DNA of 64,000 bases from Chitinispirillales bacterium (lineage in GTDB: Bacteria > Fibrobacterota > Chitinivibrionia > Chitinivibrionales > Chitinispirillaceae), in assembly GCA_031254105.1 (NCBI GenBank), contig JAIRVB010000044.1:1-64000 (forward strand), written 5' to 3'. A model generated the notes under the pieces. It had not been told where the DNA came from. It searched no databases and saw nothing but the letters and a program-made list of their open reading frames with translations. A program made the position numbers and the translations under genes. This document shows positions 1 to 64,000 of the stretch, piece by piece (position 1 is the first letter of the stretch; every line of letters starts with the position of its first letter).

Positions 1-94
1 CGATCTCAAAAATTTGACCAGAAAAATTACTTTCGCTTAAAAAAAAGAATTTGAGATTTAGAGCAAACAACTTTTGCGAAAAGGGAACGTAGAC

Positions 95-2296
95 TCAGAG
101 TTGTGCAACAGCTACGTACGCCTTTGATTTTCGTAACATCACATCCTTGCACACTTCAATTGCTTCTTCTATGAAAACATCAGTTGTGGTTTTGCTCTTG
201 TGGTCTTCTTGAAACCATGCGTAATTTTGAGCAATTTCAATACCTAAATTAACAAATAAAGTACCGTAAACATCTACAGCAGATTCATATTTCTCTTGGC
301 AAATATCAAGTGCTTTTTGTAAAGCTAAAATAGATTTGTTGGCATTGTCTAATGAATAAAATCCTGTTTCTTTACTTTCATTAATCCAACTCATACGATA
401 TTGTTCTGCCAAGTTAATCAGACATCGCACATATTCTATGTTAAATGTTTCAGGGTCAATTTCAGATTTTTCGAGAAGTTCAAATACGACTTTTGCGTCC
501 TCATATTTTTGAATCGAATCGGAATTCTTTCCTACATACGCATATAAATTTGCCATAGAAATATTTGCTAACGCCAACAATTTATTGTTGGGTTTGTTGT
601 ATTCATAGCTACGTTTTTTCACTTCGTCTAATGACAGTCGGTAATATATTTCAGCGGTAGTAAAGTCATTTTGCTGCAATGCAAATGTTCCGAAATTATT
701 GTAAGCAAGGCTTAAACGAAAACATTGTTCTTCGCTGTTTTTTTGTTTTTCAATATATCTTATGGCTTCTAAGTAAAGTTTTTTTTGAATTTCAATTCTT
801 TTTTCCCGACCCGCTATTAATGCAGTTGTATTAATAGTTGTGGCAATGTCCCCGATAGGAACTTGAACGCCATTTACGAGAAGACCTGCAACCAATGCGA
901 ATGAGGTTAGAGCATAAAACTCTCCTGCAAAAATTCCGTTGTTTACCGGATACAATATGCGCATTTCGTTTTTTTGTTCACTCAAATCATAAACTTGCTG
1001 CATATGAAACAAAAAGGCATTGCCACGTTCAAGCATTTCAAGCATTTTAGGGAAACCGATTTCGTCGAATTTTATAAAAAACCTACCACCTTTTACTATT
1101 TTTACAATAATATTAATCACTTGTATTTGAATACTTGAGAGAAAAAGCCAGTCGGTACGCCATTCGTCTATATTACGTTCTTCAGAATTTATATACGGCT
1201 CGGAATCAAATGCAAAAAATTGGGCAACAATATCCATAAATCTCGAAAATTCAATCGTTTCCTCATCTGAAAGTCGTTTTCTTGCCAATTTATCCCAGCA
1301 ACTCAAACTATTTTCAATTGCCAAGAAACCTTTACTTGTACAATGTGGAACATTTAAACATTTGTTTGTCAATCTGCCATAGGCTTTTGCAATTTCAAAC
1401 AAATCCGAAGAATTGTCTTTTTCAAGTCTTTTTATGATACATTCTTCCACATCAATGGCTCTTGACACATCATTCCGCACATTTAACCATTCAAGATATT
1501 TTTGGTGTGCCGTGAAGTCCAAATCATGGCTTACTTCAATCTGAACCGCAATATCAAAACATTTTTTTGTAATTTCAGCAAGACTATCTTTTTTCACAAT
1601 ATCGCCAAGTTCGTTAAACAAAGAAATAAACTTGTTTACCGTACGCAGTGCATTATCTGCTCCAACGCTTAATTCGCAAGCAAGTTCAAGTACGCGCAGC
1701 ACATTGTCAAGTCGTTCTTTTGATTTTATTTCTTCATCACTTTCAATAATCATCTTAGATTTAAAACCTAAAAGCGCTTGTTTTTTTAAATTTTCTATTT
1801 CAGAATGCAGTTCATCAAGTTTGGCGTTTGCTTCATTAACTCCTTTCGTTATGGTAGAGGTATTTAAAGATAGATAATATTTATCATATAAATCCGCATT
1901 ACTAAGTATTTTTTCTTGAATATCCTCCCAAAACCATAATTCTATCGTAAACTGATAATTGTGACTTAGTGTCGATATGAAGTTTTGGATTTTTGTATCC
2001 CTATCAAGTGCAGTCATTATTACAAATGTGTCAATATTAAATTTCACAACCGCAGATTTAATATCATCTTCAATCTGTTTAACGAAGCCATTCGGATTTG
2101 GTGAAAGATGATTTTTACATTGAGCTACTATCCGTTTCCCATTTTCAGTATCGCAGTAAATATCAATTCCACTCTGTCTTTGCCCTTTACGACCATAGCG
2201 TGAAAAGATTCTTTTGAAGTGTTCTGTCAAAATCTCAGCACATACACTTTCAAATTCGTCTTCCGATTTGAGCTTTGGAAATTGTTTTTTTGACAT
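95..2296 (-). CDS. Restriction-endonuclease-like protein with TPR-like C-terminal half
   Basis: A 733-residue protein. The first ~140 residues look like a PD-(D/E)XK (Mrr-like) nuclease: a GIDIY segment gives the acidic residue D45, followed by a VAQCKN strand giving Q59-x-K61, the Q-x-K variant common in Mrr-type type IV enzymes. The remaining ~550 residues are helical; near residues 520-720 they contain repeats with Y/A/L spacing typical of TPRs (for example a NNFGTFALQQNDFTTAEIYY segment). It is the distal gene of a minus-strand run with two DUF1016 nuclease genes, which suggests a defence cluster. The role (cleavage of foreign or modified DNA, with TPRs as sensor) is inferred from the family. 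Specificity is unknown. Confidence 0.7.
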   Translation of the reverse strand: MSKKQFPKLKSEDEFESVCAEILTEHFKRIFSRYGRKGQRQSGIDIYCDTENGKRIVAQCKNHLSPNPNGFVKQIEDDIKSAVVKFNIDTFVIMTALDRDTKIQNFISTLSHNYQFTIELWFWEDIQEKILSNADLYDKYYLSLNTSTITKGVNEANAKLDELHSEIENLKKQALLGFKSKMIIESDEEIKSKERLDNVLRVLELACELSVGADNALRTVNKFISLFNELGDIVKKDSLAEITKKCFDIAVQIEVSHDLDFTAHQKYLEWLNVRNDVSRAIDVEECIIKRLEKDNSSDLFEIAKAYGRLTNKCLNVPHCTSKGFLAIENSLSCWDKLARKRLSDEETIEFSRFMDIVAQFFAFDSEPYINSEERNIDEWRTDWLFLSSIQIQVINIIVKIVKGGRFFIKFDEIGFPKMLEMLERGNAFLFHMQQVYDLSEQKNEMRILYPVNNGIFAGEFYALTSFALVAGLLVNGVQVPIGDIATTINTTALIAGREKRIEIQKKLYLEAIRYIEKQKNSEEQCFRLSLAYNNFGTFALQQNDFTTAEIYYRLSLDEVKKRSYEYNKPNNKLLALANISMANLYAYVGKNSDSIQKYEDAKVVFELLEKSEIDPETFNIEYVRCLINLAEQYRMSWINESKETGFYSLDNANKSILALQKALDICQEKYESAVDVYGTLFVNLGIEIAQNYAWFQEDHKSKTTTDVFIEEAIEVCKDVMLRKSKAYVAVAQL

Positions 2297-2410
2297 ATTA
2301 AATCCTCATTTTTGAAATGCTCAAACCCACCAAAGGCAGATCGCGCAAGTTATCGTTGCGTTAGTCAACAGGCTGTATGTATTTTCCGATTGGTTTATAA
2401 TTTGATTTAC

Positions 2411-3466
2411 TCATAATAGCTGCCTCTGTTTGAAAATCATTTTTTGCCGTTCAATTTCTGCGGCCAACTCTTCTTCTGTAGGCAGATAGGGTAAATATTT
2501 ACCGGCGAACAGTTGTTGATTTTCGCTTAAAACTGAGTAGCGAGCTATTGTTTTGTCTGTTTCGGTGCATAATAAAATGCCGATTGTCGGATTGTCGTCT
2601 TTTGCGCGTTTCAAATCATCATACATTCTGACATACATATCTAATTGCCCAATGTCTTGATGGGTTATTTTATGCGTTTTCAACTCAACAATTACAAAGC
2701 ATTTCAAGATATAATTGTAAAAAACGAGGTCAATATAAAACTCGCTTGTTTCGGTTCTGACAAGCTGTTGTCTTTCCACAAAAGCAAAGCCTTTACCCAA
2801 TTCGAGTAAAAACTTTTGCATATCATTGATAATTGCCTGTTCTAATTGGGATTCCGTATATCCGCCATTGTTTGGAAGTCCGAGAAATTCGAGTACAGAT
2901 GGATTTTTGATAAATTCCAGCTTATCTTGCTGGAAATCTCTTGTTTTTTCCTGCATTTCCTGAATCACCGGTTCTTTTACTTGCGAAGACAATAATCTTT
3001 GATAGTAAAGTGTAGAAATGTTCCTGTCCAAAGTTCTGACGCTCCACATCCGTTCAGACGCTTCTTTCAAATAATATTTTTGTGCGTCCTTGCTTTCCAC
3101 TCTCATTATCAATCGAACATGCGACCAAGTTAATTGTGCACACAGTGTGTGCATTATTTCATATTCGCTGAATGTTAGGTAAAATTTTTTAAAATCCCAC
3201 AAATTGCGTGTCCCAAACCCCTTGCCGAATTCTTTGGTAAGTTCTGCGGATAAGGTTTTAAGAATTTCTTCGCCATAAGCGGCCCGTTCTTTGCCTTGCT
3301 GTTCTTCCTCAACAATGCGCTTTCCTATAAGCCAATAAGCCTCAACCATTGCGGAATTTACGGCGGAGTATGCTTTTTGTCGGGCATCCGCTAAAATTTG
3401 CTTGATTTCGGATATATAATTCGTTGCTGAATTTTTCATTTTCGCTATATTATAATTTGATTTCAT
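2411..3466 (-). CDS. DUF1016 (YhcG-type) PD-(D/E)XK nuclease family protein
   Basis: A 351-residue, full-length member of the DUF1016/YhcG family. Residues ~15-170 are the helical DUF1016_N domain (YWLIGKRIVEEEQQGKERAAYG signature split around residue 45). Residues ~190-345 are the nuclease-like domain, with the typical segments FYIDLVFYN (acidic Asp) and CFVIVELK (Glu-x-Lys), followed by ARYSVL near the end. Family members are restriction- or recombination-associated nucleases found in mobile and defence islands; the precise reaction is not established. The gene lies 21 bp downstream of a truncated paralogue. A palindrome sits inside codons for THTLCAQL-like residues (3137-3153), at the same codon as in that paralogue. 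Confidence 0.85.
   Translation of the reverse strand: MKSNYNIAKMKNSATNYISEIKQILADARQKAYSAVNSAMVEAYWLIGKRIVEEEQQGKERAAYGEEILKTLSAELTKEFGKGFGTRNLWDFKKFYLTFSEYEIMHTLCAQLTWSHVRLIMRVESKDAQKYYLKEASERMWSVRTLDRNISTLYYQRLLSSQVKEPVIQEMQEKTRDFQQDKLEFIKNPSVLEFLGLPNNGGYTESQLEQAIINDMQKFLLELGKGFAFVERQQLVRTETSEFYIDLVFYNYILKCFVIVELKTHKITHQDIGQLDMYVRMYDDLKRAKDDNPTIGILLCTETDKTIARYSVLSENQQLFAGKYLPYLPTEEELAAEIERQKMIFKQRQLL
3137..3153. repeat. Palindrome inside the DUF1016 gene (copy 1)
   Basis: Two 8-bp arms (tgcacaca / tgtgtgca) flank a single central g at 3145. Two unpaired positions and three more A/T pairs lie outside the arms. The centre is the first base of the Leu codon in the MHTLCAQL segment. The neighbouring paralogue has a longer palindrome centred on the equivalent Leu codon. 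Confidence 0.85.
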
Positions 3467-3487
3467 AACCCAACTCCTTAAAAACCT

Positions 3488-3883
3488 TCAACAATTCCTT
3501 TTTGCTTTATTGTTGCTTTTCAACAGCCGCTCATACAAAAGCGAGTTAATCTGCCGTTCCAGTTCGCGCCCTGTCCATGCATGGTTTGCTGCTTCAAGCT
3601 CGTAGTATTCACGTTTGTTGTTGTCGTCAATGGCTATAAGCAACTTATACTGCATCCAGTTCAATTGCGTCCGCAGTGCGGACGCAATTGGGTAAGCTCT
3701 GTAAAATTGCCTTGTTCGTTCAAGCTGCCGTTTGGAAAACCCGCTGCCAAACTCGGATTCAAGCTGTTTGGCGAGATTATCAAGAAGGTACTCGCCGTAT
3801 TCTGCGCGGTCTTTGCCGTGCTGTTCTTCAAGGAAAATCCGCTCACCAAGACGCCAGTACATCATAACCCGTTGGAAATCCAC
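3488..3883 (-). pseudogene. Truncated DUF1016_N remnant
   Basis: An open frame of 131 codons, starting only at a GTG, covers most of the DUF1016_N domain (MMYWRLGERIFLEEQHGKDR, then an ALRTQLNW segment and LLYERLLKSNNK). It stops where the C-terminal PD-(D/E)XK domain should begin. The family N-terminus (AYRAVN-like helix) is also absent in frame; a related peptide lies upstream in another frame, which suggests a frameshift. The next 21 bases lead straight into the complete paralogue. I read this as a decayed or partly deleted second copy. It could still encode a stand-alone DUF1016_N protein, since such short versions are sometimes annotated. Confidence 0.65.
3662..3690. repeat. Perfect 29-nt palindrome inside the DUF1016 remnant (copy 2)
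   Basis: Two perfect 14-bp arms (caattgcgtccgca / tgcggacgcaattg) flank one central base at 3676. They lie within codons for IASALRTQL, and the centre is the first base of the Leu codon. The sequence differs from the palindrome at 3137-3153, yet position and self-complementarity are conserved. Confidence 0.95.
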
Positions 3884-4195
3884 GCCGAGCCAGCGCGGGG
3901 TTCATTTTATAAAATAAATAACTGCGGTACAGATTTATGAGACAAACCGCAATATTAATCAAGAAATGATTTGAACCGAGAGGTAATGCAGGACTTGTTT
4001 ACTAAAGGAGAAGCGAAAAAAAGATCAAATTAATTAGTTTTTTTGCGGGATACCATGTAGTATTTTAAGATATTATTGATGAAAAAGCAGGATGAAATCG
4101 GATCAATGATAATCTAACCGCTTTAGCAGAAATGATGGATATGGATGAACACTATCACAAGCAGAATCATTACTAAAATTAAGGTATAATGACGG
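3884..4195. other. Intergenic region between DUF1016 remnant and trpB
   Basis: AT-rich, with no convincing gene. It holds degenerate repeats of a GCAGGATCATTACCAAAA-like unit that continue into the trpB 5' end. The trpB promoter must lie here, but I cannot assign -35/-10 boxes with confidence. Confidence 0.4.
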
Positions 4196-4250
4196 ATGAG
4201 AGCAGGCACAAGCAGGATCATTACCAAAAAAGGCAGGATCACTAACAAAA
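4157..4250 (+). repeat. Short degenerate tandem repeats spanning the trpB start
   Basis: Three related units of about 20-22 nt (starting near 4157, 4208 and 4231) share a core like gcaggatcattaccaaaa. Units 2 and 3 are 21 nt apart and encode the basic N-terminal tail of TrpB (SRIITKK / GRITNKK) before the conserved GYFGKFGG start of the family. This indicates slippage or repeat expansion into the coding region. Confidence 0.6.
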
Positions 4251-5440
4251 AAGGATACTTTGGAAAATTCGGCGGAATGTTTGCGCCTGAGACTCTCATG
4301 CCAGCTCTTACAGAGGTAGAGGCCGCTTATAAAAATTTTCGCGCTGATGATCACTGGCAGAGTGAGTATCAGAGGCTTCTTGAAAGTTATAACGGACGGG
4401 CTACCCCTCTTTATGAAGCTGTCAACCTTTCATCAAAGATAACGGATGGAAAGTCGCGCATTTTTTTGAAGCGCGAAGACCTCAATCACACCGGAGCGCA
4501 TAAGATCACTAACGCTTTGGGGCAGGCGCTTTTGGCAAGGTTTATGGGTAAGGAGAGGCTGATCGCAGAAACCGGAGCTGGACAGCATGGCGTGGCTACT
4601 GCTACTGTTGCGGCGCTGCTTGGTATGAGCTGTGACATTTACATGGGAACGGTTGACATGGAGCGCCAAAAGCCGAATGTATTCCGCATGAATCTGCTCG
4701 GGGCGCGTGTGATACCTGTTGACAGCGGCGGCAAAACGCTCAAAGACGCTGTGAATGAAGCGATACGGGACTGGACAAAAAGTGTTAAAAGCACTCACTA
4801 CGCTTTTGGGTCGGTTCTTGGGCCTCACCCCTTCCCCGCTATTGTTAGGGATTTTCAATCGATAATAGGAAAAGAGTGCAGAAAGCAGATACTCAAAGCT
4901 GCCGGACGGCTGCCGGATGAAGTTATCGCATGCGTTGGCGGAGGTTCAAACGCCATCGGTATCTTCAGCGCGTTTCTTAAAGATAAAATTGTCAAGTTGA
5001 CAGGTGTTGAAGCAGGCGGCAAGGGACTGCATGGAGTAAATCACGCGGTACGGCTTACCCCGTCGCCATATGCAAAACCCGGCGTGCTTCACGGAACTTA
5101 TTCATACGTACTGCAAGACCATGACAGTCAGATCGCTGATACTCACTCTGTTTCGGCAGGTCTTGACTACAGCGGCGTAGGGCCTCAGCACGCGCATCTT
5201 TTTGATACGGGAAGAGTAACGTATACATACGCAACGGATGAGGAAGCTGTTAACGCTTTTAAGCTGCTTTGCGAAACTGAAGGTATTATCCCAGCGCTTG
5301 AGTCATCGCACGCGGTTGCTTACGCGCTCAAGCATGTTCCGGCGCTGAAAGCGGGATCAATTGTAGTTGTTAATCTGTCCGGACGAGGCGATAAGGATAT
5401 TTATTCGGTTGCTAAATTTATGGGGACAGATATTTTGTAA
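4196..5440 (+). CDS. trpB: Tryptophan synthase beta chain
   Basis: Catalyses the PLP-dependent condensation of indole with L-serine to tryptophan. The 414 residues show the family hallmarks: [16 protein letters not shown] near the N-terminus, the PLP lysine in HTGAHKITN (K103), [13 protein letters not shown], the phosphate-binding GGGSNAIG and C-terminal NLSGRGDKD. It is TrpB1-like and near the usual ~400 residues; the first ~18 residues are extra and encoded by a repeat, so the native start could be slightly further in. No trpA or other trp gene is adjacent. Instead it precedes recC by 28 bp and may be co-transcribed with recBCD, an unusual setting. TrpA must be elsewhere, or the enzyme may salvage indole. 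Confidence 0.95.
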
Positions 5441-5468
5441 AGATAAGAAACTCACAGAGATAAAATAG

Positions 5469-8400
5469 ATGTTAAATCTCATTTTCGCACCATCCGCGGA
5501 TCGGCTCGTTTCGCTTGCCGGAAAGCTCATCAAAGAGATATGGAAAGACCCTTTTGACCCGCCGACAATTATAGTACCAAATCCGGCCATCGGTAAATGG
5601 CTCAGCATGCGGCTTGCCGAAGGACAAACGCGGCAAAATTCTAATGATGAAATAGATATCGCCGGGTTTGGCTGTATAGCAAACGCGCGTTTTGTGAGAT
5701 TGGAAAAATTCCTGTGGAACTCTCTTGAGCCGGAGCCGGACACTCACCTGATTGAAGTCAAACACTTATCGCAGGTGATATGCGCGCTTTTAGATGAGAC
5801 TCTTCTTGAAGACAATATTTACAAGCCTCTCAAAAATTACCTCCGCTCTGATGGAAACGGTAAAATTGACTCGCTGAAGCGGGTACAGCTTTCAGCCGGA
5901 ATAGCGTCTCTTTTTCTTGAATACGAGTACAACAGGCCAAGCGTCTGGAATGAAACAAGCGCGCGGTGGAGCCCTCACGGCATTGACGGACAATGGCTTT
6001 GCGGCAAAAATTACTTTCAGAACGATTCCGCGCATGAACTATGGCAAAAAGATCTTTACCGTAAAGCTTACAAATGCTTTTCGGAAAATGGAAAGCGCGT
6101 CTGGACAACACTGCCTCATCTATACAGAAAAAAACGGGAGGAGTGCGGCAAGGGAGATACGCTGTGGCGCAACACGGGATCACAACTAATACTGTTCAAC
6201 GTTTCAAAAATAAGTCACTTTCACCGCAACACTCTTGTAGAAATATCGCAAATTGATAATGTGGATATGCACCTTTTCCTAACCAACCCCTGCGCTGAGT
6301 TCTGGGAAGATGTTGACACAAGCAGAAAACGCAGCCCAAAACGGAGATGGAGCCATAATTCCCCCAGCAGTATCGCCGCTATAAAACCGATGCAACCCGA
6401 TGACTATAACAAGGAAGAACTCAGCGCGTTTGAAACTTCACAAGACCATACACTTCTCAAACTATGGGGCAGCGCGGGGAAGGAGAACATCTCTCTGTGG
6501 TGTCAACAGGCGCAGTGGAATTTTGATTACCACTGTCCCGATTTAGATAACGGCGCGGAGCCCAAGACGCTTTTACAATCACTTAAGAAATCACTTCTTT
6601 TGCGGGATGATAATCTTGAGACACAAAAGTGTGATCTGAAAAACGACCGCAGTTTGCAAATCTTAGCCTGCCCTGACAGAAGCCGTGAAGTTGAGGAGCT
6701 GAGAGAAATTGTTCTTGACATGGTTTATAACAGGGCAATTGTAAAATTCAATGATATCGCGGTTTACATGCCTGATCCGAATATTTATCTGCCCCATATA
6801 CAAAGTGTATTCGGAGCGTACAGTCAAAACGATACCGAATACATCCCATTTACAATGCTGAACGCGTCCGGTGCGTCAAGTATGGTCAGTCAGGGGATAT
6901 CAAGCCTGCTAAATATTATCGGAGGAAAGTTCGACAGGCCGCAAATTTTCGCGCTTTTAAAGAACCCTATAGTGCAGGCGAGCAGAAACTTTTCACCGGA
7001 TATGGTTACAGTATGGGAGCGCTGGGCGCGGGATTTAGGGATGTTTCGCGGCTACAACGCTTCAGGACGAAAGAGCATGGGAGACAAAGGCGAAGCGGTA
7101 AACGACGCTCACACATTCAAGCAGGGACTCTCCCGCATTCTTACAGGTAATTTAGCGGCGGGCCCTGTCAACTTAGGTTACAGCTCAGGCGGCAGCGCCG
7201 GCGAGCCGCTTCTAACCCACCCTTACCGGGATATAGACGCGTCTGATGAAGCTTTGGCGGAAATATTTTGCGGTTTACTCGAGCAGCTTAATGAACTTAC
7301 CGCGCAATTTACTAAAAACGGCTACTTACTTGACATAAAAGAGACAGTGGAACTCATAAAAAAAGCGGTGTGGTTCTGGCTATGCGACATACCTGACAAT
7401 GAACAGATCAAAAGCGGCGCGGAAGAGAGCGTACGGCAGGAACTTATTGAGGGGCTTGATCTGATTACGCTTCAACAAACACTGGCAGGCAGAAACAGCA
7501 TCTCTCTTGAAGAGTTTACAGCACTTGTACGGACTTGTCTTCCGCAAGAGCTGCCGTCAACATCTTTTGCGTGGAACGGGATAACCTTCGCTCCTCTGAG
7601 AACATCTATGATAGCGCCTCACAGGGTAATATTTGTTTTGGGACTTGACGCATCCGCTTTTCCCGGAACAAACGGGAAAGGAAGCTGGGATCTGCTTTCA
7701 CAAAAGAGAATCATTGGCGACAGCGACAAAGTTCGGGACAACCGTTTCGCGTTTCTTGAGCTGCTGCACGCGGCAAAAGAGAGAATGATCTTATCTTACA
7801 GAGCGCGTGACATGCAAAAAGATGAGCTGCTTGGACCTTCAAGCGTTGTGCTTGAGCTGGAAGATTATCTTGTCAGTCAAGGACTAACAGAGGTAAGGGA
7901 TGGACGGACGCGCTGCTGTGTGCGCCGGGAGATTCCCTGGGTTGTACATGAATCATTAGATATGGCAATAAATAACGGACGCAAACATGGAACATGGAAC
8001 AAAACACAGTACATGCTTGCTATGCAATATACAAATGCGCGGGATGCGCACCGTCATGATATAGCGTTAGCCAAACCTGTCCCCGCGCAAAAAAGTAAAA
8101 TATGTTACAGCACAAACCTCTCAGACCTGAAACGCTTTTTCTCTAATCCGCTCGAATACCACCTGTATAGAACCCTTGGTGCAGGAGCCAACGAGAGCGG
8201 TACAGATTTGTTTACCGCAGATGAACCGCTTGATTCCGGGTATATCTCAGCGAGGCTCAGGAAAAATGTCTGGGTCGCGGTTTTGGAGATGCTGTTTCCG
8301 GTTGAAAACAGTATGGCTGTTAAAGAGAGCGAACTTGAAAGTATAGCGGTGTCGGAAGCTGAAAAAATCTATGCCAACCACATCGCTTCAGGTTTTGCGC

Positions 8401-9161
8401 CGCAAGGTTACCTCTGCCGCATGGAAAAACAGTGGCTGCTAAAATGGACTAAAAAATGCGTGGAAGCCGCAAAAGCGTTACCGCTCTCCTACCCTGATCA
8501 TAAACTCGTTAAAATTTGCGATTTTTCTTTAGGCAGGAAAAACATGGCGCTTCCCATAAACATAACGGATGAGAGTGGTTGTTCTTTTTCAGTAAGCGGC
8601 GCTCACCCTCTGGCGCTAATCCCCAGAAACTTTGAAAATGGAAACGAAGCAGCCGCTCTGATCGCGTTTGACAAAAACGGAAATCCGGGTGACAATCATG
8701 AATTATGGCTTGGCGGAGCCGCGCAGTGGTTTTACGAGACAAGCCGCGGCAAATTCAACCTCAAAAAATCTATAGGTTTGATGCTGCTCAATCATTATGA
8801 TCCTAAAGTACAAATATCACAGATGAAAATGAATTTGGAAAGATCAAATGATATTAAAAAGTGGCTGACCGCGATTTTGAGACAAATGCTAATAGAAAAC
8901 CGCTGCGAGCATCTGCCTTTTAAAGTTATACAGGAGATAACAAAACCGGATAAGGAGCATAGTAACTTTAGTGAATCACTGCAAAAATTGACTGCCGATA
9001 CGCTTAAAAACAAGCTGCGTGAGGGAAAATATTACAAATGCCATATGGAAGCCTTTGATCTGACGGACGCGCGGCAGCCGCAGAATCTTTCCGACACCGA
9101 ACTGCAAAAACTTGCGGACTCACGATTCGCTCCAATGCTTGCGAGGTGGATCCATGAGTAA
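5469..9161 (+). CDS. recC: Exodeoxyribonuclease V subunit gamma (RecC)
   Basis: A 1230-residue RecC, the Chi-recognition and strand-separating subunit of RecBCD, which processes double-strand breaks for RecA loading and degrades foreign linear DNA. Visible family segments include PFDPPTIIVPNPAIGKWLS near residue 30, LQILACPDRSREVEELREIV near 395 and a helicase-like core. The segment APHRVIFVLGLDASAFPG (~residue 715) matches the RecC superfamily-1-like domain. It is slightly longer than the E. coli protein (~1120). It overlaps recB by 8 bp and recB overlaps the recD region, so the three are translationally coupled in the order C-B-D with no ptr gene between. Confidence 0.93.
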   Translation: MLNLIFAPSADRLVSLAGKLIKEIWKDPFDPPTIIVPNPAIGKWLSMRLAEGQTRQNSNDEIDIAGFGCIANARFVRLEKFLWNSLEPEPDTHLIEVKHLSQVICALLDETLLEDNIYKPLKNYLRSDGNGKIDSLKRVQLSAGIASLFLEYEYNRPSVWNETSARWSPHGIDGQWLCGKNYFQNDSAHELWQKDLYRKAYKCFSENGKRVWTTLPHLYRKKREECGKGDTLWRNTGSQLILFNVSKISHFHRNTLVEISQIDNVDMHLFLTNPCAEFWEDVDTSRKRSPKRRWSHNSPSSIAAIKPMQPDDYNKEELSAFETSQDHTLLKLWGSAGKENISLWCQQAQWNFDYHCPDLDNGAEPKTLLQSLKKSLLLRDDNLETQKCDLKNDRSLQILACPDRSREVEELREIVLDMVYNRAIVKFNDIAVYMPDPNIYLPHIQSVFGAYSQNDTEYIPFTMLNASGASSMVSQGISSLLNIIGGKFDRPQIFALLKNPIVQASRNFSPDMVTVWERWARDLGMFRGYNASGRKSMGDKGEAVNDAHTFKQGLSRILTGNLAAGPVNLGYSSGGSAGEPLLTHPYRDIDASDEALAEIFCGLLEQLNELTAQFTKNGYLLDIKETVELIKKAVWFWLCDIPDNEQIKSGAEESVRQELIEGLDLITLQQTLAGRNSISLEEFTALVRTCLPQELPSTSFAWNGITFAPLRTSMIAPHRVIFVLGLDASAFPGTNGKGSWDLLSQKRIIGDSDKVRDNRFAFLELLHAAKERMILSYRARDMQKDELLGPSSVVLELEDYLVSQGLTEVRDGRTRCCVRREIPWVVHESLDMAINNGRKHGTWNKTQYMLAMQYTNARDAHRHDIALAKPVPAQKSKICYSTNLSDLKRFFSNPLEYHLYRTLGAGANESGTDLFTADEPLDSGYISARLRKNVWVAVLEMLFPVENSMAVKESELESIAVSEAEKIYANHIASGFAPQGYLCRMEKQWLLKWTKKCVEAAKALPLSYPDHKLVKICDFSLGRKNMALPINITDESGCSFSVSGAHPLALIPRNFENGNEAAALIAFDKNGNPGDNHELWLGGAAQWFYETSRGKFNLKKSIGLMLLNHYDPKVQISQMKMNLERSNDIKKWLTAILRQMLIENRCEHLPFKVIQEITKPDKEHSNFSESLQKLTADTLKNKLREGKYYKCHMEAFDLTDARQPQNLSDTELQKLADSRFAPMLARWIHE

Positions 9162-12100
9162 CAGCCGCAATATATCAACTGTTAATGATATTGACCTCTC
9201 CTTACACGGAATTATTGAAGCGCATGCCGGTACAGGCAAGACCTATACAATCGTAAAGCTTGTCCTTGCCATGCTTGAACAAACAAACGATAAAGCAAAC
9301 GACTTTACTCATTTAAGGAAGATTCTTCTTGTAACCTATACCGAAAAAGCTGCCGGTGAGCTCAAAAAACGGATTCAGGATGGAATATCACAAAGGATAA
9401 AAGAACTTCCCGCCGGCGAACCTGACCTGAAAAATCATCTTGAAAACTGCCTTAACAATATGCACGAAGCGCTGATCGGCACAATTCACAGCGTTTGCCT
9501 GCGGCTTCTGCAAACCTGGCCTTTTGAAACAGGAGTGCATTTCAGCACACAAATCGCCGATAATGAAGACTGTGTGGAGCGGCTTCTCCGCGAATCGATG
9601 CGCACCGACTGGCAGGATGAAACTGCGCACATACCGCAGGCGTTAAAAGCGCTTGAGAGCCACGGGATAAAACTTGAGCTGGATCACTTCGGTTTGATCT
9701 GTAAAATAGCGCTTGAGCTTATGAATAATAATGAGACGACAGTTGATATTCAATCTGACGTCAGCGGTTCTATTAAAGAGTTGATTGAGAGTCTGGAGAA
9801 CGCCCGCTCTAAAGTCAACGATGCTGAAAGCAGTTTGGTTGCGCTGCTAAAAAATTACCATAAATTACTTACAGACCTGCACGCATCAGGTAAATTGGAA
9901 GCAAAAAGACAGGAGATCATCAGTAAATTGATTTCCCGTATCTTTACTATGACCGCCACCGGCAGTTTTGATACGGCGATTCTTTCCAACCCTAAAAAAT
10001 GCGGCGGCAATACAATGATTTATACCGATAAGGAGCGTAAAAGTATTTATGAATACGCGTCTGTTATTGATGACGCCGCAGAAGAGATCAGTAACCATCG
10101 GTATATAAGCGCGCTTGAAAAGTTAAAAAAATTACATACGCAGCTCCTGTTCACGCTTATATCCGAATCAGCCAAAATACTTGCCGCCCGCTGCAGCTCT
10201 TACAAACAACAAAACGGGTTTATCTCATATAGCGACATGCTGGGCCTTATATACAAAGCGCTTTACGTCAAAGACAGCGCCATACTCAAAACGCTTAAAG
10301 AGCAGCTGCGTTACGGTATTATAGATGAGTTTCAGGATACAAGCGTACTCCAATGGAAAATTTTTCGAAAAATATTTTTAGATGACAGAGATCAAAAACG
10401 CGCAAATACGCGTATATTTATTGTCGGCGATCCGAAGCAGTCAATATACTCCTTTCAGAACGCTGATATACAAAGCTATATCGCCGCGAAAAAAACTATA
10501 GCAATGGCCGGCGGAGCGCTCTACCGCCTGACCCTCAATTACCGTTCGCTGCCGGAAGTTATCCGCGGATACAACGCTATCCTGAAGCCTGAACGTACTC
10601 CCGAACGCGGCGGCGGAGAGGACTGGTTTCTTTTCGGTAAAGACAATGATGAAGATAATATAGCTTACCCAGCCTCTGAGAGCGCGCAGCCGCCCGCCCG
10701 CGCGGTTTCCCCGCAATATCCGTTGTCACAAAAAGCGATTCAAATAATTTCATTGACTGAAGATGAAAAGAACGGGGGTAAAACCTTAGCCGCAAAGATG
10801 TACGCTGCCATAAAAAAGCTTAAAGGGACAAAGATTTCAATCCCGAAGGGGGAGGATTGGGAAGATTTAACGCTTGATTACAAAGATTTTGCCGTTATTG
10901 TTGAGACTCACGCACTTGCGGCAAACTTTATCGAAGAGTTCAGAACTCATGGTATACCATACGAAAAATATAAGCAGAAAGGCGTTTTCAGCTCAAGTCT
11001 GGCGCGTGATCTCAGAGCTGTGCTTGTAAGCTTACTTAACAGAGACTCACAGGCCTCACACACATCTGCGATGCTTACGCATTTTTTTAATGTTCCTCCT
11101 GCCGCGATAGATCCGCAACATTGCATTACGCCTTGTTCTAATGTCAAATGCAGCGGAAATAACCTATGCGTTGCCCATGCCCTTGAACATTGGGGATATT
11201 TAGCAGATAAGCGGCTCTGGGCGCAGCTTTTTAAAAACATCCTTGAAAGAACGGAAATCCAGCAAAAACTGATTAGGCTTACCGATGGGGAAAGACGATT
11301 ATCTGATTTGCGTCAGGTGACAGATTACTGCATAGAGCGCCTGTATCAAAACAATGCCGGCCTTGAGGAGCTTGTAAACCATCTTGAACGTCTTTACAAA
11401 AATGAGGAACGCGCCGCCGGAGACAAAAACATTTACACGCTGTCTACCGAAAAGTCAAGCGTGAAAATACTTACCATGCACGCTTCAAAAGGGCTTGAAT
11501 TTCCTGTTGTGTTTGTTGTGAGCGGAGATTCAAGAAGCATACCTAAATCGCCGGATATTCTGTTATGGACCGACATAAACAAAAAGAGAAAGCTGACGCC
11601 ATATCTAAGCAATCCAAAAAAGAATCAGGAACTTACAGAAGCGGTACAAAATTATCTTCACGAACAGAGACAGGAGCGCCGCCGGCTGCTCTACGTTGCC
11701 GTTACAAGAGCGCAGGCGATGCTTTTCGCTTGCTTACGGGATGATGATAACGATCTCTCACCTCATCTTAAAGAGCTTCTTAATCAGCAAAATCCCGATA
11801 CCGCTCTCTTTGATGAACTTCAGTCAAGCAGTACAGACGATACTTCAACCGAATTGAAAACAACTGAAACAATATTTGCGATTCCCAAAGAGATCCCTGA
11901 GCTAAACCTGAAACCTTTTATCATCCGCCAAACAAGCTACTCTCAGCTGAGCCGCAATTTAAGCGGTAACCGTGATGTTGACCGAAGTGAAGAGTATTAT
12001 GCTTTTGGGATCACGGCGGAAAACAAAAGTGAGGCTCCGCTATCGCTGCCTGGAGGCAGGTTGACAGGAGACGCTCTGCACCGCGCCATTGAGGAGCTGC

Positions 12101-12750
12101 TGGGGCGGCAGGATTTGCGCAAAACACTTATGGATAAAAAAGCCGTTGAGAATATAACCGGCAAATACCTTAAGCGTAACGGAGTTCTGGATTACGCATC
12201 AACAAAAGAGAACGCCGCCGCTGTCAGTCAAGCGTCACAATACATAAAAAACGCTCTTACCAGTCCGCTTACGCTTCCCGGCAGCGCAGGCGCGGTTATT
12301 ATAGCCGACCTTCCCGAAAGCGATCTTGTGCCTGAAATGGAGTTCCTCCTCTCCTTCGCACCGCATTGGATACGCGGGTTTATGGATCTGGTATTTCGTA
12401 TAAGAAATGACAAACATCCCGCTCACCCATACCGTTATTATATTGTTGATTGGAAAAGCGATTGTCTTAAAAATTTCACTCAAGACGCTATAAATCGATA
12501 TTGTATTGACAACCATTATGATTTTCAGGCAAAGGTTTATTCCCATGCCCTTAACAAATATTTGAAAAGCATTCTTGGAACGCGCTATAATCCTGTTGAA
12601 AACATCGGCGGATCACTGCATCTGTTTTTGAGAGGATTTGATTCCGCGTGCGGCAGCGGCGTTAATGAGAATACCTGGGTGAGATCCGCAAATCCGGCCG
12701 CTGACGAAGATGAATTGCGTTCCCGTTTTTTGAGTTGGATAAATGGATAG
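9154..12750 (+). CDS. recB: Exodeoxyribonuclease V subunit beta (RecB), UvrD-like helicase/nuclease
   Basis: A 1198-residue RecB: a 3'-5' superfamily 1 helicase fused to the single nuclease of RecBCD. I chose the ATG at 9154, overlapping the recC stop, because a GAGG ribosome site precedes it; the longer open frame has no support. Seen: Walker A AHAGTGKT at ~23-30, YGIIDEFQDTS (motif II), VGDPKQSIYSFQ (III), TLNYRS (IV), LTMHASKGLEFPVVFV (V) and RRLLYVAVTRA (VI). The C-terminal nuclease carries GFMDLVFR and YYIVDWKSD, the catalytic Asp and D-x-K triad. Length matches E. coli RecB. Confidence 0.95.
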   Translation: MSNSRNISTVNDIDLSLHGIIEAHAGTGKTYTIVKLVLAMLEQTNDKANDFTHLRKILLVTYTEKAAGELKKRIQDGISQRIKELPAGEPDLKNHLENCLNNMHEALIGTIHSVCLRLLQTWPFETGVHFSTQIADNEDCVERLLRESMRTDWQDETAHIPQALKALESHGIKLELDHFGLICKIALELMNNNETTVDIQSDVSGSIKELIESLENARSKVNDAESSLVALLKNYHKLLTDLHASGKLEAKRQEIISKLISRIFTMTATGSFDTAILSNPKKCGGNTMIYTDKERKSIYEYASVIDDAAEEISNHRYISALEKLKKLHTQLLFTLISESAKILAARCSSYKQQNGFISYSDMLGLIYKALYVKDSAILKTLKEQLRYGIIDEFQDTSVLQWKIFRKIFLDDRDQKRANTRIFIVGDPKQSIYSFQNADIQSYIAAKKTIAMAGGALYRLTLNYRSLPEVIRGYNAILKPERTPERGGGEDWFLFGKDNDEDNIAYPASESAQPPARAVSPQYPLSQKAIQIISLTEDEKNGGKTLAAKMYAAIKKLKGTKISIPKGEDWEDLTLDYKDFAVIVETHALAANFIEEFRTHGIPYEKYKQKGVFSSSLARDLRAVLVSLLNRDSQASHTSAMLTHFFNVPPAAIDPQHCITPCSNVKCSGNNLCVAHALEHWGYLADKRLWAQLFKNILERTEIQQKLIRLTDGERRLSDLRQVTDYCIERLYQNNAGLEELVNHLERLYKNEERAAGDKNIYTLSTEKSSVKILTMHASKGLEFPVVFVVSGDSRSIPKSPDILLWTDINKKRKLTPYLSNPKKNQELTEAVQNYLHEQRQERRRLLYVAVTRAQAMLFACLRDDDNDLSPHLKELLNQQNPDTALFDELQSSSTDDTSTELKTTETIFAIPKEIPELNLKPFIIRQTSYSQLSRNLSGNRDVDRSEEYYAFGITAENKSEAPLSLPGGRLTGDALHRAIEELLGRQDLRKTLMDKKAVENITGKYLKRNGVLDYASTKENAAAVSQASQYIKNALTSPLTLPGSAGAVIIADLPESDLVPEMEFLLSFAPHWIRGFMDLVFRIRNDKHPAHPYRYYIVDWKSDCLKNFTQDAINRYCIDNHYDFQAKVYSHALNKYLKSILGTRYNPVENIGGSLHLFLRGFDSACGSGVNENTWVRSANPAADEDELRSRFLSWING

Positions 12751-12764
12751 AGGTGTTGTCTTAC

Positions 12765-14864
12765 ATGCAAAAACATGACAAAAAGCAAATCGAAATAATC
12801 GAAGATTACCTTTTCGCCGCAGGACAGATAACGCTCCTTGGCAAAAGACAGGCACGTATGCTTAGCGGTCTTGTGGCCGATAAAACCTGTTCTCATGAGG
12901 CTCAAGTTATTTTACTATTGAACTTAACCGCGCTTAAACGCGGCGCTCCGCGCGCAACTCCTGAGTTCCTGCTCGAACCATTTTCACCTGATTTTTTACA
13001 ACTGCGTATTGAAAAATTTTCGAGTAATGAAAAGGATGAAAAATCGAACTGGATAAATATCACAAATAATCAGGAACTTTATCAAAACATAAAAAATATT
13101 CTGGAACAAGCGTTGATAAATCCTGAAAAGTATTCTCCCATAGCGGGATCACCGCCCAAAACGCCGCTGTCAGCAGACAGCTATCCTTTGCTTGTGATAG
13201 ACTCCGAATCGCGTTTCTTTGGTTTTTCACGCCACTGGTTTGCGGCAGTTAATGTTGAAAACGCTTTTCGGGAGCAGCTTCTTAGTCAAGCGCCTTTCAA
13301 GCCCTGTGATAAAACAGCGCGGGCTGCGCTGCATCATGTTTTTCAACACAACGCGGACTTTTCCAATAACACGAAATTCCACTACAGGCAAGCTGCGGCA
13401 GCCGCTCTCGCGCTGAGAACCAAGCTCCTAATTTTATCAGGCGGCCCCGGTACCGGAAAAACCAAAACTATTTTACAAATACTGCGCGTCCTGCTTCACG
13501 CAATACCGGAACTTGACCCTGAAGAGATAATTCTATGCGCGCCGACAGGACGCGCCAAAGCGCGGCTTGAAGAAAGTATCAATGACAGTATTGACAAACA
13601 GATAAGTATTGATCCTGAATTCGCAAAAAGCAAAGAAGCGCGTTTAAGAGAAAGACGCTGCAAAACTCTCCACAACCTCCTTGGCATACGGCCTGACGGG
13701 AGTTCACAATTCAATAACACTTCACCCCTTCCTTACCAGGTTATTGTGGCTGATGAAGCGAGCATGATTGACATATATAATTTTTGGGCGCTTATAAACA
13801 GTGTTTCAAAAACATGCAGGATAATATTGGTTGGAGACATGCACCAACTGCCCTCTGTCGAAGCCGGAGCGGTATTAGGAGACCTTACAAGGCAATTCTC
13901 ATTCTACTCTTCCAATCCAACTCTTGGTACGGAATGCGGAGAGTGGGTTGGAAAAATGCTTGACGGCATTACGCTTGACCCGAACATTGACGAAAACGGT
14001 GAAAACTCATCTCTTATCATACCGCAAACTAACAAAAGCGCGCTTACAGACCATGTTATCATTCTATCGAAAGTTTACCGTTCAAGTGATGATATCGTAA
14101 ATTTGAGCAGCCTTATTAACAACGGCGACCACATTCAAAGCCTGCGGTATTTAGAGAACCGCTCTTCACAAACCGTATCTATTGATTCGCGGGATGGATT
14201 GGATTCTGTCAGAAAATGGCTGCTGGACTGGCTGAATGATGATTATATCAACACATTGAAAAGCTTAAGAAAAATTGCGGAAGACAGTCTGAACAATACG
14301 GAACATCCCGAACATAAAAACCACATGGCGCTTATGGATAAAGCGTTCACCGCACTTGATTTCTCACGAATCCTTACTCTGTCACATTCAGGTCAGCGGG
14401 GGCGCAACGCTATAAACAACCTGGCCGAAGAGCTCATCCGGCCGCAGCTTGAAGAGAGCGGCAAGACAAAATCGGATAAAAAATTTCACGGCCAACCGGT
14501 AATTGTAACCAGAAACCGGTATGATCTTGGACTTTACAATGGTGATTTGGGGCTGATCGTACGGAATTCAGACGGTGAACTAAAAGCGGTATTCAGGCAA
14601 AAAAAACAGTATTATTCCCACAAAGTCAGTCACATACCTGATTTGGAATCCGCGTTTGCCATGACCATACACAAAGCGCAAGGCTCGGAGTTTGATGAAG
14701 TGCTGCTTATTCTGCCCCTGTACCGAAGCGCGCTTCTTAACCGCCAAATTATTTACACCGGAGTTACCCGCGCAAAAAAACGCGTGAAAGTGCTCGGTTC
14801 ACCGGAGATTTTAAACGCGGCGATAAATACCAGACTTGAGCGGCCAGGAGGAATTGAGCTGTAA
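12765..14864 (+). CDS. recD: Exodeoxyribonuclease V subunit alpha (RecD), 5'-3' helicase
   Basis: About 699 residues from the ATG at 12765, chosen because an AGAGG site lies ~11 bp upstream at the recB stop; TTG/GTG starts further upstream remain possible. Motifs: Walker A SGGPGTGKTKT (~residue 226), VADEASMID (Walker B), GDMHQLPSVEAGAVLGDL, LSKVYRSS, then AMTIHKAQGSEFDEV and YTGVTRAKKRV at the C-terminus. This is the fast 5'-3' motor of RecBCD. It is longer than E. coli RecD (~608 residues) because of inserts between the helicase motifs. It completes the recCBD set. Confidence 0.94.
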   Translation: MQKHDKKQIEIIEDYLFAAGQITLLGKRQARMLSGLVADKTCSHEAQVILLLNLTALKRGAPRATPEFLLEPFSPDFLQLRIEKFSSNEKDEKSNWINITNNQELYQNIKNILEQALINPEKYSPIAGSPPKTPLSADSYPLLVIDSESRFFGFSRHWFAAVNVENAFREQLLSQAPFKPCDKTARAALHHVFQHNADFSNNTKFHYRQAAAAALALRTKLLILSGGPGTGKTKTILQILRVLLHAIPELDPEEIILCAPTGRAKARLEESINDSIDKQISIDPEFAKSKEARLRERRCKTLHNLLGIRPDGSSQFNNTSPLPYQVIVADEASMIDIYNFWALINSVSKTCRIILVGDMHQLPSVEAGAVLGDLTRQFSFYSSNPTLGTECGEWVGKMLDGITLDPNIDENGENSSLIIPQTNKSALTDHVIILSKVYRSSDDIVNLSSLINNGDHIQSLRYLENRSSQTVSIDSRDGLDSVRKWLLDWLNDDYINTLKSLRKIAEDSLNNTEHPEHKNHMALMDKAFTALDFSRILTLSHSGQRGRNAINNLAEELIRPQLEESGKTKSDKKFHGQPVIVTRNRYDLGLYNGDLGLIVRNSDGELKAVFRQKKQYYSHKVSHIPDLESAFAMTIHKAQGSEFDEVLLILPLYRSALLNRQIIYTGVTRAKKRVKVLGSPEILNAAINTRLERPGGIEL

Positions 14865-14925
14865 AGATCGGTTGTTTGAGGCGCAAAGTCACCATCTTTT
14901 CCTCACCTTTATATATTTTCCGTTA

Positions 14926-16083
14926 ATGAAAGATCTGATAATTATCGGAGCTGGAGCAGCCGGATTATCCGCCGCTCGGGCAGCTTTGGCATCAAACAGC
15001 AGCGTTTTGATTTTGGACATGTACGCGGATCCGCTAAGAAAAGTTACAGCCTCCGGCGGCGGACGCTGCAATTTTACAAATTCTGACGCTACCGCAAAAA
15101 GATATTTTGGCGGAAATCCAGCCTTCGCAATATCCGTTTTATCCCGTATCAAACCAACCGGCATTTTGGAGTGGGCAGCCATCAATGGCATAAGAACAGA
15201 AGAGAAAGCTCCCGGACAATTTTTTTGCGCTAATGGGGCAAAAGCAATGACATCTGCTTTATTGAAAGGCGCAAAAGGGGCTTCGATAATTCAAAATTGC
15301 GAAGCTACGGATATTGAAAAAAATGACGGCGGCTTTTTAGTCCGCTCTAAAAAAGGAGATTTTCACGGCAAGCGCGTTATTATAGCAAGCGGCGGCATAT
15401 CATTCCCAAGCCTTGGCGTTTCCGATATCGGACTTAAAATCGCGAAAAAATTCGGACACGCGATTCAGCCGCCTGTACCTGGCTTAGTCGCGCTTAAAAC
15501 CGATATTTTCCCAAAAGATCTGGCGGGAGCATCCTTGCCTGTTCAGATAAGAATCGGCAAAATAAAGATAGAAGATCCTTTACTGTTCACACACTTTGGC
15601 ATTGGAGGGCCAGCCTGTTACCGTGCGTCAATGTATGATCTCGAACAGGGTTTTCATATAGATTTTCTGCCGGGCAGGTCTGCTTTGGAGTTATTGTTAC
15701 GCGCGAAAAAAACAGAGGGGCAAAAGCTGCCACTAACCGTACTTTGCGCGCATCTGCCCGCAAAATTCGCCAGATGGATCTCTTGGGGGTATGATAAGAA
15801 ACTGATTGATTGTAAAGATTCCACGCTTGCGGAGCTGGCAGAGCGTATCAACAAATTTATTATATGCAGCGGCGCGCTCTCCTATCGCGGATTTCAAAGC
15901 GCGGAGGTGATGGCCGGTGGAATTTCCACGGATAAAATTTCGTCAAAGACTTTGGAATCCAAGCTTTGCCCGGGTTTGTATTTTGCGGGCGAAGTTTTAG
16001 ATATTACCGGTGATCTGGGAGGGTTTAACCTGCACTTTGCATTTGCAAGCGGTATAGTCGCGGGCGGGAGTTGCGTTAGATAA
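14926..16083 (+). CDS. HI0933/YhiN-type NAD(P)/FAD-dependent oxidoreductase
   Basis: A 385-residue flavoprotein of the HI0933 family (aminoacetone oxidase-like, BaiN-related). The ATG at 14926 gives MKDLIIIGAGAAGLSAARAA, a canonical dinucleotide-binding GxGxxG start; the longer upstream frame is non-homologous. Further signatures are TASGGGRCNFTN (~residue 43), a central beta domain, THFGIGGPACYRAS, and the C-terminal GLYFAGEVLDITGDLGGFNLHFAFASG that closes the FAD site. The physiological substrate is unknown for most members. It follows recD by 61 bp on the same strand and may end that transcript. Confidence 0.85.
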   Translation: MKDLIIIGAGAAGLSAARAALASNSSVLILDMYADPLRKVTASGGGRCNFTNSDATAKRYFGGNPAFAISVLSRIKPTGILEWAAINGIRTEEKAPGQFFCANGAKAMTSALLKGAKGASIIQNCEATDIEKNDGGFLVRSKKGDFHGKRVIIASGGISFPSLGVSDIGLKIAKKFGHAIQPPVPGLVALKTDIFPKDLAGASLPVQIRIGKIKIEDPLLFTHFGIGGPACYRASMYDLEQGFHIDFLPGRSALELLLRAKKTEGQKLPLTVLCAHLPAKFARWISWGYDKKLIDCKDSTLAELAERINKFIICSGALSYRGFQSAEVMAGGISTDKISSKTLESKLCPGLYFAGEVLDITGDLGGFNLHFAFASGIVAGGSCVR

Positions 16084-16441
16084 CGCAAAATAATGAATTC
16101 CCCCGAAACGTAGCTTGGGGGTATCAAAGTCAAAACAAACTTAACTGAATAGATTCTTTATGCAAACACGTATACTCCTGCTCAATACCTGGTTGAATCT
16201 GCCCCCGTTTTGCAGACAATAAGTTAAGCCATATTATCCCCTCCCCGTGGTTAAAGAAGGAGCAGGATACATCGGCACTTTGTTTATCGCGGGGCAACCA
16301 AATCTGCCGCCCGCTTAATAATCGCTGTCATAAAGCAAATGTCTGTTTTTAGAAGCGTCCTTAATTTAATCTGCAATTTAGCCCAACCCTATACGTATTC
16401 AGCAATCCCGGTATTTTCAGTAAGGTCAGAAAGGCAGCTGC
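16084..16441. other. Intergenic region, no gene seen
   Basis: 358 bp without a supported reading frame. A short inverted repeat (ccccc ... ggggg, about 16101-16122) just after the flavoprotein gene could end transcription, but it lacks a U-run. The promoter for the DUF3108 gene presumably lies at the distal end. Confidence 0.4.
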
Positions 16442-17419
16442 ATGAGAAAACTCTTCACTTCCGCACACGTTTATTTAAAGGTTCTAACAATAATTATGAC
16501 GTTCTCCTTCCTGTTCAACCTTGCTGCCAAGGAGGATAATTTCAGATGGCAGGATGCGGCCGGCGAAGTAGACGGTTTTCCATTTTCAAAAGCTTTCATT
16601 GATTCTATAAAGAATGAACATCTGAGCGCCAAAACAGCGCGTTCTTCTCACTATATAGAAAAAGAACTGCTCTCGCAGAGCGAAACATTAATTTATGAAG
16701 TACAGTGGGGGCCTATCAAAGCGGGATACCTGATACTGAGCGCCTCGCCGCGATCCCCAAACGGACAAATCCGGCTGGGAGCCAAGCTTCTGTCAAACAA
16801 CTATGTAAGTTCTATTTTTAAAATACGCGATTATATAATTTCCTGGGTAGACGCAAAAGAACTCTACCCGCTGTTTTTTGAGCAGCATACCCGTGAAGGC
16901 AAATACAAAAAGGATGAATATGTCATTTATGATACCATGGGAGAAAGAATTATTGCAGGCGGCAAAAAAAGTCTTAAGGAAATTAAGGCCCCGCCCTTTA
17001 CTCATGACTTTATATCCGCTTTGTACTACACCCGTTCAATGGAACTAAAACCGGGGGACACATTTACTATCAACACGTTTGTAGACTATAAAATCTATCC
17101 GATAAAGCTCAAAGTCAAAAGTAAAGAAACAGTTAAAGTAAACGCCGGAAAATTTAAGTGTGTGCTTATAGAACCAAAATTAGTAGGAGACGGCGACAGG
17201 CTTAATAAACATGACAAGCTGGAAATATGGATATCTGACGACGAACACAGAGTACCGGTTATGGCAAAATCTAAAGTCAAGGTAGGATCAGTAACTGCAA
17301 AATTAGTGCGTATAAGCAGACATAAGACTTTAGTTGAAGATGAAGATTATCAGCGGCCGCAAGAATCACACCAAAATGACGCTAACTATCTTCAAGAACA
17401 TGTAAATGATTTACTGTAA
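16442..17419 (+). CDS. DUF3108 domain-containing exported protein
   Basis: 325 residues with a hydrophobic N-terminal segment (residues ~14-28, KVLTIIMTFSFLFNLAA), likely a signal peptide. The DUF3108 domain follows (residues ~75-300), recognised by ETLIYEVQWGPIKAGYLIL and the later NAGKFKCVLIEPKL, KLEIWISDDEHRVPV segments. Family members are predicted envelope beta-sheet proteins of unknown biochemical function, often near cell-wall genes. An AAGG ribosome site precedes the ATG. Monocistronic: the next gene is convergent. Confidence 0.8.
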   Translation: MRKLFTSAHVYLKVLTIIMTFSFLFNLAAKEDNFRWQDAAGEVDGFPFSKAFIDSIKNEHLSAKTARSSHYIEKELLSQSETLIYEVQWGPIKAGYLILSASPRSPNGQIRLGAKLLSNNYVSSIFKIRDYIISWVDAKELYPLFFEQHTREGKYKKDEYVIYDTMGERIIAGGKKSLKEIKAPPFTHDFISALYYTRSMELKPGDTFTINTFVDYKIYPIKLKVKSKETVKVNAGKFKCVLIEPKLVGDGDRLNKHDKLEIWISDDEHRVPVMAKSKVKVGSVTAKLVRISRHKTLVEDEDYQRPQESHQNDANYLQEHVNDLL

Positions 17420-17457
17420 TTTTGCTGATCAATTCAGAGTAAAAAATTCAGGAGGTC

Positions 17458-17775
17458 TCACCAGGAAAGATTTACCTTGATCCATTCCAGATATTGCGCG
17501 TTTCCATGCGTTACAGGCAAGGCCACGATACATGGGCAGCTGTACGTATGAAGCTGATTTACACGCTCTGAAAGCGCGTCAAATTTTTCTGATGAGGTTT
17601 TGGCAATTAAAACCGCTTCGTTGTCGGCTGCTATCTCTCCCTCCCACCAGTATATTGATGTTACAGAATCAAGAATATTTACACAAGCGCACAACCGCTC
17701 CCGCACCAGAGTTTTTCCGATGAACAGAGCCTGCTCTTTGTCTTTTGCGGTTATGTATACGAAAATAGGATCCAT
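17458..17775 (-). CDS. cutA: Divalent-cation tolerance protein CutA
   Basis: 105 residues, the usual CutA1 length. Recognised by FVYITAKDKEQALFIGKTLV at the N-terminus, ERLCACVNI, SIYWWEGEI and the conserved VNQLHTYSCPCIVALPV segment. CutA1 forms very stable cytoplasmic trimers resembling PII proteins and has been linked to copper and other divalent-cation tolerance; the mechanism is unsettled. A GAGAGG site precedes the ATG. Convergent with the DUF3108 gene, with a ~38-bp gap. Confidence 0.93.
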   Translation of the reverse strand: MDPIFVYITAKDKEQALFIGKTLVRERLCACVNILDSVTSIYWWEGEIAADNEAVLIAKTSSEKFDALSERVNQLHTYSCPCIVALPVTHGNAQYLEWIKVNLSW

Positions 17776-17975
17776 TACACATTCCTCTCAGGGTTTAATA
17801 CGCAATCAAATTTATATTGTTAAAATGAAATATTATAGCGATGTGATTACGTATTGACATGTTTACAGATTCGGAAACTGCTCAAAATATCATTTCTTGC
17901 GAATATTTAACGCCGAAAACATGTCAATGTCATGTTAAGCTGCTATAAATTATAAAATATGATATGGCTTTGGCC

Positions 17976-18716
17976 TCAGTCTACATACGGCCCATTGTGA
18001 TAAATCGCTTCCCCGTGCGGCTTGCCTGCCAGAAATACAAAACCTGAAGCTTCAAGCGCGGTAACGCGAGGTTTTTTGTGTTGCTGTCCCAAAAAAATTA
18101 CATGCCCCTGCCCAAGCCGCTGCCCCGATATCTCAATTTTGCCGTTGTAAACGTAAATCAAACTATTCCATTCACTGAACAGCGGCAACTCATAAGTCAC
18201 TTGAGATTCAAGACGCAGATCAAGATATGAGGAAGAAGTCAGTACTTTTACGGGAGAATTTTTGCCGATAATGGTTCGAACTCTGCCTCCGTCAAAACTC
18301 TCCTGCGGAATCTTTTCTGAGCTGACTCGCTGATATGACGGCTCAATATGCTTAAGGCGGCGGGGCAGATTAATCCATAGCTGAAGACCGCGGCAGATAT
18401 GGCCGCCTAAACCCGGCATCTCGGAGTGTACAATCCCCTTGCCTGCTGTAAACCTCTGCACTCCTCCTGCCCCTACCTCACTGTCGTTACCCAAAATATC
18501 TTTATGCCGGAATGTTCCGCTGAGCATATAGGTTAGAGCTTCAAACCCCCTGTGAGGGTGCTCCGGAAACCCTGTGCTTTGGGAGACAAAAAACTCATCG
18601 AAAAGCACAAAAGGATCGTAGCTCATGAGCAGAGCTGTCGGAAAAGCTCTCCTCACCCTTGTACCAACACCCTCTGTCATCTCAAAGGCGGCAATAATAG
18701 TTTGATTTTGATCCAT
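17976..18716 (-). CDS. Pirin family protein
   Basis: 246 residues of bicupin fold. Signatures: VRRAFPT near the N-terminus, DPFVLFDEF, FPEHPHRGFEALTYML (metal-binding histidines), HKDILGNDSEVGAGGVQRFTAGKGIVHSEMP with the further His/Glu ligands, then GLQLWINLPRRLKHIEPSYQ. Pirins bind a single Fe or other metal ion; some have quercetinase activity, and in bacteria the role is often unknown. The protein is a little shorter than the usual ~280-290 residues but retains both cupin halves. Possibly expressed with the adjacent NmrA-like gene, as both are redox/stress associated. Confidence 0.9.
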   Translation of the reverse strand: MDQNQTIIAAFEMTEGVGTRVRRAFPTALLMSYDPFVLFDEFFVSQSTGFPEHPHRGFEALTYMLSGTFRHKDILGNDSEVGAGGVQRFTAGKGIVHSEMPGLGGHICRGLQLWINLPRRLKHIEPSYQRVSSEKIPQESFDGGRVRTIIGKNSPVKVLTSSSYLDLRLESQVTYELPLFSEWNSLIYVYNGKIEISGQRLGQGHVIFLGQQHKKPRVTALEASGFVFLAGKPHGEAIYHNGPYVD

Positions 18717-18822
18717 AAATAAAACTCACATGTTTAACCCGCATATTTAACGGAACGGTCATTGACAGTTCCTTACAAGGCAGAAATTATTCTTGATTTT
18801 CAATTTTCTAACCACTGCCATC

Positions 18823-19707
18823 CTACTCCTCATCCGGCCCCACAAGTCCCCTGAACAGATCGGCGTAATCACGCACAAAATCTAAAAACGTTGACTGCAT
18901 GCTACCTGTAATAAGCTGATAATCGGGGCTGACCTCATCAAGCAGCCCTGTTTTCATAAGAGTGTAAAGCTCCATCAACGCGTCAATTTTCCAGTTAGGC
19001 ATGCATAGACTTCCCATAATGTCCCTTGAGGAGTCTTCACTTACATCCGCGTACATCACATGGCTGCCTATAACCTCTGTCATAATTGAGGCTGCCTGGC
19101 GCAGCGTAAATTTTTGAGGTCCGCTTATACGGTAGGTGCGCCCGGTGTGCTGATGCGAAGTTACAAGAATCTCCGCGGCGCACAGCGCGACATCTCTTGC
19201 GTCAACATAGGAAACGCTTCCCTTACCAAGCGGTAAATAGATCAATCCCCCGCTTGGCTGAAACAGGGTGGTAAATTGCTGCATAAATATATTGGAACGC
19301 AGAATTGTAAACGGAATGCCTGACTCCATCAGATAACTTTCCGCTTCATGGTGCCAGCGGGCAATGCGGATCATAGGGATTTTATCTGCCGCTAAAAATG
19401 AGACCTGCACAATGTGGGAAACGCCGCTTTTGTGCGCCTGATCAATAAAAATCCTTGCGTACTCCGCCATCTCAGGGCAAAGGGGCAATAAAAGAAATAC
19501 ATGCGTTATCCCGTCAAGCGCCTCGCTTACAAGCTCCTTATCGGTGAAATCAAATGGTACGCTTTCAACATATTTAGAGCGAAGACGCTCATCAGAGGCA
19601 GTACCGTGACGCGCGGCGCGTACATCAACCCCAATGCCCGCAAAACGCCTGACAATCTCAGCCCCCACTATATTTGTCGCTCCGGTGATAAGAATACGGC
19701 CGGACAT
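18823..19707 (-). CDS. NmrA-like NAD(P)-binding SDR family protein
   Basis: 294 residues, atypical short-chain dehydrogenase of the NmrA/QOR2 type. The N-terminus ILITGATNIVGAEIVRRFAG is a Rossmann motif of GxxGxxG type with one position altered (GATNIVG). WHHEAESYLMESGIPFTILRSNIFMQ and YVDARDVA are further family segments. Such proteins bind NAD(P)H and act as quinone reductases or redox sensors; no substrate can be assigned. A strong GGGAGG site precedes the start. A stray copy of the AATGCAGAAAT repeat lies just upstream (~19731-19742). Confidence 0.82.
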   Translation of the reverse strand: MSGRILITGATNIVGAEIVRRFAGIGVDVRAARHGTASDERLRSKYVESVPFDFTDKELVSEALDGITHVFLLLPLCPEMAEYARIFIDQAHKSGVSHIVQVSFLAADKIPMIRIARWHHEAESYLMESGIPFTILRSNIFMQQFTTLFQPSGGLIYLPLGKGSVSYVDARDVALCAAEILVTSHQHTGRTYRISGPQKFTLRQAASIMTEVIGSHVMYADVSEDSSRDIMGSLCMPNWKIDALMELYTLMKTGLLDEVSPDYQLITGSMQSTFLDFVRDYADLFRGLVGPDEE

Positions 19708-19969
19708 AGTGTCGCCTCCCTTTTAAAAGAGAATGCAGAAATTATAATGTGGAAAGAGAGAAGATACAACTATTATGTTTTATTAAAGAGTCTGATCGCA
19801 CAAAAACGTATTTTTTCCGCACCGACCCCCCGCGAAAGAGAAGATCCATTATTCTATTCTCCGTTTTGTACACAAAGTAAGAACATACAGCACCGCCTTT
19901 GCAGGAGTGGGGCAAACCTTTTCCAAGCAGATCAACTATGTTTATAATCTATATGCATTTTGATCATTT

Positions 19970-20806
19970 TTATTTTTGTATCGCCTTTATTTCTGCATTC
20001 GTACATTTTATTTTCGCATTATCAGAAACAATGTCCGTAATTTTGGGCACATCCTTAAGCCGGATACTCAGGTCGTATTCTTTTAGATGCACATCATGGC
20101 ACTCTGCCAGAGAGTAACGCACGTGTTCCGGAATGTCGGAACCTACAAGGTAGCTTCGCACCGGTTTTCCAAAAGAGAGGTGACGCTTGACCCAGTTGTG
20201 AAATTTAAGAATCTGACCGCTTGAGGCATCCGGATAGTTGTCAAGCTTTATAGCCACAACGACAAGGTTGCCCTCCCTGTCTACCGCTAAAAGATCTATA
20301 GACCCAAACTCCGTGCGGTACTCAACACCATCGTTTCCAAAAACATCTACGTAGAGCTCAAGACCCTCTTCCACCAAATTTAAATTTTTCGCCAGGTAAC
20401 CGCGCAGATAAGCCGCATCTATGCAGCCGCCAAAAAACACTTCATCTTTTTTAGACTCAAGCGCCTCCCTGACCTCACGCACCACAAGAACCCCATGATC
20501 ATCAGTCGCAATCTCCCATATTCCATGAATGCGCGGATCGTACATCTCAAGTTTTCCGGCCGCCGGACGGTACAAAAAATCAAGCATATCCCCGCAGCGG
20601 CGCACACGCTGGTTCTCCTTGTAATGGGTTCTGGAGTCGTGGTTAACAGTACAGACAATAATCTGATTGAGCACGGTATTGGCGCTTGTGCCGGGATAAC
20701 GCTCAAGAACCCAGGTTTTGACATCAACATTGCTGCACTTGTTACCGTGCGCTTCAACCGCTTCTTTAATCATCTGCCACACAAATGGTTTAGGCTGTTT
20801 CTCCAC
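19970..20806 (-). CDS. NucS/DUF91-like nuclease-fold protein with altered active site
   Basis: 278 residues starting at GTG, supported by a strong AAGGAGG site 8 bp upstream. Residues ~1-90 are a helical DNA-binding-like region; ~150-240 resemble the NucS/DUF91 PD-(D/E)XK fold (EFGSIDLLAVDREGNLVVVA then IKL). In canonical members the final strand reads x-E-x-K; here it reads A-I-K, so the catalytic Glu is missing. The protein may therefore bind but not cut DNA. The last ~15 residues (DNAKIKCTNAEIKAIQK) are encoded by a dispersed GCAGAAATAA-type repeat that runs into the gene end, so the natural C-terminus is probably shorter. Confidence 0.65.
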   Translation of the reverse strand: MEKQPKPFVWQMIKEAVEAHGNKCSNVDVKTWVLERYPGTSANTVLNQIIVCTVNHDSRTHYKENQRVRRCGDMLDFLYRPAAGKLEMYDPRIHGIWEIATDDHGVLVVREVREALESKKDEVFFGGCIDAAYLRGYLAKNLNLVEEGLELYVDVFGNDGVEYRTEFGSIDLLAVDREGNLVVVAIKLDNYPDASSGQILKFHNWVKRHLSFGKPVRSYLVGSDIPEHVRYSLAECHDVHLKEYDLSIRLKDVPKITDIVSDNAKIKCTNAEIKAIQK

Positions 20807-21096
20807 TCCGCGTCCTCCTTGAGAACTCTTTTAAAAACTGTACTTTCAACTTTGAACAAGTGCAAAATCGGTACCAAATTGAAAGAACTCATAGCTCAGT
20901 TTCAAGAATAAGAGCCGGGAAAAGCAGATTAAGAGTTAAAGAAGAGAATAATTATCAATAATCCGAAGCTTGGAATTCTGAGCTCCACCCATCTGGCTTT
21001 CTTTTTGCAGAAAAGTAAATCTAAAACAAAGACCGGGCGGACTACTCTTCTATCTTATGTCCTAACTGAATTCTACTAAAAGCGGAGCGCAAAATA

Positions 21097-21636
21097 ATGG
21101 CTGAGCGGGAAACGATTCGGGTCGATAAAAGTATAGAGATTCAAAGGATGCCTTCAGACCTTTATGCGATGTGGAGGATACCTGAGAACCTTACGCTTAT
21201 TCTTGATTTTTTAGAAGAGGTGGAAAGTCTTGACGAAAAGCGGTCGCGCTGGAGTATACTTTTGGACAATAGCGAATATGTCAGCTGGGATACGGAGATT
21301 ACGGAGGATGTCAAGGGCCAGCTGATCCGCTGGCATTCAGGAAATAACGCCGATGCGCTTCACGATGGTCTGGTTACATTTTCCAGCACAGGGCGCGCAA
21401 TCTCCACGCTTCTGCACCTCAGGCTTAATTTTTTCTTCCCATCCCTGGGTGACAATACAGATACCGCATCTATGGAAGACCTTTCTGTAAGAATAGAGGA
21501 GGATCTGCAAAGGTTCAAAATGGCTGCGGAAGCGAATGAATTTCCGGTTAAACACAGAGAGGGACGCAGAGGACTGCCTTGGGGATTCTCAGGATCAACG
21601 CTGCCCAGGGAGAAAAATTTTCCTATTGATGAGTAG
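21097..21636 (+). CDS. SRPBCC/polyketide-cyclase-like protein
   Basis: 179 residues. The start (VDKSIEIQRMPSDLYAMWRIPENLTLILDFLEEVESLDEKRSRW) and the middle (GQLIRWHSGNNADALHDGLVTF) match the SRPBCC lipid/ligand-binding helix-grip fold seen in coenzyme Q-binding and cyclase/dehydrase proteins. The C-terminus holds an amphipathic helix (MEDLSVRIEEDLQRFKMAAE) as in the family. Ligand unknown. It stands alone, 290 bp from the divergent NucS-like gene. Confidence 0.75.
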   Translation: MAERETIRVDKSIEIQRMPSDLYAMWRIPENLTLILDFLEEVESLDEKRSRWSILLDNSEYVSWDTEITEDVKGQLIRWHSGNNADALHDGLVTFSSTGRAISTLLHLRLNFFFPSLGDNTDTASMEDLSVRIEEDLQRFKMAAEANEFPVKHREGRRGLPWGFSGSTLPREKNFPIDE

Positions 21637-21775
21637 ATTAAAACTCGGAGTTCGCAGCTAAGATCAAAAACCGTCCGCTTCCGCGTTAATATGGAGTATT
21701 TTTAAAACCTCATTTACAAAATAAGTCACAACGGCGTTCCAAATACAATAACTTTTTCTTTTAAATCTTCAAAAC

Positions 21776-21849
21776 TACCCCCAGCAAGAATCGAACTTGC
21801 GGCACCAGGTTTAGGAAACCTGTGCTCTATCCTACTGAGCTATGGGGGC
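21776..21849 (-). tRNA. tRNA-Arg (anticodon CCU)
   Basis: A complete cloverleaf on the minus strand: acceptor GCCCCCA with UGGGGGU, a D arm around AGCUCAGUAGGAUAGAGC, and anticodon stem CAGGU/ACCUG enclosing loop UUCCUAA, so the anticodon is CCU. The T arm contains the invariant GUUCGAUUC. The discriminator is A and no 3' CCA is encoded. It reads AGG codons. It sits at the border of the accessory stretch 21.8-27.6 kb, a classic integration setting, though I see no integrase. Confidence 0.95.
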
Positions 21850-21862
21850 GAAGCAAATTATA

Positions 21863-22135
21863 ATGTACAATGTACAAATTACAAATAAAAGCAGGAGACT
21901 TTGACTATTGACTTGGAAGATGAACTTTCCGCTGCCGGTTATAATCACTTCTAAAATAATGCTTTTCAAGCGTTATGGCAAGGATTTTATCTCAACCCGA
22001 ATTTTTTATTTGCAATTTGTACATTGTAATTTGTAAAATTGTGTTTTTTAAGCATTTTTGCGAAGATTTCATCGCAACGCGGATATTTTATTTGTACATT
22101 GTACATTGTACATTGTAATTTATAGTATTGTAATT
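21863..22135. repeat. Intergenic inverted/direct repeats of TGTACATTGTA units
   Basis: Blocks such as atgtacaatgtacaaattac (from ~21863) recur as their reverse complement (ttgtacattgtaatttgta, ~22017) and again as a triple tacattgtacattgtacatt (~22095). The whole 0.3-kb AT-rich spacer can fold into long hairpins. No gene seen here. It separates the tRNA from the XRE regulator. Confidence 0.6.
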
Positions 22136-22237
22136 TATAATTTGAACCGCTGTCATCACTAAAAAAATAAAATATATTTGGATAATGGATGTTTTTTATG
22201 TACATTATATAAAATATCTGAAAGGAATTGCCATATC

Positions 22238-22615
22238 ATGACAGTTAATGAACGTATCAAGCAGCTAAGAAAAGCCCTCGATCTTACTCAGGTTGAATTC
22301 GGCAGTAAAATTGGAATTGCCCAAGGACATCTGACAGGACTTGAGAGCGGAAAGAAGCGGATAACTGAAAAGACACTCAAGGTTATCTGTTCGGTTTACG
22401 GCACTTCGGAAAAATGGCTTAAGCACAACGAAGGCGAGATGTTTTCCACGGCTCCGGCAGAGAAGATTGATAAGATCAGCAAAGTCTTCAGCAAGCTGAA
22501 CAATGAGCTTCAGAATTATGTGGTGCATCAGATAGAAACTCTCATAGAGTTACAATACAAGCAGCAAAGCGCGGCATCAGAAAAACCAAAAAGGCGCAAA
22601 AAAAGCAAGGTATAG
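22238..22615 (+). CDS. XRE-family helix-turn-helix regulator
   Basis: 125 residues from the ATG at 22238, chosen for its AAAGGA site; the upstream extension is AT-rich filler. Residues ~1-65 are a Cro/CI-type HTH (ERIKQLRKALDLTQVEF, then GIAQGHLTGLESGKKRITEKTL, VYGTSEKWL). The family usually regulates phage or mobile genes. The C-terminus is a short helix (KLNNELQNYVVHQIETL) plus a very basic tail (KPKRRKKSKV) that may add DNA binding. Accessory context; target unknown. Confidence 0.9.
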   Translation: MTVNERIKQLRKALDLTQVEFGSKIGIAQGHLTGLESGKKRITEKTLKVICSVYGTSEKWLKHNEGEMFSTAPAEKIDKISKVFSKLNNELQNYVVHQIETLIELQYKQQSAASEKPKRRKKSKV

Positions 22616-22951
22616 TTGTTTCGGTTGAGAACCGCTTTCACACGTCCCCCTTGCAAAAACAGGGGGGAGGCTATGTTATTCTTAAAATCTACGAATTAAG
22701 GACTAAGAACAGAAAGACGGGTTGATAAGGCAAATAAATCTATGCCTTTGCAAAGTATATATGAAGAAATTTTCTACAATATATCCTGTTCACGCTAATA
22801 ATTGCATCAATAATCATCGCGAAAAAAATAAAGCACGAAAATACAAAATCTAACTTGTCGTACATCTAACTTGTCGTACCATGTAAAGATTCTGCCAAAA
22901 CGTTTCAATCGCAGGAAATAGCGCTCAATTCTCATAGGGAAATAGTTAATT
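22616..22951. other. Spacer with hairpin and IS relic
   Basis: Apart from the IS5 relic, the spacer holds a C/G-rich hairpin (22645-22667, ccccct ... aggggg) just after the XRE gene, possibly its terminator although the U-run is poor. Nothing else is recognised. Confidence 0.4.
22862..22939 (-). pseudogene. IS5-family transposase relic (C-terminal fragment)
   Basis: About 26 codons reading MRIERYFLRLKRFGRIFTW then YDKLD on the minus strand. This resembles the IERFF-x-RLK-x-FRRIATRYDKL region around the last catalytic Glu of IS5-type DDE transposases. It breaks off abruptly at a 15-16-bp direct repeat (gtacgacaagttagat, twice, 22848-22878). It is one of two IS5 relics in the window; the other, at 27463-27546, is the start of such a gene. 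Confidence 0.6.
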
Positions 22952-23521
22952 TTATTCAAGCGCGAGTTTCTGCTTTTTGGTATAGCTGTTTTTCGCTGTA
23001 GTGAGATTTAAGCGGCGTTGTTCTAATAATGATTTCTCTATAGGGTCTATGCCGATTGCGCTTAAACTGTTTTTAAGACGTGTACGGTGTCCGGAACAGG
23101 CGATATGGAAAGCATCTTTGGGAAACCCTTTAACTCGATATTTAATGCGATGAGGGTAGCTTTTTTCGACCAACTTATAAACGGAGTGGTTTTCTACAAG
23201 ATCAAGACAAAGAAAAGCTTCATCAAAACTTTCAATAGCGGATTTAAGGCTGACCGAAGCGTTTTTGTCTCTTTCATCGCAAAGTTCAAGCTCCTGAGAT
23301 AAAAAATAGTATTCGGCTAAAAAAATGATTTTAGGTTCAGCGGACATTTGCGCCTGCCTGAAAGCGTCAAAAGCCTCGGCAATACCATCTTCGTAAGCGA
23401 TGCGGCCTTCCTGTTCCTTTCCTCTGACAGCGAAACCTTTGCGGCCAAAATCAATGTTTACCGCTGCTTCATAAATTCTATTTTCTAAGCCACTCAGATC
23501 CAAACTTAGCCTCCACTTCAC
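22952..23521 (-). CDS. Hypothetical protein, accessory two-gene unit (gene B)
   Basis: 189 residues, not recognised. It is mixed alpha/beta with a basic C-terminus (LTTAKNSYTKKQKLALE) and no signal peptide or membrane span. The middle has helical repeats of aromatic/acidic pattern (FLAEYYFLSQELELC, SFDEAFLCLDLVENHSVYKLVEK). It overlaps the upstream gene A by 44 bp in another frame, so the two are probably translationally coupled. Together with the short, charged gene A it resembles a toxin-antitoxin-like or regulator-effector pair, but that is only inference from size and overlap. Confidence 0.55.
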   Translation of the reverse strand: MKWRLSLDLSGLENRIYEAAVNIDFGRKGFAVRGKEQEGRIAYEDGIAEAFDAFRQAQMSAEPKIIFLAEYYFLSQELELCDERDKNASVSLKSAIESFDEAFLCLDLVENHSVYKLVEKSYPHRIKYRVKGFPKDAFHIACSGHRTRLKNSLSAIGIDPIEKSLLEQRRLNLTTAKNSYTKKQKLALE

Positions 23522-23711
23522 TCAAATTCCAACCACTATTTAGAAGATGATCGAGACCAAGTTTCTCTTTAGTAACCTTTGCTATGTAGGGAGGCAGGGG
23601 AAGTGTTTTCATAAGACGGTCATATCCCTCCCTGTCCCCAGCTTTTTTTAAAGCTATAGCCCGCATCGAAATATCTAACTTCTCATCTAATGTCATCGTT
23701 TCATTAGCCAT
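23478..23711 (-). CDS. Small hypothetical protein, accessory two-gene unit (gene A)
   Basis: 77 residues from the ATG at 23711 (MANETMTLDEKLDISMRAIA), preferred over an upstream in-frame start because a GGGAGG site precedes it. It is helical and charged, with a conserved-looking end NLSEVEAKFGSEWLRK. I recall similar small proteins in other gut spirochaetes and Fibrobacterota but cannot name a family. It overlaps gene B. Confidence 0.6.
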   Translation of the reverse strand: MANETMTLDEKLDISMRAIALKKAGDREGYDRLMKTLPLPPYIAKVTKEKLGLDHLLNSGWNLSEVEAKFGSEWLRK

Positions 23712-23999
23712 AAATAACCTCCCAATTGATATTTTACCGATTTCCAAACAACCACTGCCAAATACAAATATATATCATGATTTGCAGGATTAGAAGAGAC
23801 AGGATTAAACACTAATTCCTCCCTGTATCCTGCCAATCCTAAAATCCAGTACATCCTGATACTTTTTTTATTGCCTTGCTTATGCGGTTAATTATATTAA
23901 ACAGGCGATAATATAAGAACTATCTCGTGATGGATGATGAATGATTTTTCGGCAGGTGTACGGGTTGCCACAAATATATCATGGTCGAAGGAGGCTTGC

Positions 24000-25658
24000 A
24001 TGACATCTGTTTGCGTCAATAGGATATTCAAAAGTTTTATGGCAGCGGCGGTCGTTTGCGTTATTTTGCCGATAACTGCGGTGGGACAGACGCAGAGTTG
24101 GGATGTCGGTCATCCTGATAATATTGGCGGTGCGGCGAGCGTTAAAGCTACGCTGGGTGAGAACCGGACGCTGACTATTAGCGGTACGGGAGATATGATG
24201 AATTATAGTTCGGGTGATGCCCCTTGGTATAATTCCGGAGCTGTTCTTACCAATGTAATCATTGAAGATGGCATTACTTCTATCGGAAACTGGGCGTTTT
24301 TCGGTTGCAGCGGATTAACCTCTATAACCATTCCTAATAGTTTAACTTCTATCGGAGACAGGGCGTTTTCCGATTGCAGCGGATTAACCTCTATAACCAT
24401 TCCTAATAGTGTAACTTCTATCGGAAACTGGGCGTTTTTCGGTTGCAGCGGATTAACCTCTATAACCATTCCTAATAGTGTAACTTCTATCGGAAACTCG
24501 GCGTTTTGGGGTTGCAGCGGATTAACCTCTATAACCATTCCTAATAGTGTAACTACTATCGGAAACTCGGCGTTTAGAGGTTGCACCAACATAACATCCG
24601 TAACTATCAGCGGTACGGGAGATATGATGAATTACCCTTATGGTGGTGATGAGATCATCCCGTGGTTTAGTTCCAGAGCAGTTCTTACCGATGTGATTAT
24701 TGAAGATGGCATTACTTCTATCGGAAACTGGGCGTTTTCCGGTTGCAGCGGTTTAACCTCTATAACCATTCCCAATAGTGTCACTTCTATCGGAGACAGA
24801 GCGTTTTCCGGTTGCAGCGGTTTGAATTCAATAACCATTCCTAATAGTGTCACTTCTATCGGAAGCTCTGCGTTTTCCGGTTGCAGCGGTTTGACTTCGA
24901 TAACCATTCCTAATAGTGTCACTTCTATCGGAGACGGGGCGTTTTCCAGCTGCTACAGTTTGACTTCGGTAACCATTCCCAATAGTGTCACTTCTATCGG
25001 AGGCTCTGCGTTTTACGGTTGCCGCAGTTTGACTTCGATAACCATTCCTAATAGTGTAATTACTATCGGAGACAGGGCGTTTGAAGGTTGCAGCGGATTA
25101 ACTTCGGTAACCAGCTTAAATCCTGCCCCGCCTGAAGTTTCATTTTACACGTTTACAGGTGTAAATAAAGAGCTTTGTACCCTTTTTGTCCCGCAGGCCA
25201 GTATTTCTGCATACAGAGCGGCTGATGTTTGGAAAGAATTTTTAAATTTTAAAGATGCAGAGTCAGTCACCTCAGTATTGTCTCCCGGCCGTGTGATCCC
25301 CAAGCCGAAACCAGACGAAGACACTGCGGTAATAGCGCCTGTAAGCGCGTTTTCAAGCGAGTTCACCGTAGGCCCGAATCCTGTTGCGAAGCAGTCGGGC
25401 GAAGTAAAATTCTTCCGCCAAGGCAAAAGCATAAACAACGCGACTCTTTACATCTACAACGCTTCCGGCAGCCGTGTAAACAAAATCAACATCAGCGACA
25501 AGTCAATAGGCAAATCCGACAGACGCGAAGTCGGCAGATGGAATTTGAAAGATTCCAAAGGCCGTGCTGTTTCGGAAGGAACGTATTTGGTTAAGGGTGT
25601 AATTTCCACAAGAGACGGCAAGAGGGAGAAAGTGTCGTTGATTTTAGGTATACAATAA
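24000..25658 (+). CDS. BspA-like leucine-rich repeat surface protein
   Basis: 552 residues from the ATG at 24000 (strong AAGGAGG site; the upstream frame extension is unsupported). A signal peptide ([18 protein letters not shown]) is followed by two blocks of 23-residue LRR_5/BspA repeats of type [18 protein letters not shown]-x-GCSG, each introduced by a [12 protein letters not shown]-like module: about 5 units then about 6. The C-terminal ~95 residues (FTVGPNPV ... [13 protein letters not shown] ... [23 protein letters not shown]) resemble FlgD-like or type IX secretion sorting domains, so the protein is likely exported to the surface. BspA-type proteins mediate adhesion. The DNA repeats are nearly identical, indicating recent expansion. 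Confidence 0.88.
24256..25115 (+). repeat. 69-bp coding tandem repeats (LRR units)
   Basis: About 11 units of 69 bp in two blocks (24256-24600 and 24700-25115), separated by a duplicated GTGDMMNY module. Adjacent units differ mainly at the codons for the variable positions around IG-xx-AF-xx-C, so unit gain or loss by recombination is likely. Confidence 0.85.
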
Positions 25659-25729
25659 AAAATGAATGTAAAAATTAACTAATTGTTATGAATGAGATAC
25701 TTTTACAATAAATAACTTGGGATTATGAT

Positions 25730-26785
25730 ATGTTATACTCAGTCAACAATTATAAATTGGAACCGATGCCATTCAAAGGTATTGATGGAAAAGAAAAAGA
25801 TCTTGAGAACTTAATCGTAGAAAATTTACAGCAGCTTTCTTGTGATGAGTTTAGTCTTATGCCCATATTTCAAGAACGACAGTGGCAAAAAGAACCAGAC
25901 ATTGTGGCTTTGGATTGTAAAGGGAATCTTGTTATTTTTGAATTAAAGCGTTATTGCGCTGATGAAGATGCTACGCTACAAATTATACGTTATGCACAAG
26001 AATATGGACAAATGACCTATTTTGAATTAGAGAATGAGTATAAAAAATATAAAGGGAAGGCTGAGATTCTTTTATCAGAAGCTCACCGTGATGCTTTCCA
26101 ATTGGAAGAACGTTTGTCGCCAGAAGTATTCAATCGTAAACAGCGTCTGATTATTATTGGTAACTCATCTAATGAAAAATTAATAAAAGCAGTTGAATAT
26201 TGGCGAGTACAGGGTTTGGACATAGATTTTATCCCGTATAGATTTTATGAGATTGGCAAAGAAACATACTTTGAGTTCTTCACAAAACCGTATGATGAAC
26301 ATTTGAACCCTGCTGATCGAAAAGGTATCATCTTTGATTCAAATAAATCATATGATGATGATGAAATTTGTATTTGAGATATGCTTAAAGGGAATAAAGT
26401 CAGCGCTTACGGTGGTGTAAAAGATTGTGTAGATCGGTTTAAAAAAGATGATTATGTGCTGCTGTACTACGCAGGAAAAGGTGTTGTTGCTGTGGGCAAA
26501 ATAACATCCTCAAAGAGTGAGGCATTTTATAATGAAGAGTATAAAGAAGAAGAAAAGTATCAAAAAGTTGAATGGCTTGTCCCCAAAAATTTACCGGCAT
26601 GTACGGAAGAATTATGTTTTGTGAAACCCTCTGAACTCAAAATGGAACTTGGACACGGGTTCTTTTACGCAAGTACAGCTAAGACACCTTATTTGTCAAT
26701 GGATGAATCTGAAAGGATAAGGCAGTTTTTAGGAGAAAAATATATCCCACAAAACCAAACCGCCGGGGCCATACCAACGGTTTAA
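25730..26785 (+). pseudogene. NucS/DUF91-type nuclease gene split by an in-frame UGA
   Basis: Two consecutive frames (25730-26377 and 26381-26785) are in the same phase and separated by a single TGA at 26375-26377. The first part carries the PD-(D/E)XK core (EPDIVALDCKGNLVIFELKR: D, E-x-K) and IIRYAQEYGQMTYFELENEY. The second part starts DMLKGNKVSAYGG and continues with an LLYYAGKGVVAVGKI module, the usual C-terminal domain of this family. Relatives typically have Trp before D-M at this site, so a TGG-to-TGA nonsense mutation fits. Alternatively a two-subunit protein is made by re-initiation at the ATG four bases after the stop. Confidence 0.75.
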
Positions 26786-27104
26786 GATACTCTACGTTTG
26801 GGGAGTCCCTTTACAAGAGGACTCCCAGCTAAATTACATTCATAGAGGCCAGGTGTGTAACCACCCCTCGTCAGCACACGCAGACAACACCCCCAAACAT
26901 ACCCGCAGTCTGCGCAGCACCTGATTAACAACAGGTTACACAGTATTACCAATTAAAAAAGAGAGCGAGAACCGCAATCAAAGGCTGGGCGCACCCCTGT
27001 TGCGCGCCACCCACCAGACTTTGAGGAGTACGGCAAAGCGATAAAAACAGGCTGCGGTAAAAATCCTGTAATCTCCGTTGACATAGACATTCCGGACGAG
27101 AATC
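26786..27104 (+). other. Decayed region with an orphan peptide fragment
   Basis: A hairpin (gggagtcc ... ggactccc, 26800-26826) follows the nuclease pseudogene. From ~26957 a frame open to a stop near 27142 encodes an unrecognised fragment (RHPPDFEEYGKAIKTGCGKN then PVISVDIDIPDENLAKEIRE). It has no start or ribosome site and looks like a gene remnant. Confidence 0.4.
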
Positions 27105-27374
27105 TTGCTAAAGAGATACGGGAGATGGTTTCAGAAATATAAAAACAATAACGTGAAACCGGAAAATGCAAAATTCGGCGATTTGATTTTCTTTTACGAT
27201 GATAAGAAGAAAGGGATAATCGGTCACGTTGGAATTGTCGAGAGATTAAACGAAAATGGCGAGGCGGTGTTTGTTCATTCGTCAAGAGGAAGAAAAGGAA
27301 TGGGAAGCGATATGTTGACAAAAGCCTCTTATTGGGGATTAAATTTCGCCGGAATCAAGAGAGTGGTGAGTTGA
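27105..27374 (+). pseudogene. NlpC/P60-like peptidase C-terminal remnant
   Basis: The frame from about 27150 encodes ENAKFGDLIFFYDDKKKGIIGHVGIVERL and ends FAGIKRVVS. This matches the second half of NlpC/P60 cysteine peptidases: GDLIFF, then GHVGIV with the catalytic His. The N-terminal part with the catalytic Cys is missing, and the apparent ATG start yields unrelated residues. Read as a truncated relic of a cell-wall hydrolase or phage endolysin. Confidence 0.6.
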
Positions 27375-27462
27375 GCAAGGGATGAATATAAAACTATCAA
27401 ATATAAATAATAAAGGGTAAAAACTATTTCATCGAATAATAGAAAGGGAATTCTGAAAAACT

Positions 27463-27546
27463 TTATTGCATCAGGTGTTTGACATTTCCCCGCTGACTCG
27501 GCAAATACTTCGAAATTCTATCGAATTGTTTTTTGGTGAGTTTCAT
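27463..27546 (-). pseudogene. IS5-family transposase relic (N-terminal fragment)
   Basis: 27 codons, MKLTKKQFDRISKYLPSQRG then NVKHLMQ stop. The family's first ~25 residues (LTKEQW-x-RI-x-x-YLP-x-QRGNVK) are clearly recognisable, and the gene is cut off right after them. Same strand as the C-terminal fragment at 22862-22939. The two could be ends of one former element or two separate insertions. Confidence 0.65.
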
Positions 27547-27619
27547 ACAAACAATTATATCACTGTAACAAAATAGTTTCAACTGTGTGAACAGACTATA
27601 ATTAGGCTGTACTACATTA

Positions 27620-28534
27620 TCACAATTCACTATCATCATCCTGCACAAACGATACGAAATTCTCTGTTTTATCCAGCTCCGCAAGCAGATCGGACTGCAG
27701 CTGGGGAAGATCGGGTTCATCTATGGGTATAGCGGCTTTTGAGAAAATATCCCAAAGCCGCTCGTCATATTCAGGCAGGACGCTTCTTCCTGAGTTTCCC
27801 ATACCTATGCGGTGACATAAAAGATCGGCAACTGTGATGAGCGCCACAAACGCTGGATCGGCGGAAGCGTTCCATGGCTGGTGATGATTCTTGACAGTAT
27901 CGCAAATTATCGCGGGTAAATTCCATTTTTCGGCAAGCCAAGCCCCTATTTCACCATGACTCACCCCCAGATTTTCCATCTCAGCGCTTTCAAGACCGCA
28001 TTCCTTCGCTTGCTTAAGTACATTTAAAAAATCATCCCCGAAATACTGATTAAGGATTATCTTGCCCATATCGTGAAGAAGTCCGGCCACATAAGCTTCA
28101 CCGGAAAAACGGGAACCGCTGTTTCTGGAGAGCATTCTGCTTGCAACGCCGCAGGCGGCGCTGTGTTCCCAGAACTTGACAGCGTCAAAGTCGCTTACGG
28201 CCGGTGATGGTTTTTTAAATACATCTATTACTGAGAACCCAAACACCAGCTCCTTTACAGTGTTAAACCCAAGCACCATAATGGCCATGTTAACTGTTGA
28301 TATTTCTCTCTGGTAACCATAACAGGGAGTGTTTGCGTACTTAAGCAACTTTGCCGTAAGCGCCTGATCCGAGGAGATAAGACGCGCAAGCGTATCGGCT
28401 GAGGCCTTGCGGTTGTCAATAACTTTGAGCATCTTTGACACTACTGTCGGTAAAGTAGGCAGCACCGGAACGCTCTGGGTTACCCGCCTGATGCTTTCGA
28501 TATCCGCTTTTTTTGTTGCGCCGTTATATTTCAT
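27620..28534 (-). CDS. HDOD domain protein
   Basis: 304 residues. The HDOD fold runs through residues ~25-220: LPTLPTVVSKMLKVIDNRKAS, LISSDQALTAKLLKYANTPCYG, VNMAIMVLGFNTVKELVFG, then AYVAGLLHDMGKIIL and NHHQPWNASADPAFVALITVADLLCH. HDOD proteins are signalling modules related to HD phosphohydrolases but usually without activity; many act in motility, chemotaxis or stress control. Its position downstream of the fliA cluster on the same strand supports a motility-linked role. A conserved HD (LLHDMGK) is retained, so catalytic activity cannot be fully excluded. Confidence 0.88.
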   Translation of the reverse strand: MKYNGATKKADIESIRRVTQSVPVLPTLPTVVSKMLKVIDNRKASADTLARLISSDQALTAKLLKYANTPCYGYQREISTVNMAIMVLGFNTVKELVFGFSVIDVFKKPSPAVSDFDAVKFWEHSAACGVASRMLSRNSGSRFSGEAYVAGLLHDMGKIILNQYFGDDFLNVLKQAKECGLESAEMENLGVSHGEIGAWLAEKWNLPAIICDTVKNHHQPWNASADPAFVALITVADLLCHRIGMGNSGRSVLPEYDERLWDIFSKAAIPIDEPDLPQLQSDLLAELDKTENFVSFVQDDDSEL

Positions 28535-28828
28535 TCTAAAAATTCTTCCTAATCATGCGTAATGACTATTAATCGTTCCCTTTGGGGTATTCTGTTAATC
28601 CATACCGCGCGGTTAGCGGCCGCCTGTTTTTTATTTGAGAATGAAAAGAGTGCGTCGCGCGCAACGGCCTCTGCCGGACATTCCCGTTTTCCATTTTTAT
28701 TTGTGCCGGCGCTCTTCGCTGACACATTTATACGCATTGACGGTTTATGCATGGGTATTTACGCAGAACTTGTGCATATTTTGTCTGAATTAAGAGAGGG
28801 CGGTCAACAACCGCCCGCTACTATGGCG
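28535..28828. other. Spacer with REP-like hairpin
   Basis: No supported gene. A GGGCGGT ... ACCGCCC hairpin (7-bp stem, 5-nt loop, 28798-28816) lies 12 bp after the stop of the small minus-strand gene. It belongs to a set of similar GGGCGG/CCGCCC hairpins elsewhere in the window. Confidence 0.55.
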
Positions 28829-29155
28829 TTACGCCTTTAAATCCAAAAATCTGCCATTTTCTGACATAACCATTCCGCCTGTGTCTGCCAACACCTCCCC
28901 GCCGTCTTCTTCCTGTTCCTGCTGTTTTGATTTTTTCCGGCCGCGGTGTTTTTCTTTTTTTTCATCCTTTGCGTCGACTATTCTGCCTTCAGCCTGATCG
29001 GCTTCAGCAGGCGCTTTCATCTGACGGTCAAAACGGTCGCGCTCCTCATCGGAATTTTGCTGTTGGTGAACCACCGGCGCGCGCTGAGCATCCGACTGCT
29101 GATGGCTGACAGCAGGCATATTTACAACCGGAATGTTAACATTCACACTGTTCAT
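28829..29155 (-). CDS. Small charged hypothetical protein of the flagellar cluster
   Basis: 108 residues from the ATG at 29155, preceded by GAGGAGAG. It is low-complexity: Gln/Pro-rich start (VNIPVVNMPAVSHQQ), highly charged Lys/Glu middle (KDEKKEKHRGRKKSKQQEQE) and a short hydrophobic end (VMSENGRFLDLKA). Likely disordered. Last genes of fliA clusters often encode such poorly conserved proteins; no function can be named. Confidence 0.6.
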   Translation of the reverse strand: MNSVNVNIPVVNMPAVSHQQSDAQRAPVVHQQQNSDEERDRFDRQMKAPAEADQAEGRIVDAKDEKKEKHRGRKKSKQQEQEEDGGEVLADTGGMVMSENGRFLDLKA

Positions 29156-29175
29156 AAGCGCACTCCTCTCCTCAT

Positions 29176-29288
29176 TAATGAAGAAATAATAATGCAGAAT
29201 GCAAAAATAAAACAAGCCGCGATTGATAGAATTTCTTTTTTATATTATAAAATGTTTTTGACCTGTCTTTGAATTATTATTTCTGCAC
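29176..29288. repeat. Inverted-repeat element of the GCAGAAATAA family (copy 1)
   Basis: Left arm aagaaataataatgcagaat (29180-29200) and right arm gaattattatttctgca (29271-29287) are imperfect inverted copies flanking ~70 bp of AT-rich DNA between fliA and the next gene. A better-preserved element of the same family lies at 59473-59580. Confidence 0.55.
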
Positions 29289-29296
29289 AGCCTTAT

Positions 29297-30061
29297 TTAA
29301 ACATCTATCTTTTGAAGCAGCCTTGAGCGCAGCTTCAGTATAGCTTTGGAGTGAATCTGGCTTACACGGCTTTCCGTTAAGTTAAGCACCACTCCGATCT
29401 CCTTAAGTGTGAGCTCCTCGTAATGGTAAAGAGCTACTACAAGCCGTTCGTTTTCCGGCAAATCGCCGATAGCTCCTTTCAGAATATCTTTAATCTCCTT
29501 ATAGCCCAGCTCCTTGAGAGGACTTGGACTTGAGCCGTCCTCTATCCGGTCAAAGAGCTTTATCTCCCTTGAGTCTGAATCTATATCAGACATACTTTCG
29601 TCAAGAGAGACAATCGTCGCAGGGGTGACTTCCGCAAGCAGATCTTCATACTCCTCGATACTTACTCCCAGCTCCTCGCATATTTCATCATCATAGGGAG
29701 AGCGGCCAAGCTTATTCTCAAGTTTTGAAAACACCCGCTGAAGGTCACGAGATTTTTGCCTGACCGAACGGGGCACCCAATCAAGCGCCCTAAGCTCATC
29801 AAGAACCGCGCCGCGGATTTTATGACCCGCGTAAGTTTCAAACTTAAATCCGCGCTCCGGTTCAAATGTCTCTACCGCCTTAATAAGCCCGATAATTCCT
29901 GAACTGTACAGGTCGTCGCGATCTACCGAAGGGGGCAGATTCACCGCGAGCCGCAGAGTAATGTACTTCACCAGATGTGCGTATTCCACCAGCAGTTTGT
30001 CCTTGGCAACCTTCGAACCGGTCTCCCTGAACTCACGCCACAGGTTTTCTAATCCTGACAT
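29297..30061 (-). CDS. fliA: RNA polymerase sigma factor FliA (sigma-28/WhiG family)
   Basis: 254 residues. Region 2: LVKYITLRLAVNLPPSVDRDD, then SSGIIGLIKAVETFEPERG and FETYAGHKIRGAVLDELRAL with WVPRSVRQK, diagnostic of FliA/WhiG. Region 4: ENERLVVALYHYEELTLKEI then GVVLNLTESRVSQIHSKAIL. Directs late flagellar and chemotaxis transcription. It sits in the conserved order flhA-flhF-flhG-(membrane protein)-fliA, same strand. Confidence 0.95.
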   Translation of the reverse strand: MSGLENLWREFRETGSKVAKDKLLVEYAHLVKYITLRLAVNLPPSVDRDDLYSSGIIGLIKAVETFEPERGFKFETYAGHKIRGAVLDELRALDWVPRSVRQKSRDLQRVFSKLENKLGRSPYDDEICEELGVSIEEYEDLLAEVTPATIVSLDESMSDIDSDSREIKLFDRIEDGSSPSPLKELGYKEIKDILKGAIGDLPENERLVVALYHYEELTLKEIGVVLNLTESRVSQIHSKAILKLRSRLLQKIDV

Positions 30062-30146
30062 CCGCTACCTCTTTTACACATTTTAAATCACCCCACACTG
30101 GCAAATCTTATTTGCCCAAACATACCTCACCCGCATTTAGAAAGCT

Positions 30147-30163
30147 GGCGGCTGATAGCCGCC
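30147..30163. terminator. Hairpin between fliA and the upstream membrane gene
   Basis: GGCGGCT-gat-AGCCGCC, perfect 7-bp stem with 3-nt loop, in the spacer of the flagellar cluster. It lacks a following U-run on the minus strand, so it may attenuate or stabilise the transcript rather than terminate it. Related in core sequence to hairpins at 28798, 50130 and 53969. Confidence 0.4.
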
Positions 30164-30175
30164 CCTGCAATGCCA

Positions 30176-30724
30176 TTACAATGGTTTTTTTGCGCCTGGC
30201 TGCGGATTATTTTCCACGCCGTCTTTTTTCTTAATATCTTTCTTGTTTTCGATTTTCGCTTCTACCTGAATCACATTGGCATTGCCGTTCAAATATGGGT
30301 CAAGGCGTTTTTGATACAAATAGACACGCTGCAGGATACCGCCTTCAACAAGATTTGACGGATCTGCAGGTACGTCTGAGACAAGGCTTTTTAAAAAAAT
30401 ATTGCCGACAATAAGCCCTGTGAACCAAAATATAACACCCGCGGCCGTACCTTTAAGCCCTGCTGAAAGTATCGGCGCCGCTTCAAAAATCTCAAATTCA
30501 AAGTTAACCAAAAAAGTAACGCCAAAAGCGGACAAACCCAATAACGCAGCAGTGCGTTTTGTCCACTTAACCATTGAAGCGGTTCTTTCGGCAGGAGTTA
30601 ATTTCCTGTTTGAGAGCTGCTTCTCCTTTTCCTTTTCAGCGCCGGAGTCTTTTTCAGATTTGCGCTCTGTCTGCTGTTCGGGCGCGGCTGTTTCTTCTGA
30701 TTCGTCTGTTTCCTCAATCGCCAA
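30176..30724 (-). CDS. Membrane protein of the flagellar cluster, unknown function
   Basis: 182 residues. The first ~45 residues are acidic/polar and disordered (EETDESEETAAPEQQTER). Two hydrophobic spans follow, about 57-78 (TAALLGLSAFGVTFLVNF) and 88-110 (GLKGTAAGVIFWFTGLIVGN). The C-terminal ~55 residues are basic (IENKKDIKKKDG). It lies between flhG and fliA with 9 bp to flhG, so it is almost certainly co-transcribed. No family recognised; could influence flagellar assembly or placement. Confidence 0.65.
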   Translation of the reverse strand: MAIEETDESEETAAPEQQTERKSEKDSGAEKEKEKQLSNRKLTPAERTASMVKWTKRTAALLGLSAFGVTFLVNFEFEIFEAAPILSAGLKGTAAGVIFWFTGLIVGNIFLKSLVSDVPADPSNLVEGGILQRVYLYQKRLDPYLNGNANVIQVEAKIENKKDIKKKDGVENNPQPGAKKPL

Positions 30725-30733
30725 AACAGCCTC

Positions 30734-31630
30734 CTATCTTTCGCTCAGTCCAAAGAAACGTGAGAAAAAACCGCTCTTCCCGCCCGCAGCGCCTGCACTT
30801 GCGCCATATCCGCTGATTTTTTTTGCCAGGTCCGACGCAATATCATAAAAACGGCTATTTGCGCCGCGGTCAGCCAGCTGGATCTGCCTGCGGCCCAGAC
30901 GATGCACCTCTTTGTCTGCCGGAAGTATGGCGTAAAGCTCAACCGGCTTCTTTAGAAATCTTACCACCAATGTATTGAGCCTGTCAAATGTTTCCCGCCC
31001 TTCACGTTCGCTTGAAACCATATTAACTACAACCGCGACACGCACATTCCCTTTTTCGTACAAAACTTTCACCATCGCGTAAGAATCGGCTAATGATGAG
31101 GGATCCGGGGTCATAACAAGAAGCGCCAGATCGGAATTCTTAACAAAATGGGTCATAGCAGACCCTATTCCGGCGCCTGTATCCATTAAAAGATAGTCAT
31201 AGTTATCCTCAAGCCCCATAAACGCCATGCGCAGCCGCTCAAGCCTGGCTGTATCAAGATTGGCAAGTTCCTCAAGACCCGAAGCTCCGGGAACTAGATA
31301 CACCCCAGGCGCAGCCTCCACCACAACCTGATCTATACTGCACTCCCCGGCAATTACATGAGATATGTTATAGCGCGGAGCTATTCCCAAAAGTATATGT
31401 ACATTCGCAAGTCCCAAGTCAACATCCATCATAAGCACTCTCTTCTGAAGCCGCGCAAGAGATGCCGCCAATGTCAGCGAAAGGGTAGTTTTTCCCACCC
31501 CGCCTTTGCCGCTTGTTACCGCAATGCTTGTACAGCCGCTGTTTGATGTTTTTCTGGGCTGCCCCGCCGAAGGCTTTACATCTGCAGCCTTGGCAAGTTC
31601 GCGGAGCCGCTGCGCCTGATCTGCGCTCAC
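30734..31630 (-). CDS. flhG: Flagellar number regulator FlhG (FleN/YlxH), MinD-like ATPase
   Basis: 298 residues, start GTG overlapping the flhF stop by 4 bp. Deviant Walker A SGKGGVGKTTLSLTLAASLA (~residue 40), MMDVDLGLANVHILLG, YDYLLMDTGAGIGSAMTHF. The N-terminal QRLRELAK motif is the FlhF-stimulating DQAxxLR segment of FlhG. FlhG is a membrane-cycling ATPase that stimulates the FlhF GTPase and limits flagellar number. The C-terminus is Gly-rich with a short amphipathic helix (FFSRFFGL) that could bind membrane, like MinD. Confidence 0.94.
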   Translation of the reverse strand: MSADQAQRLRELAKAADVKPSAGQPRKTSNSGCTSIAVTSGKGGVGKTTLSLTLAASLARLQKRVLMMDVDLGLANVHILLGIAPRYNISHVIAGECSIDQVVVEAAPGVYLVPGASGLEELANLDTARLERLRMAFMGLEDNYDYLLMDTGAGIGSAMTHFVKNSDLALLVMTPDPSSLADSYAMVKVLYEKGNVRVAVVVNMVSSEREGRETFDRLNTLVVRFLKKPVELYAILPADKEVHRLGRRQIQLADRGANSRFYDIASDLAKKISGYGASAGAAGGKSGFFSRFFGLSER

Positions 31631-32997
31631 AATGACCGCCTCTCCATAAGCTTCTTTACAAATTTGCCCGCCTGGGCAAGCTCTATATCGTCCGGTACGC
31701 TTTGACCTGTCGTAAAGTATGACACCGGTATCCCAACCTCACTGACCGCGTTAAAGATATTTCCGAGTTTTGCGGTCTCATCAAGCTTTGTAAAGAGCAA
31801 TCTGTTGATTTTTACATTACTGTAATTACGCACCATTTCAGAGAGAGCGCTGTCTTTAGTAGTTGCGCTCAGCACAAGATGCGTCTCATCGGGCCGCAAA
31901 GTTTCAAGCAGCGTCTTGAGTTCCTCCATGTGTTCTCTGTTTCTCTGGCTTCTTCCGGCGGTATCTACAAATACAACATCGCTTCCTTCACATTCAGCAA
32001 GCGCGGCCGGAACCTCATCCGGCGAGAACACCACCTGTAAGCCCACTTTGACAAGATCGGCAAATATACGGATCTGTTCAATAGCGGCGATTCTATAAGT
32101 ATCGGCTGTTATAATTGATATTTTTTTGCTTTTGCTGAGACAGCAGTGCGCTGCCAACTTCGCAAGCGTAGTCGTTTTGCCCGAACCTGTAGGCCCGACA
32201 AACGCAACAACAAGCGGCTGTCCTCTTTTAAGCCTTAAGGGTCCGCTAACCGGAAACTGATTCCCAAGCGCGTGAGCGAGCTTGCCTTCAAATCCCGGAT
32301 CAATTACGCTGCTGTTAATAGATTTTATCAATCTTTCGGCGATTTCAGGCTTGACTTCAGAATCTGTCAGTATCTTTACAAATACATTCCATCCGCCGTC
32401 ATCCGCTGGAGTGTCCGCAACTACGGCCGGGGCAGGCGCCTGAATGATTCCCTCTTTTACGGCTGTCTCCTGTTTCGGCGCTCCGACAGAAGCGCCGCTG
32501 AGAACCGATTTGACAAGATCCTTAAGCTCCTGCACATCAGCCTTGAGCGCCGCTAACTCATCGTTAGAGTGTGATTTCTGAGCATGGCCGTTCTGAGAGG
32601 AACCCGCTTCTTCTAAAATTTCCCTGCGCTGCCTGGGATATGCCTGCCTCTGAAAATAAGGACGTACATTGGGAACCGCGGGCTCAGGAATTGCCGGCTG
32701 CACACCTTGACCATAAAGGCCGTTTTGTCCGTTTGAAAAGCGGGGACGGTTATATACGCCGGTATCGCCGGCTAAATGCAGCGGCGTATATACAGGCGGT
32801 TTTTCCGCAGCAGCCTTTTGCGCGGCGGCGTCTTCATCCACAGCCGCTGTGACCTCTATTTCATCCGGGCCGCCAATCCCAAATACTTTTTTGGGCAGCT
32901 TTGTGGTTTTGAGGATTATGGCTTCCTCGCCAAGCTCCTCTTTGATCTGCAGAAGCGCTTCGCGCATGCTCCTGGCCACATACTTTTTAATACGCAT
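31627..32997 (-). CDS. flhF: Flagellar biosynthesis GTPase FlhF (SRP family)
   Basis: 456 residues. The N-terminal B domain begins MRIKKYVARSMREALLQIKE, typical of FlhF. A Pro/Gln-rich linker (~80-165) leads to the NG domain: VAFVGPTGSGKTTTLAKLAA (G1), ITADTYRIAAIEQIRIFADL, VFVDTAGRSQRN (G3), LLFTKLDETAKLGNIFN (G4 TKLD). FlhF sets the site of flagellum assembly. Upstream flhA is separated by ~200 bp and a hairpin, so a separate promoter is possible. Confidence 0.95.
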   Translation of the reverse strand: MRIKKYVARSMREALLQIKEELGEEAIILKTTKLPKKVFGIGGPDEIEVTAAVDEDAAAQKAAAEKPPVYTPLHLAGDTGVYNRPRFSNGQNGLYGQGVQPAIPEPAVPNVRPYFQRQAYPRQRREILEEAGSSQNGHAQKSHSNDELAALKADVQELKDLVKSVLSGASVGAPKQETAVKEGIIQAPAPAVVADTPADDGGWNVFVKILTDSEVKPEIAERLIKSINSSVIDPGFEGKLAHALGNQFPVSGPLRLKRGQPLVVAFVGPTGSGKTTTLAKLAAHCCLSKSKKISIITADTYRIAAIEQIRIFADLVKVGLQVVFSPDEVPAALAECEGSDVVFVDTAGRSQRNREHMEELKTLLETLRPDETHLVLSATTKDSALSEMVRNYSNVKINRLLFTKLDETAKLGNIFNAVSEVGIPVSYFTTGQSVPDDIELAQAGKFVKKLMERRSL

Positions 32998-33174
32998 TAA
33001 TTAATAATCCCCTGCATCATTTATCGGTAATCCCCGCGTATCCAAATAATTCGCACATCGCAAAAAATTTTGCATGGGCGAATTATTATCCGCCCCAATA
33101 TTCCGGTCACACATGACATCTACGCTGGATCATCAGCGCCCGCGTCATGGCAGCCGCGGCATTTTATATTTTGT

Positions 33175-33199
33175 ACAGGCAACTCCAGGAGCTGCCTGT
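33175..33199 (-). terminator. Hairpin after flhA
   Basis: Arms acaggcaactc / gagctgcctgt (10 of 11 pairs, 3-nt loop) start 4 bp after the flhA stop on the minus strand and are followed by an A/U-rich but not pure U stretch. Possible partial terminator between flhA and flhF. Confidence 0.45.
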
Positions 33200-33203
33200 C
33201 TTC

Positions 33204-35318
33204 CTATCCATTATCCAATGTAACCATTCCCATTGACCGTATTTCCACACCCGGAACAATTTCATTGTATGACAGAACGACAAGATCGTTGAAATTCGTT
33301 TCAGTCAGACGCTTGAATTGCGGCCTTACAGTCGGTGAACAGATAAGAACCGGGTATTCGCCGGCGCGTTTTGTTTCCTCAATCTGAACGCCCACCGCTT
33401 CAAGGATGCGGTTTACATCGCCCGGAGCAAGAGCGAACCTGAAAATACCGTCATGCTCCTGAATCGCGCCCTCAAGTTTTGCCTCAAGATTAGGATCAAG
33501 GGTCATGACAGGCACTACGCCGTCATCATTTTTGTAAACTTCACAAATCTGAGCGGCCAACGAATTTCTTACATACTCGGTGAGAACATCGCTGTTTTTG
33601 CTTCTGGGAGCAACGTTCGCCAGAGTTTCAAGGATAAGAAGCAGATCCCTTATTGATACCCGCTCTCTGAGCAGATTCTGAAGCACCTTATGAATATCTC
33701 CGATATTCATAAGCGCGGGGATAAGCTCATCGACAACCGCTGAGCTCTGCTCCTTAATGTTGTCAACAAGCGTCTTGACGCTTTGACGGGTCAGAATTTC
33801 GTGAGCGTGGCTCTTTATGGTTTCAGTAAGGTGAGTGGCCATCATTGCCGGAAGCTCCACAACCGTGTACCCGGCTACCTCCGCATCGCTCTTCTGACTC
33901 TCGGTTATCCAGATCGCCGGAAGGTTAAACGCGGGCTCGACTGTGGGCACTCCGCGGATCTTCCTTGTCGCGGTGCCGGGATCCATCGCTAAATAAGCGC
34001 CGCTCATAAGTTCCGCCTTGCCAACTACAACCGTACGGATTTTAATTTTGTATTCGTTTGGTTTAAGCTGAATATTATCTCTGATTCGTATGGGAGGGAT
34101 AATTACACCCAGCTCAGTTGCCAGCTGACGCCTTATCATAGTGATTCTGTCAAGCAGATCGCCGCCCTGTTTAGCATCGACTATGGGAATAAGGCCGTAA
34201 CCTATCTCAAGCTCCATCGGATCAACGTGCAGGTAATCCTCAACCCGCTCCTCTTTCTTGCCCGCGGCTCCCGGATGTCCTGATTCCCCGGCAGCCTCGG
34301 CCTGCTTCTGTTCCTCAGCCTTGTTGCGCTTTGAACCAAAGTAAGCGGCCAATAAACACACTGTTCCAAGAATAACAAAGGGTACTTTGGGAAATCCCGG
34401 AATAAGCGCAAAGAAAAACATAACTCCGCCGGCAACGGCCAGTATCTTTGTGTTACCGAAAACCTGGGTGGAGATCTCCTCGCCAAGGTTAGTCTGTGAA
34501 GCTGCGCGGCTAACAAGCATACCGGATCCTGTTGAGATCATAAGCGCCGGGATCTGCGACACCAGACCATCTCCGATAGTAAGTCTCACATATACAGACC
34601 CGGCGGTTCGCCAATCCATTCCCATCATTGATATTCCGATAATAAAACCGCCTATGACATCAATAAAAATTATGAGGATTCCGATAACGGCATCGCCGCG
34701 CACAAACTTTGACGCTCCATCCATGGCTCCGTAAAAGTCCGCCTCACGCGATATCTTGGTACGCCGCTCCTTGGCCTGCTGCTCATCTATCATCCCCGCG
34801 TTAAGATCGGCGTCTATCGCCATCTGTTTACCCGGCATTGCGTCAAGAGTGAAGCGGGCCGCGACTTCGGCGATACGCCCGGCGCCCTTGGTAATTACAA
34901 TAAACTGCACAAGAACCAGGATAAGGAATATTATCGTACCTACAACTATATTGCCGCCTGTCACAAAACTGCTGAACACATCAATAACCCGCCCGCCATC
35001 CGCCTGGCTCAAAATAAGACGGGTAGTAGCGACGCTCAGGGACAATCGAAAAAGCGTAACCGTAAGAAGCAGCGAGGGAAAAACCGAAAAATCGAGCGCC
35101 TCCTTGTTGTACATGGATACAAGAAGGATAATAAGAGCGATGCAAAGATTAAGCGTCAGAAGAATATCTATTAAAAAAGTAGGCATGGGAATCACCATAA
35201 CAATAATTATGGCTACCACGCCTAAAACAATAATCAAATCACGCTGCTTGCCGAGATTTTGCAGAAAAGGGGTATTAAGCACCCCGGCTAAACTGGAAGA
35301 ATTATCTTTAGTGTTCAT
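33204..35318 (-). CDS. flhA: Flagellar type III export protein FlhA
   Basis: 704 residues, typical length. The N-terminal ~330 residues hold about eight membrane spans (LIIVLGVVAIIIVMVIPMPT, LCIALIILLVSMY and others), with the conserved FHIPEP-type loop represented by DAMPGKQMAIDADLNAGMID and GAMDGASKFVRGDA. The C-terminal cytoplasmic domain (~360-704) has DPMELEIGYGLIPIVD, GVIIPPIRIRDN and DLLLILETLAN. Core of the export gate, it receives substrate-chaperone complexes. flhB is not adjacent; the gene is the first of this cluster, divergent from the chemoreceptor. Confidence 0.96.
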   Translation of the reverse strand: MNTKDNSSSLAGVLNTPFLQNLGKQRDLIIVLGVVAIIIVMVIPMPTFLIDILLTLNLCIALIILLVSMYNKEALDFSVFPSLLLTVTLFRLSLSVATTRLILSQADGGRVIDVFSSFVTGGNIVVGTIIFLILVLVQFIVITKGAGRIAEVAARFTLDAMPGKQMAIDADLNAGMIDEQQAKERRTKISREADFYGAMDGASKFVRGDAVIGILIIFIDVIGGFIIGISMMGMDWRTAGSVYVRLTIGDGLVSQIPALMISTGSGMLVSRAASQTNLGEEISTQVFGNTKILAVAGGVMFFFALIPGFPKVPFVILGTVCLLAAYFGSKRNKAEEQKQAEAAGESGHPGAAGKKEERVEDYLHVDPMELEIGYGLIPIVDAKQGGDLLDRITMIRRQLATELGVIIPPIRIRDNIQLKPNEYKIKIRTVVVGKAELMSGAYLAMDPGTATRKIRGVPTVEPAFNLPAIWITESQKSDAEVAGYTVVELPAMMATHLTETIKSHAHEILTRQSVKTLVDNIKEQSSAVVDELIPALMNIGDIHKVLQNLLRERVSIRDLLLILETLANVAPRSKNSDVLTEYVRNSLAAQICEVYKNDDGVVPVMTLDPNLEAKLEGAIQEHDGIFRFALAPGDVNRILEAVGVQIEETKRAGEYPVLICSPTVRPQFKRLTETNFNDLVVLSYNEIVPGVEIRSMGMVTLDNG

Positions 35319-35732
35319 CTATACTCTTGCGATTTGAGAGCGGCTGTTGATGAGGAGGCGTCCCCCCTGAGCTTATAGTTACTTACTCAACTTTTTGATT
35401 ATGAAACTATAAAATACACCATTCCACGTATCAAATACCAGTTTTATGTTTATACTGTAGATTAACGAACAGTCAAAGACCGAATTTTGTTTTTTGCTGA
35501 TCAGCAATCAGCAAAATTACAGAAAATCATTTACACACTAAACCATGTTGCGTAAAATGGAATATTTTTTGCTTTATTTTTAATCTGAAATTTCTAATCT
35601 ATACTCGAAAGTACGCATTTTAAAAATATTTCTTGCAAATATCTTAAAGATAATATATAATTAAATTTAAAATCTACTATTAAGCGGATGCAGACAGTTA
35701 CCTTAAAACATTTTAATGGTGAGGAGTAACAG
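35319..35732. promoter_or_regulatory. Divergent regulatory region of flhA and the chemoreceptor
   Basis: 414 bp, AT-rich, no gene. It must hold promoters for both directions. A hairpin (tttgctgat ... atcagcaaa, ~35492-35514) containing the self-complementary ttgctgatcagcaa lies near the middle. I could not find a convincing sigma-28 box. The chemoreceptor start has a strong GGTGAGGAG site. Confidence 0.45.
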
Positions 35733-37979
35733 ATGAGTATCCGGTTAAAAATTCTGACCTCAATGATGTGCGTTACCGTGGCGTGCACTGTTCTTATCGG
35801 TTTTACCGCCATGCTTATGTTCAGCGGGTTTGTAACCGACAACAATAAACAACAGCTCAGGACTGCGCATTATTTAACTACTTATCTTTTTAATCAGAAA
35901 AAAGATAATGCAGAACGCAACGGCGCATTGGCGGCTCTGGATCCGGATCTTATCAGCGGCATACTTGACTATAAAAATGGAAAAGGCCGTGAACACATGA
36001 TCAAAGCGGCCAATTTCGTAACGAAAACTACCGGGGCGGAGTTTATGACTCTGTCGGATGAAACAGGAACTGTTCTGATACGTACGCATGAGCCTGAGAA
36101 ACACGGCGACAAGGTGACAAACCAGATAAACGTACAAAAAGCGATGGATGGCAGGCAGTACACGACAATCGAAACCGGCACAGTTGTAAAACTGTCGATA
36201 CGCAGCGGAGTACCGGTTTTTGGTCCGGACGGCAAACAGATCGCTATAGTGAGTATTGGTTACCGGATTGATCAAAACAATTTCGTTGACTATATTAAAG
36301 AGATGAGCTATGCCGAAGTCACGATATTCTTAGGCGACACACGCATTGCGACAACAATAAAAAACAACAAAGGCGAACGCAACATCGGCACACAAGTTAC
36401 AGAAAATTTGAGCAAACAAGTATTAGCCGGACAAGATTTTATTGGCAAGGCGACTGTGGCAGGCAACAAAAATTTTTACGCGCACTATTCTCCTATCCGT
36501 GACGCCGAAAATACAATCATCGGAATGCTGTTCTCAGGAATTGATACATCCTCTAACAATAACCGCATTATGGGGATCATTGTAATTATGATTATTATTA
36601 CGATCGCACTGGGCGTTATCGTAGCAATCATAGCTAATATTATTTCAAACCGTATAGCCAATCCGATACATGAACTTGCGAAAATCGGAAAACGTATTGC
36701 TTTGGGCAATCTGGATATTAAGATAAACATGCCGGCGGATACCTCATCCAAAGATGAAACTGTAATGCTTGCCGGTGAGTTTATGGATTTAGTAAAAGTA
36801 AGCCAGGAACAGGCGGATCTCATAGAGAAGATAGCTAATGGCGACATATCTCACGATATCACACCAAAAAGCGATAAGGACAAACTGAGTCAGGCTATTC
36901 ACCACATGCTTGAGGCTACTAAAGAGCAGGTAGAAGTTATGGAACGGCTTGCTGATAATGATTTAACCGCCGCCATCTCCCCCCGGTGCGAAAAAGATTT
37001 GATGAACATAGCGATAAAAAAGATGCTTGCCAGCCTTAACCTTACAATGGAAGAGATAAACGAGTCCGCCGGTCACTTCAGAGAGGTATCCCACCAGATC
37101 TCAAGCGGTTCCCAAAGTCTTGCCGAAGGTTCGAACAGTCAGGCAAGCTCCCTTGAAGAAGTCTCATCAAGCCTTGAAGAAACATCTTCAATGACAAAAC
37201 AGAACGCCGGCAACTCCAATCAGGCAAAACATCTTGTCAATGAGGTCACTACCGATCTGAGCGAAGCGGATACCGCTATGAAACGGATGGCTCAGGCTAT
37301 TCAACAGATCAAACAGTCATCCGATAATACAGCCAAAATTATCAAAACTATTGATGAAATCGCGTTCCAGACAAACCTGTTAGCCCTCAACGCCGCTGTT
37401 GAGGCGGCCCGCGCCGGTGAAGCGGGTAAAGGTTTTGCCGTTGTCGCGGAAGAGGTGCGCAATCTTGCCATGCGTAGCGCCGAAGCGGCCAAAAACACCG
37501 CAATTCTTATTGATGAATCGGTAAAAAAATCTGATGACGGCGTAAAAATCACCGAGGAAGTCGCTAAAGCTCTTGCCCTCAGCATAGTTCACGCCGGTAA
37601 AGCAGGCGGTTTGATAGCTGAGATCGCCGCAGCGTCCAATGAGCAGGCTCAGGGTATCGAGCAGGTAAACCAGGCTGTAACGCAGGTAAATATGGTCACT
37701 CAGCAGAACGCCGCAAACTCAGAAGAATCCGCAAGCGCAGCCGAAGAGCTCAGCGCGCAGGCCTCAGAACTCGCTAATATGATAAGTAAATTCAAACTCG
37801 CTAACAAACAGGGCCGCCGCCTAACCCATCAGACTCAGATAATCCAAAAAAGAGGCGTGGGTAAACAAAAAGGTTTAGGATATTCAAGGGCGCCTTCATC
37901 CACAGTAACAACACAGGCAAAATCGGTAAAGCCGGATCAGATAATACCATTGGATGATGATGAACTGAGAGGGTTTTAA
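35733..37979 (+). CDS. Methyl-accepting chemotaxis protein with periplasmic Cache domain
   Basis: 748 residues. TM1 at ~10-32 ([20 protein letters not shown]); a periplasmic Cache-type sensor at ~35-275, with [21 protein letters not shown] and GIDTSSNNN at its end; TM2 at ~283-305; HAMP from ~306, followed by a second HAMP-like repeat ([18 protein letters not shown] and [17 protein letters not shown]). The signalling hairpin is intact ([20 protein letters not shown] then [19 protein letters not shown]). Senses an unknown small molecule and controls CheA. No NWETF-type tail; the end is acidic (DDDELRGF). Adjacent to the flagellar cluster. Confidence 0.93.
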
Positions 37980-38176
37980 AGGTAGTCTCTAAACCCTGAG
38001 GAAGCATAATTCTAATACTCCCCGGGTATTTAGCCCGGAGGTCATTACCCGGCAAGACTGTGCCAAAAGTATGAAAATCTTGCAAAAAAATGATACTTTG
38101 TCAATATTGGTTGTTTTGAGTTCCGACACAGTCTGCCAAACATCCCCCTGTCTAACTTGTAAAAAATCGTAATCTC

Positions 38177-38569
38177 AAAATTAAAACAATTGATGATATC
38201 GCGTTCCAGACCAACCTTCTCGCTCTTAACGCAGCCGTAGAAGCGGCCCGTGCCGGTGAAGCGGGGAAAGGATTTGCAGTTGCCGCCGAAGAGGTAAGAA
38301 ACCTTGCCATGCGCAGCGCAGAAGCGGCCAAGAACACAACAGAAATGATCGAAGATTCCGTGAGAAACGCTAACAGCGGCGTTAAAATCAACGAAGATGT
38401 CGCAGCCGCGCTCAACCATATTGTTGACCGCATCGGTAAAGCGGGCAGTCTTATTGAAGAGATAGCAGCCGCATCTAACGAACAGGCCCTTGGCATCGAA
38501 CAGCTAAACACAGCTGCCGCGCAGATGAACCAGGTCACTCAGCAAAACGCGGCGAATTCCAGAGATTAA
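38177..38569 (+). pseudogene. Chemoreceptor signalling-domain remnant
   Basis: The frame starts without a start codon at [20 protein letters not shown], runs through the whole tip hairpin ([20 protein letters not shown]) and ends [13 protein letters not shown] at a stop where intact receptors continue [10 protein letters not shown]. The sensor, TM, HAMP and adaptation segments are missing. It is homologous to the adjacent receptor but clearly diverged, so it is an older or different receptor reduced to ~130 codons. DNA upstream (38040-38165) holds an inverted repeat (gactgtgcc ... gacacagtc) that may mark a recombination or insertion joint. Confidence 0.8.
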
Positions 38570-38634
38570 AATTATTCAATAACACAATAAATTTCTATCA
38601 TATCTTAATTTTTTTATTTCTGCAGTCCGCGTTA

Positions 38635-39216
38635 TTACAGAAAACCATTTACCCGTTCCAGATAATCACGCGGGCCGGATCTGTAAAGATTATTGCCTTG
38701 AGTGTCAATAGCGACAATAAGCCGCATCGACTCAACTTCAAACTTGTAAACAGCCTCCGGCCCGAGATCTTCGTAACAGACTGTTTTTGAAGATTTTATA
38801 TACGAAGAGATAAGCGCCCCGGCTCCGCCAATGGCGGCAAAATAAACGCAGCCGCACTCTTTAATTGCTTCTATCACCTCAACGCTTCTGTCCCCTTTGC
38901 CGATCATTGCGCAAAGACCAGTCTTACGCAAAAGTTTTGGGGTGTAGCAATCCATGCGGGAGCTGGTTGTGGGGCCTGCGCTGCCAGCGGGACGGCCATT
39001 AACAGGAGGTGTTGGGCCTGTATAATACAGCGCTTGTCCCTCAAGACTTAAAGGGAGCGGCTCGCCGCGGTCAATAAGATCAATAAACCTTTTGTGAGCG
39101 GCGTCCCTTGCGGTAAGAATGGGCCCGCTCAACAAAACAATATCACCGGCCTGAAGCGAAGCTAACATTTCTTTAGTGAAAGGCGTTGATATTTTTATGA
39201 TTTTGCCTGCAGTCAT
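38635..39216 (-). CDS. Class I fumarate hydratase, beta (C-terminal) subunit
   Basis: 193 residues. Recognised by GDIVLLSGPILTARDAAHKR, ALYYTGPTPPVNGRPAGSAG and TTSSRMDCYTPKLLRKTGLC then AMIGKG, the swivelling domain of [4Fe-4S] hydrolyases (fumarase/L-tartrate dehydratase beta). With the alpha subunit it interconverts fumarate and malate, here in the reductive branch typical of succinate-forming anaerobes (inference). The start overlaps the end of the alpha gene by 4 bp, so translation is coupled. Confidence 0.9.
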   Translation of the reverse strand: MTAGKIIKISTPFTKEMLASLQAGDIVLLSGPILTARDAAHKRFIDLIDRGEPLPLSLEGQALYYTGPTPPVNGRPAGSAGPTTSSRMDCYTPKLLRKTGLCAMIGKGDRSVEVIEAIKECGCVYFAAIGGAGALISSYIKSSKTVCYEDLGPEAVYKFEVESMRLIVAIDTQGNNLYRSGPRDYLERVNGFL

Positions 39217-40058
39217 AATATAACCGACATCCTTCTCGCCGCATGACAGTTAAGAGATACCGCTACAGGCAATGAAGCGATGTGACAGGGTAAATACTCT
39301 ATAAAAACACCGAGCGCGGTGTGCATGCCGCCCAGCCCCTGCGGCCCAACGCCGCTTGCGTTTATCTCCTCAAAAAGCTCATGTTCAAGAGCTGCGTACC
39401 GCTGATCATTATGATATACCCCTGCCGGACGCAGCAAAGCTTTTTTTGCCAGAACACACGCGCCGTCAGCCGTCCCCCCTACTCCTACCCCTACAATTAC
39501 AGGGGGACAGGGATTTCCACCGGCGCTTACCACGCTCTCCTTTACAAATTTTTTTACCCCCGGCAGACCATCAGAAGGTTTCAACATTGCAAGACGGCTC
39601 ATATTTTCGCAGCCGCCGCCCTTGGGAAGCAGATCTATTTGAAGAGCGCCGCCATCAACAATATCAACGTGGATCATTGCCGGAGTATTATTTCCGGTAT
39701 TCTTCCTGTCAAAAAGAGGATCATTAACGATTGATCCGCGAAGATTACCTTTTGTATATCCTTTTGCTGTGCCCTCGTTTATTGCGTCACTAAGCGTTCC
39801 GTCCTCAATTTTTACATCATCGCCGATCTTAACAAAATACACAGCGTAACCGGTATCCTGACAAATAGGAATACGCTCTTTTTGAGCGATGAAAGCGTTT
39901 TCGAGTATCTGGTCAAGAATCTCCTGAGCGCGCGGGAACGGCTCATTTACGCGCGCTTTTTTGATAGATTCCCAAATGTCTTCAGGAAGATCGCAGGCGG
40001 CAGCAACGCACATATCGCTGACGGATTCTACTATTTGCGGGTATTGTATGGTTTTCAT
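39213..40058 (-). CDS. Class I fumarate hydratase, alpha (N-terminal) subunit
   Basis: 281 residues from the ATG at 40058 (MKTIQYPQIVESVSDMCVAA); a 13-residue upstream extension is possible but unlikely. Holds the iron-sulfur catalytic half: ERIPICQDTGYAVYFV with a cluster cysteine, GTAKGYTKGNLRGSIVNDPL, LPKGGGCENMSRLAMLKPSD with the second cysteine, PCPPVIVGVGVGGTADGACV, and NASGVGPQGLGGMHTALGVF. Oxygen-sensitive, as expected in an anaerobe. The two-subunit form matches archaeal and many anaerobe fumarases. Confidence 0.9.
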   Translation of the reverse strand: MKTIQYPQIVESVSDMCVAAACDLPEDIWESIKKARVNEPFPRAQEILDQILENAFIAQKERIPICQDTGYAVYFVKIGDDVKIEDGTLSDAINEGTAKGYTKGNLRGSIVNDPLFDRKNTGNNTPAMIHVDIVDGGALQIDLLPKGGGCENMSRLAMLKPSDGLPGVKKFVKESVVSAGGNPCPPVIVGVGVGGTADGACVLAKKALLRPAGVYHNDQRYAALEHELFEEINASGVGPQGLGGMHTALGVFIEYLPCHIASLPVAVSLNCHAARRMSVIL

Positions 40059-40097
40059 CTGTAAAAGACAGGGGTTTATGGACGCTAAATATAACAC

Positions 40098-40248
40098 TTG
40101 TAATACGATATTATAAAATGCGATACTTTTTTATAAAAAGCAAATATATTTCATGATTTGTTTAACACCGATACAGAATGAACCTTATCCGTTTAATGAT
40201 TAATGGCTCGTGGTTACACTCATGAATTTATTTATTTCATCCCATCCG
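40098..40248. other. Spacer between fumarase and the accessory operon
   Basis: AT-rich, no gene seen. Likely holds the fumarase promoter on the minus strand. Confidence 0.35.
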
Positions 40249-40404
40249 TCATAAGTTTACGGCAGGGACAGTAATCATGTCTTTTTCAAACCGCAAAATA
40301 TTGATTATTTCCTCAGGGAGATAATTATTAATCAACACTCCCATGTTTGTTTTTGGTACTGCGAAGATAGATGCTTTTATTGATTTTTTGTTTGAAATCA
40401 TCAT
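40249..40404 (-). CDS. Possible small ORF at the end of the AbiEii-like operon
   Basis: 51 codons (MMISNKKSIKASIFAVPKTN then MGVLINNYLPEEIINILRFE and an end ITVPAVNL), starting 25 bp after the nucleotidyltransferase stop, with an AAGG site 6 bp before the ATG. Composition is protein-like rather than random. No family recognised. It may be a genuine small operon member or the tail of a deleted gene. Confidence 0.35.
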   Translation of the reverse strand: MMISNKKSIKASIFAVPKTNMGVLINNYLPEEIINILRFEKDMITVPAVNL

Positions 40405-40429
40405 TGATGCCTTGGTATTATTCCTGTCA

Positions 40430-41677
40430 TTAGTCCATTACACTAAAATCATTATCATAATCCATATCAGGCTCCTGCCCCTTAACAAGATCGTTGTCCA
40501 CATCCCGCCCAAGCTCAACCACACGGTGAGCCGCTCTTGCAACATGTTCGCTCAACATACGACCCTTTATCAAATCTTGCAGCTCTTCAATGCTGCCATT
40601 TTTTATCTCTACAAATTTACCATCTTTTAGATGTTCAACAAGATGATAGCTATTTGCATCTTCATTAAATTTTATTACGTAATCTCCATTTTGCAAAGGC
40701 TTATCAAAATCATTGCCTTTCCTGTACTCTATGTGTTTGCCATCTGAAAAATCTTGCCGCGTCCATACTGTATTATTCTGAAAATCCCGGTAAGCACGAT
40801 CTACAATTTTAGGCAAAGCGGCCGGATCTAATTTACCATCCTTTACTTTTGAATCAATCCAATCCCCAACTGCAAGATTAACCCCAGATCCAATTCGTTC
40901 CTTGAATTGTTGTGATGCTACAGGCGGCTCTGACTGTTTATTTTCCGACATATCAAAAGTATAAGTCTTTTTACTCCAAGCATGATTTTTACAATCCCAG
41001 ATTTGATTAGAGTTACTTTTTTCAATAAATGGCCGGACAAAATTGTCTACATAAGAATAAATTTCTTCAAAAGGCGGTTTATATTCAAGTCCCTTGAAAA
41101 CGTTATATGCATGTTCAAGTTCCGATTTTCTTGTATGAAATGTCTCAAATGAACCTATGGGCTGATTCTTCTTTTTGCAAATATCAAATACTTCTGCTGT
41201 TTGTATTTCTAAACAATGGGAAAGTGTGTAAACATCTACAAAATCTTTTGGTCTTCTCAATATTCTGTCACCTGATAAAACAGACATTTTATCCGAAATT
41301 ATATCTTGTGGTAAAACACCTTTGAAACTTATATCCCCATAATGATAAACCCTGCTTCCGTCAACAGGTCTTATATCAATATCCAATGACATAATTTTTA
41401 CATCTTTATCATATACACGAATACCCGCCGCTTGAAGTCCATTTGGAAGGAATTCACGTTTTACTTTTGTATGTAAACCATCCTGAACTTCACGTAATGA
41501 ATTGTTTACCAATTCAACTAATTCGTCCATCGTTGGTAATGATTCACCAACCCAATTCATATCAATATCATGCGTTTTCCGTATGTTATCATAGCCATTC
41601 TCAGCCAATATTGCTTTTGTAACCAACGCGCCTTTGGCTATAATTGGCAAATCTGCACCAGACAGCTTGCCCAACAC
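40430..41677 (-). CDS. AbiEii-like nucleotidyltransferase with long C-terminal extension
   Basis: 415 residues if started at GTG 41677. The N-terminal ~190 residues match the AbiEii/DUF1814 toxin fold: IIAKGALVTKAILAENGYDN then KTHDIDMNW (the x-D-x-D metal site), IMSLDIDIRPV, and ILRRPKDFVDVYTL with the conserved K-D-x-x-D helix. The C-terminal ~200 residues, including a polar linker, are unassigned. AbiEii enzymes modify tRNA ends and abort phage infection. An in-frame TAA (41678-41680) separates this start from an upstream peptide MMDREWLMY (ATG 41707), where relatives have a continuous N-terminus, so the gene may be N-terminally interrupted or re-initiated. The upstream gene ends 2 bp before that ATG. 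Confidence 0.72.
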   Translation of the reverse strand: MLGKLSGADLPIIAKGALVTKAILAENGYDNIRKTHDIDMNWVGESLPTMDELVELVNNSLREVQDGLHTKVKREFLPNGLQAAGIRVYDKDVKIMSLDIDIRPVDGSRVYHYGDISFKGVLPQDIISDKMSVLSGDRILRRPKDFVDVYTLSHCLEIQTAEVFDICKKKNQPIGSFETFHTRKSELEHAYNVFKGLEYKPPFEEIYSYVDNFVRPFIEKSNSNQIWDCKNHAWSKKTYTFDMSENKQSEPPVASQQFKERIGSGVNLAVGDWIDSKVKDGKLDPAALPKIVDRAYRDFQNNTVWTRQDFSDGKHIEYRKGNDFDKPLQNGDYVIKFNEDANSYHLVEHLKDGKFVEIKNGSIEELQDLIKGRMLSEHVARAAHRVVELGRDVDNDLVKGQEPDMDYDNDFSVMD

Positions 41678-41709
41678 TTAATACATTAACCATTCTCTAT
41701 CCATCATAC

Positions 41710-42150
41710 TCAACCCATGTAATGATATTCAATCGCCCAATCCTTTATCGAATCGAAACGTTCCTGATTTTCAGGCTTAATTACAAGACCATCAAAATTC
41801 TTATCGTGATCAAAATAGTATTCATTTAATGCTTCAAGAAGAGGCTGTGGATCTATATCATTAAGACTTCCAAGCATGTCATTAACAGTTTGATTAAAAG
41901 AAGTGCATAATACATTGTCAAATTGTACGATTTCAATTTCATCAAAAGAATTTACAATACGATAGTTAATATTTTCGTATTCACCCTTTTGCTTTGCATA
42001 GACATCAATTTCTATTTCTCTAATATAACCACAAAAAAGATCTAAACATTCTAAAGCAGATGTATAGCATAGCACTTGCTCCTTACCACCTACAACGTCC
42101 TTGAACCATGCTCTGTTTGTTAAAAACTCATTACCAGACTTAGAAACCAT
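41710..42150 (-). CDS. Putative partner/antitoxin of the AbiEii-like protein
   Basis: 146 residues, acidic, cytoplasmic. It opens KSGNEFLTNRAWFKDVVGG and has VLCYTSALECLDLFCGYI, EYENINYRIVNSFDEIE and NDIDPQPLLEALNEYYFDH. I do not recognise a named domain; it is not the winged-helix AbiEi antitoxin. Position directly 5' of the nucleotidyltransferase, with only a 2-bp gap to that gene's apparent original ATG, argues for a coupled toxin-antitoxin-like pair. I recall similar proteins beside AbiEii-like genes in clostridia, but this is from memory. Confidence 0.55.
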   Translation of the reverse strand: MVSKSGNEFLTNRAWFKDVVGGKEQVLCYTSALECLDLFCGYIREIEIDVYAKQKGEYENINYRIVNSFDEIEIVQFDNVLCTSFNQTVNDMLGSLNDIDPQPLLEALNEYYFDHDKNFDGLVIKPENQERFDSIKDWAIEYHYMG

Positions 42151-42200
42151 ATAACCTCCTTTTCTGCAAAAGATTCAACACCTTTCAACTTGCAAAAAAA

Positions 42201-42710
42201 TTATTGACAAAGCAAGCTTCTCTCTTTGTCAATCCACATTATCAGAACATCCCTTTTTTTGTCTTTAAAAAAAGACTTCATCGGTTCTAATTTTTCAAAA
42301 AACTCAGCTTCTTGACCCTCTTCATATAACCAATCATAAACAGCACCAGTTAAATTATAAATGGCATCATACTCGGCAAGGCAATCATAAATCATATCAA
42401 TCACTGCGCGACAATAATTAGCAACATAAACTAAAGGCTTATCAACGATCAACCCCTTTTTAACTAATTGCTCTCTACCTTCCTTTACGCCATATTCACC
42501 ATATAAATGGTTACTACTTTTCATATTAATTCCCGCTACAGAAATTTCACGAGGATTGTCTATACCTAATCGCCAATGAAAAACGTCATGCCAATCAGCA
42601 ACATCTCCTTTTTCATTAGGCAAATTTAAGGCATAGATACCTGTTATATAATGATCCATATCGGTATCTGGTATTGCACATTGTGCCAATGGTACAACTT
42701 GTATACTCAT
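42201..42710 (-). CDS. Hypothetical third protein of the AbiEii-like cassette
   Basis: 169 residues from the ATG at 42710 (MSIQVVPLAQCAIPDTDMDH), chosen over an AT-rich upstream extension. Features: NLPNEKGDVADWHDVFHWRL, GINMKSSNHLYGEYGVKEGR, VYVANYCRAVIDMIYDCLAE, and a charged end DVLIMWIDKERSLLCQ. No known domain recognised. It is in line with the two downstream genes and probably in the same transcript. Possibly a sensor or second antitoxin; function unknown. Confidence 0.55.
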   Translation of the reverse strand: MSIQVVPLAQCAIPDTDMDHYITGIYALNLPNEKGDVADWHDVFHWRLGIDNPREISVAGINMKSSNHLYGEYGVKEGREQLVKKGLIVDKPLVYVANYCRAVIDMIYDCLAEYDAIYNLTGAVYDWLYEEGQEAEFFEKLEPMKSFFKDKKRDVLIMWIDKERSLLCQ

Positions 42711-42874
42711 GTGAAACCCCTCATTCGCGATAATTTTCCCAACAAATTTCACCCTTACCTATAAAATACGTCTTGCAATACAAGTTTGGGTAAATTTTAG
42801 CAATAAACCGTTCTATATACTATAGTATATTTTATGCCTATTATCAAGTAAACTATTAAAAAATGAAGTGGTTT

Positions 42875-43426
42875 TTATAAAATATCGTAACTATTATCCA
42901 AACCTTCTAAACACATCCAACAATAACTTGTATCGTAACAATTTTTCTTTCCACTCCACACACACTTTTCTTTTGCAACTCTGTAATATCCAAATCTGAT
43001 TCGTTTGGATTCGGGATATGCCTGAGCTATTACAAAACATCCTAACTTGGAATCGCTGTGACTTATTGTATTGTCTATCATTTCAGCGATATTTTCCATA
43101 ATATTGTTTCTTGCGCCAGGAAACAAATTCACCTGTTGTTCAATTACCTTTAATATTTTATCTATTTCGTTATCATTTACCCAGGTAAATTGTTTGAGCG
43201 TATAAGTTGATTCGGTGTCCATTTGTAACCCTGTCGCAATTCCAGCACAAAATGCAAATCCTGATTGTAATAAAAAGTCATAAACATCTTCACTGTCAGG
43301 ATTATTACTCTCAACATCGCATTTTCTTGTTTCCATCAAATTCCGGGCGCACAGATGAATTATATTTAAAGCAGACGGATAGAAAAACGTTGCATCTTTA
43401 AAGTCTAACAGAAAGACCTTTTTCAA
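42875..43426 (-). CDS. Putative GHKL-ATPase-like protein, probably incomplete
   Basis: 183 residues from a TTG start (43426), only 11 bp from the divergent acyltransferase gene. The segment NIMENIAEMIDNTISHS has the N-box pattern of GHKL ATPases (E-x-x-DN-x-x-x-HS), preceded by helices as in STAS/HATPase regulators. The expected D-x-G-x-G box after FVIAQAYPESKRIRFGYY is absent; the end is Cys/Trp-rich (CYDTSYCWMCLEG) and unlike the family. Either the C-terminus has been replaced after a frameshift, or the ATP site is lost. The missing normal start supports a damaged gene. Confidence 0.5.
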   Translation of the reverse strand: MKKVFLLDFKDATFFYPSALNIIHLCARNLMETRKCDVESNNPDSEDVYDFLLQSGFAFCAGIATGLQMDTESTYTLKQFTWVNDNEIDKILKVIEQQVNLFPGARNNIMENIAEMIDNTISHSDSKLGCFVIAQAYPESKRIRFGYYRVAKEKCVWSGKKNCYDTSYCWMCLEGLDNSYDIL

Positions 43427-43437
43427 GTAGATAAAAA

Positions 43438-44040
43438 ATGAAATTCACCTCCACCCTGATCTGGCTCATAGGATCCATTATCGGCATAACATGGCGCGTA
43501 AAGGTTATCGCGCCGCAATCAATTGAACCTTTTAACCCAAACTCACCACCGCGAATTTACTGCTTCTGGCACTCTACTCTTTTGATTCTCGCTTTTGTGT
43601 TCCGCCGCACAAACAAAACCGCCATCGTCTCTTCGAGCAAAGACGGCCGCATGGCTGCGGATGTTGCCAAAAAGTGGGGTCATTCAATAATTTTTGGTTC
43701 TTCAGCGCGAGGGGGTATGGCCGCTCTGCGCCAGAGCATTAAGACCATCTCTGAAGGACGTTCCATAGTCATAACGCCAGACGGCCCAAGAGGCCCAAGA
43801 GAGATCGTTAAACAGGGCGCGGCGCAAATCTCTTTAGTAAGTAAAACTCCTCTTGTGACAATAACGGTAGACGCTAAAGGCGCCTGGCGGCTTAAATCGT
43901 GGGACAAATTTCTAATCCCCTACCCTTTCACCAAAATCACAATAACTTTAAGCGAACCCATAGAACCGGCAGATTGCGCCGGGGATGAAAACAGTCAGGA
44001 TAAGCTGACTGAAAAAATTCAGAAGAGTTTTGCATTATGA
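43438..44040 (+). CDS. DUF374-type lysophospholipid acyltransferase family protein
   Basis: 200 residues. Typical segments: PPRIYCFWHSTLLILAFVFR (with the H of the acyltransferase site), IVSSSKDGRMAADVAKKWGH, FGSSARGGMAALRQ and ITPDGPRGPREIVKQGAAQI. An N-terminal hydrophobic helix (LIWLIGSIIGITW) anchors it to the inner membrane. DUF374 proteins are related to LpxL/PlsC acyltransferases and are thought to modify lipid A or phospholipids in Gram-negative bacteria. Overlaps the next gene by 4 bp (ATGA). Confidence 0.88.
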   Translation: MKFTSTLIWLIGSIIGITWRVKVIAPQSIEPFNPNSPPRIYCFWHSTLLILAFVFRRTNKTAIVSSSKDGRMAADVAKKWGHSIIFGSSARGGMAALRQSIKTISEGRSIVITPDGPRGPREIVKQGAAQISLVSKTPLVTITVDAKGAWRLKSWDKFLIPYPFTKITITLSEPIEPADCAGDENSQDKLTEKIQKSFAL

Positions 44041-44771
44041 AGAAAGCGGCTAGCGGTCAGTGGTTATTGGATATATGGCCGGATGACACGTATATCCTTA
44101 TTCCATCTTATAAATCTGTTGATCCGTTAAAACGTTTCATCAACACGCTTTTAGAGAGCATACCCAAAGATCACATCTTTGTAGTAGATGACGCATCCGG
44201 CGACGGTACCTATGAGATGTGTGAGGATATAGGTATTGAATGTCTGCGCCATAAAAAAAACAGAGGTAAAGGAGCGGCGCTTAAAACCGGCTTTTCTCAC
44301 CTCCTGAAAACTAAAAATACGCGGTGGATTCTCACAATGGACGCCGACGGCCAGCATGCGCCTTCAGATATAAATCTCTTTTTAAAAGAAGCGCGTCTCT
44401 ACCCGTCAACGGGTATCTGCATAGGAGCGCGGTTAATGCGTCTTGGGATAATGCCTGCCGCGCGAATCTGCTCAAACAGACTTACATCTGCGATTATGAC
44501 ATTATTAGCCGGAAAACCGATAAAAGACAGCCAGTGCGGCTACCGTATGTACAGTGCGGGTTTGATCAATTCCATAAGTATTGAGTATGACCGTTTTGAG
44601 ATGGAATCTGAAGTAATACTTAAAGCCGCGGCAAAAAATTTTCCTGTCCGTTTTGTGCCTGTGCAGACATTATATTTGAAAGGGCCGAGCCATATCTCAC
44701 ACCTTTTGGACACGCTGCGCTGGGTGAGGGCGGTTGTGCGGATCTGGTACGCGATTCACTTTAAAACGTAA
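44037..44771 (+). CDS. Family 2 glycosyltransferase (polyprenyl-phosphate sugar synthase-like)
   Basis: 244 residues. GT-A fold: ILIPSYKSVDPLKRFINTLL, VVDDASGDGTYE, NRGKGAALKTGFSHLLK, and the metal-binding ILTMDADGQH, followed by KDSQCGYRMYSAGLI and FEMESEVILKAA as in DPM1/DPG synthase-type enzymes. Likely transfers a sugar to undecaprenyl or related phosphate for envelope glycans. No membrane-spanning C-terminal domain. Coupled with the acyltransferase, so the pair may act on one envelope lipid. Confidence 0.88.
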   Translation: MKKAASGQWLLDIWPDDTYILIPSYKSVDPLKRFINTLLESIPKDHIFVVDDASGDGTYEMCEDIGIECLRHKKNRGKGAALKTGFSHLLKTKNTRWILTMDADGQHAPSDINLFLKEARLYPSTGICIGARLMRLGIMPAARICSNRLTSAIMTLLAGKPIKDSQCGYRMYSAGLINSISIEYDRFEMESEVILKAAAKNFPVRFVPVQTLYLKGPSHISHLLDTLRWVRAVVRIWYAIHFKT

Positions 44772-44785
44772 AGCTTATCATTAAG

Positions 44786-45424
44786 ATGAATGTTGAGATA
44801 TTACAGGAACGCCTCATTCAGAAACTCAGGGATAAAGGGATAAAGGATGAGCGGGTACTTGAGGCATTTCGCAAAGTTCCAAGACATCTCTTTGTTGACA
44901 GCGCCATGTACATGCAGGCATACGAAGATAACGCGCTTCCCATCGGCTTGGGTCAGACCATAAGCCAACCCTACATAGTCGCGCTCATGACGCAGCTGCT
45001 TGAACTTGAAAAAGATCAGAATATTCTTGAAATAGGCACAGGTTCCGGTTTCCAGACCGCAATTCTCGCTCAGTTTTCCCGCAGAGTGTACACTATAGAA
45101 CGCCATCAGGCTCTTGGAGACAGATCACGCACGCGGCTGCGGGATATGGGATACGCAAATGTTACTTTCAGAATAGGCGATGGAACAAACGGATGGCCGC
45201 AATGGGCTCCATTTGATAGAATCATAGTAACGGCAGGCGCTCCGGTAACCCCTGATACGCTCTCCGGCCAGCTCGCGATAGATGGTATAATGGTAATCCC
45301 AACCGGCAACCGCGATGAACAGGAACTCATGGTGTACAAAAAGGCAGAAGACGGACTCCACTCTCATTCTGCGGGCAGAGTGGTTTTTGTTCCCCTTATT
45401 GGTCAGCAGGGGTGGAAAGAGTAA
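44786..45424 (+). CDS. pcm: Protein-L-isoaspartate O-methyltransferase
   Basis: 212 residues, full length. Signatures: VPRHLFVDSAMYMQAYEDNA, LPIGLGQTISQPYIVALMTQ, ILEIGTGSGFQTAILAQFSR (SAM-binding motif I), FDRIIVTAGAPVTPDTL and GIMVIPTGNRDEQELM. Repairs isoaspartyl damage in aged proteins using SAM. Same strand as the acyltransferase and glycosyltransferase, 14 bp after the latter. Confidence 0.96.
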   Translation: MNVEILQERLIQKLRDKGIKDERVLEAFRKVPRHLFVDSAMYMQAYEDNALPIGLGQTISQPYIVALMTQLLELEKDQNILEIGTGSGFQTAILAQFSRRVYTIERHQALGDRSRTRLRDMGYANVTFRIGDGTNGWPQWAPFDRIIVTAGAPVTPDTLSGQLAIDGIMVIPTGNRDEQELMVYKKAEDGLHSHSAGRVVFVPLIGQQGWKE

Positions 45425-45544
45425 TAAAAGTGGTTAGCGGTTAGCAAAACAACAGAATTTTTAGAATAATAATTGCTACATAGCGTATTATTGTATCTTT
45501 TGATAAAAACCGGTTTTATTTGTAATTCATGCACTGGAGTTAAA

Positions 45545-46651
45545 ATGCCTCTCTGGCTTAAAGAATACTGCACCGGATTGATGATGGGAATAGTTGACCT
45601 CATTCCGGGTGTTTCGGGAGTCACGGTACTTTTTCTTCTTGGGCTCTATGAGAGAGTAATCGGCGCTATCAGTAAATTTAAAGCGGGCAGCGCAGCACTG
45701 CTTACCCGTTATGGGCTTGGTGTACTTTTTTCCAGACAGCGTAAGGAAAATTTTACGGCGCTCACCAAAGAAGCCCGGGCTCTCGATCTTCCCTTTCTTA
45801 TAAGGCTGCTTCTGGGGGCCGGCACTACGATACTGCTCTTCTCAACACTGATAAAGTATCTGCTTGAAAATCAATTTACAAATCTGTACGGTTTCTTTTT
45901 TGGCCTGATTATCGTTTCGATATTCTTATCAATAAAGATGCTCAAGATAAAAAAACCTCACTTTCTGTTTCATTTTGCTCTCGGCGCGTTAATTACCGTA
46001 ACGCTGACCATGTCGGGCGACCCGGTACAGGACGCCATTAAAAAATCCGAACGTTACAGAATAATCAACGAAGCCGTTGAATCGGGACAAACTTCGCTTA
46101 CTGTCAGAGCGCCCTTCAAATACAGCGGACATTACACCGGCAAAGAGCTTATAGAAACAGCGCTAACCGGAAGCGTAGTGGTATGCGTGGCAATACTGCC
46201 GGGAATAAGCGGATCGCTTGTGATGGTGCTCATAGGCAAGTATTATGATGTGATATCCGCGGTGTCGGGGCTTAAAACCTTGCAGCTCGATTATATGCTC
46301 TTTTGCGGACTGTTTGGCTTAGGTATGCTATTTGGGGCGGTTATTTTCGCAAGAGTTATCAATTTCGTATTCAGCCGCTTCTACAACGCCACAATCTCAT
46401 TTGTGGTAGGACTTTTAGCAGGATCACTCTATGCGTTGTGGCCTTTTAAGCAAACTGTTGTTATGGATCAATATGTTAGAGGTCAGCATGGGATATCTCT
46501 TGTTGAAAACGCGGTTGTACATACAAATATAAACGCTCTCCCGCCAGATACCGCTTCGCTTGTTTTCGCGCTTGCGTTCTGCTGCGCGGGAGCCGCTTTT
46601 ATAATTCTGCTTGAGAGATTTGCGGGGCAGAAAAAGATTGTCGGTACCTAA
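45545..46651 (+). CDS. DUF368 family membrane protein
   Basis: 368 residues from the ATG at 45545 (MPLWLKEYCTGLMMGIVDLI), preferred over an unconserved 24-residue extension. The start GLMMGIVDLIPGVSGVTVLF and the repeat ILPGISGSLVMVLIGKYYDV are the two conserved GxSG half-motifs of this family, with ~8 membrane spans. DUF368 proteins, related to DedA-like and PopT/undecaprenyl-phosphate translocases, are implicated in recycling the C55 lipid carrier; that role here is inferred. It suits the neighbouring envelope genes. Confidence 0.88.
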   Translation: MPLWLKEYCTGLMMGIVDLIPGVSGVTVLFLLGLYERVIGAISKFKAGSAALLTRYGLGVLFSRQRKENFTALTKEARALDLPFLIRLLLGAGTTILLFSTLIKYLLENQFTNLYGFFFGLIIVSIFLSIKMLKIKKPHFLFHFALGALITVTLTMSGDPVQDAIKKSERYRIINEAVESGQTSLTVRAPFKYSGHYTGKELIETALTGSVVVCVAILPGISGSLVMVLIGKYYDVISAVSGLKTLQLDYMLFCGLFGLGMLFGAVIFARVINFVFSRFYNATISFVVGLLAGSLYALWPFKQTVVMDQYVRGQHGISLVENAVVHTNINALPPDTASLVFALAFCCAGAAFIILLERFAGQKKIVGT

Positions 46652-46680
46652 AATAATACATAAAGATTAAAAATATCTGT

Positions 46681-46715
46681 AGCAGCGCAGACCGGCATGC
46701 CTTGTCTGCGCTGCT
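46681..46715. terminator. Bidirectional hairpin between convergent genes
   Basis: Perfect 12-bp stem agcagcgcagac / gtctgcgctgct with an 11-nt loop, 30 bp after the DUF368 stop and between genes that converge. T-rich stretches lie on both sides (ctactttttatg and, on the minus strand, atatttttaatc). Confidence 0.65.
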
Positions 46716-46959
46716 GCACCCGCTACTTTTTATGAACCTTATCCGGCCCATGGGGATATCCGGAGCCATAACTTTGAGAATACGCAATGCTCCCCGTCAC
46801 TCACATGCTCACGCTTACCTGCCGGACTGCCGGCGCACCCTGAACCGTAACAAACCAGAACCGCAATATGCGCATTTTGTTTCAGCCATTTTTATCCTTT
46901 GGTTAGCTGCCTGTTATCGGAGATACGCAGTTTCTTGTTTTCTTAAAACTGGAAACTTG
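46716..46959. other. Spacer between terminator and the DUF975 gene end
   Basis: No gene seen; open frames here lack ribosome sites and conserved residues. Confidence 0.35.
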
Positions 46960-47889
46960 TTACCCCGCATTTCGCGCTTTCATCTTCAAATTTTCATAAA
47001 AGTTCGCTACAGACAGCCATACATACGGAGCTACTAGGAAGAACCCTATAAGCGGCAGCGACAATATCTCTAAAAGAACCCATGCTGTAAAATTCGATGC
47101 AGGGTCAGGTATCACGGCGTATATAATAACCATCGGCAGCAGGGCAAGAAAAAACCATCCTATAAAACTCAAGTACAGTTTGAATAATTTCCACTTCTGC
47201 CCTTTCATCATATCTTTACTTCTTTTTAAAACTTCAAGGGGTTTTATTTCGGGATTATCATTCATAATGAAATATGACATGGAATAACTGAGACCTTTTA
47301 TTATTCCGGGGACTAAAAGCAGCAAACACCATAATACTATAAAAACCATCATAAAAATACCCAGCAGAGCGCTTGGCGCAAAGCATTTAAATCCATCAAA
47401 GATATTCTTTACGGCTGTCGCTTCACCGCGGATTCTTTTGAGAAAAAGCCCTGTCAAACCTAAATTAAACGGCCCCGATATCAAAATTCCTATTATAAAC
47501 AACACTAATATTATAATCATTGTTACCATTAATTTTGGGAATGAGCTTTGATTTGATGAATATAACCCATCACTGATTAAACCAATCTCATCCGCAGATA
47601 TACTTTCGTTTTCCGGTGTGTTCTCATCCTTAGAAGTTAAACCGGAATGAGCGGGTAAAGAGGTTTCCTGCGATCTGTTTTCAATGATTGAATTGATATT
47701 TGCGCTTACTTTTTCCTGTCCTGTTTTAATTTTCCCATATTGAGCGTAATATGGAGCTATAGAATATGGGAGGGTAGTAATGACGGAAAACAGGAAAAAC
47801 GCCAGAAACATCTGTCCCCACATGCCCCGCAGCTGCCCTCTTGCCTGCGCCCGCAGTTCCTTGTTCGATTGTAATACATTGTAATTCAT
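46960..47889 (-). CDS. DUF975 family membrane protein
   Basis: 309 residues. Starts SNKELRAQARGQLRGMWGQM, the conserved N-terminus of DUF975. About five membrane spans (FLAFFLFSVITTLPYSI, LMVTMIIILVLFIIGILISG, LLGIFMMVFIVLWCLLLLVP, and others). Family features: GPFNLGLTGLFLKRIRGE, PGIIKGLSYSMSYFIMNDNP and EVLKRSKDMMKGQKWKLFKL. An extra polar loop of ~75 residues (~40-115) separates TM1 and TM2. Function unknown; inner membrane. Confidence 0.85.
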   Translation of the reverse strand: MNYNVLQSNKELRAQARGQLRGMWGQMFLAFFLFSVITTLPYSIAPYYAQYGKIKTGQEKVSANINSIIENRSQETSLPAHSGLTSKDENTPENESISADEIGLISDGLYSSNQSSFPKLMVTMIIILVLFIIGILISGPFNLGLTGLFLKRIRGEATAVKNIFDGFKCFAPSALLGIFMMVFIVLWCLLLLVPGIIKGLSYSMSYFIMNDNPEIKPLEVLKRSKDMMKGQKWKLFKLYLSFIGWFFLALLPMVIIYAVIPDPASNFTAWVLLEILSLPLIGFFLVAPYVWLSVANFYENLKMKARNAG

Positions 47890-48089
47890 CCGGTTTTATC
47901 TCTCCGAAACTCCGCTCTAATGATGAAAATTGAGACTGAACGATCTATTAACAAAATATAACATTAACGTTGTTTGGCGCAAGCCGCTCCTGTTTTATGA
48001 AAGCGCCGCTGCGTGTATTCCGGATTTTGCGCCGCTTCTTTGACCGCATTTTTAATTTTTGATTTATGGCGTTTACTATATTCCTAACT

Positions 48090-48968
48090 ATGAAACCCAA
48101 ACGCACACTTGTATCTTTCGACTGGGCGGCAAAAAACTTGTTGCGCCGTAAAGCCAACTATGTAATTTTAGAGGGCTTTCTAACCACGCTCCTGGGCAAA
48201 GATATAAAAATCAAAACCATAAAAGACAGCGAAGGCAACAAAGACGCAAAGCAACAAAAGTACAACCGCGTTGACATAATAGCAGAGGAAGAGAACGGCA
48301 CTCTAACAATAATAGAACTTCAATTTACGCCCGAAATAGATTATTTCCACAGAATGCTTTTCGGTTCAAGCAAGGTTATCACAGACTATATGGACGAAGG
48401 AACGCCTTATTCTATGATAAGAAAGGTGTATTCCATAAACGTAGTCTACTTTGATTTAGGCGTTGGCAAAGACTACATTTACCACGGCACAACTAACTTC
48501 AGGGGTCTGCACTACAACGATGAACTCGCGCTTTCCGCAAGTCAAAAAGAGGAGTTCGCAAAATTAGAGATAAAAGACATCTACCCTGAGTTTTATATTT
48601 TGAAAGTCGACCGTTTTAATAATGAAGTTAAAGACAAGTTAGACGAATGGATGTATTTTCTCAAGAACTCCGCGGTTGAGCCTGATTTTAAAGCTCCAGG
48701 TTTAATGGAAGCAAGCAAAACTTTGGAATATTGCAGCTTGAGTCCGCAGGAACAGGAGTGGTACGACAGTTATGTTGACATCCGCCGCAGCAATGAAAGC
48801 ACCGTATACACCGCAAAGTTAGAAGGCAAAGCAGAAGGCAGAATAGAAGGTTTAGAAGAAAGCAGAGAGATTGGCAGAGAAGAAGGCATCAAAGCAGCTA
48901 TGGATTTAATGAAACAAGGTATTACCGACTACGAAGAAATTTTGAAAAAACTCTGTAAAAATACTTGA
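48090..48968 (+). CDS. Rpn-family PD-(D/E)XK nuclease (recombination-promoting/transposase-like)
   Basis: 292 residues from the ATG at 48090 (MKPKRTLVSFDWAAKNLLRR), the typical Rpn/PDDEXK_2 start. Seen: RVDIIAEEENGTLTIIELQF (D ... E-L-Q variant of D-E-x-K), FHRMLFGSSKVITDYMDEGT, KVYSINVVYFDLG, and the C-terminal coiled, Glu/Gly-rich tail (KLEGKAEGRIEGLEESREIG). Rpn proteins are nucleases that promote RecA-independent recombination and spread as mobile families. The E-x-Q in place of E-x-K is common in this group. Confidence 0.88.
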   Translation: MKPKRTLVSFDWAAKNLLRRKANYVILEGFLTTLLGKDIKIKTIKDSEGNKDAKQQKYNRVDIIAEEENGTLTIIELQFTPEIDYFHRMLFGSSKVITDYMDEGTPYSMIRKVYSINVVYFDLGVGKDYIYHGTTNFRGLHYNDELALSASQKEEFAKLEIKDIYPEFYILKVDRFNNEVKDKLDEWMYFLKNSAVEPDFKAPGLMEASKTLEYCSLSPQEQEWYDSYVDIRRSNESTVYTAKLEGKAEGRIEGLEESREIGREEGIKAAMDLMKQGITDYEEILKKLCKNT

Positions 48969-49471
48969 ATCCTGAAACCTGGTTTTATCACCGCAGCCCC
49001 AAAAATCTGAAAAATACCTGTTGAATCTCATAAGAAAATATGATACTATCTACAAATACAGGTAATATAAGCCTGTACCTGTTCTATCAATTTCTCATAC
49101 TCACTCCCGGATTTTGGGTTTTTCATGGTTACAACGGCAAAGTTTCCGAATTCGAAAGTTTCCGGACTTATAAGACATTTAAAACAATTGATAACTGCGG
49201 ATGCGGTTCTTTGCGGCACAGTATTAATAATTCACTTCAATAAACTGCCATATTACTTTACAAATCAATAAATTGTCCATACCCACCCCGCCCATTTATT
49301 ATATGTAAGTTTGTTCCGGTTCAGATTTGTGGCGCGTATAAAATCAAAACCCTCCGGCTGTCTATGTTAAATAAGATTAATTCCGCTTTTAACGCTCTTT
49401 TTATAACGCCTTTAAAAAACATCTTTACGGCTCATGCGGTTACAGGGGTTGTATGGAGATGAAAATTTATT
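48969..49471 (+). other. Gene-poor decayed stretch
   Basis: Only short frames, such as 49125-49271 (48 codons, MVTTAKFPNSKVSGLIRHLK then VLIIHFNKLPYYF) with no clear ribosome site. Probably degraded coding DNA like the next kilobase. Confidence 0.35.
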
Positions 49472-49768
49472 TCAACTTTGCGTCCGCTGGCTTACCTTGA
49501 GGATAATAAAAAGATAAGAACCGCCTTTGCGCCGTTAAACAAAGAGATGAGGCTTGACGAAGAGGCATATAATAATCTTCTGCGTCAAAAGCCCCGCTTA
49601 GTTGTAATGAGTCACGGCAGCAATGTGACGGGGTGTATTAATCCGGTCTCCCGTTTGTTTAAAGCGGCCAAATCCGCGGGCGCGGTTACTATCCTTGACG
49701 CAAACCAGACAGCGGGCAGGCATCCGGTTTTGTGCACAAGGCTTTGGGGATACGGCGCGGCACCGTAA
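49472..49768 (+). pseudogene. Class V aminotransferase (cysteine desulfurase-like) fragment
   Basis: The frame encodes LRPLAYLEDNKKIRTAFAPL, then RLVVMSHGSNVTGCINPVSR and GAVTILDANQTAGRHPV, which matches the middle of cysteine desulfurase-like PLP enzymes (N-S-V-x-RP-L, THASNVTG, VDAAQTAG). The N-terminal third and the PLP-lysine half are missing. Homology ends abruptly after HPV, followed by unrelated residues and a stop. Confidence 0.75.
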
Positions 49769-50087
49769 GATTCTCTCTCTCCTGCGCAATATTGATCGCG
49801 AAAAAATAATCGAACAGCTCTCAAAGATTGATATCTGCGGCGATGAAACCGGTCTGATACCGGGCTTTGGCGTATTCATCCAAAATCTGCCCGCTTCAAT
49901 CTGGACGCTTTTCTCTGAGCGCCTTACCCACTCAATGCCCAATGAGATGCTTGAAACCATGGATCTGGCTTACGGCGGCCCATACGATCCGACAGACAAA
50001 ACCGGTCTGAAAAGTTTTTACTGCAAACAGACAAAAGGTATCGAAAGCGGCGACGGGTACGGGGAATTTGTCGTAACGAAAGCATAA
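49750..50087 (+). pseudogene. Unrecognised C-terminal gene fragment
   Basis: A frame without its own start continues from ARHRKILSLLRNIDREKIIE through DICGDETGLIPGFGVFIQNL and ends DGYGEFVVTKA. It looks protein-like and joins the aminotransferase fragment in another frame, so it may be the tail of a second deleted gene. I do not recognise the family. Confidence 0.4.
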
Positions 50088-50129
50088 TTTTCCAAACAAC
50101 GATGCAGGCAGTTCATGACCTGCGTTGCG

Positions 50130-50154
50130 AACGGGCGGCAGACTGCCGCCCGTT
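50130..50154. terminator. Perfect GGGCGG hairpin upstream of nifJ
   Basis: aacgggcggca-gac-tgccgcccgtt: perfect 11-bp stem with a 3-nt loop followed by atatta. Lies 43 bp after the decayed genes and belongs to the GGGCGG/CCGCCC hairpin set. The rest of the 0.26-kb spacer to nifJ has no gene and must carry the nifJ promoter. Confidence 0.55.
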
Positions 50155-50412
50155 ATATTAATAAATCTCATAATAACAAAATGACTCCCCCGTAATGTTA
50201 TCAAGTATAACCGATTGATATAAACCAAATTAACCGGCTTCACATAATAAACATATTTACCGGATGCGCTTTATTAAATTTACAACGCAAGACGCGCTTA
50301 AAACCAACGCATACTCATTAACTAATAGCTTGCGTTGCCGCGTACCGGAATTTATCTTATTATGTTCAATAGAAAAAAGGTTTCCCATAACATATAACTT
50401 CGAGGAGCATCT

Positions 50413-53400
50413 ATGTCAAGAAAAATGGTTCCCCATGACGGTAACTCGGCCACCGCTCACGTAGCGCACGCCGTAAGCGAAGTGATCGCCATCTACCCTA
50501 TTACTCCATCTTCCGGTATGGGAGAGATCTCTGACGAAAAATCGGCGGCCGGAGAGAAAAACATTTGGGGAACGATTCCTCAGGTTTCGGAGCTTCAGTC
50601 TGAAGGCGGCGCCGCCGGAGCTGTTCACGGAGCGCTTTGCGCGGGTTCTCTGACAACCACTTTTACAGCATCGCAGGGACTCCTTTTAATGATCCCAAAC
50701 ATGTACAAGATTGCCGGTGAACTTACACCCGCTGTTTTTCATGTATCAGCGCGCGCTCTTGCCTGTCAGGGACTTTCGATCTTTGGCGACCACAGTGATG
50801 TGATGTCTGTGCGCCAGACCGGTTTTGGACTGCTTGCCTCCACAACAGTGCAGGAGGCTATGGACTTCGCCCTTATCGCCCACGCGGCGACTCTTGAAGC
50901 GCGTATTCCGTTTGTCCACTTTTTCGACGGCTTCCGCACATCACACGAGCTTCAGAAAATTGATGAGCTTACATTTGACGATATGCGCGCAATGATTGAT
51001 ATGGATATGGTCCGCGCTTTCCGCAACAGAGCGATGACGCCCGACCGTCCTTATATTAAAGGGACAGCTCAGAACCCCGACGTTTACTTCCAGGGACGCG
51101 AAACCGTAAACAAATACTATGCTGAGTGTCCGGCTATCATCCAAAAATACATGGACAAGTTCGCGAAACTCACAGGCCGCCAGTATAAGCTTTACAACTA
51201 CGTTGGAGCCGCTGACGCTGAAAAAGTGATAGTTATCATGGGTTCAGGCGCGGACACAGTTCATGAAACATCTGCGTTTCTTAATGCCAAGGGTGAGAAA
51301 ACAGGCGTTCTTAAGGTGCACTTGTACCGTCCTTTATCCCCCGCTGAGCTTGTCGCCGCGCTGCCTGCATCTGTTAAGAAAATCGCTGTTCTCGACAGAA
51401 CAAAGGAGCCGGGATCACTCGGCGAGCCGCTTTACGAAGATATACGTACAGCGATCGGCGAAGCGCTTGAAGATGGAACCGCTCCGTTTAAGGCATGGCC
51501 GAAAGTTATCGGCGGCCGCTACGGGCTTGGAAGCGCGGAGTTTACTCCCGCTATGGTTAAGGCTGTTTTTGATGAACTTGGCAAAGACAAACCGAAAAAC
51601 CACTTCGTTATAGGTATCAACGAGAATGTTATGAAGAGCTCGCTTGATTATGATAAATCATTTTCTATTGAGGGTGATGACGTTCACTGCGCGCTCTTTT
51701 ATGGTCTTGGTTCCGACGGTACTGTAGGCGCGAACAAGAACAGCATGAAGATTATCTCCGATACAACAGAGAACAATACTCAGGGGTACTTTGTTTACGA
51801 CTCAAAGAAGGCGGGTACTATCACTGTATCTCACCTCCGCTTCGGCATGAAGCCTATCCGCAGCCCCTATCTTATTACTAAGGCTGATTTTCTGGCCTGT
51901 CACAACTTCACATTCGTTGAGAAGTACGACATGCTCAAAAATTTGATTGACGGCGGTACATTCCTGCTTACATCCGAATACGACAAGGACAATGTCTGGA
52001 GCAAGCTGCCGGGCCGCGTACAGAAACAGATCGTTGACAAGAAGCTCAAGTTCTACGTTATCGACGCTGTAGGGATCGCAAAATCTGTAGGCATGACTTA
52101 CATCTCTACAATCATGCAGACCGCGTTCTTCAAGATCTCAAAAGTGATTGACGATAAAGTAGCTATCGAACATATCAAAGACGCGATCAAAAAGACATTC
52201 GGCAGAAAAGGCGATGATATTGTCAACAAGAACATTCAGCAGGTTGACAAAGCTGTGAATGGTATTTTCGAGGTCATTTACGATAAGGTTACAAATCCTA
52301 TCGAAGAGAGAAAAGGCGTTTACGGCGACGCTCCTGACTTTGTAAAGAACGTTACAGCTAAAATCATCAAGCAGGAAGGCGATACTATCCCTGTTTCAGA
52401 CATGCCTGCCGACGGCGTATGGCCCTCAGGCACTACAAAGTTTGAGAAGCGCAATATCGCGCATGACATCCCTGTTTGGGGCGCGGAAGCGTGTATCCAG
52501 TGCAACCAGTGTTCTCTTGTTTGTCCTCACGGCTGCTTGCGTCCTAAAGCTTACGATGAAAAGAGCCTTAAGGGCGCTCCGGCGACTTTTAAATCCGCCG
52601 GCGCCAAGGGCAAGGAGCTCACAGGCCTAAAGTTCACCATGCAGTGCGCGCCTGAAGATTGTACGGGATGCGGTCTGTGCGTCGCGAAGTGTCCCGCTAA
52701 GGCAAAGGGCGCTCTCAAGATGGAATTTCAGATCCCGCTGCGCGCTCAGGAAGCCGCTAACTGGGAATTTTTTCTCAGCATTCCTGATACGGATCCGGCC
52801 AAATACGATGTTACGACAGTTAAGGGCAGTCAGTTCGTCCGTCCGCTCTTTGAGTTCAGCGGCGCGTGTCTTGGCTGCGGTGAAACAGCTTACATTAAGC
52901 TGCTCACACAGCTTGTTGGCGACAGGCTCTACATCGCTAACGCGACAGGCTGTACATCAATCTACAGCGGCAACCTCCCCACTACCCCTTACACTAAGAG
53001 GGACGACGGCAGAGGCCCGACATGGAACAACTCACTGTTTGAAGACAACGCCGAACTCGCTTACGGTATGCGCCTTTCTGTTGACAAGTTCTGCGAATAC
53101 GCCACAGAGATCAGCAAAAAAGTTATGGCTGAAGGCTGCTGCGGAGATGAGCTTAAGAATATCCTCGGCGAAATTCTTAACGCCGACCAGTCAACGACAG
53201 CTCTTATTGATGTACAGCGCGAACGTGTCGCAAAAGCCAAGGCAATCCTTTCAAAGTGCGACAAAGAGCAGTCTAAAGAGCTTTTGAGCACCATCGACTA
53301 CTTAGTCAAAAAGTCTGTATGGGCTATCGGCGGCGACGGCTGGGCGTATGATATCGGTTACGGCGGTCTTGACCACGTGCTTGCTTCCGGCAAAAACGTA

Positions 53401-53958
53401 AAGCTTCTTGTGCTTGACACAGAGGTTTACTCCAACACCGGCGGTCAGGCATCAAAGTCTACCCCTATGGGCGCTGTGGCTAAGTTTGCCGCGGGCGGTA
53501 AGCCTATCGGAAAGAAAGACCTTGGTATGATCGCCATGAGCTACGGCTACATTTACGTAGCGCGTGTTGCCATGGGCGCTAACCAGAGTCAGGTGATTAA
53601 GGCTATGGCAGAAGCTGAGGCCTACGATGGACCAGCCATAATCCTAGCCTACTCGCACTGTATCGCCCACGGTATCAACATGGTGGAAGGATACGACGCG
53701 CAGAAGAACGCGGTAGAATCCGGTCACTGGCCATTGTACCGTTACAACCCGGCTCTTGCGCTTGAAGGCAAAAATCCGCTTGTCATCGACAGCAAGGATC
53801 CGACGATCTCTCTGGCGGACTATGTATACAAAGAAAACAGATACACAATGCTCCAGCGCTCTAACCCTGAAAGCTCAAAGCAGCTCATCGACCACGCTCA
53901 AAAGGCTGTGACGTCAAAGATCAAGCTGCTTAAGCAGATGGCCGCAATGGAGATGTAA
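50413..53958 (+). CDS. nifJ: Pyruvate:ferredoxin (flavodoxin) oxidoreductase
   Basis: 1181 residues, single-chain PFOR. It oxidises pyruvate with CoA to acetyl-CoA and CO2, reducing ferredoxin. Domain order: N-terminal YPITPSSGMGEISDEKSAAG (domain I), transketolase C-like (VLKVHLYRPLSP), gamma domain (GLGSDGTVGANKNSMKIISD), an [4Fe-4S] pair in EACIQCNQCSLVCPHGC and DCTGCGLCVAKCPAKAKG, then the TPP domain with ACLGCGETAYIK, WAIGGDGWAYDIGYGGLDHV and SNTGGQASKSTPMG. A GAGGAG site precedes the ATG. Codon use is biased toward C-ending and AAG codons compared with neighbours, consistent with high expression. Confidence 0.97.
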   Translation: MSRKMVPHDGNSATAHVAHAVSEVIAIYPITPSSGMGEISDEKSAAGEKNIWGTIPQVSELQSEGGAAGAVHGALCAGSLTTTFTASQGLLLMIPNMYKIAGELTPAVFHVSARALACQGLSIFGDHSDVMSVRQTGFGLLASTTVQEAMDFALIAHAATLEARIPFVHFFDGFRTSHELQKIDELTFDDMRAMIDMDMVRAFRNRAMTPDRPYIKGTAQNPDVYFQGRETVNKYYAECPAIIQKYMDKFAKLTGRQYKLYNYVGAADAEKVIVIMGSGADTVHETSAFLNAKGEKTGVLKVHLYRPLSPAELVAALPASVKKIAVLDRTKEPGSLGEPLYEDIRTAIGEALEDGTAPFKAWPKVIGGRYGLGSAEFTPAMVKAVFDELGKDKPKNHFVIGINENVMKSSLDYDKSFSIEGDDVHCALFYGLGSDGTVGANKNSMKIISDTTENNTQGYFVYDSKKAGTITVSHLRFGMKPIRSPYLITKADFLACHNFTFVEKYDMLKNLIDGGTFLLTSEYDKDNVWSKLPGRVQKQIVDKKLKFYVIDAVGIAKSVGMTYISTIMQTAFFKISKVIDDKVAIEHIKDAIKKTFGRKGDDIVNKNIQQVDKAVNGIFEVIYDKVTNPIEERKGVYGDAPDFVKNVTAKIIKQEGDTIPVSDMPADGVWPSGTTKFEKRNIAHDIPVWGAEACIQCNQCSLVCPHGCLRPKAYDEKSLKGAPATFKSAGAKGKELTGLKFTMQCAPEDCTGCGLCVAKCPAKAKGALKMEFQIPLRAQEAANWEFFLSIPDTDPAKYDVTTVKGSQFVRPLFEFSGACLGCGETAYIKLLTQLVGDRLYIANATGCTSIYSGNLPTTPYTKRDDGRGPTWNNSLFEDNAELAYGMRLSVDKFCEYATEISKKVMAEGCCGDELKNILGEILNADQSTTALIDVQRERVAKAKAILSKCDKEQSKELLSTIDYLVKKSVWAIGGDGWAYDIGYGGLDHVLASGKNVKLLVLDTEVYSNTGGQASKSTPMGAVAKFAAGGKPIGKKDLGMIAMSYGYIYVARVAMGANQSQVIKAMAEAEAYDGPAIILAYSHCIAHGINMVEGYDAQKNAVESGHWPLYRYNPALALEGKNPLVIDSKDPTISLADYVYKENRYTMLQRSNPESSKQLIDHAQKAVTSKIKLLKQMAAMEM

Positions 53959-53968
53959 TTTGGGGTAA

Positions 53969-53990
53969 GGGCGGCTAAGTACAACCGCCC
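53969..53990. repeat. GGGCGG/CCGCCC hairpin after nifJ
   Basis: gggcgg and ccgccc arms around a 10-nt loop, 10 bp after the nifJ stop; followed by a proper terminator 30 bp on. Same core as hairpins at 28798, 30147 and 50130. Confidence 0.55.
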
Positions 53991-54019
53991 CTATCTTGTC
54001 AGCAAGTATTTTTTGAGAC

Positions 54020-54046
54020 GGGAGAAGGAAACTTCTCCCTTTTTTT
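54020..54046 (+). terminator. Rho-independent terminator of nifJ
   Basis: gggagaag-gaaa-cttctccc, perfect 8-bp stem with a GAAA tetraloop, followed directly by seven T residues. A textbook intrinsic terminator 62 bp after the nifJ stop. Confidence 0.92.
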
Positions 54047-54047
54047 A

Positions 54048-54359
54048 GTGTGCCAAGTATGTTTTAAATCTGATCGGTGTAAGTCCGCAGCGTGGGATCT
54101 CATATACAACCGTATAGTGAAGCCCAAGTATCCTGTTCCCGCTCTGCGTGAAACGCTGCTTAACGCGCTCATCCACAGAAACTATATGGGTGCGTCTATA
54201 CAAATCCGCGTGTATAACAATAAAATGTTTATTTGGAACGATGGCGGTTTACCTCCAACCATTACCTTACCGCAGCTCACACAATTACATTCTTCACACC
54301 CCCGCAATCCGATACTTGCGGGAGCGTCCTTTTTTGTGAAAATAAGGCATTATGGGTGA
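54048..54359 (+). pseudogene. AlbA_2/RecG-like HATPase_c_4 fragment
   Basis: The open frame contains PVPALRETLLNALIHRNYMG, IRVYNNKMFIWNDGGLPP and RNPILAGASFF. This matches the HATPase_c_4 domain of AlbA-type transcriptional regulators (often annotated RecG-like helicase): P-x-x-ALRE-x-L-x-NA-x-x-HR-Y and S-x-x-RNP. The N-terminal AlbA_2 domain and the C-terminal winged helix are missing, so it is a fragment, starting straight after the nifJ terminator. Confidence 0.75.
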
Positions 54360-54510
54360 ATTTTTTATTATATTGAGAAAGTGCAGGAAATGGGATATTG
54401 CGTATATTTAAGCGGGCGATAGCGCAGCGGGACAATGAAATACGAAATTGAACGTTTATTGAACGTTAAATGAAATATAAACCGTCCTTAAGGACACAAA
54501 TGGAGTAGAT

Positions 54511-54903
54511 ATGAAATTTAATAATGTAAGACTGTTAGTCAAAGACTACAAAAAGTGTTTCGAGTTTTACACTGAAAAACTTGGGTTTGAGGCGGCTTTC
54601 GATTTAGGAGTCTATGCCTCGTTCAAGGTCGCAGACGGAATTGAGGGGCTTGCTATTTTTACCTCCGACCTTATGGCGCCGGTTGTTGGTAATGCCGGCA
54701 AAACGCAGCCCATTGGATTTCGCGAAAAATCAATGGTGTCGTTCGAAGTAGAGTGCGTGGATACTACCTACAAAATGCTTGTGGAAAAAGGCGTTTCGTT
54801 TATTAATCAGCCAACAGATATACGTGACTGGGGAATGCGGGTTGTTCACTTGCGAGACCCTGAAGAAAATCTGATTGAGTTTTTCACACCGCTAAAAACA
54901 TAA
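54511..54903 (+). CDS. VOC family (glyoxalase/bleomycin-resistance-like) protein
   Basis: 130 residues in two beta-alpha-beta-beta-beta modules: VRLLVKDYKKCFEFYTEKLG then FEAAFDLGVYASFKVADG, and VSFEVECVDTTYKMLVEKGV then RVVHLRDPEENLIEFFTPL, the last including the metal-ligand Glu of the fold. Substrate unknown. It precedes the DUF5131 gene by 2 bp, so the two are probably co-translated. Confidence 0.9.
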   Translation: MKFNNVRLLVKDYKKCFEFYTEKLGFEAAFDLGVYASFKVADGIEGLAIFTSDLMAPVVGNAGKTQPIGFREKSMVSFEVECVDTTYKMLVEKGVSFINQPTDIRDWGMRVVHLRDPEENLIEFFTPLKT

Positions 54904-54905
54904 AT

Positions 54906-55655
54906 ATGCGCAAAAACGCTATTGAAAGTAAATCGAAGATGTGGAACTTGTGGCACGGCTGCCACAAACTTAGCGTTGGCTGCCGGCATTGTTACGTTTA
55001 TCGCGGCGACGCCAAGCGCGATATTGACAGTACAACTGTTGTGAAAACAAAAAGTTTTGATTTGCCTGTTCAAAAGAAGCGCAACGGTGAATATAAAATT
55101 CCTTCAGAAACATTGGTTTACACTTGTTTTACGTCCGATTTCTTTCTGGAAGATACTGACAGCTGGCGCGCTGAAGCGTGGAATATGATACGGCTTCGCA
55201 GCGATTTGAACTTTTTGATGATAACCAAACGTATAGACCGTCTGCAAAAAAACATTCCCGATGATTGGGGAGATGGCTATGATAATGTAACCATTTGCTG
55301 CACTGTTGAAAATCAAGACCGTGCGGATTATCGTCTTCCTATTTACAAGGATGTCCCGATAAAGCACAAAATACTGATTTGCGAGCCGCTTTTGGAAAGG
55401 ATTGATTTGCGCAAATACGACATTGACTCGTGGGTGGAACAGGTAGTCGTCGGCGGCGAGTCGGGATATGAAGCCCGTCCCTGTCATAATGATTGGGTAA
55501 TGGAAATTCGTGATTTATGCGTTGAAAAAAATGTTTCATTTTGGTTCAAACAAACAGGAGCAAAGTTCATAAAAGACGGAAAATTATATAAAATTGCAAG
55601 ACAGTTTCAACATTCGCAGGCCCGCAAGGCAAAAATAGATTTCTTAAAAAAGTAG
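54906..55655 (+). CDS. DUF5131 (phage Gp37/Gp68-like) protein
   Basis: 249 residues. The N-terminus KMWNLWHGCHKLSVGCRHCY has the three-cysteine pattern (C-x6-C-x2-C) typical of this radical-SAM-like family. Further: SETLVYTCFTSDFFLEDTDS, LNFLMITKRIDRLQKNIPDD, CTVENQDRADYRLPIYKDVP, VVVGGESGYEARPCHNDWV and VSFWFKQTGAKF. Homologues occur in phages and mobile regions; the reaction is unknown. Accessory gene by context. Confidence 0.88.
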   Translation: MRKNAIESKSKMWNLWHGCHKLSVGCRHCYVYRGDAKRDIDSTTVVKTKSFDLPVQKKRNGEYKIPSETLVYTCFTSDFFLEDTDSWRAEAWNMIRLRSDLNFLMITKRIDRLQKNIPDDWGDGYDNVTICCTVENQDRADYRLPIYKDVPIKHKILICEPLLERIDLRKYDIDSWVEQVVVGGESGYEARPCHNDWVMEIRDLCVEKNVSFWFKQTGAKFIKDGKLYKIARQFQHSQARKAKIDFLKK

Positions 55656-55737
55656 TAAAAAAATAAGAAAGAACAAATGAAATATCTGCGCGCAACCGGG
55701 GGTTGGGCGCAATTAAAAAACAATATCGGAAACAAAA

Positions 55738-56655
55738 ATGGCAATTTATAAAATAGGGCAAAAATTAGATTTTATCAAAGAGCGCCCCTTTAAGTTTGAG
55801 AAAGAGATTCAAACATTAGTTGAGAAAAATTTGAAATCGCTTTTGCGTCTTGATTTTATTCGTCCTGAATTCGCGCTTAACGGTTTTCGTATTGACACGT
55901 TAGGATTTGACAGAGAAACGAATTCATTTGTAATTATTGAATATAAGCGGGATAAAAATTTTAGCGTAATTGACCAAGGTTATGCCTACTTGTCTTTAAT
56001 GCTTAATAACAAAGCTGACTTCATTCTTGAATTTAACGAAAGTCAACAGACCACCCTAAAACGGACAGACGTCGATTGGACACAATCAAAAGTAATTTTC
56101 ATCTCGTCACAGTTCACCAATTACCAACGAGAAGCTATAAACTTCAAAGATTTACCCATTGAGCTATGGGAAATTAAACGGTTTGAGAATGATACCATTT
56201 CATTTGACCAAATCCAGAAAACATCCGCCAAAGAAAGCATTAAGACAGTTTCAGGAAATGACGAAGCTGTTGAGGCTGTTAGTAAGGAAGTAAGGGTATT
56301 TACTGAACAAGATCATCTGCAAAAGGTTGATTTCGAGACTGTAGAACTTTACGAACAAATCAAAGAGAGGCTTATTTCTCTTGATGACAACATTACGACG
56401 CACCCCAAAAAGCAGACAATCGGTTTTAAAGTTGACAATAATATTTTCTGTGATATAGTTCTGCAAGGTAAAGGTTTAAAAATCTATGTAAACCTAAAAA
56501 GCGGTGACTTAAATGATCAAAAACAAATCGCACGTGATGTTTCTAATGTTGGACATTGGGGCAATGGTTCATATGAGATTAAACTTGCTGACTTAGATGA
56601 CATTGACTATATCATCAGTTTATTGAAACAATCATTACGGAAAAATAAAGAATGA
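55738..56655 (+). CDS. DUF5655 domain protein with NucS-like nuclease domain
   Basis: 305 residues. The N-terminal half is nuclease-like: FEKEIQTLVEKNLKSLLRLD, then GFRIDTLGFDRETNSFVIIE with YKR (intact D ... E-x-K, near residues 51 and 68-70) and DQGYAYLSLMLNNKADFIL. The C-terminal ~110 residues are DUF5655 (VELYEQIKERLISLDDNITT, KIYVNLKSGDLNDQKQIARD then VGHWGNGSYEIKL). Likely a DNA-acting defence or mobile-element protein. Codon use is AT-rich compared with nifJ, suggesting acquisition. Confidence 0.85.
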   Translation: MAIYKIGQKLDFIKERPFKFEKEIQTLVEKNLKSLLRLDFIRPEFALNGFRIDTLGFDRETNSFVIIEYKRDKNFSVIDQGYAYLSLMLNNKADFILEFNESQQTTLKRTDVDWTQSKVIFISSQFTNYQREAINFKDLPIELWEIKRFENDTISFDQIQKTSAKESIKTVSGNDEAVEAVSKEVRVFTEQDHLQKVDFETVELYEQIKERLISLDDNITTHPKKQTIGFKVDNNIFCDIVLQGKGLKIYVNLKSGDLNDQKQIARDVSNVGHWGNGSYEIKLADLDDIDYIISLLKQSLRKNKE

Positions 56656-56738
56656 CTCCGCTTAACAATTCAACTTCAAAATAGATGTCCGAATTATGAG
56701 AGTAAAGGCAATAAAATAATTAATCTGAATGACCTATT

Positions 56739-57314
56739 ATGACAACAGAAAATAAAATTAAGTATTTTGAAAGTCGAGAAGATTGGAGAAAATGGCTGAC
56801 AGCCAACTTTGAAACCACAGGGGAAATTTGGTTTGTATTTCCTCATAAGTCGTCAGGCAAAAAAAGCATTTTATACAATGACGCGGTTGAAGAAGCGCTT
56901 TGTTTCGATTGGATTGACAGTACAATAAAATCACTTGACAAAGAACATAAAATTCAGCGTTTCACCCCCAGAAACCCTAAAAGCGCTTACTCGCAATCCA
57001 ACAAAGAAAGGCTCAAATGGCTGTTGGAAAATAAAATGATACACCCAAAATTTGAGGGTAAAATACAAAATGTTTTGTCTAAACCTTTTATTTTTCCAAA
57101 TGATATAATTGACAAATTGAAAGAAGATAAAACAGTATGGAAAAACTATCAACTTTTTTCCGACACATATAAGCGTATCCGAATCGCATACATTGAAACA
57201 GCCAGGATACGGCCGGAAGAATTTGAGAAGCGGTTAAACCACTTCATAAGTAAAACGAAAGAAAATAAGATAATAACAGGATTTGGCGGAATTGAAAAAT
57301 ACTATTCAAAATAA
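56739..57314 (+). CDS. YdeI/OmdA-type protein
   Basis: 191 residues. Recognised by YFESREDWRKWLTANFETTG, EIWFVFPHKSSGKKSILYND, ALCFDWIDSTIKSLDKEHKI and QRFTPRNPKSAYSQSNKERL, then RIAYIETARIRPEEFEKRLN. Family annotated as OmpD-associated or bacteriocin-protection (DUF1905-linked) protein; function poorly defined. End of the small accessory group 54.5-57.3 kb, AT-rich like its neighbour. Confidence 0.87.
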   Translation: MTTENKIKYFESREDWRKWLTANFETTGEIWFVFPHKSSGKKSILYNDAVEEALCFDWIDSTIKSLDKEHKIQRFTPRNPKSAYSQSNKERLKWLLENKMIHPKFEGKIQNVLSKPFIFPNDIIDKLKEDKTVWKNYQLFSDTYKRIRIAYIETARIRPEEFEKRLNHFISKTKENKIITGFGGIEKYYSK

Positions 57315-57358
57315 AATGTCTGTACATAACTGGCGTAGCAGCCGCGCAGTCTTTAAAT

Positions 57359-58267
57359 TTATTTTTCAGCTTTCTCCAAAACCTGCGTAGACGGCTTGTA
57401 AAGCTGCTTCTTCCACATAGGTTGATTACCGATCGAATCGCTTACAATGTCGGTTGTTTCCATTACGGCAATGAAGCCTTGCGGGTCATTGCGCAGTGTA
57501 ACTTCTCTTAAGATACCGAGCTGATGATTTTTTACGATTGAATACAGCACTGTTTTCTCTGAACCTCTGTACCCGCCTTTGGCGCTAAGCAGTGTGGCGC
57601 CTATTCCATTGTCACGCATAAGCTCGCTTAGAATATCTTTCCATTTATCGGAGATGATCATAACCGCTTTTCTTTTCCCAAGGCCTTTGAAGACCATATC
57701 CATTACCTTGGCGTTTACCATTATGAAAATAAGCGTATAGAATACATTATTCAAATTACCAAAAAACACATAATAAAAAATCAGGATAATCGCGTTTATG
57801 ATCATATTCGCGGCGCCAAGGCTGACGGAATACAGCTTGTTAAGTATAACCGCGATTATCTCGGCACCGCCCGCTGTACCGCTTGAGCGCAGGATAATCG
57901 CAATACCGGTTCCGTTAAGCATTCCCGCGATAAGCGCACAAAGAAGTTTATCATCGGGAACAGAAAATTCAGGAACAACTACAAGAAGCATAATGGAACA
58001 TATAACAATACCAAGCGCGGTAAACATAATGAATTTGCGCCCGATAAAGTATAATCCCAAAAGAAAAACAGGGATATTCAAAATAAAAAAGATAAGGCCA
58101 AGCGGAACAGCGTCAAATTTATAAAAGATCATCAAAGCCGCGCCTGTGAGCCCGCTGGATAAAAATCCATTCGGCTTTAAAAAACCATTAATCGCCAGTG
58201 CGCTCAAAGCAGTTCCAAAGCCCATCAGAAAGACATTGCTGAAAAATAATTTTACTTTACCGTTCAT
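57359..58267 (-). CDS. YitT family membrane protein (DUF161/DUF2179)
   Basis: 302 residues. Five to six membrane spans in the first ~200 residues (FLMGFGTALSALAINGFLKP, GLIFFILNIPVFLLGLYFIG, ALGIVICSIMLLVVVPEF and others) with the conserved GTGIAIILRSSGTAGGAEII. The C-terminal DUF2179 domain follows (KAVMIISDKWKDILSELMRD, GATLLSAKGGYRGSEKTVLY). Possible transporter; no substrate assigned in most species. Confidence 0.88.
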   Translation of the reverse strand: MNGKVKLFFSNVFLMGFGTALSALAINGFLKPNGFLSSGLTGAALMIFYKFDAVPLGLIFFILNIPVFLLGLYFIGRKFIMFTALGIVICSIMLLVVVPEFSVPDDKLLCALIAGMLNGTGIAIILRSSGTAGGAEIIAVILNKLYSVSLGAANMIINAIILIFYYVFFGNLNNVFYTLIFIMVNAKVMDMVFKGLGKRKAVMIISDKWKDILSELMRDNGIGATLLSAKGGYRGSEKTVLYSIVKNHQLGILREVTLRNDPQGFIAVMETTDIVSDSIGNQPMWKKQLYKPSTQVLEKAEK

Positions 58268-58429
58268 TTGCTTTTTCTGTTAATTGATAGATGAACTTAC
58301 TGCTGTTTACGGGATGTGTATATTAAATATACCACAAGGCCACCGGGATGCGCAGGATACCGTATAATAAATCTCATTTGCAAAGAGGAATTGTCATTGA
58401 TAGTTCCCTGCCGCATTTAAACTGAAGGT

Positions 58430-59455
58430 TTATTCCACCGCCAACATCCATCCATAACGGTCTTTGATCTCTCCGTACTGAATCCCCTGTATTTCATTAA
58501 AGAGATGCCTCAGGGTTTCGCCGACTTCATTTTCCTTACCGAAGGTAAATTCCTTATCGCCTCTGATGATGGAGTAAACAGGGGTAATAATCGCCGCGGT
58601 CCCGCACGCGCCAACCTCTTTGAACTGAGTCAGTTCATCAAAACTCACAGGCCTGCGTTCCACCTTCAAACCCATATCAGCGGCGATTGTCTGAATACTT
58701 TTATTTGTGATTGACGGCAGGATGGAATCTGAGTCCGGAGTCACGAATCTTTTGTCATAAGTTATACCAAAAAAATTTGACGTACCGAACTCATCTATAA
58801 ATTTACGTTGGGCGCTGTCGAGATACAAACTTATAGAGTATCCTCTGTCCTTACTCTCCTTATCGCCCAACATGCTTGCCGCGTAGTTCCCGGCAACCTT
58901 AACATTACCCACGCCTTTTGGAGCCGCGCGGTCATACGCCTCCTGTACGCACGCCCTTACAGGAAAGAAACCATCCTTGTAATAAGGCCCTACCGGCATA
59001 CCCATCACAATAAGTATATAATCCCGCGAAGGCCCCAAACCTATCTGTGCGCTTGTTCCTATCAGAAGAGGCCGGATGTAAAAACTCGCTCCTGTTCCGT
59101 AAGGAGGAATCCAGTCAAAATTGAGAGCGGCTGTTTTCTTTACAGCTTCTATAAAAAGTTCCACAGGAGGCGGCTCCATCAACACGCGGTTAGCGGTATC
59201 AATAATTCTGGCCGCGTTCTCTTCAGGCCTAAAAATTGCAACCGACCCATCTTTGCGCCTGAAAGCTTTCAGCCCCTCAAAACAGGCCTGACCATAATGC
59301 AGACACGCCGCCGCAATGTGAATGTTAAACATGGGATCCGTACAGACCTCAACGCCGCTCCATTTTCCGTTTGTAAAATTTGCCCTCACGTATGCGTTTG
59401 TCTGCATATACTTAAAACCCAAGTTCAGCCAATCTATTGCCGCCGGCGTACTCAT
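58430..59455 (-). CDS. ilvE: Branched-chain amino acid aminotransferase
   Basis: 341 residues. PLP fold-type IV enzyme for the last step of Ile/Val/Leu synthesis. Seen: ALHYGQACFEGLKAFR-type segment (LHYGQACFEGLKAFRRKDGS), RPLLIGTSAQIGLGPSRDYI, VKVAGNYAASMLGDKESKDR with the PLP lysine, IDEFGTSNFFGITYDKRFV and ACGTAAIITPVYSI. Near cimA and leuB on the same strand, which fits one branched-chain pathway locus. Confidence 0.94.
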   Translation of the reverse strand: MSTPAAIDWLNLGFKYMQTNAYVRANFTNGKWSGVEVCTDPMFNIHIAAACLHYGQACFEGLKAFRRKDGSVAIFRPEENAARIIDTANRVLMEPPPVELFIEAVKKTAALNFDWIPPYGTGASFYIRPLLIGTSAQIGLGPSRDYILIVMGMPVGPYYKDGFFPVRACVQEAYDRAAPKGVGNVKVAGNYAASMLGDKESKDRGYSISLYLDSAQRKFIDEFGTSNFFGITYDKRFVTPDSDSILPSITNKSIQTIAADMGLKVERRPVSFDELTQFKEVGACGTAAIITPVYSIIRGDKEFTFGKENEVGETLRHLFNEIQGIQYGEIKDRYGWMLAVE

Positions 59456-59472
59456 AATTTACCTCCAAAAAA

Positions 59473-59580
59473 CAATGCAGAAATAAAATGGCAGAATGCA
59501 GAAATAGTTTAAAATCAATTAATTCAGGATATTTAGATATTTGTTTTTATTTCTGCATTCTGCATTATTATTTCTGCATT
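59473..59580. repeat. Inverted-repeat element of the GCAGAAATAA family (copy 2)
   Basis: gcagaatgcagaaata (59481-59496) is a perfect 16-bp inverted copy of tatttctgcattctgc (59549-59564). Outer arms aatgcagaaataa (59473-59485) and ttatttctgcatt (59568-59580) also match. It fills the ilvE-cimA spacer. Single arms occur near 19731, 19985 and 38606, and a second element at 29176-29288. Confidence 0.85.
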
Positions 59581-59581
59581 A

Positions 59582-61177
59582 TTATTTATTTTTTTCCAAA
59601 GTGTCTTTCATCAGCTTATACATCAAGCTGTCGATAAGAGCAAGCCACGACGCTTCGATCACGTCTTTGCTTACGCCGACAGTGCCCCATGTGCTTGTTT
59701 TATCGGAAGATTCTATAAGCACTCTTACCTTAGTGCCTGTCCCGTCTTTCGCGTCAAGAACACGCACCTTGTAATCGTCAAGTTTTACATTCGCTATCTG
59801 CGGGTAAAACTTTGTCAAAGCTTTCCTGAGAGCCTTGTCAAGCGCGTTGACCGGCCCGGCGCCATAATCCGCCGTATGTTCGAATTCACCATTTTCCCGT
59901 ATGTGTATATTGATAGTCGCTTCGGAATTAGCGTCATAACCGTCACGCTTCCATTCCAGTACCCTAAAAGCTCCGACAGTAAACGGATCGCTGAACTGCC
60001 CTAACTCCCTGCGCGCGATAAGCTCAAAAGAGGCGTCCGCCGCTTCAAACTGATATCCGGCAGCCTCCATATCTTTTATCTTCGTAAGGACTTTCTGAAC
60101 CGATGGGTCTTTCTTGTCCAAACCTTCCTTGATTTTGGAAAGTTTCTCAAGGATAGTAGCCGCCCCAGCCTGATCGCTCACCACAAACTGCCTTGTGTTA
60201 CCCACAAGTTCAGGGTTTATATGTTCGAATGACTCTCGTACCTTCCGAACTCCGTCAGCATGAGCGCCCGCCTTATGAGAAAACGCAGCCTCTCCAACAT
60301 ACGGATGACGAATATTGGGAATCGTATTAGCAAGTTCCGCAACGTAAATTGACGCAGACCGCATCATCCTAAGCTGTTCAGGGGTTACAAGATCAAACCC
60401 GCGCTTTATCTGAAGGTTAGGAATAATCGTACAAAGGTTAGCGTTTCCGCAGCGTTCGCCAAGACCGTTCATAGTTCCCTGCACATGCTGCGCGCCCTCT
60501 ATAACGCCAAGACAGGAGGAAGCTTCAGCGCACCCTGAATCGTTATGCATGTGTACGCCAAATTTAACATCATCGCCCATTTTGGACTTTACTTCTCTGA
60601 ATATTTTGAGAAACTCATCCGGTAAAAGTCCGCCGTTAGTATCGCAGAGAACCAAGCAGTCCGCCCCCGCGTCTTTAGCGGCTTCCAAAGTCTTAACAGA
60701 GTATTCGGGATTGGCCTTGTATCCGTCAAAGAAGTGTTCCGCATCGTAAACCACTTCCCCCATATTCTTTTTAAGAAAGCGAACGGAATCGTTGATCATG
60801 ATCAGGTTTTCTTCAAGCGTAGTATTTATCACCTGTAAAACATGCAGATCCCACGTTTTGCCGAATATCGTGGCAACGCCTACCCCGGTAGAGATAAGCG
60901 CCTGCATAAACGGGTCATCTTCCACCTTATTGCCGGGGCGCTTTGTAGAACCAAACGCCGCGATTTTTGCTTTCAGATTCATCTTTTTGATACGGATGTA
61001 AAACTCCGTGTCAATCGTATTCGTAGGATTAGGCCACCCGCCCTCAATGTAATTCATTCCGATTTCGTCAAGCTTCGCTGCAATGTGGAGCTTGTCATTG
61101 AGTGAAAGGCTGATGCCGAGGGCCTGGTTGCCGTCGCGCAATGTTGTGTCGTAAATGTCTACCTTGTGCATCTCCAT
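59582..61177 (-). CDS. cimA: (R)-citramalate synthase
   Basis: 531 residues, typical CimA length. Starts VDIYDTTLRDGNQALGISLS, with DEIGMNYIEGGWPNPTNTID, LVLCDTNGGLLPDEFLKIFR, GVHMHNDSGCAEASSCLGVI, NGLGERCGNANL and the SHKAGAHADGV region. A C-terminal LeuA dimerisation domain carries the regulatory site (~390-531). It condenses pyruvate with acetyl-CoA to citramalate, giving 2-oxobutyrate for isoleucine without threonine. This suits a PFOR-based anaerobe. The GGWPNP substrate motif supports CimA over HCS/IPMS. Confidence 0.95.
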   Translation of the reverse strand: MEMHKVDIYDTTLRDGNQALGISLSLNDKLHIAAKLDEIGMNYIEGGWPNPTNTIDTEFYIRIKKMNLKAKIAAFGSTKRPGNKVEDDPFMQALISTGVGVATIFGKTWDLHVLQVINTTLEENLIMINDSVRFLKKNMGEVVYDAEHFFDGYKANPEYSVKTLEAAKDAGADCLVLCDTNGGLLPDEFLKIFREVKSKMGDDVKFGVHMHNDSGCAEASSCLGVIEGAQHVQGTMNGLGERCGNANLCTIIPNLQIKRGFDLVTPEQLRMMRSASIYVAELANTIPNIRHPYVGEAAFSHKAGAHADGVRKVRESFEHINPELVGNTRQFVVSDQAGAATILEKLSKIKEGLDKKDPSVQKVLTKIKDMEAAGYQFEAADASFELIARRELGQFSDPFTVGAFRVLEWKRDGYDANSEATINIHIRENGEFEHTADYGAGPVNALDKALRKALTKFYPQIANVKLDDYKVRVLDAKDGTGTKVRVLIESSDKTSTWGTVGVSKDVIEASWLALIDSLMYKLMKDTLEKNK

Positions 61178-61196
61178 TAAAAAATTTGTCCTTTGT

Positions 61197-61307
61197 CTAA
61201 CGATAACGTTTTTTGAAATATACTACAAACTCCGCGACTATCAGTATGATTTCATCACAGTATTCAACAATATGTCCCAGCACATCCCTGTCACGTTCTT
61301 TCAGCAT
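61197..61307 (-). pseudogene. Truncated HepT (HEPN) toxin remnant
   Basis: 36 codons, MLKERDRDVLGHIVEYCDEI then ILIVAEFVVYFKKRYR, start overlapping the MNT gene end by 17 bp. The first ~24 residues match the N-terminus of HepT/DUF86 HEPN toxins (LKERD-x-x-L-x-HI-x-x-Y-x-x-I). The R-x4-6-H RNase centre and everything after are missing, lost at the cimA border. Confidence 0.7.
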
Positions 61308-61602
61308 AAAGCAGCACCTCTTCTTTGGCGATTCTGTTAAGAAATTTTTCTTCCAACGCCCCGGTTGTCAGCAAATCAACCTTTGCGTTTAAAGACCTTT
61401 CCAAATCGCCGTAAACCTCGCATAATCTGAAATAATCCATATCAGCCGGAACATCAACCCTAATATCAATATCGCTTTTGGCCTTTGCGTCTCCACGGGC
61501 GTAGGAACCAAATAAATACATTCGCACAAGCTTATGCCGCTTGGCGACAGGCATAACTTTCTGCCGGATCTCCTCAATCGTGTATCTTGGCTTTCTTTTC
61601 AT
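61291..61602 (-). CDS. MNT-type nucleotidyltransferase (MntA-like antitoxin)
   Basis: 103 residues from the ATG at 61602 (MKRKPRYTIEEIRQKVMPVA, GGAGAGG site). Minimal nucleotidyltransferase: MYLFGSYARGDAKAKSDIDI with both G-S and D-x-D catalytic residues, then VDLLTTGALEEKFLNRIAKE. In MntA-HepT systems this antitoxin AMPylates the HEPN RNase. Here its HepT partner is reduced to 36 codons, leaving an orphan antitoxin. Confidence 0.85.
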   Translation of the reverse strand: MKRKPRYTIEEIRQKVMPVAKRHKLVRMYLFGSYARGDAKAKSDIDIRVDVPADMDYFRLCEVYGDLERSLNAKVDLLTTGALEEKFLNRIAKEEVLLYAERT

Positions 61603-61636
61603 AAAACCCTCTCCTGTACCCAAAATACATCAAAAC

Positions 61637-61672
61637 CAAAAAATAAGGGGAGGCGGACAGCCGCTCTCCCCC
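61637..61672 (-). terminator. Terminator directly after the DGR template repeat
   Basis: On the minus strand a G/C-rich hairpin (ggggagagcgg ... ccgcctcccc, one bulge, CTGT loop, spanning 61647-61672) is followed by a T-rich run (ttattttttgg). It begins 5 bp after the template repeat end, so it would define the 3' end of a template RNA. Confidence 0.78.
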
Positions 61673-61676
61673 AACA

Positions 61677-61859
61677 CAGTCCTGCGCACACCTTAGGGAG
61701 TTACCGTTGCCCTTGTTGTTGGTGTTCTCATTCACATTCTCGCTGCCCGAATTCATGTTCCGGTTGTACGCACCGTTGCCGTCCACCAGTTGCCGTTGCC
61801 GCCAACGTTGTTGAACGTGCCATTGGTGTTGCGGTTGCCGCCAGGCAAAGCCGAGAAAC
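61677..61859 (-). repeat. Template repeat (TR) of a diversity-generating retroelement
   Basis: 183 nt homologous to the 3' end of the FISUMP gene, on the same strand. Twenty-eight substitutions by my alignment; 26 lie at TR adenines (15 A-to-T, 7 A-to-G, 4 A-to-C in the variable copy). The TR has AAC or AAT at 15 of the changed codons. The last 23 nt (tccctaaggtgtgcgcagga plus ctg) are identical in both copies, as expected for the initiation-of-mutagenic-homing region. The TR has a 13-nt deletion relative to the variable repeat, which shifts frame, and no sensible protein is encoded, so it is not a gene. Probably transcribed as an RNA ended by the adjacent terminator. Confidence 0.9.
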
Positions 61860-62111
61860 ATAGCGGAATCTTTCATTAGTTAAGGGAAGGTTTCTTTAAT
61901 AGAAAAATTCCAATAACTGTTACTTATGCTCTCCCGCATAAAACCGCGCGGGGGGGAACGTTCCGCTGGACTGAATATGGGTACGCTTCCGCAATCTTAG
62001 TGTTAGTATTGCGGAACTCTGCCCGTGCAAAAAATATATTTGGCGCGGCCGCCTAACGGCGGATTTTATTTAAAACAAAAAACCGTACCGTATACTCTTC
62101 TGATTAAGCAG
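61860..62111 (-). other. Spacer between the variable gene and the template repeat
   Basis: No gene. It must contain the promoter of the template RNA if it is transcribed separately. A ccgcc-taac-ggcgg hairpin is at 62049-62062 and a cccgc ... gcggg inverted repeat at about 61934-61953 (minus-strand reading). No reverse transcriptase or accessory (avd-like) coding sequence is present. Confidence 0.5.
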
Positions 62112-62172
62112 CGTTGTTTGCCTTACGGCTAACAACGGCAGGTAAAGCATTGCTACGCTATGCTTTGCCTGC
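62112..62172 (-). promoter_or_regulatory. Tandem hairpins directly after the DGR variable repeat
   Basis: Hairpin 1 (62138-62172) has a 13-bp stem with one mismatch and starts 1 nt after the stop of the FISUMP gene. Hairpin 2 (62112-62137) has an 11-bp stem with one mismatch and, on the coding strand, a GTAA tetraloop (GNRA-type). In characterised DGRs a hairpin/cruciform just 3' of the variable repeat is needed for efficient retrohoming. These could alternatively serve as the gene's terminator. Confidence 0.65.
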
Positions 62173-62173
62173 T

Positions 62174-63427
62174 TCAGTCCTGCGCACACCTTAGGGAGCG
62201 ACCGTAGCCCTTGAGGTAGGTGCGCTCATCCACATTCTCGTAGCCCGAAAACATGTTCCAGTAGTACGCACCGCCGCCGCCCTCCGTGGCCGTCCACCAG
62301 CCGCCGTAGCCGCCAACGAGGAAGAACGAGCCATTGGTGAAGCGGTAGCCGCCAGGCAAAGCCGAGAAACCAAATTCATCCGTAACGGCAGGAGTGTCTT
62401 CATCAACCTCCCACCAACCAACGCTTGATTTAAGTTTAGTTCCTGCACCAATCCAAATATTAAAATTAACCCCGTCAAATTCCTTAGTTTCCATCGTTTC
62501 CATCGTACCTCCCACCGCCCGGCCCAAGTCATCCCAATCTTTACGAGTAGGCAAACGCCAACCTTGAGGACACGCTTTCATCGCAGTATTCCAATCGTAC
62601 AATCTTCCATATTTTTCACAATTGGATCTATCATCTTCATAACACCAGCTGTTGCCGGTTTCATAGTTAAGATTCTCCGCCATCCATGTATATTTGCCGA
62701 TTTTCACAGTACGGTATTTCTGACCGTCACGGCTGTCAGTAAAGTAAGAGGAAATCTTCTTAAATCGTTTCTGTTCTTCCGCTAACCGTTTTTGTTCCTG
62801 CGCTAACTCTTTTTTGCTTTTTTGGCGTTTCGTATCAATCTCCTCTACATCTACACTCGCAATGTCAACGCCTATCAGAACTAAATGCCCCTTGCTCTTT
62901 CGGAACGTAACAGGTATTTTTATCTGATGGTCTTTATTTTCAAGCGCAAGCCCTACAAGAACTATCTTGCCCTTACGCTCAACTTTAGCGGCCTTCCGAT
63001 TCACGTTAATATCATCAACTACAAAATCCTTAAAAACTTGTGTAGCATTAGATTTAACATGTTCTCCAATCAATTCCTGTAATTGACCAATAAAAGAGTT
63101 GTTCTCAGACTTGGGCGGCTGTTCTACAAGCGTTTTTACGCCGCCTATAATCAGCTCTTTCATCGCGCCCGCCGCTAACGCACCGGAAAAACCGCTGTTA
63201 CTGCTATTACCTAAAAGCTGTTGGGCAGTCGATACGTAAACAGCATCAACATCAACAAACTTAGAGAACTTTTCCCAATCACGGTTTTCTACCGCGGAAG
63301 ATATAGATTTCAGGGCAAAAGATGGTGTTCCTTTGTAATAGATGTACGAACCTGCAGATAAAACAGTCAATACAATAACAATAACTCCAACTAAAAAAAC
63401 AGACTTCATAGAAACCGTTCTACTCAT
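62174..63427 (-). CDS. Membrane-anchored FISUMP protein, DGR variable target
   Basis: 417 residues. TM anchor at ~8-31 (KSVFLVGVIVIVLTVLSAGS); a DUF2939-like region at ~35-195 (SISSAVENRDWEKFSKFVDV); a charged coiled-coil linker at ~200-228 (KKELAQEQKRLAEEQKRFKK). The FISUMP domain spans ~230-417: YFTDSRDGQKYRTVKIGKYT, WMAENLNYETGNSW, YGRLYDWNTAMKACPQGWRL, WWTATEGGGGAYYW and the end SLRCAQD. FISUMP resembles C-type-lectin/FGE folds. The last ~65 residues are the DGR variable region, with about 18 diversified codons. Likely a surface ligand-binding protein. An AGGAAAG site precedes the ATG. Confidence 0.9.
   Translation of the reverse strand: MSRTVSMKSVFLVGVIVIVLTVLSAGSYIYYKGTPSFALKSISSAVENRDWEKFSKFVDVDAVYVSTAQQLLGNSSNSGFSGALAAGAMKELIIGGVKTLVEQPPKSENNSFIGQLQELIGEHVKSNATQVFKDFVVDDINVNRKAAKVERKGKIVLVGLALENKDHQIKIPVTFRKSKGHLVLIGVDIASVDVEEIDTKRQKSKKELAQEQKRLAEEQKRFKKISSYFTDSRDGQKYRTVKIGKYTWMAENLNYETGNSWCYEDDRSNCEKYGRLYDWNTAMKACPQGWRLPTRKDWDDLGRAVGGTMETMETKEFDGVNFNIWIGAGTKLKSSVGWWEVDEDTPAVTDEFGFSALPGGYRFTNGSFFLVGGYGGWWTATEGGGGAYYWNMFSGYENVDERTYLKGYGRSLRCAQD
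62175..62370 (-). repeat. Variable repeat (VR) of a diversity-generating retroelement
   Basis: 196 nt encoding residues ~353-417 of the FISUMP protein and ending in its stop codon region. Changed codons relative to the template read Y, F, S, F, L, Y, G, G, Y, W, F, Y, D, R, Y, L, Y, R; unchanged codons include the structural WWT, NGSF-type and SLRCAQD positions. Only two substitutions (CGG-to-TGG and the second base of AGC-to-TAC) are not at template adenines. Confidence 0.9.
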
Positions 63428-63661
63428 TGAGAACTTTCCTATTATTTTTTAGAAATAAATAAATTCGGTATTATCTGCAAAGAATCTATCCACTGAAACT
63501 TGCTCATCGTTCCGCTATTTGTTCCGCCTGCAATGCCAATACAGCAATGAGATTTGTGGATGCCACCGGCAGATTCATGCTGACAAACGAAAAAAAAGCG
63601 GCGGGACAAAACCAATTTCAACACCAGCACGATATTTGCCCGCCCACCCCTTAAAAATTTT
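63428..63661. other. Spacer between leuB and the FISUMP gene
   Basis: 234 bp with no supported gene. Contains the presumed FISUMP promoter and the 3' end of the leuB transcript; C/G-rich ccgcccacccctt-type sequence follows the leuB stop. Confidence 0.35.
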
Positions 63662-64000
63662 TTATATCAGAGACGCTACCAAATCCCCAACTTCCTTCGT
63701 CCCCATCCCCATGCGGCCTGCGGAAAGGCTTTTTATTTTGCCGGATGACAACGCGTCATTTACAGCTTTGTCAATCGCCGCGGCAGCAGCAGTTTCTCCC
63801 AATGTGTCAAGCATCATCCCGCCCGCGCAGATAGCGGCTAAGGGGTTAATAATATTCTGACCTGTATACTTCGGAGCGCTTCCGCCGATAGGCTCAAACA
63901 TGGAAACGCCGCTTGGGTTAATGTTGCCGCCCGCCGCGATACCCATTCCGCCCTGAACCATAGCGCCAAGGTCGGTTATTATATCGCCGAAAAGATTTTC
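63662..64000 (-). CDS. leuB: 3-isopropylmalate dehydrogenase, C-terminal part
   Basis: Partial: the frame runs off the window end (113 codons visible). ENLFGDIITDLGAMVQGGMG is the conserved NLFGDILSD-type active-site region; MFEPIGGSAPKYTGQNIINP is the NAD-binding HGSAPDIAGK-type loop, and ICAGGMMLDTLGETAAAAAI follows. It oxidatively decarboxylates isopropylmalate, or methylmalate in the citramalate route. With cimA and ilvE it belongs to branched-chain amino acid synthesis; the DGR block lies between it and cimA. LeuB rather than isocitrate dehydrogenase is inferred from context and loop sequence. Confidence 0.85.
   Translation of the reverse strand, partial: ENLFGDIITDLGAMVQGGMGIAAGGNINPSGVSMFEPIGGSAPKYTGQNIINPLAAICAGGMMLDTLGETAAAAAIDKAVNDALSSGKIKSLSAGRMGMGTKEVGDLVASLI

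Follow-up and report, generated by a model that had tools for sequence, protein, structure and literature searches.

Diversity-generating retroelements (DGRs) are exemplified by the element of Bordetella phage BPP-1, in which the genes and the template repeat (TR) lie in the order mtd-avd-TR-brt. In this system a hairpin flanking the variable repeat (VR) is needed for homing (PMC3240598) and a motif ending reverse transcription has been reported in the avd 3' end/template RNA region (PMC12875486). Target genes of the Fib_succ_major/DUF1566 type are known from DGRs of human microbiomes, in which targets on contigs lacking a reverse transcriptase (RT) gene were already noted and attributed to fragmentation (PMC4159848). 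All DGRs found by DiGReF had a core cassette of 2-4 kb (PMC3521204), and the global DGR survey itself states that targets located away from the RT would be missed (PMC8144416). As DGR discovery usually starts at the RT gene, templates without an RT constitute a blind spot. Earlier reports describe trans-acting and incomplete DGRs in Thiohalocapsa PB-PSB1 (PMC10907252), remote VRs in Trichodesmium (PMC8867640) and partial DGRs or fragments without RT in nanoarchaea, the latter reported as fossils or remote targets (PMC4372165).

The window analysed here, a stretch of 64,000 nucleotides from a Chitinispirillales bacterium, resembles the BPP-1 DGR in its A-to-N substitution pattern, in the hairpin flanking the VR and in the location of the avd 3' end within the template RNA region, and complete cassettes in relatives follow the same gene order, FISUMP-avd-TR-RT. 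It differs in that both avd and RT are absent from the window, the target is a bacterial FISUMP protein and the TR is followed by one terminator-like hairpin, not by a long structured spacer. The C-terminal target domain is that of the human-microbiome Fib_succ_major DGRs (PMC4159848), so FISUMP as a DGR target has a precedent; in contrast to the RT-less targets of that study, the window TR itself is embedded in a contig of 86 kb that has no RT. Remote VRs, trans diversification and broken loci are shared with the Thiohalocapsa, Trichodesmium and nanoarchaeal DGRs, whereas the trans cases that we found described there use the TR of another DGR locus and here a leader-bearing TR is separate from the RT in several genomes. 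Our search of open-access text found no account of lone templates that carry a conserved leader. Targets of the FISUMP type and remote VRs are already known, the variant is the stand-alone template, and interest centres on the family of lone cassettes rather than on its member in the window. We consider it likely that the window carries a non-autonomous, trans-served template-target cassette which has been orphaned in this genome, most likely recently, and is most likely inactive.

The target is a FISUMP gene on the reverse strand (62174..63427, a 417 aa ORF) matching Pfam PF09603 (9.4e-29), PF11159 (4.6e-6, a DUF2939-like stretch) and NCBIfam TIGR02145 (3e-53). The encoded protein consists of a hydrophobic N-terminal anchor, identified by eye, the DUF2939-like stretch and a C-terminal Fib_succ_major domain. 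With regard to the C-type-lectin-like fold suggested for this domain in the earlier note, the predicted model was poor (pLDDT 51) and PDB searches returned neither a significant fold match nor a significant sequence match. VR1 comprises the last 64 codons of the gene (62175..62370, reverse strand), and the non-coding, AAY-rich TR occupies 61677..61859 on the same strand, both exactly where the earlier note had placed them. TR and VR1 align end to end with a single 13-nt gap, located in the TR, and TR homologues adjoin RTs in G001, G071, G073 and other genomes. The full-length alignment contains 27 substitutions, 25 of which occur at TR adenines (15 A>T, 5 A>C and 5 A>G), corresponding to change at 25/51 A sites and 2/132 non-A sites (binomial p=2.5e-12; Fisher 1.5e-14). 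The adenine bias previously proposed is therefore confirmed, while the counts given with it, 28 substitutions with 26 at A, are corrected, gap placement being the sole cause of the difference; likewise, the identical 3' terminus shared by TR and VR1 is real but extends over 24 nt rather than 23. The A-specific differences mark a genuine DGR product. Ordinary divergence between a paralogue and a pseudogene, with no DGR involved, could draw on the large size of the FISUMP family, which has 14 matches in the window genome, but the confinement of change to A sites, repeated in a second VR and in RT-bearing relatives, renders this explanation so improbable that it can be set aside. Pseudogene-only and chance explanations of the VR/TR differences were both ruled out by the site pattern.

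The second VR was detected by searching the genome with the TR, the check for further FISUMP 3' ends that the earlier note had suggested. One additional full-length match, VR2, is located in a FISUMP gene on the unlinked contig C48 (G000:C48:6794-6989). VR2 differs from the TR at 24 positions, 22 at TR adenines and 2 elsewhere, and retains the 13 nt missing from the TR; its flank keeps the beginning of the leader (see below), which then breaks off. VR1 and VR2 are identical at 129/132 TR non-A sites, whereas the aligned FISUMP region upstream shows 65% nucleotide identity between the two genes (202/309), a value taken from the codon alignment since free-end-gap identity was dropped when shuffled controls scored equally high. 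This disparity indicates that the identity within the VRs was written into both genes by homing from a template and not inherited through recent gene duplication.

The TR itself shows signs of decay. The 13-nt deletion (61775..61776, reverse strand) removes nucleotides present in both VRs and in related TRs and puts the TR out of frame, such that, read in the VR frame, it now meets a stop. The TR is thus not an intact, in-register template for rewriting the VR over its full length. Alignment position 129 is G in the TR, A in VR1 and C in VR2, and related TRs read AAC there; because both VRs differ at this position and the related TRs retain the adenine, the TR has probably mutated A>G, in which case the true tally for VR1 would probably be 26/27 at A. 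As neither the deletion nor the position-129 change is seen in either VR, the TR appears to have lost 13 nt and one adenine after its last use, and as each VR has, position 129 aside, just one non-A difference from the TR, that last use was recent. The window cassette is therefore most likely a recently orphaned and now presumably inactive copy, with the caveat that the deletion could be recent in the clone sequenced and that the 3' half of the TR could still serve for partial cDNAs. The window thereby shows the death of a hypermutation template, the TR decaying while its last products remain intact genes.

A structured 5' leader of the template RNA (61865..62024, reverse strand) matches covariance model R1 at 163.9 bits. 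R1, used for the genome searches, was built from five sequences and contains 157 positions and 43 pairs. The leader derives from the avd 3' end and the avd-TR gap. Among nine full-length leaders, 18 pairs are changed on both sides, a value reached by 0/500 shuffled alignments (mean 8.7); pairing is lost when partners are slid, and covariation is likewise seen when remnants are included in a 14-row alignment. An Rfam search of the region matched no family. The target hairpin (62138..62172, reverse strand; fold z=-2.9) starts 2 nt after the VR end and occupies the same position in VR2 and in seven other VRs, the stem sequences differing while pairing is kept. As is typical of DGRs, this hairpin lies directly downstream of the VR and not of the TR. 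The TRs precede a different hairpin, which in the window directly follows the TR with a U-rich run (61635..61672, reverse strand), is terminator-like and is conserved with RT-adjacent TRs. We infer that the template RNA is a separate transcript.

The leader was found in 15/168 Fibrobacterota genomes. At nine loci in eight genomes (G001, G064, G065, G071, G073 twice, G076, G103 and G167) its position is between avd and RT, and a FISUMP gene usually precedes avd, giving the order FISUMP-avd-TR-RT; seven of these nine loci include a TR/VR pair whose mismatches fall at A in 83-100% of cases. The leader and TR of the window are homologous to those between avd and RT, which places them with the Avd-type FISUMP DGRs of Fibrobacterota. 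Most named leader matches belong to metagenome bins assigned to Chitinispirillia and Fibrimonadaceae, which we take to be from termite guts. The lineage of the window itself looks closer to Chitinispirillia-type Fibrobacterota than to Fibrobacter. Lone leader-TR arrangements, with avd and RT absent from the retrieved flanks, were detected in the window and at G015:C123, G010:C56, G021:C224, G019:C118 and L158; the cassettes of G010 and L158 are cut short in their 3' part or have no hairpin there. Additional truncated leaders sit behind FISUMP or other genes. The G015 lone TR differs from its neighbouring VR by 19 A mismatches and 1 other, in a genome that is 91% complete and without any RVT_1 match. 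The L158 cassette (JAITUN010000289.1), a lone FISUMP VR-leader-TR arrangement, is on a contig filed as Bacteroidales, reflecting either misbinning or cross-phylum transfer. The leader pattern was absent from IMG/VR viral contigs, giving no sign of a phage carrier. Pattern matches in GUT77 (L148) and in an alphaproteobacterial MAG (L153) were rejected, as no TR follows them and they are probably fragments or chance. A Fibrobacter-like genome, G046, has a FISUMP-avd-leader-TR-like locus without RT on contig C1 (L143:6673-8570) and a complete DGR on another contig (L091).

Separation of template and enzyme is clearest in relative G019. Its avd-RT locus (C131) contains an intact RT, but between avd and RT there is no leader and the TR has lost its 5' half. 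The lone TR on contig C118 has matching VRs at C118, C56, C24 and C16, which agree with it at 97-99% of the non-A sites; they show 2, 2, 2 and 4 non-A mismatches, respectively, and 24-33 A mismatches, and the upstream regions of the four VR genes are just 48-59% identical. A second lone TR-like copy in this genome (C105) was considered and rejected as a source, the other VRs not being explained by it. Combined, the G019 and G015 observations fit, rather than prove, a helper locus serving dispersed template-target cassettes, the genomes being drafts. The lone-TR comparison genomes all look, from their record titles, like metagenome bins, such that an avd-RT pair could be unassembled or a TR lying next to its RT misassembled, which would count against service in trans.

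These observations bear on the possibility that the window locus is a fossil formed in place, a complete DGR having lost avd and RT at this site and never having passed through a functional RT-less stage. Such an origin agrees with the descent of leader and TR from avd-TR-RT operons, with the decay of the TR and with the partly deleted avd and leader at G019:C131. We nevertheless regard it as unlikely, since several lone cassettes share the same order while keeping leader, TR and terminator hairpin, and since the lone TR of G019 accounts for VRs at four loci, the RT locus of that genome having no complete TR. The G019 remnant itself (L104:340-583) consists of the first 35 nt of avd fused to the avd 3' end and followed by a leader, the whole lying 1.2 kb ahead of the intact avd-RT pair, as if a snapshot of avd deletion with the leader kept. 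Dozens of FISUMP genes in G019 (L169-L188) and G015 (L189-L208) show A-biased differences from one TR together with 7-20% non-A divergence, and may be older targets or targets of other templates.

In the window genome, neither RT nor avd lies beside the TR, nor is an HRDC accessory gene part of the locus, this accessory being confined to the DGR on contig C19, and the Avd of FISUMP-type DGRs was not found in the genome, a 56-contig draft rated 100% complete. Only one RVT_1 match was obtained, on contig C19. A DGR-type RT is thus present in the genome, as the earlier note required, but belongs to a different DGR. The C19 RT is full length, carries the DGR-type IGNLTSQ motif and has as its best PDB match the RT chain of 8ub7 (3.2e-30), which we take to be the BPP-1 DGR RT-Avd-RNA complex. 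The locus (L016:9195-12173) is a complete second DGR composed of an FGE-sulfatase gene, an HRDC protein, RT and TR; relative to its TR, the VR carries an insertion of 5 nt, which shifts the frame such that the protein acquires an odd tail of ~50 residues. No match to this RT was found among the named GTDB genomes searched. Like the FISUMP cassette, the C19 element has an A-specific TR/VR pair (19/21 mismatches at A); unlike the cassette, it has a DGR-type RT of its own, another accessory, target and TR RNA, a TR downstream of the RT and a VR with an insertion. The C19 enzyme, being full length, DGR-type and resident in the same genome with its own A-specific pair, might also read the FISUMP TR in trans. 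This appears very improbable, because the C19 TR lacks the R1 leader (no match in L016), the accessory is HRDC and not Avd, and recent FISUMP homing in G015 (19/20 at A) occurred in the genome without an RVT_1 match.

The earlier note described a DGR acting on a FISUMP protein; it mentioned neither the loss of frame caused by the 13-nt gap nor VR2, nor the lack of an RT beside the TR. Derivation of the A-to-N pattern from a DGR is upheld by the two VRs, the VR-flanking hairpin, the complete RT-bearing FISUMP DGRs of relatives and the DGR-type RT elsewhere in the genome. Present action is not, given that RT and Avd are absent in cis, the sole RT of the genome is in another DGR and the TR has decayed. 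The system could alternatively be intact and active, if its cognate avd-RT escaped assembly, resides on a plasmid or varies between strains and if the TR deletion arose very recently or through misassembly. Both VRs are in frame and have one or two non-A differences each from the TR, indicating recent homing, and in a 56-contig draft, even one rated 100% complete, small or plasmid-borne loci can be missed, a point that also weighs against orphaning. Continued activity is nonetheless improbable: the genome yielded neither avd nor a second RT, the TR also carries the A>G change seen in neither VR, and full-length homing from the present TR would truncate the protein.

Under the preferred reading of a trans-served cassette, the window would retain the template-target half of a DGR, consisting of FISUMP VR, target hairpin, leader, TR and terminator-like hairpin, the enzyme half being absent. 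An Avd-RT pair from a different locus, presumably of the class found in relatives, would copy the leader-TR RNA, and A-randomised cDNA would home into FISUMP 3' ends both adjoining the template (VR1) and on an unlinked contig (VR2). Lone cassettes would descend from canonical FISUMP-avd-TR-RT operons that lost avd and RT but retained the RNA and DNA elements acting in cis. In the window genome, where a matching Avd-RT was not found, the TR has subsequently lost 13 nt and one adenine. We propose more tentatively, as a possibility falling somewhat short of even, that some Chitinispirillia-type Fibrobacterota possess a split DGR, in which a helper locus encoding Avd and RT, without a complete TR, serves scattered, non-autonomous template-target cassettes, the template RNA of which carries a structured leader and a terminator of its own, one enzyme pair diversifying several unlinked FISUMP surface proteins. 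If so, RT-first searches miss lone cassettes. The stand-alone template RNA and its covarying leader show which cis elements persist once RT and Avd are lost, R1 provides a search model for more lone templates, and trans action of DGRs becomes directly testable.

Several observations concern genes adjacent to the cassettes. The next gene downstream of the window TR encodes an MntA-like nucleotidyltransferase (61291-61623), followed by an acyltransferase-type gene that we read as of the citramalate/isopropylmalate synthase kind. Behind the truncated leader of VR2 on C48 (L102, about 7150-7400) lies a gene that is HEPN-like by eye only, such that the two halves of a HEPN/MNT-like pair seem split between the two FISUMP cassettes. 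Cargo-like genes, including an Rpn-like nuclease recognised by eye, occur between VR and leader or before truncated leaders in relatives (L096:867-1748, L139 at about 6600-7400, L140 and L141), as though insertions favoured the gap between VR and leader.
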